From: an uncultured bacterium
GTDB taxonomy: Bacteria; Bacillota; Clostridia; Oscillospirales; Acutalibacteraceae
Reading direction: 5' to 3'
Length of the DNA: 32,736 nucleotides
NCBI GenBank assembly: GCA_949293385.1
Contig: CASFDQ010000121.1
Span: 1-32,736, forward strand
In this document: piece by piece, positions 1 to 32,736 of the stretch
How positions within the stretch are numbered: position 1 is the first letter of the stretch
Layout: each line of letters begins with the position of its first letter
Made by a program: the position numbers and the translations under genes
Notes under the pieces: generated by a model
What the model saw: only the letters and a program-made list of their open reading frames with translations
Databases searched by the model: none
What the model was told of the DNA's origin: nothing

Positions 1-134
1 CGCCGCGGATATTATGACATATCCGAAGCGTACAAGTCTATGCACTTAATATGATTGAACCGCCGTGTACCGAACGGTACGCACGGTGGTGTGAGAGGTC
101 GGCTGGTCAACTAATGGTCAGCCTCCTACTCGAT
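1..134 (+). mobile_element. 3' end of a group II intron (domains V and VI)
   Basis: Positions 57-90 form a 34-nt hairpin with the layout of group II intron domain V. ACCGCCGTG (58-66) faces CACGGTGGT (82-90), with an upper TACC/GGTA stem, a GAAC loop and a two-base CG bulge on the 3' side near 80-81. The CGC triad sits at 61-63. Positions 93-131 form a domain VI-like stem: GAG/CTC, AGG/CCT and GGCTG/CAGCC pair. A single unpaired A at 128 is the expected lariat branch point, about 6-7 nt before a likely 3' splice site near 134. The reverse transcriptase/maturase, if any, lies upstream of the window. The intron end sits about 36 bp from the purL stop codon, antisense to purL. Domain V is quite convincing; the exact 3' boundary is inferred. 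Confidence 0.8.
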
Positions 135-135
135 T

Positions 136-165
136 CCCTAACCGTACCCGCCGTAAGGGAGATTT
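136..165. terminator. weak hairpin between purL and the intron
   Basis: CCCTAAC (136-142) can pair imperfectly with GTAAGGG (153-159), with one mismatch. On the + strand it is followed by AGATTTTT. It may be what remains of the pur operon terminator after the intron inserted next to it. On the minus strand no T-run follows, so termination of purL transcription here is uncertain. Confidence 0.3.
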
Positions 166-170
166 TTGGG

Positions 171-3100
171 TTATTTAAAGTATTTAACGGCCGAGTCGAA
201 CATCTTCATATCGTAGTTACCCGATACGTTTTTGTAGAGGCCGGCTCCGGTACGCTCGCTATGACCCATCTTACCGAATACTCGTCCGTCGGGAGAGGTT
301 ATACCCTCGATTGCACAGACAGAGTCGTTGGGGTTAAAGAGAATATCCGAGGTGGGGTTGCCGTCAAGATCGACGTACTGAGTAGCGATCTGACCGTTTG
401 CGGCAAGCTTCTTTACAAGCTCCATATCGCAGAGGAACTTACCTTCGCCGTGAGAGATCGGAACGTTATAAACGTCACCGACATTGGTTGCGGCAAGCCA
501 GGGAGACTTATTTGAAGCGATTCGGGTCTGAACCATTCTCGACTGGTGACGGCTGATGGTATTGAAGGTAAGGGTGGGGCAGTTTTCGTCGGTGTCGATT
601 ATCTCGCCGTAGGGCACGAGACCGAGCTTGATAATTGCCTGGAATCCGTTACAGATTCCGCACATAAGACCGTCGCGGTTCTTAAGAAGCTCGTTTACCC
701 GCTCCTTAACGGCACCGGCCCTAAAGAAGGCGGTAATGAACTTACCCGAGCCGTCGGGCTCGTCTCCGCCCGAGAAGCCGCCGGGGATGAAGATTATCTG
801 CGACTCCTTTACCTTTTCGGCAAAGGCGGAAACAGAATCGGAAATTCCCTTGGAGGTTAAGTTCTTGATAACGAAGATCTCGGGCTCGGCACCTGCGTCA
901 CGCATAACCTTTGCGGTATCAAACTCGCAGTTGGTACCGGGGAACACGGGGATAAGTACCTTGGGTCTTGCAACCTTGATAGCGGGGGCTACGCGGTTTT
1001 CGGCAGTGTAGGAGAAGGCTTCGATCTTCTCGCCGCTTCCCTGCTTAATGTTGCAGGAGTAGACCTTTTCGAGCTTGTCCTCGTAGATCTTCTGAAGGTC
1101 TTCGGCCTTAATGCACTTATCGCCGTAGAAGATAGCGTTTTCTTCCATAGTAACGCCGAGGTATTCGCCGACCTCGATATCCTCATTGAGTTCGAGGATA
1201 AATGCGCCGTAGTTATAGCCGAATATCTCGCTCATGGGAACGTCGTCGGCAAAGGCGAAGCCTACACGGTTACCGAAGGTCATCTTCATAACGGCTTCGG
1301 CAATACCGCCGTAGGTAGGAGTATAGGCGGCTACGGCCTTACCCGTGACGATAAGCTCGTTTACGGTCTTAAAGACTTCGAGCTCGGATCCCGTTACGGG
1401 GAGTCCGTTCTCGTCAAGGTCGGGCTTTATAATAACGACCTTATGGCCTGCGGCCTTGAACTCGGGAGAAATTATGTTCTTAACGTCATCGGTGGTAACG
1501 GCGAAGGAAACGAGGGTCGGAGGAACGTCGATATCCTCGAAGGAGCCGGACATAGAGTCCTTACCGCCGATTGCGGCAATGCCGTAGTCAAGCTGAGCCT
1601 TGAAGGCGCCGAGAAGGGCCGAGAAGGGCTTGCCCCAACGCTTTTCTTCCTTTCGGGGACGCTCGAAATACTCCTGGAAGGTGAGATATACGTCCTCAAA
1701 CTTAGCGCCTGCGGCAATAAGCTTGGAGACCGATTCTACAACGGCTAAATATGCGCCGTGGTAGGGGCTCTTTTCGGTTATATAGGGGTTATAGCCCCAA
1801 GCCATTAAGGAAACGGTATCGGTATGAGCCTTTTCGACAGATATCTTATTGACCATTGCCTGAATGGGGGTCTGCTGATATTTTCCGCCGAAGGGCATAA
1901 GGACGGTACCTGCGCCGATGGTGGAGTCGAAGCGCTCGGAAAGGCCGCGCTTAGAGCAGACGTTGAGGTCGTCGGCCAGCTTCATATATTCGTCGATAAA
2001 GTCCTCTCCGACCTGCTTATCGTAGGCCTCGGGCTTCGACGCGCATACCTTTATATGCTTTTCGGCACCGTTGGAGTTCAAAAACTCACGGGAGATATTA
2101 ACGATAGACTTGCCGTTCCAGTTCATAACGAGACGGGGCTCGGCCTGAACCTTTGCTACGACGGTAGCCTCAAGGTTTTCCATTTCGGCAAGCTCTTTAA
2201 AGCGTTCTACGTCCTTGGGTTCTACAACAACGGCCATACGCTCCTGTGATTCGCTTATTGCAAGCTCTGTTCCGTCAAGTCCGTCGTACTTCTTGGGAAC
2301 GGCGTTAAGGTCGATAACAAGACCGTCGGCAAGCTCTCCTACCGCAACAGAGACGCCGCCTGCGCCGAAGTCGTTACAGCGCTTGATAAGAAGGGAGGCT
2401 TCCTTGTTGCGGAAAAGACGCTGAAGCTTTCTTTCCTCGGGGGCGTTACCCTTCTGAACCTCTGCACCGCAGGACTCTAAGGATTCTAAGGTGTGAGACT
2501 TGGAGGAGCCGGTAGCTCCGCCGCATCCGTCACGGCCGGTTCTGCCGCCTAAGAGGATAACGATATCTCCGTCCTCGGGACGCTCGCGGCGAACGTTTTC
2601 TGCGGGAGCGGCAGCGATAACTGCGCCGATCTCAAGACGCTTTGCAACGTAGCCGTCGTGATAAAGCTCGTCTACCTGACCGGTAGCAAGACCGATCTGA
2701 TTACCGTAGGAGGAATAGCCTGCGGCGGCGGTAGTAACTATTTTACGCTGAGGCAGTTTTCCGGCCATAGTCTCGCTGACGGGCTTGGTGGGGTCTGCCG
2801 CACCGGTAACGCGCATTGCGGCATAGACGTAGGAACGGCCCGAAAGGGGGTCACGGATAGCGCCGCCGATACATGTAGCGGCACCGCCGAAGGGCTCGAT
2901 CTCGGTGGGGTGATTATGGGTCTCGTTCTTAAAGAGAAGGAGCCAGTCCTGCTGCTCTCCGTCAACGTTTACCTTTATCTTAACGGTGCAGGCGTTTATC
3001 TCCTCCGACTCGTCGAGATTAGGCAGTTTGCCCTGCTTATTCAGATATTTAGCGGCAAGGGTGCCGATGTCCATAAGGTTTATGGGCTTGGTGCGTCCAA

Positions 3101-3866
3101 GTTTTTCACGGACTGCCATATACTCCTCAAAGGCGGCGTGAATGGTCTTGTCCTCGAATTCTGCCTCGTCGATGGTGGTGAGGAAGGTGGTATGACGGCA
3201 GTGATCCGACCAATAGGTATCGATCATACGGATCTCGGTGATGGTGGGGTCGCGGTGCTCGGTCTTAAAGTAGTCCTGACAGAACTTGATGTCGTCGTTG
3301 TCCATTGCGAGACCGTATTTGGTAACGAAATCGGCAAGGCCTTTTTCGTCGAGGTCTAAAAATCCGTCGAGGGTTGCGACCTCGGTGGGGATATCATATA
3401 CCGAAACTAAGGTCTCGGGCATCTCGAGGGAGGCCTCTCTGCTTTCAACGGGATTGATAACGTACTTTTTAATAGCATCTACGTCGGCGTCAGAAAGCTC
3501 TCCGTAAAGGACGTAGACCCTTGCGGTCTTAACGAGAGGACGGTCGCCCTGAGAGATTATCTGAATGCACTGAGCGGCAGAGTCGGCGCGCTGATCGAAC
3601 TGACCGGGAAGGTGCTCGGTTGCGAAAACAACGGCGCCCTCGGTATTTTCAACCGAATCGGTTACGATATCGAGCTGAGGCTCAGAAAACACCGTTTTAA
3701 CGGCATAATCGTAAAGCTCCTTTTCGATATTCTCAACGTCGTAGCGGTTGAGAAGGCGAAGGTCGCTTAGTCCCTTAATCTGAAGTAAGGAAACAATGTC
3801 GTTTTTAAGCGCTTTTGCTTCGTTAGCAAGAGCTTCCTTTTTTTCTACGTATACTCTGTAAACCAT
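171..3866 (-). CDS. purL: phosphoribosylformylglycinamidine synthase, single-chain
   Basis: This cytoplasmic enzyme converts FGAR to FGAM with ATP and glutamine (fourth step of IMP synthesis). At 1231 residues it is the long single-chain form, with PurS-like, synthase and glutaminase parts in one protein, rather than the split PurL/PurQ/PurS of Bacillus. Visible signatures are the synthase motif THNHPTEIEPFGGAATC in the first third and the second-half motif GGKDSMSG. The C-terminal class I glutaminase begins near PVFPGTNCEFD. Its nucleophile is Cys1072 in GICNGFQ, and the His/Glu pair is His1139/Glu1141 in SHGEGKF. The start is supported by AAGGAG about 8 nt upstream. It is the last gene of the pur operon, 10 nt after purD, and its ribosome binding site overlaps the end of purD. 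All catalytic landmarks look intact. Confidence 0.97.
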   Translation of the reverse strand: MVYRVYVEKKEALANEAKALKNDIVSLLQIKGLSDLRLLNRYDVENIEKELYDYAVKTVFSEPQLDIVTDSVENTEGAVVFATEHLPGQFDQRADSAAQCIQIISQGDRPLVKTARVYVLYGELSDADVDAIKKYVINPVESREASLEMPETLVSVYDIPTEVATLDGFLDLDEKGLADFVTKYGLAMDNDDIKFCQDYFKTEHRDPTITEIRMIDTYWSDHCRHTTFLTTIDEAEFEDKTIHAAFEEYMAVREKLGRTKPINLMDIGTLAAKYLNKQGKLPNLDESEEINACTVKIKVNVDGEQQDWLLLFKNETHNHPTEIEPFGGAATCIGGAIRDPLSGRSYVYAAMRVTGAADPTKPVSETMAGKLPQRKIVTTAAAGYSSYGNQIGLATGQVDELYHDGYVAKRLEIGAVIAAAPAENVRRERPEDGDIVILLGGRTGRDGCGGATGSSKSHTLESLESCGAEVQKGNAPEERKLQRLFRNKEASLLIKRCNDFGAGGVSVAVGELADGLVIDLNAVPKKYDGLDGTELAISESQERMAVVVEPKDVERFKELAEMENLEATVVAKVQAEPRLVMNWNGKSIVNISREFLNSNGAEKHIKVCASKPEAYDKQVGEDFIDEYMKLADDLNVCSKRGLSERFDSTIGAGTVLMPFGGKYQQTPIQAMVNKISVEKAHTDTVSLMAWGYNPYITEKSPYHGAYLAVVESVSKLIAAGAKFEDVYLTFQEYFERPRKEEKRWGKPFSALLGAFKAQLDYGIAAIGGKDSMSGSFEDIDVPPTLVSFAVTTDDVKNIISPEFKAAGHKVVIIKPDLDENGLPVTGSELEVFKTVNELIVTGKAVAAYTPTYGGIAEAVMKMTFGNRVGFAFADDVPMSEIFGYNYGAFILELNEDIEVGEYLGVTMEENAIFYGDKCIKAEDLQKIYEDKLEKVYSCNIKQGSGEKIEAFSYTAENRVAPAIKVARPKVLIPVFPGTNCEFDTAKVMRDAGAEPEIFVIKNLTSKGISDSVSAFAEKVKESQIIFIPGGFSGGDEPDGSGKFITAFFRAGAVKERVNELLKNRDGLMCGICNGFQAIIKLGLVPYGEIIDTDENCPTLTFNTISRHQSRMVQTRIASNKSPWLAATNVGDVYNVPISHGEGKFLCDMELVKKLAANGQIATQYVDLDGNPTSDILFNPNDSVCAIEGITSPDGRVFGKMGHSERTGAGLYKNVSGNYDMKMFDSAVKYFK

Positions 3867-3876
3867 AATTTTCTCC

Positions 3877-5151
3877 TTACTTTAATGCTTTTATAGCTTT
3901 TTGACCGATGTCTGAGCGGCAGTAGGCGTTATCGAAGGTTACCTTGGGTACTTCTTTATATGCCTTATCAACGGCAGAGATAAGATCGTCGGCAACGGCA
4001 ACTACGCCCAGCACGCGGCCGCCGGTGGTAAGTACCTTGTCGTCGCTGAGCTTTGCGCCTGCAACGTAGACCTCGGCTTCGATATCGTCGGCAATTTTTA
4101 TTTCATAGCCGGTCTCGTATTTTCCGGGATAGCCCTTTGAAGCCATAACGACACAGCAAGCGGCTTTATCGGCAAACTTGACCTCGATATCTGCAAGTTT
4201 TTCATCTCTGACCGCCTTCATAACGGTGAAAAGGTCGGTTTCAAGAAGAGGAAGAACTACCTGCGTTTCAGGGTCTCCGAAGCGGCAGTTATACTCGATC
4301 ACCTTGGGACCGTTCGGGGTAAGCATAAGACCGAAATAGAGGCAACCCTTAAAGGTTCTTCCCTCTTTATTCATAGCGTCAACGGTGGGAAGGAAGATAG
4401 TTTCCATACAAACCTTGGCGATATCCTCGGTATAGTAAGGGTTGGGGGCGATGGTTCCCATTCCTCCGGTGTTAAGACCCTCGTCATTATCGAGAGCGCG
4501 CTTATGATCCATAGAAGAGATCATAGGAACTACGGTTTTTCCGTCGGTAAAGGAAAGTACCGAGACCTCGGGGCCGGTTAAGAATTCTTCGATAACGATA
4601 TTGCTTCCCGATTCACCGAAGACCTTATCCTCCATCATAGAGTGAACGGCATCAAAGGCTTCCTCTCTCGTCTGAGCGATTATAACGCCCTTACCGAGGG
4701 CAAGACCGTCGGCCTTGATTACGGTTGGGATCGGGGCAGTCTCCAGATATTTAAGGGCGGCATCCATATCCGAGAAGACCTCGTACTGCGCGGTGGGGAT
4801 GCCGTATTTCTTCATAAGATTCTTCGAAAAGACCTTACTTCCCTCAATAATTGCGGCCTTGGCCTCGGGTCCGAAGCAAGGAACGCCGATTGCCTCCAAG
4901 GCGTCGACACAGCCGAGAACCAGCGGATCGTCGGGAGCAACGACGGCAAAATCGATAGCGTTATTCTTGGCAAAATCGACGATAGCGTCGATGTCCTTTG
5001 CGCCGATAGCGACACATTCGGCATCGTCCTTCATACCACCGTTTCCGGGAAGGGCATATATCTTTTCGATCTCTTTATTTTCTTTAAGTTTTTTAATGAT
5101 GGCGTGCTCTCTTCCACCGCCACCTACAACTAAAATCTTCAAGTTATTCAT
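3877..5151 (-). CDS. purD: phosphoribosylamine--glycine ligase (GARS)
   Basis: This enzyme joins glycine to phosphoribosylamine using ATP (second step of purine synthesis). Its 424 residues are the normal monofunctional bacterial length. The N-terminus carries the Rossmann-like KILVVGGGGREHAI. The ATP-grasp core follows, with IKADGLALGKGV, the loop around GPEVSVLSF, GGMGTIAPNPYY, and the metal-binding EYNCRFGDPETQ. Nothing appears truncated. It lies between the AICAR transformylase gene (11-nt gap upstream) and purL (10-nt gap downstream), so it is co-transcribed and under the ZTP riboswitch at the head of the operon. Confidence 0.97.
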   Translation of the reverse strand: MNNLKILVVGGGGREHAIIKKLKENKEIEKIYALPGNGGMKDDAECVAIGAKDIDAIVDFAKNNAIDFAVVAPDDPLVLGCVDALEAIGVPCFGPEAKAAIIEGSKVFSKNLMKKYGIPTAQYEVFSDMDAALKYLETAPIPTVIKADGLALGKGVIIAQTREEAFDAVHSMMEDKVFGESGSNIVIEEFLTGPEVSVLSFTDGKTVVPMISSMDHKRALDNDEGLNTGGMGTIAPNPYYTEDIAKVCMETIFLPTVDAMNKEGRTFKGCLYFGLMLTPNGPKVIEYNCRFGDPETQVVLPLLETDLFTVMKAVRDEKLADIEVKFADKAACCVVMASKGYPGKYETGYEIKIADDIEAEVYVAGAKLSDDKVLTTGGRVLGVVAVADDLISAVDKAYKEVPKVTFDNAYCRSDIGQKAIKALK

Positions 5152-5161
5152 CCTCTGCGTA

Positions 5162-6346
5162 TTAGTGATGGAAAAGTCTCATTCCGGTAAAGGCCATAGC
5201 CATATTGTACTTATTGCAGCATTCGATAACTACGTCGTCGCGGATAGAGCCGCCGGGCTCGGCAATATAGGAAACGCCGCTCTTCTTGGCGCGCTCGATA
5301 TTATCGTCGAAGGGGAAGAAGGCATCGGAGCCAAGTGCTACACCGCTGATGGTATCGAGATATGCTCTCTGCTCCTCGCGGGTAAAGGGCTCGGGCTGGG
5401 CAGTAAAGTATTTCTGCCAATTTCCGTCGGCGCAAACGTCCTCTTCGTTTTGGTTGATATATCCGTCGATAACGTTGTCGCGGTCGGGGCGGCCAAGCTC
5501 GGGCTTAAAGGGAAGGTTTAATACCTTTTCATTCTGACGGAGGAACCAGGTGTCGGCCTTTCCGCCTGCGAGACGGGTGCAGTGAACGCGGGACTGCTGA
5601 CCTGCTCCGACACCGATAGCCTGTCCGTCAACGGCATAGCAGACCGAGTTGGACTGAGTATACTTAAGGGTTATAAGAGAGATTATAAGGTCGCGGATGG
5701 CCGACTCGGGCATATCCTTCTTCTCGGTAACAACGTTCGAGAGAAGCTCTTTGTTGATCTTAAACTCGTTTCTTCCCTGCTCGAAGGTTATTCCGTAGAC
5801 CTGCTTATGCTCAACTGCAGCAGGAACGAAATCGGGGTCGATCTTAACGATGTTATAAGAGCCTTTTCTCTTGGATTTTAAGATCTCGAGTGCTTCGGGC
5901 TCATAACCGGGGGCTATAACACCGTCGGACACTTCCCTCTTTATCATAAGAGCGGTAGTAACGTCGCAGACGTCGGAAAGTGCTACCCAGTCGCCGAAGG
6001 AGCACATACGGTCGGTTCCTCTTGCTCTTGCATAGGCGCAGGCCAGGGGGGACTCGTCGAGACCCTCGATGTCGTCTACGAAGCAGGCCTTTTTAAGGGT
6101 ATCGGAAAGAGGAAGACCGATCGCGGCAGAGGTGGGGCTGACGTGCTTAAAGGAGGCTGCGGCAGGCATACCGAGGGCCTCTTTAAGCTCCTTTACGAGC
6201 TGCCATGAATTGAAGGCGTCGAGGAAGTTGATAAAACCGGGACGTCCGTTTAATATTTCGATGGGAAGTTCACTTCCGTCGTGCATAAAGATCTTTGCAG
6301 GCTTTTGGTTGGGGTTACAACCGTATTTAAGTTCGAATTCTTTCAT
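5162..6346 (-). CDS. purH: stand-alone AICAR formyltransferase (PurH transformylase part only)
   Basis: This 394-residue protein matches only the C-terminal AICAR transformylase part of bifunctional PurH. The N-terminal MGS-like IMP cyclohydrolase domain is absent. Recognisable segments are LKYGCNPNQKPA near the N-terminus (RYGxNPHQ in PurH), the catalytic Lys67-His68 in SFKHVSPTSAA, RGTDRMCSFGDWVALS, the lysine-rich strand before YNIVKIDP, LKYTQSNSVCYA, and GVGAGQQSRVHCTRLA. It formylates AICAR to FAICAR with 10-formyl-THF. The adjacent downstream-of-pathway step is supplied by the PurO-type cyclohydrolase encoded immediately upstream (15-nt gap). The pair therefore replaces bifunctional PurH. 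The length and complete motif set argue for a true stand-alone enzyme, not a broken PurH. Confidence 0.92.
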   Translation of the reverse strand: MKEFELKYGCNPNQKPAKIFMHDGSELPIEILNGRPGFINFLDAFNSWQLVKELKEALGMPAAASFKHVSPTSAAIGLPLSDTLKKACFVDDIEGLDESPLACAYARARGTDRMCSFGDWVALSDVCDVTTALMIKREVSDGVIAPGYEPEALEILKSKRKGSYNIVKIDPDFVPAAVEHKQVYGITFEQGRNEFKINKELLSNVVTEKKDMPESAIRDLIISLITLKYTQSNSVCYAVDGQAIGVGAGQQSRVHCTRLAGGKADTWFLRQNEKVLNLPFKPELGRPDRDNVIDGYINQNEEDVCADGNWQKYFTAQPEPFTREEQRAYLDTISGVALGSDAFFPFDDNIERAKKSGVSYIAEPGGSIRDDVVIECCNKYNMAMAFTGMRLFHH

Positions 6347-6360
6347 TTTTCTGCCTCCGA

Positions 6361-7095
6361 TTATTTATTTTTATTGATGATTATTTCGGTGGGTTCGCTG
6401 CCGTCAAGGGGGATCTGACGAACGAAGAGGGATACCTTGTTGTCCTCGTTGAGGTTTTCCCAGCAGAGGTCGGCAAGCTCTTTTGCGGTGTTGGGAAGGG
6501 CTACCTCCTCGGGCTCACCGAAGAAGGACGGAATGGGGTTTCCGTCGCACTTATATGTATGGATAAAGTGACCTACGCCGTTTTCGGGAGCGTTATAGTT
6601 AAAGTAGTATCTTCTGCAGGACTCCCCTCTTCCATCCGCACTCTTAAGAATAGACATCTTATAGGCGAAGGTGCTTCGGGGGAAGCAGTAGTAAAGAATT
6701 CCCGAAATTCTGGGAGTGAAGTTGGGAGCATCGTCCTCAAACTCACGAATATCGCAGGCTTCTTCAAAGCCGAAATGATGCTCGTTTTTGTTTATGCAGT
6801 CGAAAATAGTATTGGTCTGATCGCCGTTTGTGATTATATCGATGTTTCCGCCCTTGGTAGTGAGGTAGGGGTTGTAAATAATAAGGTGCGGATCGGAGAG
6901 CAGGGATTCGTCGAAGGCCTTGGTTCTCATACCGCCGTCAAAACGCTCGAAAATGCGGTTGCGGCTGTTTACGCTTCTGCCCATAATGAAATAGGCTATC
7001 ATAGCGGATTTTCCGTCGGCCGATCTGCCGATAACTATTCCGCGTCCGGGATAGGAATTTTCGCTGAGTAATGCTTTAAGATCGTACATTGCCAT
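6361..7095 (-). CDS. purO: IMP cyclohydrolase, PurO type
   Basis: This 244-residue protein belongs to the IMP cyclohydrolase family first described in archaea (PurO, Pfam IMP_cyclohyd), judged by PGRGIVIGRSADGKSAMIAYFIMGRS at the N-terminus (two segments, residues about 17-42), NRIFERFDGGMRT, LIIYNPY and GDQTNTIFD. It closes FAICAR to IMP, the last step of the pathway. It lies between purN (12 nt) and the transformylase gene (14 nt) on the same strand, exactly where the missing half of PurH is needed. The assignment rests on motif memory plus context. No other function would explain this position as well. Confidence 0.87.
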   Translation of the reverse strand: MAMYDLKALLSENSYPGRGIVIGRSADGKSAMIAYFIMGRSVNSRNRIFERFDGGMRTKAFDESLLSDPHLIIYNPYLTTKGGNIDIITNGDQTNTIFDCINKNEHHFGFEEACDIREFEDDAPNFTPRISGILYYCFPRSTFAYKMSILKSADGRGESCRRYYFNYNAPENGVGHFIHTYKCDGNPIPSFFGEPEEVALPNTAKELADLCWENLNEDNKVSLFVRQIPLDGSEPTEIIINKNK

Positions 7096-7107
7096 AACTT
7101 TTCACCT

Positions 7108-7707
7108 TTATCCTTTAATTTCTTTTGAGACCTTTTCAACCGACATAGGAAGTATCTTCCATTCGGCCTCTTCCATTACGCGTCTCTGCAGCGTTTCGGG
7201 GGTATCGTCGTCTTTGATGTAAACGGCCTTTTGCATAATTATCTTTCCGCCGTCGGGAATCTCGTTTACGAAATGCACCGTTGCGCCCGTTACTTTGACT
7301 CCGTAATCGAGGGCCGCTTCGTGAACTTTGAGCCCGTAAAAGCCTTTACCGCAGAAGGACGGGATCAGTGACGGATGAACGTTTATGATGCGGTTGGCGT
7401 AGCGGGAGGTGAATTTTTCGCTTAAGATACACATAAAGCCCGCGAGAACGATAAGGTCTATGCCGTTATCCTCGAGGATTTCTATAAGAGTATCCTCGAA
7501 ACCGTCGCCTAAGATCTTCTTACTGCATACGACAGAGGTAATACCAGCCTTCTTGGCGCGCTGAAGAGCGTAGGCGCCTTCGTTATTGGAGATAACGAGT
7601 TTTATTTCTCCCGAGGAGATTATTCCGCTTTTTTCCGCGTCTATAAGGGCCTGCAGATTAGTGCCGCCGCCCGAAACCAGAACGGCAATTTTAGCTTTTT
7701 CAGACAT
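7108..7707 (-). CDS. purN: phosphoribosylglycinamide formyltransferase (folate-dependent)
   Basis: This enzyme transfers a formyl group from 10-formyl-THF to GAR (third step). At 199 residues it is the normal length. It shows the N-terminal VLVSGGGTNLQALIDA fold signature and the catalytic stretch around INVHPSLIPSFCG (Asn-His of the NxHPSLLP motif). YGVKVTGATVHFVNEIPDGG follows with the catalytic Asp. It sits 11 nt downstream of purM, with an AAGGAG-like ribosome binding site. As a 10-formyl-THF user, it is one of two folate-dependent enzymes in this ZTP-controlled operon, which fits riboswitch logic. Confidence 0.96.
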   Translation of the reverse strand: MSEKAKIAVLVSGGGTNLQALIDAEKSGIISSGEIKLVISNNEGAYALQRAKKAGITSVVCSKKILGDGFEDTLIEILEDNGIDLIVLAGFMCILSEKFTSRYANRIINVHPSLIPSFCGKGFYGLKVHEAALDYGVKVTGATVHFVNEIPDGGKIIMQKAVYIKDDDTPETLQRRVMEEAEWKILPMSVEKVSKEIKG

Positions 7708-7718
7708 ATATTTTCTCC

Positions 7719-8762
7719 TTATTCGAGGATAACGCCTTCGTCGGACCTAACGATCTCGCCGAGCCTATAAGCGGTTTCACCGTTGGCATTTAAGATCTCC
7801 AGCGCCTTTTCGGCATCCTCTTTAGCTACGACCACGCTCATACCGACGCCCATATTAAAGGTATTGTACATATCGCGCTCAGGGATGTTTCCGACCTTCT
7901 CGATAAGAGAGAAAATGGGAAGAACGCGAACGTCGCTCTTTTTGATCTTGGCCGAACAGCCCTTAGGCAGGCTTCTCGGAATATTTTCATAAAATCCGCC
8001 GCCCGTAATATGAGAAACGGCCTTGACTTCTACCTCTTTCATCAAAGCAAGCATAGATTTTACGTATATCTTGGTGGGGGTGAGGAGGGTCTCGCCGAGA
8101 GTCTTGCCGCCAAGCTCCTCGGTATACGCGGAGAGGTCGGCCGATTCGATATCGAAGACCTTGCGAACGAGGGAGAAGCCGTTTGAATGAACGCCGGTTG
8201 ATGCAAGAGCAATGATAACGTCACCCTCGGCCACCTTACTGTTATCGAGGATCTTCGATTTGTCAACAATACCGGTGCAGTAGCCTGCAAGGTCGTAATC
8301 GTTTTCGGGCATAAGACCGGGATGCTCGGCGGTTTCGCCGCCGATAAGGGCACAGCCTGCCTGCACGCAGCCCTCTGCAACACCGCCTACTATCGAAGCG
8401 ATCTTTTCGGGGTAATTCTTACCGCAGGCGATATAATCGAGGAAGAAGAGAGGCTTTGCGCCGCAACAGATAATATCGTTTACGCACATAGCGACCGCAT
8501 CGATACCTATGGTGTCGTGCTTATCGAGGAGCTGAGCAAGCTTTACCTTCGTGCCGCATCCGTCGGTTCCCGCAACTAGCACCGGCTCGGAAATCCCCGT
8601 AAGGTCGAGACCGAAGCAGCCTCCGAAGCCGCCTACATCGTCGAGGCAGCCCTCGTTTTTGGTGCGGGCGATGTGCTTTTTCATAAGTTCGACCGATTTG
8701 TAACCTGCGGTGATGTCAACGCCTGCGGCTGCGTAGCTTTCAGACATAGATTTGTTATGCAT
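7719..8762 (-). CDS. purM: phosphoribosylformylglycinamidine cyclo-ligase (AIR synthetase)
   Basis: This enzyme closes FGAM to AIR using ATP (fifth step). Its 347 residues are typical. Family landmarks are YAAAGVDITAGYKSVELMKKHI at the N-terminus, FGLDL, LVAGTDGCGTKVKLA, VAMCVNDIICCGAKPLFFLDYIA (as separate short blocks), GCALIGGETAEHPG, LASTGVHSNGFSLVR, HITGGGFYENIPR and NMGVGM. The start at 8762 follows AAAGGA with good spacing. A second in-frame ATG six codons in (MSESYAAAG) is also possible. It lies 56 nt downstream of purF, the longest gap inside the operon. Confidence 0.96.
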   Translation of the reverse strand: MHNKSMSESYAAAGVDITAGYKSVELMKKHIARTKNEGCLDDVGGFGGCFGLDLTGISEPVLVAGTDGCGTKVKLAQLLDKHDTIGIDAVAMCVNDIICCGAKPLFFLDYIACGKNYPEKIASIVGGVAEGCVQAGCALIGGETAEHPGLMPENDYDLAGYCTGIVDKSKILDNSKVAEGDVIIALASTGVHSNGFSLVRKVFDIESADLSAYTEELGGKTLGETLLTPTKIYVKSMLALMKEVEVKAVSHITGGGFYENIPRSLPKGCSAKIKKSDVRVLPIFSLIEKVGNIPERDMYNTFNMGVGMSVVVAKEDAEKALEILNANGETAYRLGEIVRSDEGVILE

Positions 8763-8818
8763 AATATTGATTCCTTTCTAAAGCTTGATGATAAATTGTT
8801 CACAGTAAGGTGATAAGC

Positions 8819-10243
8819 TTACTCCTTACCGTTCCAGCAGTAGGTACAAAGCTTACATTTAGGAAGGCCTATTGCTTTTATAATTCCGTCGAGAGACTGA
8901 AATTCGAGTGAGGTGAAGTTAAGCTTTTTGCAGATACTGTCGCGCAGGTTTTTGCCGCGCTCGGTAGAGGAGTCGATATATTCGTCGATATATTTAAGAC
9001 CCTCCTCACCTTCAAGCTCGATTATGGTCCTTCTGGCGATCAGTTCCAGATCGCTTTTGTTGCTTGAGAAGCTTAGATATTTACAGCTATACATAAGGGG
9101 CGGGCAGGCGGAACGGATGTGAACCTCCTTGGCGCCGTTGTTATAAAGGAAATCAACCGTCTCCTTGAGCTGAGTTCCTCTGACGATGGAATCGTCGACA
9201 AAGAGAAGCTTTTTATCCTTAATAAGCTCGGGCACGGGAACCTGCTTCATTTTCGCGACCCTGTTTCGGTCTTCCTGACGTGTCGGAGTGAAGCTTCTTG
9301 ACCAAGTTGGAGTATATTTAATAAAGGGACGGGCGTAGGGTGCGTCCGAGTTGTTGGCGTAGCCGATCGCGTGAGGGACTCCCGAATCGGGTATACCTGC
9401 AACCGAATCGACATCCTGCGCAGTTCCCTGCTTTTTATCGTTATCGGCAAGGATCTCACCGTTTCGGCATCTCATTACCTCTACGTTTACACCCTCGTAG
9501 GTAGAGGTGGGATAGCCGTAATAGCTCCAGAGGAAGGAGCATATCCTCATTTCCTCCTTTGCCTCGCTGAGTACGGTGCATTTATCGGCAGTAAGCTCTA
9601 CTATTTCGGCGGGGCCGAGCTCCTTATAGTCTTCGTAATCGAGTTTCTGATAAGCGAAGGATTCGAAGGCTACACAGAAGCCGTCGTCGCTTTTACCGAT
9701 AAGCACGGGAAGACGTCCGAGCTTATCTCGGGCGGCAATAAGGGTTCCCTTATCGGTTAAGATAAGGATAGAGGCGGAGCCCTCTATTTCATCCTGAGCG
9801 AATCGGATTCCGTCGGTAAAGTTGTCCTTCTGATTTATAAGAGCGGCCACAAGCTCGGTCTTGTTTATTCCGCCGCCGTTCATCGGTAGAAAGTGACCTC
9901 CGTTATCGACGAGATAGTGGGAAATAAGGTCTTCCGCATTGTTTACCGCACCGATCATACATATCGCGTAGGTGCAGAATTTCGAGCGTACCAGCAGGGG
10001 CTGCGGATCGTAGTCGCTTATACAGCCGATGGCCGCTTTGCCCTTTGCCTCTTCGAAAATATGCTCGAATTTCGTTCTGAAGGGCGAGTTCACTATACTG
10101 TGGATCTTACGCTGCATTCCCTTTTCGGGGTCGTATGCGGCGATACCCGCACGGCGGGTTCCAAGGTGGGAATGATAGTCGGTTCCGAAAAAGACGTCGA
10201 AAATTGCGTCTCTTTTAGAAACTGCTCCAAAAAAACCTCCCAT
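8819..10243 (-). CDS. purF: PurF-like amidophosphoribosyltransferase lacking the glutaminase Cys1
   Basis: The C-terminal half is a type I phosphoribosyltransferase: the PRPP motif LLFVDDSIVRGTQ is intact and is followed by HIRSACPPL. Three cysteines near the C-terminus (463, 466, 469 in CKLCTYC) recall the Fe-S ligands of Bacillus PurF. The N-terminal Ntn-type glutaminase domain is abnormal. The protein starts MGGFFGAV instead of MCGxFG, so the catalytic Cys1 is Gly. The usual GHVRYST-type substrate motif is replaced by GCISDYDPQP, and QHRGQESAG by LGTRRAG. In the operon (31 nt after purE, before purM) it holds the place of the first committed enzyme. It may use free ammonia or a partner, or may be a regulatory or alternative enzyme. 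I recall similar MGGFFG proteins in other Clostridia. The start is fixed by AGGAGG upstream. Confidence 0.85.
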   Translation of the reverse strand: MGGFFGAVSKRDAIFDVFFGTDYHSHLGTRRAGIAAYDPEKGMQRKIHSIVNSPFRTKFEHIFEEAKGKAAIGCISDYDPQPLLVRSKFCTYAICMIGAVNNAEDLISHYLVDNGGHFLPMNGGGINKTELVAALINQKDNFTDGIRFAQDEIEGSASILILTDKGTLIAARDKLGRLPVLIGKSDDGFCVAFESFAYQKLDYEDYKELGPAEIVELTADKCTVLSEAKEEMRICSFLWSYYGYPTSTYEGVNVEVMRCRNGEILADNDKKQGTAQDVDSVAGIPDSGVPHAIGYANNSDAPYARPFIKYTPTWSRSFTPTRQEDRNRVAKMKQVPVPELIKDKKLLFVDDSIVRGTQLKETVDFLYNNGAKEVHIRSACPPLMYSCKYLSFSSNKSDLELIARRTIIELEGEEGLKYIDEYIDSSTERGKNLRDSICKKLNFTSLEFQSLDGIIKAIGLPKCKLCTYCWNGKE

Positions 10244-10274
10244 AAATACCTCCTATGGTTATTTGCGATGAGAA

Positions 10275-10766
10275 TTATGCGTTATACTGTTCTGCGATTT
10301 TAGCGTCCTTAGCAAGGACAGCCTCGGCGTCGGCCTTTCTTCTTGCGTCAAGCTTTCCTGCGAGCTCGTCGTCGGATAACGCGATCATCTCGGTGGCAAG
10401 GAAGGCGGCGTTGGCGGCGCCGTTTATAGCTACCGTAGCAACGGGAATTCCCGAGGGCATCTGAACGGTTGCGAGCAGGGCGTCCATACCCTCAAGGGAG
10501 GATCTTATCGGAATACCGATGACGGGGATGGTAGTGTTGGCGGCGATGGCTCCTGCAAGATGTGCGGCCATTCCTGCGGCGCAGATGAGGGCGCCGAAGC
10601 CGTTAGCCCTTGCATTTACGGCAAATTCTCTCGCCTGCTCAGGGGTTCTGTGGGCCGAGTAGACGTGAACCTCGAAGGGTATTTCGAAGTCGCTAAGTAC
10701 CTTAAAGGCCTTTTCTACGACCGGAAGGTCGCTGTCGCTTCCCATAATTATTCCGACTTTTTTCAT
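10275..10766 (-). CDS. purE: N5-carboxyaminoimidazole ribonucleotide mutase, class I
   Basis: This mutase in AIR carboxylation is 163 residues, the normal size for class I PurE. Motifs are IIMGSDSDLPVVEKA, the catalytic HVYSAHRTPEQ, ICAAGMAAHLAGAIAA, SLEGMDALLATVQMPSG and PVATVAINGAANAA. It is the first gene after the riboswitch. The ribosome binding site (AGGA in TAGGAGG) overlaps the space right after the terminator hairpin. Class I PurE normally works with PurK, and no purK is present in this window. Either purK is elsewhere or CO2 levels make it unnecessary. Confidence 0.96.
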   Translation of the reverse strand: MKKVGIIMGSDSDLPVVEKAFKVLSDFEIPFEVHVYSAHRTPEQAREFAVNARANGFGALICAAGMAAHLAGAIAANTTIPVIGIPIRSSLEGMDALLATVQMPSGIPVATVAINGAANAAFLATEMIALSDDELAGKLDARRKADAEAVLAKDAKIAEQYNA

Positions 10767-10788
10767 TTTATTTCCTCCTAAAAAACGT

Positions 10789-10829
10789 AAAAAGGCAGTC
10801 CGAGCCTCAATAAAGGTTTACGAACTGCC
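10789..10829 (-). terminator. riboswitch-controlled intrinsic terminator of the pur operon
   Basis: On the minus strand, GGCAGTTCG (10829-10821) pairs with CGGACTGCC (10802-10794) with one G-T wobble. A short CCT/AGG extension and a TTTTT tract (10793-10789) follow. The 5' arm shares the bases TGGGCAG with the conserved 3' element of the ZTP aptamer, so aptamer and terminator cannot both form. Confidence 0.85.
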
Positions 10830-10908
10830 CAGACGGTCGACATTTTTCGGTGCTTTTGCTCCCCTTTGGTTTCCCAATGATCCGTCAGTTACAAAAGCCC
10901 ATATTTTT
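10826..10908 (-). promoter_or_regulatory. ZTP (pfl) riboswitch upstream of purE
   Basis: Read on the minus strand, the leader contains CTGACGGA (10888-10881), GGGGAGC (10864-10858) and CCGTCTGGGCA (10836-10826), in the order and spacing of the conserved pfl/ZTP aptamer blocks. GACGG of the first block can pair with CCGTC of the last, as in the known pseudoknotted fold. The aptamer senses ZTP/ZMP, which accumulates when 10-formyl-THF is short. With the overlapping terminator just downstream, ligand binding should allow read-through into purE-purL. Position and partner genes match the class exactly. Confidence 0.92.
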
Positions 10909-10916
10909 ACCCATCT

Positions 10917-10945
10917 ATTCTAACATTTTTAAGTCAAAAGGTCAA
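10917..10945 (-). promoter_or_regulatory. promoter of the pur operon
   Basis: On the minus strand TTGACC (10945-10940) and TAGAAT (10922-10917) are separated by 17 bp. A TG one base before the -10 gives an extended -10. Transcription would start just before the ZTP aptamer. Confidence 0.75.
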
Positions 10946-10994
10946 GAAAAATAACCTCGAAAAAACTCTTTTTGTAAGTATATAAAAATTAAGT

Positions 10995-11022
10995 TTGAAA
11001 AAGCGAAAAAGTATGTTATAAT
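10995..11022 (+). promoter_or_regulatory. promoter of the DAHP synthase gene
   Basis: TTGAAA (10995-11000) and TATAAT (11017-11022) have a 16-bp spacer and an extended -10 (TGT before TATAAT). It is divergent from the pur promoter about 50 bp away. Confidence 0.78.
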
Positions 11023-11060
11023 ATACAGAAATATTTATTCTAAAGAAGGCGCAATTTAAG

Positions 11061-12089
11061 ATGTCAATGTTATTTCATCAGAAGCTTCCTATCCCGAAGG
11101 AGATAAAGGAGCAATATCCCTTAAAGGCTGAGGTAGTCGAGAAAAAAGCCAAAAGAGACGCCGAGATAAGAAAGGTCTTTTCGGGTGAAAGCGATAAATT
11201 CGTTCTTATAATCGGCCCCTGCTCGGCAGACAGCGAAGAGCCGGTCATGGACTATATTCACCGTCTGAAAAGACTTCAGGAGCAGGTCGAGGATAAGATC
11301 CTTATAATCCCCCGAATCTACACAAACAAGCCCAGAACCACGGGAGACGGTTATAAGGGTATGATACATCAGCCCGACCCAAATCAGAAGCCGGATATGC
11401 TTAAGGGTCTTCTCGCCATCCGTCATCTGCACACCCGCGCCATCGACGAAACGGGATTTTCCTGCGCAGACGAGATGCTCTACCCCGAAAACTACCGCTA
11501 TCTCGACGATCTTTTAGGCTACGTTGCCATAGGAGCCCGATCGGTAGAAAATCAGCAGCATCGCCTCGTTTCCAGCGGAATGGTAATCCCCGTCGGTATG
11601 AAGAACCCCACCAGCGGCGACTATTCGGTTATGCTTAACTCCATCACCGCCGCACAGCACAGTCACGACTTTATCTACCGCGGCTGGGAGGTGACCTCTT
11701 CGGGCAACGAGCTTGCCCACGCAATTCTTCGAGGCTCGGTAAACAAGCACGGACAGGCATTGCCCAACTATCACTACGAGGATCTTATAAGACTTTATGA
11801 GGCCTATTCGGCCAAAAATCTTCTTAACATGGGGGTTATCGTCGACACCAACCACTCTAACTCCAACAAGCAGTATTTGGAGCAGGTTCGCATCGCTAAG
11901 GAGATACTCCACAGTATGCGTCACAGCGAGGACATAAAGAAGATGGTCAAGGGTCTTATGATAGAAAGCTATATCGAGGACGGCTGTCAGAATATCGGCG
12001 AAGGAGTTTACGGAAAATCCATTACCGACCCCTGCCTTGGCTGGAAAAAGACCGAAAAGCTTGTTTTAGATATTGCAGACGTACTTTAA
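11061..12089 (+). CDS. aroF: 3-deoxy-7-phosphoheptulonate (DAHP) synthase, class I
   Basis: This enzyme condenses PEP and erythrose-4-phosphate, the first step of the shikimate pathway. Its 342 residues match the AroF/AroG/AroH type. Visible signatures are IIGPCSAD with Cys54, a metal ligand in this family, and NKPRTTGDGYKG (residues 89-100) in the PEP-binding region. FSCADEMLYPENYRYLDDL, GARSVENQQHR, PVGMKNPTSGD, HAILRG and VDTNHSNSNK follow. An AAGAAGG-type ribosome binding site lies about 12 nt upstream, behind a strong promoter. There is no obvious T-box or other leader. The gene stands alone, divergent from purE. Which AroF/G/H feedback type it is cannot be told by eye, so the symbol is generic. 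Confidence 0.94.
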   Translation: MSMLFHQKLPIPKEIKEQYPLKAEVVEKKAKRDAEIRKVFSGESDKFVLIIGPCSADSEEPVMDYIHRLKRLQEQVEDKILIIPRIYTNKPRTTGDGYKGMIHQPDPNQKPDMLKGLLAIRHLHTRAIDETGFSCADEMLYPENYRYLDDLLGYVAIGARSVENQQHRLVSSGMVIPVGMKNPTSGDYSVMLNSITAAQHSHDFIYRGWEVTSSGNELAHAILRGSVNKHGQALPNYHYEDLIRLYEAYSAKNLLNMGVIVDTNHSNSNKQYLEQVRIAKEILHSMRHSEDIKKMVKGLMIESYIEDGCQNIGEGVYGKSITDPCLGWKKTEKLVLDIADVL

Positions 12090-12107
12090 GAAAGCAAGTG
12101 CACTTTT

Positions 12108-13028
12108 ATGGAAATTAAACTTAAACCTCAAGAAGGTATGAATACCGCCGATATCCAAAAAGCAATCGACGATTGCTTTCTTGCAGGCGGCGGAACGGTA
12201 AGACTTACGAAAGGCGTTTTTAACGTAGGCGGTCTGCGCCTTCGGTCAAACTGTACCCTTTATCTTGAAAGCGGTGCTATACTGAAGGGATCGAGGAATC
12301 CTGATGATTACTGCATACTGAAAAACGATTACGTCGAGCCAATTAAGGAAGAGTATAAAACCGACGTTTTGTGGAATTATGCCGCCGTTCGCACCACACA
12401 CGATCATTTTCTTTTGCCCGGAAGCAGCTGGAATAATGCAGTTATTCGTGTTCTGGATGCAGAAAACGTTTCCGTAATAGGCGAAGAAGGGTCGGTTATC
12501 GACGGGTCTGACTGCTATGACGAAACAGGAGAGGAATTTTACAGAGGTCCTCACGGCATCAGCGTGCATTACAGTAAAAATCTTACCTTTAAGGGCTACA
12601 CCATACAGAATACAGGCAACTGGGCTCATCAAACCCTGTTTTCATCGGATATGAGTTTTTCAAATATCACGATACTCGGCGGACACGACGGAATACATAT
12701 TTCCTCCTGCGACGATATTAAGATTTCGGACTGCAATTTCTATACGGGTGATGACTGTATAGCAGGCTTTGATAACAATAACGTTTACGTATCGGGCTGT
12801 GAGATCAACTCGGCCTGCAGCGGACTTCGCTTCGGCGGAAATAACGTGCTTGTAGAAAACTGTCATTTCTTCGGGCCGGCAAAATATTTCTTCCGCGGCA
12901 GTCTTTCCCTTGAGGACAAGATCGCAGGAAAACCTTTCGTGTTTAGCGCAGATAGACGGCAAAAGAGGCCTTGCACACGGCTCGGCCTTCCAGACCCAGA
13001 TCTGCTATTCAAACCCCATCGCCCGTAA
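12108..13028 (+). pseudogene. GH28-like polygalacturonase family protein, 3'-truncated
   Basis: The N-terminus (NTADIQKAIDDCFLAGGGTVRL, and VGGLRLRSNCTLYLESGAIL) is typical of cytoplasmic GH28/pectate-lyase-like right-handed beta-helix enzymes that act on pectin fragments. Repeated N- and C-rich beta-helix turns follow, including ISSCDDIKISDCNFYTGDDCI, whose GDDC segment is the GH28 catalytic-site motif. Similarity appears to stop near residue 285 (about 12960). The remaining roughly 20 residues are basic and proline-rich, read out of frame through the next gene. Intact relatives are usually above 400 residues. There is no signal peptide. It begins 18 nt after the DAHP synthase stop codon with a poor ribosome binding site and no clear promoter. 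I read it as a deletion remnant fused to the next entry. Confidence 0.72.
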
Positions 13029-14193
13029 AAAGATCATCGATTACGTCGTAAAATACTGCAGGCAGTATCCCGAGACCGACACCTTACTTTTCGCCACCGC
13101 CGACGCGATAAACACCTGCTGTGAGTGTGAAAACTGCCGCGATACCCGTCTTTCCGATCATCTTACGGTTCTTTTTAACGAGCTCGACGAGCGTATGACC
13201 GAAGAGGGTCTTACACAGAAGATACTTTTCGCCGTCTATCTTGACTCCCTCTGGGCGCCAAAAAAAGAAAGGCTCAAAAATCTCGACCGTTTTATTTTCG
13301 GGATATACCCCATTTCTCACTCCTATCACGAGTCCTACCGCTTAGACGAAATTCCCGAGGGAGAGCCGCTTCCTAATGTGACCAACCGTCTGAAGAGAAC
13401 CTACGACGTTGCCAAAAACTTCGCCTTCTTTAAGGAATGGAAGAAAATATATCCTGACAACTGGGTGATCGGCGAATATCACTATATGTGGGATCATTAT
13501 TTAGACCCCGGATATCAGAAGATCGCAAGGGTTCTTTACGAGGACATAAGAAAGCTCGGCGACCTCGGCTTTATGGGAATGGAGATGTATCAGTCTCAGC
13601 GTTGCGCCTTCCCCACCGCAATAGGACTTCACACCTACGGCGCCACCCTTTGGAACAAGGATATCGACTTTGATGAGCTCAGCCGCGACTACTTTGAGCA
13701 CGCCTACGGCGAAGGCTGGGAGGACGTATATAACTATATGCAGACCCTGTCCGACGAATTTGATATGAAGCTGAAGCCGGGTGGAAGAGACTACCCCGCA
13801 ATGGACTGCGTTCCGGTTTTCGAAAGGTGCCTCGGACTTATAAGAGACTTCCGCGCTACCCACGACCTCAGCGGCGAGGGCAGAAACGCCCTTGAAGCAA
13901 CCTCCTGGAAGGATATTGAAATTTACGGAAACTTCCTCGAGAAATACTATGAAGCGATACTTACAGGCCTTCGCGGAGACGAGGAAGGCGGAAAGAAGCT
14001 GCTTGACGACCTTTTCTACCGAATGTATGAGATAGAGGACGAGGTTCAGCCCCGATGGGATATATATAACCATGCCCGTCTTATTCATCAGTGGTATAAC
14101 GAGCTTCTGACTAAGAAGAAAAAGGACGAGCAAAACGTCACCGCCTCCGACATCATCGTAGAGACGGTCGGAGATCAGGGCGTTCAGGGCTAA
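12910..14193 (+). pseudogene. DUF4838-type glycoside-hydrolase-like protein, 5'-truncated
   Basis: The open frame begins at a TTG inside the GH28-like gene, but recognisable homology starts around LAQIDGKRG (about 12945). It continues with QICYSNP, CCECENC, a TIM-barrel-like middle and GATLWNKDIDFDELSRDYFEHAYG. These are features of DUF4838 proteins, large proteins related to GH20/alpha-glucuronidase-like enzymes. The N-terminal non-catalytic domain and the start of the barrel are missing. The junction lies where the two frames share GCGCAGATAGACGG (12949-12962). That spells SADRR in the GH28 frame and AQIDG in this one. The gene stops 80 bp before a bidirectional terminator. Expression as a functional protein is unlikely. 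Confidence 0.7.
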
Positions 14194-14271
14194 GACTAAA
14201 TTATTTCCTACCCCATCCGACGGTTCGCAAAAGATTTTTTTGGATATAGCACTTGCAAATCGGTAAAAGAA

Positions 14272-14307
14272 AAAGAGAGAATGTGAATTTTTTCGCATTC
14301 TCTCTTT
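14272..14307. terminator. bidirectional terminator between convergent genes
   Basis: GAGAGAATG (14275-14283) pairs perfectly with CATTCTCTC (14296-14304), extended by AAA/TTT and by inner TG/CG pairs. T-rich tracts follow on both strands. It separates the DUF4838 remnant (+) from the deacetylase gene (-). The stretch 14194-14271 holds nothing else I can see. Confidence 0.85.
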
Positions 14308-14311
14308 AATT

Positions 14312-15817
14312 TTATTCGGCTTTACCGTAGGTTGCGGCATTTGCAATATTGGTTACCATACCCTTATTGCCGTCCACGTTATTGAGCTTGCCCGAAATGT
14401 CGGAGCGCTCAATTCCTTTATACTCCATAAGCTCGGTTACCGAGCAGAAACGGTAGCCTGCGTCGTAGAAGTCATCAAGAAGGTCGGCGAGAATGTTATA
14501 GGTTATGTCCTTGGTTATGTGACCGAGAATTATATCTCCGTCCTTCCAGGTGCCGATGCCCGCCTTCATATTATCGTAACGCATTTCGTCGGTATATTTG
14601 GAGGACCAGTCATAGGTGTCCCGAAGGGCCCAGATAATCGGCATATCCTCCTCTATACAGACGTCAAACATAGTTTCGGTCGTTCTTATCTGCGGAGGTC
14701 TGTAGAGGGAGACCTCGTAGGGTGTGACACCGTCGGGCATAGTCAGATTCGCTTCAAGCAGGGCGTTAAAGTCGGCTATCTGATATTTAAGCTCATCGTA
14801 GGTAAGCTCGGTATAGGTTCCGTCCTTCTGAGAGCCGGTATAAGCATCGGCGTGGCTCATACTGTGGTTACCGATATCCCAGCCGTTGTTTATAGCGTTC
14901 TGAAGAGATTCGTAGCCGTAATTTTTACAGGAGGTTCCGGTTACGAACATAGTGGCAGAGCCCTTATATTTTGCGAAAAGCTCGACCATTCTGTTGTCCT
15001 TTGCGGGACTGGGACCGTCGTCAAAGGTGAAGGCTAAAAGCTTATAATCCTCGGGGTGAGTCTTCCAGGAATCGAGATAGGTCCTCCACTTGGTATGAAC
15101 CTCAGGTGAACCGTCCTCGGTAGTTTCAACGCGGGTAATATGACAATGGATCGGAGCGGTATCGTAGTCTGCTCCCTTATACTCGAAAAGCTCAGACAGC
15201 GTGCAGAAGCGATAGCCCTGCTTATAAAGCTCGGGAAGTATGATCTCGAGAGCGTCGGGAGTAACGTATTTTTTGTTAGTGCTGTGTCCGCCGATTATTG
15301 TGCCGTCCAGAAGCTCTGCACCCAGAATATTATCTACAATGGATTCAACCGTTGCCGTGCCGCCCGAATAGTCGGAGCCAAGAGATATAAGGGCTCCTAC
15401 TGCGGGCATATTGAGTTTTTCGAGCCGCTCGTAGATTCGGGCGTTTCGGGCATAACCGCCGCCGCGGTAGAATCTCGGAGTATAGCCGGTAAGCTCTTCT
15501 ATAAGCTGATTATTTCCGTCGATCTCCTTGGTGAACTCCTCTTCAGAGAGCTCTGCCATGGTAGCGGAATCAAGATGTGAATAGGAGTGACTCGCAAGCT
15601 CGCTGCCCTTGCTTAGGGCATATTTTGCTACTTCTGCTCCGCCATTCTGCTCAAGGTATTTTCCTATAAGGAAGAAGGTTGCGCTTCCGTTATGCTCGGC
15701 GAAGATGTCGGCCACCTTTGCCGTTACCGAAGGCGTGTTACCGGGATCGGGTCCATCGTCGAAGGTGAAGGCAAGAAGCTTGAAATCCTCGGGATGACTT
15801 CTCCAGTCGTCATTCAT
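14312..15817 (-). pseudogene. C-terminal piece of frameshifted secreted protein: two NodB polysaccharide deacetylase domains
   Basis: The 501-residue frame carries two tandem NodB (carbohydrate esterase 4-like) domains. The first has TFDDGP at residues 18-23 and the metal-binding pair in SHSYSHLD. The second repeats HPEDYKLLAFTFDDGP and NHSMSHAD. Their entry segments DDWRSHPEDFKLLAF and DSWKTHPEDYKLLAF are nearly the same, so the domain was duplicated. The first domain has RGGGY where the active-site RxPY motif is expected; the second has RPPQ. The ATG at 15817 is not a real start: reading back in this frame gives a dockerin-like segment, then the frameshift near 15950. The family removes N- or O-acetyl groups from chitin, peptidoglycan or xylan. 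Substrate is unknown here. The natural gene is 14312-18020. Confidence 0.8.
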
Positions 15818-15985
15818 AACAATTATCTCCTGTGAGATTGCAACGAGGTCGCAAATATCGGTTTCTTTATCACGGTTTTTATCGGTGTTTTTATACTCGG
15901 CTGCGCCGATAAGATGAGTACGAAGAGCTAGGGCGTCGGTAAGCTCGCGCCCTTTCCGTTTTCGTCAACGTCGCCGATAGCGGCA
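15818..15985 (-). other. dockerin-like module interrupted by a frameshift
   Basis: Joining the two frames near 15950 gives GDVDENGKG followed by LTDALALRTHLIG. A second half follows, NTDKNRDKETDICDLVAISQ. Two Asp/Asn-rich loops, each followed by a short leucine-rich helix, are the layout of a type I dockerin (duplicated EF-hand). One missing base in the AAGGGCGCG stretch explains the break. The module sits inside the protein, between the GLUG-like repeats and the deacetylase domains. Confidence 0.65.
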
Positions 15986-17240
15986 CCGTACACACGCATA
16001 ATGGGGGCTTTAACACTGTCTTTAACGGCATACCAAACGTCTTTGTCGAGCTCCTTCATATTTGTATCGCTAAGAGCGTCGGCGCCAAGGACCGAATCGA
16101 CTACGGTGATGCTGCCCGTAACGGTTCCTATATCCTCGCCCTCGGTTATCCAGGTCGAAGGTGCAGTATTACTGTAAACGTTGCTGAGGGTAAGAGTTCT
16201 CGTGCCGTGAATCGATTTACTCTGACTTGCAAGAGGAACGTAGCCGACCGAGAAGCAGTCGGTAATGTTAAGGGTCGCGTAGTAGTGAGTTCCGACAAGT
16301 CCCCATTCGTGGGATATCTTGTCGTTCTGATCGACAATGCTGCCCGAGAAGCCGCAGTTATTGAGATCTGCCTTTGCCTTATTGCCGACATAGCCTACTA
16401 TACCGCCGATAGCGGGACCCGAATAGCTGGAGGTATCGCCGTTTAAGGTCTGCGCATTGCCGCCTGCCACGGTTACGGTATCGTCAACCGAGATGGTATC
16501 AACGGTAGCCTTGGTTGCGACGTAGCCTATAACTCCTCCCGTATTTCGGCCGCCCGTGATAAAGGATTTTTTGATATTTAAATTCTTAACGCTTGCGGTT
16601 CCGACTGCGGGGATAAGTCCTCCGCTTATGAAATAGCGTCCGTTTTCCTCTACGCTGTAGTTTTCCATAGGCTGACCGTAGATTCCGTAAACGGTATAGC
16701 CGTCACCGTCGAGATGACCGTTAAAGGCGGCTTCGGTTCCGTCAAGGCCTCTGTATACGTTTCCTTTTGCAGAGACGGTCTGACCGCCGAACCAGACGTT
16801 GGGAGAATAACCTTCTACGGGAGTACCCGTCGACCAGGATATTTTAGTCGGTTCGTTCAGGTAAATATCTTTAGAGAGCTTATAATATTTTCCCGATTCG
16901 CCGAAGGTTCCGACGCAGTAGCGAAGCTGACCTGCGGTCTCGATAATGTAGGGGTCGGTATCGGTTCCCGTTCCCTTTTCGAAATATTTACCCGTAAGGG
17001 GGAAGTTGGAAAACTCGTTATGATTCTTTATAAAGGTCTTATGGGTCGGGTAGCCCTTTTCGGTGGTGACGAAATCCGCGCTGAAGTTACCGAAGGCTTC
17101 TACCGCCTTTATGCCCTTAAAGCTTTCGGCTTCGGCGGTTGTGATCTGTTTGCAGTTGGTTGCCGTTCCGTTACGGACAAGCTTCGTATCGCTTATAGCA
17201 AAGCAGTTTTCGATAACACCGGTTTCCAGCCCCAGTTATC
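15928..17240 (-). pseudogene. middle piece of frameshifted secreted protein: GLUG-like repeats
   Basis: The open frame runs from about 17230, with no stop, to TAG at 15928; the first ATG is only at 16668. It encodes a new repeat unit (KGTGTDTDPYIIETAGQLRY, then DIYLNEP, then FNGHLDGDGYTVYGIYG). GLUG-like beta-helix turns follow, such as GGVIGYVATKATVDTISVDD and GIVGYVGNKAKADLNNC. The unit closely resembles those of the 1525-residue protein encoded at 24397-28974. It ends in the dockerin-like GDVDENGKG, where the frame is lost. With one base restored near 17231 and one near 15950, this piece, the N-terminal piece and the NodB piece make one protein of about 1236 residues. Confidence 0.78.
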
Positions 17241-18020
17241 ACCGATAAGAGCGTTTACGATATAGGTATTGTTCGCATCCTTGGGGTCTTCGTCGTGGTG
17301 CTTAAGGGTGGCGAGAGAGTAGGAGTTTTTAAGAGTAAATACATAGGTACCTGCTTCGTTTTCACCGATGGTTCCTCCTCCGATGAATCCGCCGAGCTCG
17401 TCACCGTAAAGATAGACGCTTTCTCCCACGTAGCATTGGTCGATAGAACCGTTTGCGCGGGTAACTCTGCCGATAAAGGCGGCGGTAGCATACTTAGCGT
17501 TAGCGGTAATATACGAATCTTCGATTCCGATTCCGCTGATATTGAGGCCTTCGCCGGCGCCGGGGAAAAGGGCTCTGATCAATTTTGATTCGGTCTCAGA
17601 ATAGTCGTTATAAAAAAGGCCGTGAACGACGTTGCCGTTGCCCTTAAAGGTTCCTTTAACGGTCTTACTCTTGTACCAGGTATTGAGAGTCGAGAGGTCG
17701 GTGATCTCAGAGCCGTCGGAGGCCTTGGTCACCGTAGGAACACCGTCGGTTACCGATACCTTCATATCGTTGAGCCAGATATCGTTTAAAAGCTCGTATT
17801 TCCCGTCGGCCGCTCCGCCTGCGTTTATTACCCAGGCAAGCCCGGAGGGCTTGGAAATATCGAGATAGCCGTCACCGTCGAGGTCGGCGGTAGGCTGGGA
17901 CGTGGTCTTATCCCAATAGGTAGCGGTCGTGACGGTTTCTGCGGAAACTATGGTCTGCGGAACGACCGAAACAGACAGAACAAGGGTCAAAACCAACAAG
18001 AATGCGGTAAGCTTTTTCAT
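17193..18020 (-). pseudogene. N-terminal piece of frameshifted secreted protein (signal peptide + GLUG-like unit)
   Basis: A clear Sec signal peptide (MKKLTAFLLVLTLVLSVSVV, cleavage near VSA-E) is followed by the family's repeat opening. That opening reads YWDKTTSQPTADLDGDGYLD, then LLNDIWLNDM, then FKGNGNVVHGLFYNDY. The frame continues well until IGDNWGWKP (about 17231), then runs into seven unrelated residues and a stop. The neighbouring frame continues the homology as GVIENCFAISDTKLVRNG, so one base (probably a C in a CCC run) is missing. The start is supported by AAGGAGATC upstream and a promoter with a direct repeat. The product would be exported and, once whole, linked to a dockerin and two deacetylase domains. 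Confidence 0.82.
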
Positions 18021-18054
18021 AACGATCTCCTTTATAAAAATTTATACTGCTGTC

Positions 18055-18081
18055 ATTATAACACATTGCGTTTTAAAGCAA
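18055..18081 (-). promoter_or_regulatory. extended -10 promoter of the secreted deacetylase gene
   Basis: On the minus strand TATAAT (18060-18055) is preceded by TGT, giving an extended -10. A weak TTGCTT lies 15 bp upstream (18081-18076). A poor -35 plus upstream repeats suggests an activated promoter. Confidence 0.6.
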
Positions 18082-18082
18082 C

Positions 18083-18120
18083 ATTGCAAATCCGCGCATA
18101 AATATTGCAAATCCGCGCAT
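18083..18120 (-). repeat. 17-bp direct repeat, 21-bp period, upstream of the promoter (candidate activator site)
   Basis: ATTGCAAATCCGCGCAT occurs exactly twice on the + strand (18083-18099 and 18104-18120). The copies are 21 bp apart, two helical turns, directly upstream of the weak -35 of the deacetylase gene. Two copies on one DNA face suit a dimeric or tandem-binding activator. Confidence 0.65.
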
Positions 18121-18243
18121 TCGCGGCTGACAGACAGAAAACTCTCCCGAATATATTATAAAGCACTTAAAAGACCATTTCAATTTAATTGTTTTGAACA
18201 CTATTAAACGATTTTAAAGCGAAGCTCATTCTTACGGTATTTC

Positions 18244-18274
18244 AAAAGGCTCCGCACGGTGCGCGGAGCCTTTT
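18244..18274. terminator. bidirectional terminator after ridA
   Basis: AAAAGGCTCCGC (18244-18255) pairs perfectly with GCGGAGCCTTTT (18263-18274), with T-runs on both sides. It lies immediately past the ridA stop codon. The stretch 18121-18243 shows no gene or clear signal. Confidence 0.88.
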
Positions 18275-18275
18275 C

Positions 18276-18650
18276 TTATATTTCTGCTATTACGTCTACC
18301 TCGACGAGGACGTTTTTGGGAAGGGTCTTAACGGCGACGCAGGAGCGGGCGGGCTTTCCTACAAAGTACTTGCCGTAGACCTCGTTAAATGCGGCGAAGT
18401 TTCCCATATCCGAAAGGAAGCAGACGGTCTTGACTGCCTTTTCGATATCTGTGCCTGCGGATTTCAGTACCTCGCAGAGGTTTTTGCAGACCTGCTCGGT
18501 CTGAGCCTCTATTGTGTCGGCTTCAACGTTGCCTGTTGCGGGATTTATAGCGATCTGACCCGAGGTGAATACGAGATTTCCGACCTTTACGGCCTGAGAG
18601 TAAGGTCCGATGGCCTCGGGGGCATTTTTGGTATAAATTTTTTCACTCAT
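18276..18650 (-). CDS. ridA: RidA family reactive intermediate imine deaminase
   Basis: RidA hydrolyses reactive 2-aminoacrylate and related enamine/imine intermediates made by PLP enzymes such as threonine/serine dehydratase. The start is placed at MSEKIYTKNAPEAIGPYSQA because AAGGAG lies just upstream. The longer frame back to 18743 would run through a repeat-like region. The resulting 124 residues are the normal length. Signatures are APEAIGPYSQAVKVGNLVFTSGQI and the active-site region PARSCVAVKTLP with its Arg. The C-terminal VEVDVIAEI is also typical. It is encoded next to ilvA on the same strand, about 310 bp downstream, which fits its role in clearing the intermediate released by threonine deaminase. 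Confidence 0.95.
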   Translation of the reverse strand: MSEKIYTKNAPEAIGPYSQAVKVGNLVFTSGQIAINPATGNVEADTIEAQTEQVCKNLCEVLKSAGTDIEKAVKTVCFLSDMGNFAAFNEVYGKYFVGKPARSCVAVKTLPKNVLVEVDVIAEI

Positions 18651-18662
18651 TTTGGATTCTCC

Positions 18663-18955
18663 TTTTTGCGGGAGGAGCAAGGTCTCGGCTTGCGCCTCGG
18701 TCGGTGCTTCTGCTACGCAGAGGTGTCCACCGGACACCCGCACCCCTCCCCTACGTGTTTAAATTAAGTTTTATGCAAATTTGCGATATCAGCGGTGGGT
18801 CGGAATGTGCGTTCGAGATCCCGCCTACGGCGATTTTGCGTCAATGGGTCATTCTATGCGTAGCACACCGAGGAACGAGGTGGAATCTCATTGTCGCAAA
18901 ATTTCGACAAGCTCAGGATGACACGAACGCGAGGACGTCGCGTCATACTGTAGCC
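18663..18955. repeat. intergenic repeat-like region with hairpins between ridA and ilvA
   Basis: This 300-bp stretch has no gene. It contains GGTGTCC/GGACACC with a 3-nt ACC loop (18722-18738), enclosed by GGGAGG and CCTCCC runs near 18670 and 18750. A second 75-bp unit is bounded by GTCATTCT (18848-18855) and AGGATGAC (18915-18922), an imperfect inverted repeat. The wording recalls dispersed intergenic palindromes of gut Clostridia. I cannot confirm copies elsewhere. No promoter for ridA is evident here. Confidence 0.45.
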
Positions 18956-18961
18956 TGAAAT

Positions 18962-20155
18962 TTATACGAGTTTATAGCCGGCGGCGGTGAGAGCGTCGGT
19001 AATTTCCTTAATATGGTCGAAGTTTCGGGTCTCGAGGACTATACGGAGGAAGCAACCGTTAATATCGGAGCCCTCTCCTGCCCTTTCGTGATGAACCGAG
19101 ATAACGTTTCCGCCCTTATCGGCGATAATGTTGGAAACGCCGCGAAGCTGACCAGGCTTATCCACAAGCTCGACCAGAAGGCTATGGTTCCTTCCCGAAC
19201 GGGAAAGTCCGCGCTTTATGACACGGCTGAGTATTGTTACGTCGATATTACCGCCCGAAACGACGCAGACTACCTTCTTGCCCTTTACGGGAACCTTATC
19301 AAACATTGCGGCGGCAACCGAGACGGCGCCTGCGCCCTCGGCGATCATCTTATGCTGCTCAATGAGGGTAAGAATTGCGGTAGCGATCTCGTCCTCGGTA
19401 ACGGTTACGATCTCGTCAACATATTCCTTTACGTAATTAAAGGTGTTTTCACCCGGCTCCTTAACGGCGATACCGTCGGCTATGGTGGAAACGGTGTCTA
19501 ATCGCTCGATCTTTCCGTCTCTTACAGAGTTATACATACTCGGTGCGCCTGCGGCCTGAACACCGTAGACCTTGACGTTCGGATTAAGCTTCTTTGCGGC
19601 AAGGGCAACGCCCGAAATAAGTCCGCCGCCGCCGATAGGTACGATAATAGCGTCAACGTCGGGCATTTCGTCCATAATTTCGAGGCCTATAGTACCCTGT
19701 CCTGCGATAACGTTTTCGGCGTCGAAGGGATGAATAAAGGTATAGCCCATCTCGTCGCGAAGCTCTAAGGCCTTAGCGTAGGCATCGTCGTAGACACCCT
19801 CTACCATAACGACCTCGGCACCGTAGCCCTTGGTAGCCTCCACCTTGGATATGGGGGCGCCGTCGGGCAGGCAGATGACCGACTTTATACCGTATTTCGT
19901 AGCGGCAAGGGCAACGCCCTGAGCGTGGTTTCCTGCCGAGCAGGCAATAACACCTTTAGCCTTTTCCTCCTCGGTTAGCTGAGAGATCATATAACCCGAG
20001 CCTCTCACCTTAAAGGAGCCCGTGACCTGAAGATTTTCGGGCTTTAGCCAGACGTCTGCATCGGGATTTATTGCGGGGGCTTTGATAAGATCGGTATGCC
20101 TTACGACGTTTTTAAGCACGTGGGCGGCATGATAGACCTTGTCGAGAGTAACCAT
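18962..20155 (-). CDS. ilvA: threonine ammonia-lyase (threonine deaminase) with C-terminal ACT domain
   Basis: This PLP enzyme converts threonine to 2-oxobutanoate and ammonia, the entry to isoleucine synthesis. At 397 residues it is the short form with one ACT domain. The PLP lysine is Lys49 in TGSFKVRG. ACSAGNHAQG binds substrate or cofactor, and the glycine loop GGGG is at residues 175-178. The ACT region starts near LLVELVDKPGQLRGV (about residue 325). Short enzymes of this type are often labelled catabolic TdcB. The isoleucine-specific T-box upstream argues instead for a biosynthetic role. An AAGGAG ribosome binding site lies after the T-box terminator. It is transcribed from its own promoter, just inside the end of serA. 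Confidence 0.95.
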   Translation of the reverse strand: MVTLDKVYHAAHVLKNVVRHTDLIKAPAINPDADVWLKPENLQVTGSFKVRGSGYMISQLTEEEKAKGVIACSAGNHAQGVALAATKYGIKSVICLPDGAPISKVEATKGYGAEVVMVEGVYDDAYAKALELRDEMGYTFIHPFDAENVIAGQGTIGLEIMDEMPDVDAIIVPIGGGGLISGVALAAKKLNPNVKVYGVQAAGAPSMYNSVRDGKIERLDTVSTIADGIAVKEPGENTFNYVKEYVDEIVTVTEDEIATAILTLIEQHKMIAEGAGAVSVAAAMFDKVPVKGKKVVCVVSGGNIDVTILSRVIKRGLSRSGRNHSLLVELVDKPGQLRGVSNIIADKGGNVISVHHERAGEGSDINGCFLRIVLETRNFDHIKEITDALTAAGYKLV

Positions 20156-20182
20156 ATCGTTTTCTCCTTAAAAATAAAATAA

Positions 20183-20207
20183 CGCCTCTATGAAAAACAT
20201 AGAGGCG
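20183..20207 (-). terminator. T-box terminator hairpin
   Basis: CGCCTCTATG and CATAGAGGCG form a perfect 10-bp stem with a 5-nt loop. On the minus strand it is followed by TTATTTTATTTTT. It lies between the T-box sequence and the ilvA ribosome binding site. Confidence 0.93.
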
Positions 20208-20435
20208 AAGAATTAAATAAAATCTCCGTGGTACCACTCTAATTGTTGCATAGCAACCACTTTCGCGTACGTTATTATACGCTTTCCCTTTAACGCAGGT
20301 CTACGGATCACTTACTCGTTTCCTTTCGGCTTTCGGCTCAAGGGTGATCTTTGCATTTTCGTCATATTGCCTTTCACCAAACGGCAACTCTCTGAAAATC
20401 GGGGAAATGCAACCGTCCCTCTCATCGCTTTTGTT
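20208..20435 (-). promoter_or_regulatory. T-box leader, isoleucine specifier (AUC)
   Basis: On the minus strand the leader holds the T-box core AGAGTGGTACCACGG (20240-20226). Stem I includes CGATGAGAGGGA near the 5' end, the conserved CAGAGAG bulge and the apical TGGTGAAAGGC loop. The upper stem TTGCATTT/AAATGCAA and the base pairs AGGG (20420-20417)/CCCT (20344-20341) frame an internal loop on whose 3' side lies AUCA. The triplet AUC (20348-20346) is in the specifier position, so the leader should read uncharged tRNA-Ile. Uncharged tRNA-Ile would favour the antiterminator and switch ilvA on. Confidence 0.92.
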
Positions 20436-20440
20436 AGGTA

Positions 20441-20469
20441 ATTATAACCACAAAATTTAAATTTGTCAA
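20441..20469 (-). promoter_or_regulatory. consensus promoter of the T-box/ilvA unit
   Basis: On the minus strand TTGACA (20469-20464), a 17-bp spacer and TATAAT (20446-20441) form a perfect consensus promoter. The start point falls just before Stem I of the T-box. It lies directly at the end of serA, leaving no room for a serA terminator. Confidence 0.93.
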
Positions 20470-20472
20470 TAA

Positions 20473-21636
20473 TTATTTAATTACGCGAACGCGGATTATG
20501 CCCTCAACGGCCATAAGCTTCTCTTCGATTCCGTCGAATACGGTCTCGACGTCGAGGAGAGAGTAAGCGTAGTCGCCGCGGGAAGCGTTCTGCATATTGT
20601 GAACGTTGATATTCTGCTCGGCAAGAGCGGTAGTGATAGCAGAGATGATTCCGGGGATGTTCTTATGAAGGACGCATACACGGGCATCGGAGGTTCTCGG
20701 CATAGAAACTGCGGGGAAGTTTACCGAGTTTACAACGTTACCGTTTTCGATATAGTCGATAAGCTCGTGAGCGGCCATATAAGCGCAGTTGTCCTCAGAT
20801 TCGGGAGTAGATGCGCCGAGATGAGGAATAGCGGTAACGTTTTCCACGCCGATCATTTCGTCGCTGGGGAAGTCGACAACATAGGAAGCGACCTTTCCGC
20901 TGCCTAAAGTCTCGATCATATCGTCGGAATTAACAAGCTCGCCACGGGCGAAGTTAAGGATGCGAACGCCGTCCTTCATCTGTGCAAAGGCGTCCTTGTT
21001 AACAGAGCCCTTGGTGTCCTTAGTGCAGGGAATGTGAAGAGAGATATAATCGCAGTTAGCGTAGATCTCAGCAAGATCGTCGCAGTATTTAACGGTGCTT
21101 GATAAGTTCCAAGCATTTTTGATAGAGAGATAGGGGTCGTAGCCGTAGACCTTCATACCGAGCTTTTCGGCGGCGTTGGCAACGAGTACGCCGATAGCGC
21201 CGAGACCTACGACACCGAGGGTCTTGCCTAAAACTTCGGGTCCTACGAAGTTACCCTTGCCCTTTTCGACCATCTTTCCGACCTGATCGCCGTTGCCCTT
21301 AAGGGTCTTAGCCCAATCGATGGCGGCGGCAATTTTACGGGAGGAAAGCATAAGTCCTGCGATAACGAGCTCCTTAACGGCGTTTGCGTTAGCGCCGGGA
21401 GTATTGAAAACAACGATTCCCTCTTCTGCGCAACGGTCAACGGGAATATTGTTGACACCTGCACCTGCACGGGCAATGGCGAGAAGGGACTTATCGAACT
21501 CTACCTCGTGAAGAGCGGCAGAACGAACGATAGCACCAACGGGAGCTTCTACCTCGTCACCGATGGTATACTTTTTTGCGTCGAACTCATCGGTTGCGAC
21601 AGAGGATATTTTGTTATAAGTTTTAATGTTGTACAT
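20473..21636 (-). CDS. serA: D-3-phosphoglycerate dehydrogenase
   Basis: This NAD-dependent enzyme starts serine synthesis from 3-phosphoglycerate. Its 387 residues match the short SerA form with a C-terminal ACT domain but no intervening ASB domain. Motifs are GAGVNNIPVD, NTPGANANAVKEL, the Rossmann LGVVGLGAIGVLVA and DYISLHIPCT. The catalytic Arg lies in FARGELVNSDD and the catalytic His in HLGASTPESEDN. The ACT domain starts near CVLHKNIPGIISAITTAL. The GGAGG ribosome binding site and a good promoter are directly upstream. No riboswitch or attenuator is visible, and no terminator precedes the ilvA promoter. Confidence 0.96.
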   Translation of the reverse strand: MYNIKTYNKISSVATDEFDAKKYTIGDEVEAPVGAIVRSAALHEVEFDKSLLAIARAGAGVNNIPVDRCAEEGIVVFNTPGANANAVKELVIAGLMLSSRKIAAAIDWAKTLKGNGDQVGKMVEKGKGNFVGPEVLGKTLGVVGLGAIGVLVANAAEKLGMKVYGYDPYLSIKNAWNLSSTVKYCDDLAEIYANCDYISLHIPCTKDTKGSVNKDAFAQMKDGVRILNFARGELVNSDDMIETLGSGKVASYVVDFPSDEMIGVENVTAIPHLGASTPESEDNCAYMAAHELIDYIENGNVVNSVNFPAVSMPRTSDARVCVLHKNIPGIISAITTALAEQNINVHNMQNASRGDYAYSLLDVETVFDGIEEKLMAVEGIIRVRVIK

Positions 21637-21681
21637 AACGGTACCTCCATACAGTTTAGCGGCCTAAAGCCTATTGATATT

Positions 21682-21709
21682 ATTATATTACTATTTTTGA
21701 AAAAGTCAA
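21682..21709 (-). promoter_or_regulatory. promoter of serA
   Basis: On the minus strand TTGACT (21709-21704) and TATAAT (21687-21682) have a 16-bp spacer. It lies immediately past the stop codon of the eda remnant. Confidence 0.82.
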
Positions 21710-21718
21710 TACGGTTTG

Positions 21719-21943
21719 TTAAAACTTTGTCACATTTGTATACTTTTTGGCGAGTTTGGTAATGCCTTTATAGTCAGAGTTTTGAAGCATTCTCTTATCT
21801 ATTATATTCGAACCGACTCCGAAGCCGCAAACGCCTGCCCCGAGATAGGCTTCCATATTGTTTTCGTCGATACCGCCTACCGCCAAAAGCTTAATATGAG
21901 AAAGAGGTGCTTTTACCGCCTTTACGTATTCGGGGCCCATTAC
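21719..21943 (-). pseudogene. eda: 3' remnant of a KDPG/KDPGal aldolase gene
   Basis: The last 74 codons of this frame (from VMGPEYVKAVKAPL, then LLAVGGIDENNMEAYLGAG, to the stop) match the C-terminal third of 2-dehydro-3-deoxyphosphogluconate/galactonate aldolase. The catalytic Glu and Schiff-base Lys regions are missing. The fragment is fused in frame to the sialidase-like remnant upstream, at about TDKDIEI/TTV. In an intact state it would cleave the kinase product of dgoK to pyruvate and glyceraldehyde-3-phosphate. It is almost certainly non-functional. Confidence 0.72.
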
Positions 21944-22596
21944 GGTAGTAATTTCGATATCCTTATCGGTTATTACGTCCTCTTCGGTAAAGCAGGTAAA
22001 GAGGATCTCCCGTTCGGAAGTTCTTCCAAAGTCGTACGTCAGATATATCTTGCCGTTATGATATGAAGCGTCGGGATAAGAAATATCCTGACGGGTATCT
22101 ATGCATTTCGAATATTTCCAGCTTTTACCGTCGTCCTCCGAAAGCTTTATCGTCATATTGGTTCGGTCGGTCTTATGGTCGTTATGAATCAGCAATACCC
22201 TGCCCGAGGGAAGCTTTTCAACGTAAAGGCGACTGCTCGGAGCGGAAACCTCCGAAAGAACGGGCTCGCTCCAGGTCAGACCGTTATCCTTTGAAATACA
22301 TTCGGCAAAGCCTCCGAGATACGTTCTCGCAAACATTCTTACATCGCCGTTTTCCATTTGTTAAGCCATTCCCTCGTCGAAGGGAGTACCAAGCTTTTCG
22401 GCACCGTAATGATGCTCGTAGGTCTTGCCCTTGTCGTGGGTTATGCTGTAGCCGTAGCGGTAGTTTAACTGATCGTAGGCCAAAAGCAGCCAATCGCCGT
22501 TTTTAAGGAAGGTCGGCTTACAGCGGAGAAATCCCCTATACACGTATCAGGGAGCGGAAAACTCGATATTCTCAGCATCAGGGTCTTCGCAGGTTA
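21944..22596 (-). pseudogene. sialidase-like (BNR/Asp-box) glycosidase remnant with internal stops
   Basis: The conceptual translation shows YRGFLRCKPTFLKNGDWLLL and three Asp-box-like motifs (THDKGKTY, SKDNGLTW, SEDDGKSW). It also contains LPSGRVLLIHN and YDFGRTSEREILF. These are marks of exo-alpha-sialidase-like six-bladed propellers. In the same frame are a TGA at 22549-22547 and a TAA at 22363-22361 (between GMA and QMENGD). The first stop could come from a C insertion and nearby G deletion, because the neighbouring frame reads SAPDT. Both ends are lost into the dgoK and eda remnants. Open pieces are 22361-22543 and 21719-22357. Confidence 0.74.
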
Positions 22597-22821
22597 TCAT
22601 ACCTGAGGCGATGATTTTAGAAACATCCGCCTCAGTAAGACCGTTTTCGGCTAAAAGCTTGCTTATTCCCTCTTTAAGGGCATTTTTAAGCAGAGAGCCG
22701 TCGCCGATGCTTTTTGACGCGCCGACATTATACTTTACTGTTTTAATTATCTTATTATCTTGAACCAAGGCAATTCGGGTATTGGTGGTTCCCGAATCGA
22801 CGCTTATAAACGCTCATTCAT
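22597..22821 (-). pseudogene. dgoK: 5' remnant of 2-dehydro-3-deoxygalactonokinase
   Basis: Correcting one missing base near 22812 gives MNERFISVDSGTTNTR. This is a good ASKHA-kinase N-terminus with the phosphate motif DSGTTNTR. IALVQDNKIIKTVKYNVGAS and IIASGMIT follow, where homology stops and the sialidase-like sequence begins. A ribosome binding site (GGAGGAGAT) precedes the ATG at 22821. A weak promoter with TATAAT at 22844-22839 lies upstream. As written, the ATG frame stops after five codons. The full enzyme would be near 300 residues, so roughly three quarters is missing. Confidence 0.75.
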
Positions 22822-22872
22822 ATCTCCTCCTTCCTATAATTATACATAAAAACGCCAAAAGTAAACTGTTTT

Positions 22873-22906
22873 AAAAAAATCCCTCCCACCTTTTTGGTGA
22901 GAGGGA
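22873..22906 (-). terminator. terminator of the GH20-like gene
   Basis: On the minus strand CCCTCTCACC and GGTGGGAGGG pair (one wobble) around an AAAAA loop, followed by seven T. It lies 5 bp past the stop codon of the GH20-like gene. Confidence 0.92.
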
Positions 22907-22910
22907 GAGA

Positions 22911-24287
22911 TCAGACTTGTTTTTCGGCCCAGCCGGAGGTTTCGTAGGTCTTGCCTTCGGGGGCTACGCGGCGGAAGATGTTGTAGGCGCGGTCGCTTAT
23001 CCCGTCGAACCAGTCTGCGAACTTCGGGTCGCCCCAGGAGCAGAAACCTGCAAACACGATGTTCTGTACGCCCGGGCTTACTATCAGCTTGTTCCAGGTG
23101 GTCTCCATTATACCAAGGCAGCCTTCGGTTTCTGCGGTGCTGACGGCGGCGGGGATATTTTCATGTATCTCCCAAGGGCAACAGATAACGTCAAAGCCGT
23201 ATTCTCTGATTTTTGAGGTGGTTTTCCATGGAGCACTTACCGCGTCATACTGCCAGTCGGCAACGATAAGACGCTTATCAAGCGAGGAAAGAAGTTTCTC
23301 GGCGTATTTCTTCGTCGAATTGCATCCGTAGGCAATTCGCCAAGGGTGATTCGGGTCCTTGGGCTCGTCGGGGAAAAAGGCAGTGCTCAGCAGCATATCT
23401 CCCCAGATGATTCCCCTTCTTCCCTTCTTAGAAAGGTCGTCCTGAACCTCGCGTAGCCAGTCACAAAGCTCGTCAGCTTCGAATTCCATTCCAGCTTCAT
23501 CACAGCCGAGATGGAAATATTCTCCCTCGCCAAGGAGGTCGCAAAGCTCGCTTCTAACGCTTTTAAGGAGGGCTTTTACCTCGGGGTCCTTAAAGTTCCA
23601 GACCCAGCCGTAGCTCTTCGGATAGTAAAGGTGCTCGAGGGCAAGATTTTGGTCTAAAACGGTATGCTTTCCCGCATAGCCCATACGGGCAAGGGCAGCG
23701 TGACCGAGATGCTGAAAGAAGGGTATGACCTCCATGCCAAGGGCGTTTGCCTCATTTGCAAGCTCGCGTATCTCGTCCTTTGTAAAGGCGTTTGGCCAGG
23801 CAAGCTCCTTCAGGGCATCGAGCTTGATCGAGCCCCAAGTCTCGAGAATAACGTGGGTATACTTTGCCATACCGCAGGTACGAATGACCTTGCGGATGGT
23901 GTTCATAGAGTATTCGGGGAAAAGGCAGATATGTATAGCCCTGAAGGGTAGCTTTGCGGCATCTCTAATGCAGGCGGTTTCTATTCTATAATCGTTTTTA
24001 CCGTAGCAGAAGATCATTTCAAGGAGACTTAAAAAGCCTTTTACGGCGGTTTTATAGTCTTTACCCTTAACGTAGGCGCCCTCCTCGGTTACGTTAATAA
24101 CGTATTCGGCATCGCCGATATCGGCAGAGGTGGCGTTACCGACAGAAAAAACGGTATCGTTATCGGTAAAGGTGTATTCCCAATTTACGGTATAAGCGTA
24201 GTTATGCACCGTATCAAGGATGGCAGGGTCGTTGGCCTTTTTGGGCACTGAGATATTCTGATATTCCGCAAGTTTAAAAAAGTTCAT
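22911..24287 (-). CDS. intracellular GH20-like beta-N-acetylhexosaminidase
   Basis: A 458-residue protein when started at MNFFKLAEYQ, which is preceded by a perfect AGGAGG. The longer frame to 24449 crosses the promoter and the upstream terminator and is not credible. Residues 1-110 resemble the small alpha/beta GH20b domain. The TIM barrel follows, with PFRAIHICLFPEY at its first strand, IPFFQHLGHAA, and the catalytic Asp263-Glu264 pair in YFHLGCDEAGM. IIWGDML and the tryptophan-rich strands near LIVADWQYDA come later. GH20 enzymes release terminal GlcNAc or GalNAc by substrate-assisted catalysis. There is no signal peptide, so it would act on imported oligosaccharides. It has its own promoter and terminator, next to the glycan operon. 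Confidence 0.88.
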   Translation of the reverse strand: MNFFKLAEYQNISVPKKANDPAILDTVHNYAYTVNWEYTFTDNDTVFSVGNATSADIGDAEYVINVTEEGAYVKGKDYKTAVKGFLSLLEMIFCYGKNDYRIETACIRDAAKLPFRAIHICLFPEYSMNTIRKVIRTCGMAKYTHVILETWGSIKLDALKELAWPNAFTKDEIRELANEANALGMEVIPFFQHLGHAALARMGYAGKHTVLDQNLALEHLYYPKSYGWVWNFKDPEVKALLKSVRSELCDLLGEGEYFHLGCDEAGMEFEADELCDWLREVQDDLSKKGRRGIIWGDMLLSTAFFPDEPKDPNHPWRIAYGCNSTKKYAEKLLSSLDKRLIVADWQYDAVSAPWKTTSKIREYGFDVICCPWEIHENIPAAVSTAETEGCLGIMETTWNKLIVSPGVQNIVFAGFCSWGDPKFADWFDGISDRAYNIFRRVAPEGKTYETSGWAEKQV

Positions 24288-24308
24288 AATAAGACCTCCT
24301 TTGGTTTG

Positions 24309-24337
24309 ATTATAACAACCTATACGATAATTTGCAA
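24309..24337 (-). promoter_or_regulatory. promoter of the GH20-like gene
   Basis: On the minus strand TTGCAA (24337-24332), 17 bp, then TATAAT (24314-24309). It lies between the terminator of the upstream operon and the AGGAGG of the GH20-like gene. Confidence 0.8.
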
Positions 24338-24362
24338 GTGGACAATTCGAACTAAAAGGTGT

Positions 24363-24387
24363 AAAAAAACAGACGCGTCTGCGTCTG
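24363..24387 (-). terminator. terminator of the glycan operon
   Basis: On the minus strand CAGACGC and GCGTCTG pair around AGAC, followed by seven T. It lies 10 bp past the stop codon of the 1525-residue protein gene. Confidence 0.9.
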
Positions 24388-24396
24388 CTTTTTAGT

Positions 24397-27300
24397 TTAG
24401 TTTTTCTTTCGTTTAATAAAGTCAAACAGGCAAACTGCGGCAAGGGCAATAACCGCGACCGCAGATACGGCTATAACCGCTGTCCACGGGAAGGCTTCCT
24501 TTGCCTCCTCCTGAGGCTTCGGCTCGGGAGCAAGGACTTCCTCATCCTTTTCAAGCAGACCGAGGTCACCCGTTTTTCCGACGGGGACGACCTGCAGGGA
24601 ATCGAAATAGAGGCTCTTACCCGCTTCGGTCTCAATAACGAGATAGGGTGCGTTTGCGGTGACCGCCATAGTCACCTTCTGCCACTTACCCTTCTGTATT
24701 TCGGCAATGCTGAATTCCTCGTAGCCCGCCATATCCGAATCGAACTGCGGATGGTTGGCGTGATAGACCTTAAGCTTTGCAGAGGTAAGGCTTTCGTCGT
24801 CGGTAGTGATATAAATTACCACGTCGTAGACCTGACCAACCTCTAAAGCGTTTTTATAGGAAAGAAGGAAACGGGGCGCTTCCGTACCGTCACCTTTTGC
24901 GTGAATGGATTTAAGGCCGCCTTGAACGAGGCTCGGAGTATAGCCCTTAACGCCCGGTCGGAAGCTTTCGACCGAGGAATTATAGTCGTAATTCGGATCG
25001 AGGTCTCCGTCAAAGTCCTCGGTAAAGCCGATAGATATCCACTTTGCGTAAAATACCGTATCAAAATCGGGGAAAAGTCCGTCCTTAACGGGAGTACTGA
25101 AGTTAACCGAATGATACCAACCGTCGAACTTATATCCGTATCTTGTGGGTTTTGGAAGCTCGCTGACCTTAAGCTCGGTATGCTGCGGATAACCGAAAAT
25201 CGACTCGCAGGCGGAGCCTTCCATACTCGCGAAGGATATCTCGACCTTTTTGGGAAGTTGCTTATTACTGTAATTTTCTGCATTTTTAAAGCAACGAAGC
25301 ACGGGCGTTCCGCCGTCGACTATCATCCAGATATTCTTGTAATCGAGCTCGGGCATCACGGTTTTAGCGCCGCTTCCTCTTATCATCATAAGAGCAATGT
25401 TAGTAGCTCCGTTAACGTTTCCTCTGGTACCTCTGTGATATACGTTGGTAAGTTCCATCATAGAAGCGCCTGTTGGATGGCCCGAAAGGGTAATTCCGTC
25501 ATCGGACACGAAGAAGGAATTTTTAACGGTGATAGGCAGACGGGTGTTCCACGCATTTGCGATTATCTGACCGCCGTAGTTTCCGTCAACATAAAGGCGA
25601 CCAGTGAAGTAGCAGTTATCGATATCTACCTTCATACCGCAACCGCCAACAAGTCCGCCTGCGTTATAGCAGGAGATTTTTACAGTATGGTCGGCAAAGC
25701 ACTGACTTATAACGGGAGCAACAAAGTCTTCATCCTTAAAATTCCAACCGACTATTCTTCCGACAAGGGCACCTGCGTAGGATTCCTCGCCGCTTACGGT
25801 TACTGAGGACCGAGTTATGCCGACGCGTCTGATTACGGCACCGCTTGTTATCTGTGGGAAAAGACCTGCGTAAGCAAATTCGGTATTGAAATAGAGTCCG
25901 CTTACGACGTGACCGTTACCGTCAAAATTGCCTGCAAACTCGCTCGTTCCGCCAAACCATTGACGGGCGGTTTTTGTCCAATTCTCAGAGCTTGTGTCGT
26001 TAAGTCGGATGTCCGCACCGAGCTTATAGTATTTACCTGCGGTTGCGGGATCGAGAATCAGTTTTGCGAGCTGTTCGGGGGTTTCAATTATATAAGGCGA
26101 CTCTTTAGTGCCTTCGCCCGAAGCATATTTAGAGGCGAAATAGCCCGACCATACGCCGCCCTTACTGCCTTCATCGAATACCTTAGGTATGAAATCGGAC
26201 GTGAGAAGCTTTTGATGAGGGGTTGAACCGTCAACCGTCATCCATACGTTGTTCCAGTCAAGCTCATCCATTGCGGTACGGGCGGCTTCTCCCGTCATAT
26301 CCTTAAGAGATATTTGCTTGGAGCCGGTAATCCACTCGGTTCCGTAAAGAGCTCCCGCAAGGTTGGGTATTATGGAAAAACGGTAGGCATTAGCTCCCAC
26401 ACTATAGCAGTCGAGAAGCTCCCAATCCTTGCCCCAGATATCGCCGACAAGGGCGTTTGCGCGATCCTTTGCGGTAGCGGTCACCTTACCCGTAAAGTAG
26501 GAGGAATAGAGTTTTAATCCTCTGTTGGTGCCGCCTGCAACGAGGCCTCCCACGGTCTGACCCCTTACCGTTACGGATGAATCGGCCGAACAGCCTACCA
26601 CTCTTGCGTAAAGGCCTGTTTCGGCATCGGTGAGTTTGCCGATCATAGCGCCGGTATATCCGCTTCCGGAAATAAATGAATCTCTTATATGCAGGTTGCA
26701 GACCGATGCCATCACACTGAACTGCGGGAAAAGACCTGCGGCGGTTTTGTCAAATTTATTTTCCTTTTCGTTAAAAGGCGTTGGGGTTTTACCAAGATAC
26801 AGCCCGTAGATTTTAAAGCCCTTACCGTCGAGATTGCCGTAAAATACCTCGCTGTCGGAATCGGTATACCATACGTTTGGTGAGTTCTTCTGCCAGTTTT
26901 TGTCTGAGGTATCGTTGAGGTAGATATCTGCGCCAAGCTCGTAGTAGCGGTTTTTGGTATTTGGGCTTTTAAGGAGATAGCGAAGCTGATCGGCAGTTTC
27001 GATTACAAAGGGATCGTTTTTAGCTCCCTTTCCCGAAGCGTAGGCAGTACGGTCGCCGGTAGGATCCTCTTCCTCCCCTGTTATGGAGGAAAAGACCTTA
27101 AGCTTGGGAGTTGCGCCGTCGACCGTTTCAAAGAAATTATCAAAGTCGAGTTCCGACATTGAGGTCTTGGATTCTTCACCCCTCATAGAGTCGAGGTCGG
27201 AGATATAGGTAAAGCACTCAAACTCCCCTGCCGTGCGCTCGGAGGTATATATATTCTTATAAATACTGCTTAGAGCAGAGCCGTTTTTATAGAGCCAGGA

Positions 27301-28974
27301 GCAGGTATTTTCGTTTCCTGCGTAGTATGGCGCGAAGCCGACACAGTAGGCGTTTTCGATAGTATAGGGGCACTGCCAAGAGGTTCCGATAATACCGTTT
27401 ACCCGCACCTTTGAAGCGCCGCTGAGAGCCGCCTTGCTGTAGCAGTTTTCAATCGTTAAAATGGTCTCGGTTTTCGGCTCGTAAGCGGCATAGCCTAAAA
27501 TTCCGCCTGCGCCGCCGTTATTTGCAGAAACGTAGGCTACCTTTACAGTTTCATCTGCGAAACAGTTGGTAATTTCTTTATAACCGCCTATGGCAGTAGC
27601 GCCAACAATTCCGCCTGCAAAGGTTTGTGCGTTTATTTGAGAAAAACGAACACCGATATTTTTAACGCTTCCCTTTGTAAATACGGGAATAAGTCCCGCC
27701 TTATCTACCGAGGTATCGGAAGCATACCAAATACCGTAAACGATATAGCCGTTTCCGTTTAGGTGTCCGTTAAAGCCTGCGGAGGAAATCCAACTGTTGT
27801 TATCGGTACTACTATACCAATCTGACTTAGTTGTATCGTTTAGATAAATATCGTTTTGAAGAAGGAAATATGCTCCGTCGAGTCCTTGATTCTTTATAGC
27901 GTAGGCAAGCTCGCCTCCGTTATAAATTAAGTAAGGATCGTTTTCGGTTCCGCTTCCCTTTTCGATTTTTTTGGCGACCTTACCGCTCCAGATATCCCCT
28001 TCAGGTTCTTCGGGGGTCGGCAAAAGATCGGTGAATACGCGAAGGACGGGATAGCCTTCGGTTGCGACGAAGCTATCACAGTCGGCAAGAGCCTCCATAG
28101 CTCCGCCAATATCTAAAACGTCTTCGCCCTGCATTTGAGCGGGATCGAGCTTTGTTACGTTATAGCGTGAATTATCGTCCGAAAATACGTTTTCGCAAAG
28201 GATGCTTCCGCTTTTTGAGCTCAGAGAGCTTCCTACAAAGAAGCAGTTGGAAACTGTACGGGAGGAAGCCCAGCTATCGGCTATGAAGCCAAAATAGGTC
28301 GTACCGATAATGGTGGCGAGGCTATAGCAGGAATCGATAGTAAAGTTAGAGCCGCTGTAGGCAAGCATTGCCGCCGCATGGGTTCCCTTTACCGTTACCT
28401 TTTCTCCAACGTAGCAGTTTGAGATCGTTACGGTGTTATTATAGTTTGTTTGAGATATAATTGCCGCCGCTTTACCCTTTGTACCGAAATAGGCATTATC
28501 GATACCAAGGTTTTTAACTACGGTAGGCTGATTTATACGAAGGGCAGGAATAAGGGCGGTTACGCAGTCTTCTTCCTTATTAACGTAAAGTCCGTATACG
28601 GTATGACCGTCGCCGTCGATAGTACCGTAAAAGTTTCCCGCATTATCGGCGGTGTACCAGACGTTGGGGGTATATCCGTCCTCGATAACTCCCGTTGTCC
28701 AGTCGATCTTTTCGGTATCGTTAAGATAGATGTCTGTTGTAAGCTTATAGCTTTTACCGCCGCCGTTTTTAATAACGTAGGCCAGCTCTTCGGCCGAAGA
28801 AATCAGATATATATCGGAGTTTTCGGGATCGGCTACGGGTTCTTTTTCGGTGCCGTCCCAATAGGCTTCGGCGCTTACGGTAATTCCCGCAAAGGGAATA
28901 ATAACCGCCGACAGAATAAGGGTAAGGGATACTAAAAAGGCAATCAGCTTATTAAAACTTTTGATCTTCGTCAT
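24397..28974 (-). CDS. large surface-anchored GLUG-repeat protein
   Basis: This 1525-residue protein has an N-terminal signal peptide (about 1-36, FAGITVSAEA). Four long units of roughly 300 residues follow. Each opens with W-x-G, then GxGTxxDPYxIxxxxxLAY, xDIYLNDT and GNGxxxYGLY, followed by GLUG-like beta-helix turns (GGLVGG, NCYFTG). Next comes one Listeria-Bacteroides (InlB-type) repeat, GYKFDGWYHSVNFSTPVKDG. A jelly-roll-like region follows (FTEDFDGDLDPNYDYNSS to YFDSLQVVPVG) that looks like a carbohydrate-binding module. The tail is an acidic-proline linker, a membrane helix (TAVIAVSAVAVIALAAVCLF) and KRKKN. There is no LPXTG motif. No catalytic domain is recognised. It likely displays binding surface for glycan or adhesion outside the cell. 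It is the last gene of the operon, 13 nt after the GH16 lipoprotein, with AAGGAGG before the start. Confidence 0.88.
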   Translation of the reverse strand: MTKIKSFNKLIAFLVSLTLILSAVIIPFAGITVSAEAYWDGTEKEPVADPENSDIYLISSAEELAYVIKNGGGKSYKLTTDIYLNDTEKIDWTTGVIEDGYTPNVWYTADNAGNFYGTIDGDGHTVYGLYVNKEEDCVTALIPALRINQPTVVKNLGIDNAYFGTKGKAAAIISQTNYNNTVTISNCYVGEKVTVKGTHAAAMLAYSGSNFTIDSCYSLATIIGTTYFGFIADSWASSRTVSNCFFVGSSLSSKSGSILCENVFSDDNSRYNVTKLDPAQMQGEDVLDIGGAMEALADCDSFVATEGYPVLRVFTDLLPTPEEPEGDIWSGKVAKKIEKGSGTENDPYLIYNGGELAYAIKNQGLDGAYFLLQNDIYLNDTTKSDWYSSTDNNSWISSAGFNGHLNGNGYIVYGIWYASDTSVDKAGLIPVFTKGSVKNIGVRFSQINAQTFAGGIVGATAIGGYKEITNCFADETVKVAYVSANNGGAGGILGYAAYEPKTETILTIENCYSKAALSGASKVRVNGIIGTSWQCPYTIENAYCVGFAPYYAGNENTCSWLYKNGSALSSIYKNIYTSERTAGEFECFTYISDLDSMRGEESKTSMSELDFDNFFETVDGATPKLKVFSSITGEEEDPTGDRTAYASGKGAKNDPFVIETADQLRYLLKSPNTKNRYYELGADIYLNDTSDKNWQKNSPNVWYTDSDSEVFYGNLDGKGFKIYGLYLGKTPTPFNEKENKFDKTAAGLFPQFSVMASVCNLHIRDSFISGSGYTGAMIGKLTDAETGLYARVVGCSADSSVTVRGQTVGGLVAGGTNRGLKLYSSYFTGKVTATAKDRANALVGDIWGKDWELLDCYSVGANAYRFSIIPNLAGALYGTEWITGSKQISLKDMTGEAARTAMDELDWNNVWMTVDGSTPHQKLLTSDFIPKVFDEGSKGGVWSGYFASKYASGEGTKESPYIIETPEQLAKLILDPATAGKYYKLGADIRLNDTSSENWTKTARQWFGGTSEFAGNFDGNGHVVSGLYFNTEFAYAGLFPQITSGAVIRRVGITRSSVTVSGEESYAGALVGRIVGWNFKDEDFVAPVISQCFADHTVKISCYNAGGLVGGCGMKVDIDNCYFTGRLYVDGNYGGQIIANAWNTRLPITVKNSFFVSDDGITLSGHPTGASMMELTNVYHRGTRGNVNGATNIALMMIRGSGAKTVMPELDYKNIWMIVDGGTPVLRCFKNAENYSNKQLPKKVEISFASMEGSACESIFGYPQHTELKVSELPKPTRYGYKFDGWYHSVNFSTPVKDGLFPDFDTVFYAKWISIGFTEDFDGDLDPNYDYNSSVESFRPGVKGYTPSLVQGGLKSIHAKGDGTEAPRFLLSYKNALEVGQVYDVVIYITTDDESLTSAKLKVYHANHPQFDSDMAGYEEFSIAEIQKGKWQKVTMAVTANAPYLVIETEAGKSLYFDSLQVVPVGKTGDLGLLEKDEEVLAPEPKPQEEAKEAFPWTAVIAVSAVAVIALAAVCLFDFIKRKKN

Positions 28975-28987
28975 TTTTCTTGCCTCC

Positions 28988-30439
28988 TTATCTTCCTACG
29001 TAGGTTTTTGGGGTTGTGTCGATATAGAGCTTACCGACACCCGGCTTCTGATACACGCGAAGCCAATCGATATAATAACAGAAGGGCATTTTCGAGTGGT
29101 CCTCAACGACGTTTTCGTAGTAGCTCATATCATCGGCAAAGACGTGGTTATTAAACATAAGGAAAAGAGGCTCGTGGAAGCCCTCAATGTCGGAGCATTC
29201 GTCGAAGGACTTGGTTATATCGACGGTTTCATACTTTTCGCCGTCGACAAAGAAGGAATATTCCTTTTCGGTCCACAAAAAGCCGTAGGTATGATACTGC
29301 TGCGAAAGGGTTTTCAAATCGACACCCTTTTCTTCCCAGTTCCAACGAACCGTAGAACCGTCGGAATAAGAATTTTTATCCGTTCCGTGAATTTCGGAAT
29401 AGTTATAAATACCTGTGTTATAGTGACGGTGAATGGTAGGCTCAAGAGACGTTTCGCTTCCGAAGACCTCGAAAATATCGACCTCTACGCCGTATTTGGC
29501 ATTTGCGGCCTTTTCGGGGTCGTAGGCAACTCCGCCAACCTTATTTTTACCGCCGTTCGCGCCGATCTGAAGTCCCCAGAAGGAAGGCCAGCTTCCCTTC
29601 TCAAAGGGCACGCGGGCTCTTATCTCGGCATAACCGTAGACGTAGTTCATCTTATATTTCGTAACTACCGAATAGGGAGATTTATAGAGGGTTCCCTCAC
29701 GCAGAGGGTTAAAGGTATTTATTCCGTGAAGCTTGAGCCTGCCGTCGGCAACGTCGACCACGTCCTTTTCCCAGGATATTTCAAGCTTTGTACTTCCCGA
29801 CATTCTTTCCTCGAAATCCCACTTGGTAAAATCAAGGTCGTTCCCTTCAAACTCGTCGCCCCAGACATAGTTATAGCCGTCTAAAACGGTAGCTTTAAAA
29901 TCGGTTTTAAGGGCAAAGGTTATCGCCTCGCCTTTTTTGGGAGCGAGTCGGACAAATTTATTAACGGCGGAATTAAGGGTTACGTCGTGGCCTGCGTCAA
30001 AAACAAGCTTTTTTCCCTTTAGAGAAACCTTTATATCCGAGTCGAATATATCTTTTGCGCTCTCGGCGCGGTTGGTCTTACCGACAAGAATTTCCCGTTC
30101 CTGCTCAGAGGCGGTATCGGCCGTAACGGTGAGATTGATTTTATGTTCTTTAGAAAAATAGTCGACAAGAATCTCTGCAGAGGCCTTCGCAGCGGTATTT
30201 CCTTTAGGATATACCACCTTATAGCCCTCAGGGCCCTCCCAAACGGCGGTCTCATAGTCGAAATCTCCGTCGGTATCGACGAAAGGCTCGGCTGCCTCGG
30301 GCTTTTCGGCGGGGTCGCGGTAGGTTTTATTTTCCTCGGGGTCGTTAGGCGCAGAAACGGTCTCCTGCGGCTTTGAACCGCAACCGATAAGACCTACCGA
30401 CAAGACGGCTGCAAGAATAAGACAAACTATTCTTTTCAT
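28988..30439 (-). CDS. GH16 family lipoprotein (beta-glucanase/laminarinase-like)
   Basis: A lipobox ending at Cys20 (VGLIGC) marks a membrane-anchored extracellular lipoprotein of 483 residues. Residues about 50-190 form a small alpha/beta domain (VVYPKGNTAAKASAEILVDY) like those found before many glycosidase barrels. The GH16 domain starts at NYVWGDEFEGNDLDFTKW and includes YGYAEIRARVPFEKGSWPSF. Its catalytic motif ExDxxE appears as EVDIFE, and the end is YYIDWLRVYQKPG. All three acidic residues are present, so it should be active. Family members cut internal beta-1,3 or beta-1,3-1,4 glucans, agarose, porphyran or xyloglucan, and the substrate cannot be told by eye. It lies 12 nt after the GH42-like gene and 13 nt before the GLUG-repeat gene. 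Confidence 0.92.
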   Translation of the reverse strand: MKRIVCLILAAVLSVGLIGCGSKPQETVSAPNDPEENKTYRDPAEKPEAAEPFVDTDGDFDYETAVWEGPEGYKVVYPKGNTAAKASAEILVDYFSKEHKINLTVTADTASEQEREILVGKTNRAESAKDIFDSDIKVSLKGKKLVFDAGHDVTLNSAVNKFVRLAPKKGEAITFALKTDFKATVLDGYNYVWGDEFEGNDLDFTKWDFEERMSGSTKLEISWEKDVVDVADGRLKLHGINTFNPLREGTLYKSPYSVVTKYKMNYVYGYAEIRARVPFEKGSWPSFWGLQIGANGGKNKVGGVAYDPEKAANAKYGVEVDIFEVFGSETSLEPTIHRHYNTGIYNYSEIHGTDKNSYSDGSTVRWNWEEKGVDLKTLSQQYHTYGFLWTEKEYSFFVDGEKYETVDITKSFDECSDIEGFHEPLFLMFNNHVFADDMSYYENVVEDHSKMPFCYYIDWLRVYQKPGVGKLYIDTTPKTYVGR

Positions 30440-30451
30440 AAAGATACCTCA

Positions 30452-32230
30452 TTAAGTATTTTTAAGGGTGAAGATAAGGGTTTCGTGTTTTTTCATATCG
30501 AGGACGATCTTGTCCGAAACAAAGGGCTTTGCGTTCGAGCAAACGTTTTTGACGAGCGCTTTTTTAGGAAGTTTGATCTCCTTCCTGCCCTCTGTGGAAG
30601 AGTGAACCGACAACAGACTGTTTCCAAAGCAGATCACGTCGTCAGAGTCGCAGAAAACGTGGGCGCCGGCTTGTTTTGCGAAATCGCGAAGCTCATCGGG
30701 GGTAAATTCCCATTTTTCCATACTACTGCAAAGCATCAGGATACCCGCCTGCTTACAAAGCGATTTGGCTTCCTCCAGCTCGGCTGAGGATATTACAGTC
30801 GGGAAAATTATTGCCTTATAGTCCTTAAAGCGGGCTTTAAAATCGTCGAGAAGATATAAATCGAAGGCAAGTCCGCTGTTACCGAGGTCGTTTCTGATAT
30901 CACACTGACTACGGCTGGAACGATGGCCCATTCCCTGATATTGATATATCTTTCCGTCGACGAAAACGGCTATATCGGGCTTAACGTCATATTGTGTGTA
31001 ATCGTGCTTCTCAAAAAGCTTTTTGCAACGCTTTGCTTCGGCCATGTAACGGGGGTGATCGTACCAGCCGCCCCACATATCAAACCACCAGAGGCTGTTT
31101 CCGCGGGTTATCTGATGAGCATATGCCTTTCTCATTGCGGCAACAGAGCCGTTAACCGTTTTAGGTCCTTTCCAGATATCGCCGTAATAGCTGTTAGTTT
31201 TATCGGCGCCGGGACGGCAGTTGTTGATAAAATCGGAAAGGGAGGTTCTTATATCACACTCTGAAAAATAAATTTTACCGTGTTCACGGAGGGAGGCAAA
31301 GGGCAGACCGTCTCCCCAATCGATGCCAAGAGCACGGGTTTTGTAATAAGAGTTGGGCGAACTGAAAAAGTCGAGATAGGGGCAGTCGATAATATGGTGA
31401 AGGGCAACGTCGCCGGGGAGAGGACTGCAAAGCTCGGTTATGTATCCGTAGAAGGTTCCGACCGTCTTTTCAAAATTGGTTGCCTCCTTAACGGTTTTAG
31501 CGAAATGAGCAATGCTGTCGGCAACGGCGGTATTACTGAATTCAAGATAGCGAATTAAAAGCTTGTCCTCAATTTTGCCCTCTACGTCAAGATTATTTAA
31601 ATCGGGAAGTTCGCGGGGAAGGTCTTCGTCGGGGTATTTTTCATCCAAAAAACGGAAAAAGTATTTCTTTGCGTTTTCGCAAACTCCGCCTTTTCTGTGG
31701 TAATGGAACCATTCTTCTGTATCGCCGTCGGCAAGATGATATCCGATGATATTTTCGGCGTAGCTTGAGTTTTCAACGTGATCTATGAGAGCCCTAAGAA
31801 ATATATCGCCCTGCCTGCGGAAGGCATCGGAAAAGAGCATTTCTCTTTTTTCATCATGGGGCGCAACGATTATTTCGTCAGGATTTTGCTCACACCACCA
31901 TTTGGGCATTGTCATAAACACGCGGGGAAAAATCCAGGCGTTGGGATTCACGCGAAGAACTTTATTGACCGCCTCGTCTACTATCGAAAAATCCGGCTCG
32001 TTTTCCTTATCGAAAATACCTCTTTCATAGGGAGTAAAGGCGGTCTTTGCATTGAGAGCACGTGAAGCAAAGGCGAAGGTCACGGAATAAAGATCGTAGC
32101 CCGCCTTTGTGAAATCTTCGTAGTGATTCCGCTCATCAAAATATGTAGTATAGGCGCAGGAAGGAACCATTTCATCGTTTATAAAGAGTCTTACAGTACC
32201 GTTGATTTTCTTTACATAACTTTTTGCCAT
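30452..32230 (-). CDS. GH42-like (clan GH-A) glycoside hydrolase, intracellular
   Basis: This 592-residue protein resembles GH42-type beta-galactosidases or related clan GH-A enzymes. A TIM barrel opens with RLFINDEMVPSCAYTTY. The strand-4 region is IIGYHLADGDTEEW, with Glu172/Glu173 as acid/base candidates. The strand-7 candidate nucleophile is Glu324 in YFSECDIRTS. The barrel end is WWFDMWGGWYDHP. A Rossmann-like trimer-type domain follows (PDIAVFVDGKIY to AIIFPTVISSAEL) and then a short beta domain. There is no signal peptide. It is the first gene of the three-gene operon and would trim sugars imported after the GH16 lipoprotein has cut the polymer. The GH42 family itself is less sure than the clan. 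The ribosome binding site is modest (AGGGTG). Confidence 0.78.
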   Translation of the reverse strand: MAKSYVKKINGTVRLFINDEMVPSCAYTTYFDERNHYEDFTKAGYDLYSVTFAFASRALNAKTAFTPYERGIFDKENEPDFSIVDEAVNKVLRVNPNAWIFPRVFMTMPKWWCEQNPDEIIVAPHDEKREMLFSDAFRRQGDIFLRALIDHVENSSYAENIIGYHLADGDTEEWFHYHRKGGVCENAKKYFFRFLDEKYPDEDLPRELPDLNNLDVEGKIEDKLLIRYLEFSNTAVADSIAHFAKTVKEATNFEKTVGTFYGYITELCSPLPGDVALHHIIDCPYLDFFSSPNSYYKTRALGIDWGDGLPFASLREHGKIYFSECDIRTSLSDFINNCRPGADKTNSYYGDIWKGPKTVNGSVAAMRKAYAHQITRGNSLWWFDMWGGWYDHPRYMAEAKRCKKLFEKHDYTQYDVKPDIAVFVDGKIYQYQGMGHRSSRSQCDIRNDLGNSGLAFDLYLLDDFKARFKDYKAIIFPTVISSAELEEAKSLCKQAGILMLCSSMEKWEFTPDELRDFAKQAGAHVFCDSDDVICFGNSLLSVHSSTEGRKEIKLPKKALVKNVCSNAKPFVSDKIVLDMKKHETLIFTLKNT

Positions 32231-32264
32231 TACTTTTCACCCTAAAAGAAGATTTTATAATTTT

Positions 32265-32293
32265 ATTTTATTCGAAAAAAGCCACAATTTCAA
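32265..32293 (-). promoter_or_regulatory. promoter of the glycan operon
   Basis: On the minus strand TTGAAA (32293-32288), 17 bp, TAAAAT (32270-32265), about 35 bp before the GH42-like start codon. Confidence 0.62.
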
Positions 32294-32294
32294 C

Positions 32295-32347
32295 CTACAA
32301 TATGCAGAATGTATAAAAACCATAGAATTAAACTCTACAATCTGTAG
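32295..32347. promoter_or_regulatory. paired palindromes upstream of the operon promoter (candidate operators)
   Basis: CTACAATCTGTAG (32335-32347) is a palindrome of CTACA and TGTAG around a 3-nt centre. CTACAATATGCAG (32295-32307) is a one-mismatch version exactly 40 bp away, touching the -35. They look like two sites for one transcription factor on the same face of the helix. Confidence 0.5.
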
Positions 32348-32474
32348 ATAAATAATTCGTTCCATTTTTATTATATAGATTAAAAACAACTAAATCAATG
32401 CATTATATTTATTTTTTAGTATTAAATTGAACTAAAATTTCATAATGTTATGGTATTAAAAAAGGATGTATCCG

Positions 32475-32512
32475 AACGGAGGCACTTCGTAAAGAAGTAG
32501 TCTCCGTTTTCT
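32475..32512 (+). terminator. terminator-like two-part hairpin
   Basis: AACGGAG (32475-32481) pairs with CTCCGTT (32502-32508), and ACTTC with GAAGT inside it. TTTTCTAT follows on the + strand. There is no + strand gene upstream in the window, so it may end a small RNA or be part of a repeat element. Confidence 0.5.
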
Positions 32513-32525
32513 ATATAAAGAAAAA

Positions 32526-32554
32526 ATGACACTTTCAGTTAGTGAAAGTGTCAT
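32526..32554. repeat. perfect 12-bp inverted repeat
   Basis: ATGACACTTTCA (32526-32537) and TGAAAGTGTCAT (32543-32554) are perfect inverted copies with a 5-nt loop. It could be an element end, a protein-binding palindrome or an RNA hairpin. The run 32348-32474 before it is AT-rich with nothing else I recognise. Confidence 0.75.
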
Positions 32555-32589
32555 AGTGGGTTACATACTTTGAGAAAGGTAAATACTCG

Positions 32590-32736
32590 CCGAAAAACAG
32601 CGTTTCTTTTTCGGATGGTAAAGTGATATTGCAAACTGCCGTTTGCAGTGATATTTTTGCCCAAAGGCAAAAGTGATATTGAAACCTTACGGTTTCAGTG
32701 ATATTATATTCGCCTTTAAAACTGCCCGAAGGGCAA
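32590..32736. repeat. hairpin array with GTGATATT spacer, 25-bp period
   Basis: GTGATATT begins at 32623, 32648, 32673 and 32698, exactly 25 bp apart. Between successive copies lies a 16-nt hairpin with a 6-bp stem and 4-nt loop, then A. The stems differ in sequence but are all perfectly paired: GCAAAC/GTTTGC, TTTGCC/GGCAAA, GAAACC/GGTTTC. A related hairpin TGCCC/GGGCA (32723-32735) follows the last copy. An 8-bp CCGAAAAA/TTTTTCGG hairpin (32590-32614) precedes the first. The array reaches the window edge and probably continues. There is no coding frame. Confidence 0.85.

Follow-up and report, generated by a model that had tools for sequence, protein, structure and literature searches.

We report that the hairpin array at the right-hand end of a contig from an uncultured Acutalibacteraceae bacterium belongs, with a probability of roughly 0.6, to a mobile element that is linked to IVP and inserts into the loops of transcription terminators; it would be the left half of a short MITE-like copy, probably non-autonomous. 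Comparison among sister copies lends good support to mobility and to the terminator-loop target, while the role of IVP and the involvement of a recombinase are what we infer.

The array in the window

In this work, the window designates the whole stretch of DNA analysed (32,736 nucleotides), which is the entire contig C121. Its final base, 32736, falls inside the array, which is only half visible because the assembly breaks the contig at that position; the missing 3′ half of the copy was looked for in the assembly and not found. The visible features, all on the forward strand, begin with the presumed 5′ half of an invaded host terminator (AAAAAAGGATGTATCCG, 32458–32474), assigned by analogy with copies having pairing flanks, its 3′ partner being absent from C121 and not found in the assembly. 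The flanking dinucleotide AA (32475–32476) is the complement of the TT immediately inward of T5, following a rule derived from 20 copies. T5 itself (32477–32506) is the palindromic 5′ end hairpin CGGAGGCACTTCGTAAAGAAGTAGTCTCCG; it recurs at element 5′ ends and is related, in inverted orientation, to the hairpin that closes sister copies on the 3′ side. Further inward lie a subterminal hairpin conserved in sister copies (TGACACTTTC-AGTTAGT-GAAAGTGTCA, 32527–32553) and a pre-array hairpin identified from the fold (CCGAAAAA...TTTTTCGG, 32590–32614), a related form of which is present in the copies on contigs C105 and C145.

The array alternates the spacer AGTGATATT with hairpins: S1 (32622–32630), left hairpin 1 (GCAAAC-TGCC-GTTTGC, 32631–32646), S2 (32647–32655), left hairpin 2 (TTTGCC-CAAA-GGCAAA, 32656–32671), S3 (32672–32680), left hairpin 3 (GAAACC-TTAC-GGTTTC, 32681–32696) and S4 with a central extension (AGTGATATT-ATATTCGCC, 32697–32714). 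It continues into the first right-side hairpin (GCCC-GAA-GGGC, 32724–32734), which is complete in the copies on C92, C105, C108, C114 and C145, and beyond it the right-hand spacers (AATATCACT...), which start at 32735, are cut off by the end of the contig. Spacers S1 to S3 were called from sequence and the shuffle test, the left hairpins from sequence and covariation across copies, with the fold adding to hairpins 1 and 3, and the central extension from a partner-base match in sister copies. The motif GTGATATT starts at 32623, 32648, 32673 and 32698, in agreement with the period of exactly 25 bp claimed by the first-pass annotation, and occurs six times in the window against 0.92 expected, a count reached in 0 of 100 shuffles. 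Also as claimed, the three inserts differ in sequence and remain perfectly paired, with 6-bp stems and 4-nt loops, and the additional hairpins noted upstream (32527–32553) and at the window edge are real. The array strand folds at −50.2 kcal/mol, compared with −29.6 ± 3.6 for shuffled sequences (z = −5.75).

CRISPR arrays have identical repeats of ~23–50 bp and unique, non-palindromic spacers, whereas here the constant part is 9 bp and the inserts are palindromic; the first-pass exclusion of CRISPR therefore holds, and its exclusion of a simple tandem repeat was right as well, as was its claim of selection on paired stems. A CRISPR-association survey lists the 23S rRNA IVP as array-associated (PMC10910872); some of what it counted as CRISPR arrays may have been regular repeats linked to IVP, like the present ones.

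Elsewhere, the window contains Rfam matches to a group II intron domain (58–134, forward strand, near the left contig end), a ZMP/ZTP riboswitch (10820–10902, reverse strand) and a T-box leader (20198–20434, reverse strand), and encodes on the reverse strand an FGAR amidotransferase (PurL-like, 171–3866), a GH20-like protein (22911–24449) and a GH16 protein (28988–30439).

Copies and architecture

A search of the bacterium's own 2.1-Mb genome with the motif AGTGATATTnTATTCGCC returned about 15 core copies. Core copies are present in 9 of 10 genomes of the genus, and sister copies are also numerous in ruminant-gut Clostridia. A three-spacer scan of viral contigs gave 30 matches, a single one of which is genuine, the rest being coding sequence or simple tandem repeats. 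Contigs C92, C108 and C114 start inside the core and C121 ends inside it, as would a repeat that short-read assembly failed to cross. The right halves of the copies on C92, C105, C108 and C114 are 98–99 % identical and their flanks 22–32 % identical, the level of unrelated sequence; several near-identical copies with unrelated flanks, the pattern by which MITEs are recognized, point to a mobile and recently active element.

Dispersal in multiple copies and a common architecture are both established at the level of sequence. Full copies follow the order S1-hairpin-S2-hairpin-S3-hairpin-S4 (nTATTCGCC)-loop-hairpin-R1-hairpin-R2-hairpin (GCgaaGC)-R3-hairpin (CGCC..GGCG)-R4, then a palindromic end hairpin, where S is AGTGATATT and R is AATATMACT, the (near) reverse complement of S. 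Each end of the element is a palindromic hairpin, and the two hairpins are related in inverted orientation. What the first-pass annotation took for a one-sided row of units is hence one arm of an inverted structure. Its suggestion of a longer element, maybe a mobile unit, agrees with the full sister copies with unrelated flanks. The Rfam Gut-1 match, the insertion into terminator loops and the IVP gene escaped it, all three requiring tools.

The covariation check proposed at first pass was run on 127 copies. Distinct left-side hairpins have stems of at least 5 bp in 74–85 % of cases, against 8–17 % after swapping halves between copies, and right hairpin 1 keeps at least 4 bp in 71 % against 11 % when swapped; right hairpin 3 is uninformative in this respect, its CGCC/GGCG arms being nearly constant. 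Selection on structure and spacing had been claimed, with the proviso that copies elsewhere lacking the 25-bp period or the paired stems would speak for chance. Paired stems are kept across the 127 copies, but the strict 25-bp period is a feature of the window copy and not general, the spacer-to-spacer distance in other copies being ~22–28 bp. The reading of the array as chance or degenerate repeat debris is contradicted by the shuffle tests, by conservation and by covariation, and was rejected as extremely improbable.

In full copies, the central extension ATATTCGCC reads as the reverse complement of GGCGAATAT, the final unit on the right, and its variable base matches the partner in that unit in 123 of 127 copies (A-T 50, T-A 46, C-G 27). 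Either the extension and the last hairpin's 5′ arm compete for a common partner, or the two are inverted binding sites. Nested pairing of left and right spacers (S1:R4, S2:R3 and so on) is weakly supported, with z ~4 for S4:R1 and lower values for the others.

Several further arrangements were observed. On contig C116 of the same genome (~6120–6260), a GTGATATT copy is interrupted by a palindromic array with spacer GCGATAT/ATATCGC, that is, as nested elements. A conserved structured block, GAACCAGCATCGCATTTGTA..ACAAATGC..GGGC..GCCCAAACCCA, lies 5′ of the array at L113, L161, L201 and other loci, and other subfamilies have different blocks there, e.g. CCCTGCTTGT..GTATNAGACAAA.

Insertion sites

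In many copies the outer flanks are complementary, the left one comprising an A-tract and a GC-rich stem and the right one its reverse complement and a T-tract. At short-copy distance, 27 of 92 copies have flanks with exact complementarity of at least 10 bp, compared with 0.8 % when flanks are swapped, and over a wider range complementary flanks occur in 44 of 124 copies, against 3.3 %, long paired flanks being a property of only ~30–40 % of copies. Neighbouring genes are aimed at the insertion (toward versus away, 22 to 3 for the 5′ gene and 30 to 3 for the 3′ gene). For 20 copies with well-defined ends, the joined flanks fold at a mean of −15.8 kcal/mol, compared with −7.2 ± 3.7 for swapped flanks, and in most of them restore an intact short-loop terminator, such as AAAAAAGGCGAC-CGAC-GTCGCCTTTTTT at L117 and AAAAAAGACAGTC-GTATT-GACTGTCTTTTTT at L172; these empty sites are reconstructions from joined flanks. 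Relatives in the genus share neighbour genes (rnhA, spoIVA), and rnhA ends in a plain terminator in several of them; true empty sites by orthology were not seen in these relatives, where intergenic DNA is too diverged. For many copies, a position in the loop of a bidirectional intrinsic terminator that separates two convergent genes is well supported by this comparison of flanks. The sites are terminators between protein-coding genes, or positions next to tRNA genes, and not a 23S rRNA helix. The second placement class, directly beside tRNA genes, was noted at eight loci, and a recurrent 3′ end hairpin (e.g. GAAAACGACAAGTTTC..GAAACTTGTCGTTTTC) seems to be the tRNA's terminator at several different tRNA genes.

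Location between convergent genes is also what REP/BIME-like repeats would display if selected at gene ends as terminators or mRNA 3′-end stabilisers, and the resemblance of the end hairpin to the tRNA's terminator in tRNA-adjacent copies would suit them too. The invaded sites, however, already possessed a terminator, and cargo genes and the IVP gene would be left unexplained, making this reading very unlikely. An element inserting into terminator loops shares with MITEs, REP/BIME and IS200/IS605 its small size, multiple copies, intergenic placement and palindromic ends, and differs from them in its target and in its long palindromic hairpin array. No Y1 (HUH) transposase was present among the ORFs inside the cargo-bearing copies examined, and no RAYT was seen in the copies read.

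Most insertions are bordered by a two-base repeat, and the junctions of the proposed insertion would carry a direct repeat of 2–3 bases. The outside dinucleotides of the two sides are identical in 16 of 20 copies (permutations: mean 3.4, maximum 10 in 5000), and in 14 of 19 copies the two bases immediately inward of the 5′ hairpin are their complement. Within a subfamily the dinucleotide is constant, so that it may form part of the element ends rather than a duplicated target site, or else reflect a choice of target by pairing. The guides of IS200/IS605 elements choose targets by pairing, which the possible dinucleotide choice described here resembles.

Relation to Gut-1 RNA

The half-missing window copy matches the Rfam model of Gut-1 RNA (RF01706) at 32621–32709 on the forward strand, its 35.5 bits (E 1.7e-5) falling short of the gathering score of 50. 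Three sister copies exceed that threshold (55.9, 50.6 and 50.3 bits), and canonical Gut-1 copies in the same genome reach 90 bits. Gut-1 has 30 matches in that genome and is present in 10 of 10 genomes of the genus. The matches are often inverted pairs, forming the two arms of one palindrome, and the canonical copies that score 90 bits share this palindromic design, with GTGAAAT as spacer, and stand right after tRNA genes. Three short hairpins, a constant GUGAAAU-like spacer and gut bacteria as hosts are common to both; the Rfam model, however, covers one arm, whereas the element is a larger palindrome with end hairpins, a terminator-loop site and an IVP partner, and the window copy differs further in its spacer, GTGATATT, and in falling under the threshold.

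Gut-1 was put forward in 2010 as an RNA candidate from gut metagenomes only, with no function given, and was judged by its authors to be certainly an RNA (Weinberg et al. 2010, PMC2864571). In a literature search covering mostly freely accessible papers, that discovery paper was the only one found on Gut-1, and no paper connecting Gut-1, IVP and terminators was found. The 2010 verdict (PMC2864571), the several copies exceeding the gathering score and the covarying hairpins would all agree with an independent structured ncRNA, Gut-1 in the Rfam sense, transcribed through the terminator region and endowed with its own cellular function, its dispersal being secondary. Against such an RNA, the matches to the two halves fall on opposite strands, the expectation for a palindrome but not for a single transcript, and 30 matches occupy one genome, with unrelated flanks where compared. 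We consider it fairly unlikely, and transcription by itself would be compatible with a mobile element.

Association with IVP genes

The IVP family was assigned through PF05635 (E 1e-27), TIGR02436 and PDB 2rld (E 6e-29). IVP genes are found in 10 of 10 genomes of the genus versus 0 of 14 control genomes. About a tenth of copies carry a divergent IVP ORF, located on the 5′ side (7 of 99 arrays) and not on the 3′ side (0 of 110). The window copy has no IVP ORF, an IVP gene is lacking near most arrays, and in some genomes that contain arrays, a part of them incomplete, no IVP was seen. Longer copies hold unrelated cargo between the 5′ end and the array: a DUF559 nuclease-like gene, an AraC-type regulator, a VanW-like gene, unknowns or the IVP gene (cargo spans at three loci with unsure 5′ boundaries are left out). 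A PADLOC search returned no match for IVP, and no recombinase was found in the copies read, including those bearing IVP. IVP is not known to possess catalytic residues.

At least four hairpins lie upstream of 36 of 60 non-classical IVP genes, compared with 6 of 65 other ORFs (p ~1e-9). Across genus and family, most IVP upstream regions contain an array of the same design whose spacer differs by clade: GTGATATT, GTGAAAT (that of Gut-1), CATATCATC, TGTAATC, ATGAAG, ATGAATTG and AGCTAAATT. Two IVP clades, one of them the classical clade, have short tandem repeats in place of the array, and classical-clade relatives elsewhere in the phylum include genes within 23S rRNA. On the IVP tree, spacer or repeat class requires 11 changes (minimum 9), against 35.5 with shuffled labels, the class labels having been assigned by hand to loci that may simply be inherited whole.

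Some additional placements were noted. Two IVP genes have arrays that, by eye, abut 5S-rRNA-like sequence. Heptamer-like tandem repeats stand upstream of four classical IVP genes and are reminiscent of the GACAGAT heptamers before S23p in Coxiella, and five IVP genes from other families of the phylum are apparently located inside 23S rRNA genes (IVS).

An array directly upstream of IVP genes, next to what appears by eye to be a TTGAAA-N17-TATAAT-like promoter, and with a spacer type that tracks IVP clade, could be an operator or cis-regulator of these genes, IVP-less copies being decayed remnants. Most copies, however, have no IVP and yet retain paired stems, paired flanks and end hairpins, and the near-identical copies that spread recently have no IVP gene in their readable part; we regard an operator as decidedly unlikely.

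Discussion

In the mobile-element reading that we favour, a full copy would comprise a 5′ palindromic end hairpin, optional cargo, a subterminal structured block, the palindromic array (three AGTGATATT hairpins, the centre and about four hairpins with the reverse-complement spacer) and a 3′ palindromic end hairpin. The element would enter the loop of a bidirectional intrinsic terminator, leaving the terminator stem around it, and such an insertion would be nearly harmless because the insert remains framed by the stem and the T-tract. The 23S rRNA IVS would share this logic of entering a hairpin loop, keeping the stem and doing little harm. The folded array, whether as RNA or as extruded or single-stranded DNA, would be recognized by the element's own IVP, with the spacer conferring specificity and the hairpins shape, and IVP would move copies together with a partner nuclease, recombinase or reverse transcriptase. 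Base pairing to the 5′ end hairpin may determine the target dinucleotide. The protein-binding array envisaged at first pass was rightly raised as a possibility, with IVP as its putative ligand.

The Avd protein of diversity-generating retroelements belongs to the same protein superfamily as IVP and works with structured RNA and a reverse transcriptase, an analogy by which IVP may recognize its own array. PF05635 resembles Avd (PMC10053308); unlike in Avd systems, the elements read showed neither a reverse transcriptase nor a template/variable repeat pair. The 23S rRNA IVS, such as those of Coxiella, are inserts in rRNA helices that encode the same protein family (S23/IVP; PMC4990558). As in the elements described here, a PF05635 gene may lie inside, the insert sits in an RNA hairpin loop with paired flanks (here, in sister copies), and ahead of the IVP start codon there are short repeats, which in Coxiella are heptamers. 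In contrast, the target here is transcription terminators and not rRNA, a hairpin array replaces the heptamers, and many copies have no IVP and carry other cargo.

We further advance, as a tentative proposal standing at somewhat less than even odds, that these elements form a new mobile-element class in which an Avd-like four-helix-bundle IVP would act as specificity factor for the array of its own clade and drive insertion into terminator loops, with the dinucleotide chosen by pairing of the 5′ end hairpin, and of which Gut-1 RNA and 23S rRNA IVS would be two faces.

The element brings into one context two things that have no assigned function, Gut-1 RNA, described in 2010, and the IVP/S23 proteins, familiar for decades from rRNA IVS elements, and offers a first handle on what both of them do. 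Testable predictions follow: every IVP clade should pair with a spacer of its own, and the target rule should be the loops of bidirectional terminators, where insertion would be nearly harmless. It would explain contig breaks in many genome bins of gut Clostridia and, if IVP moves the elements, it would have a bearing on the role of Avd in diversity-generating retroelements.
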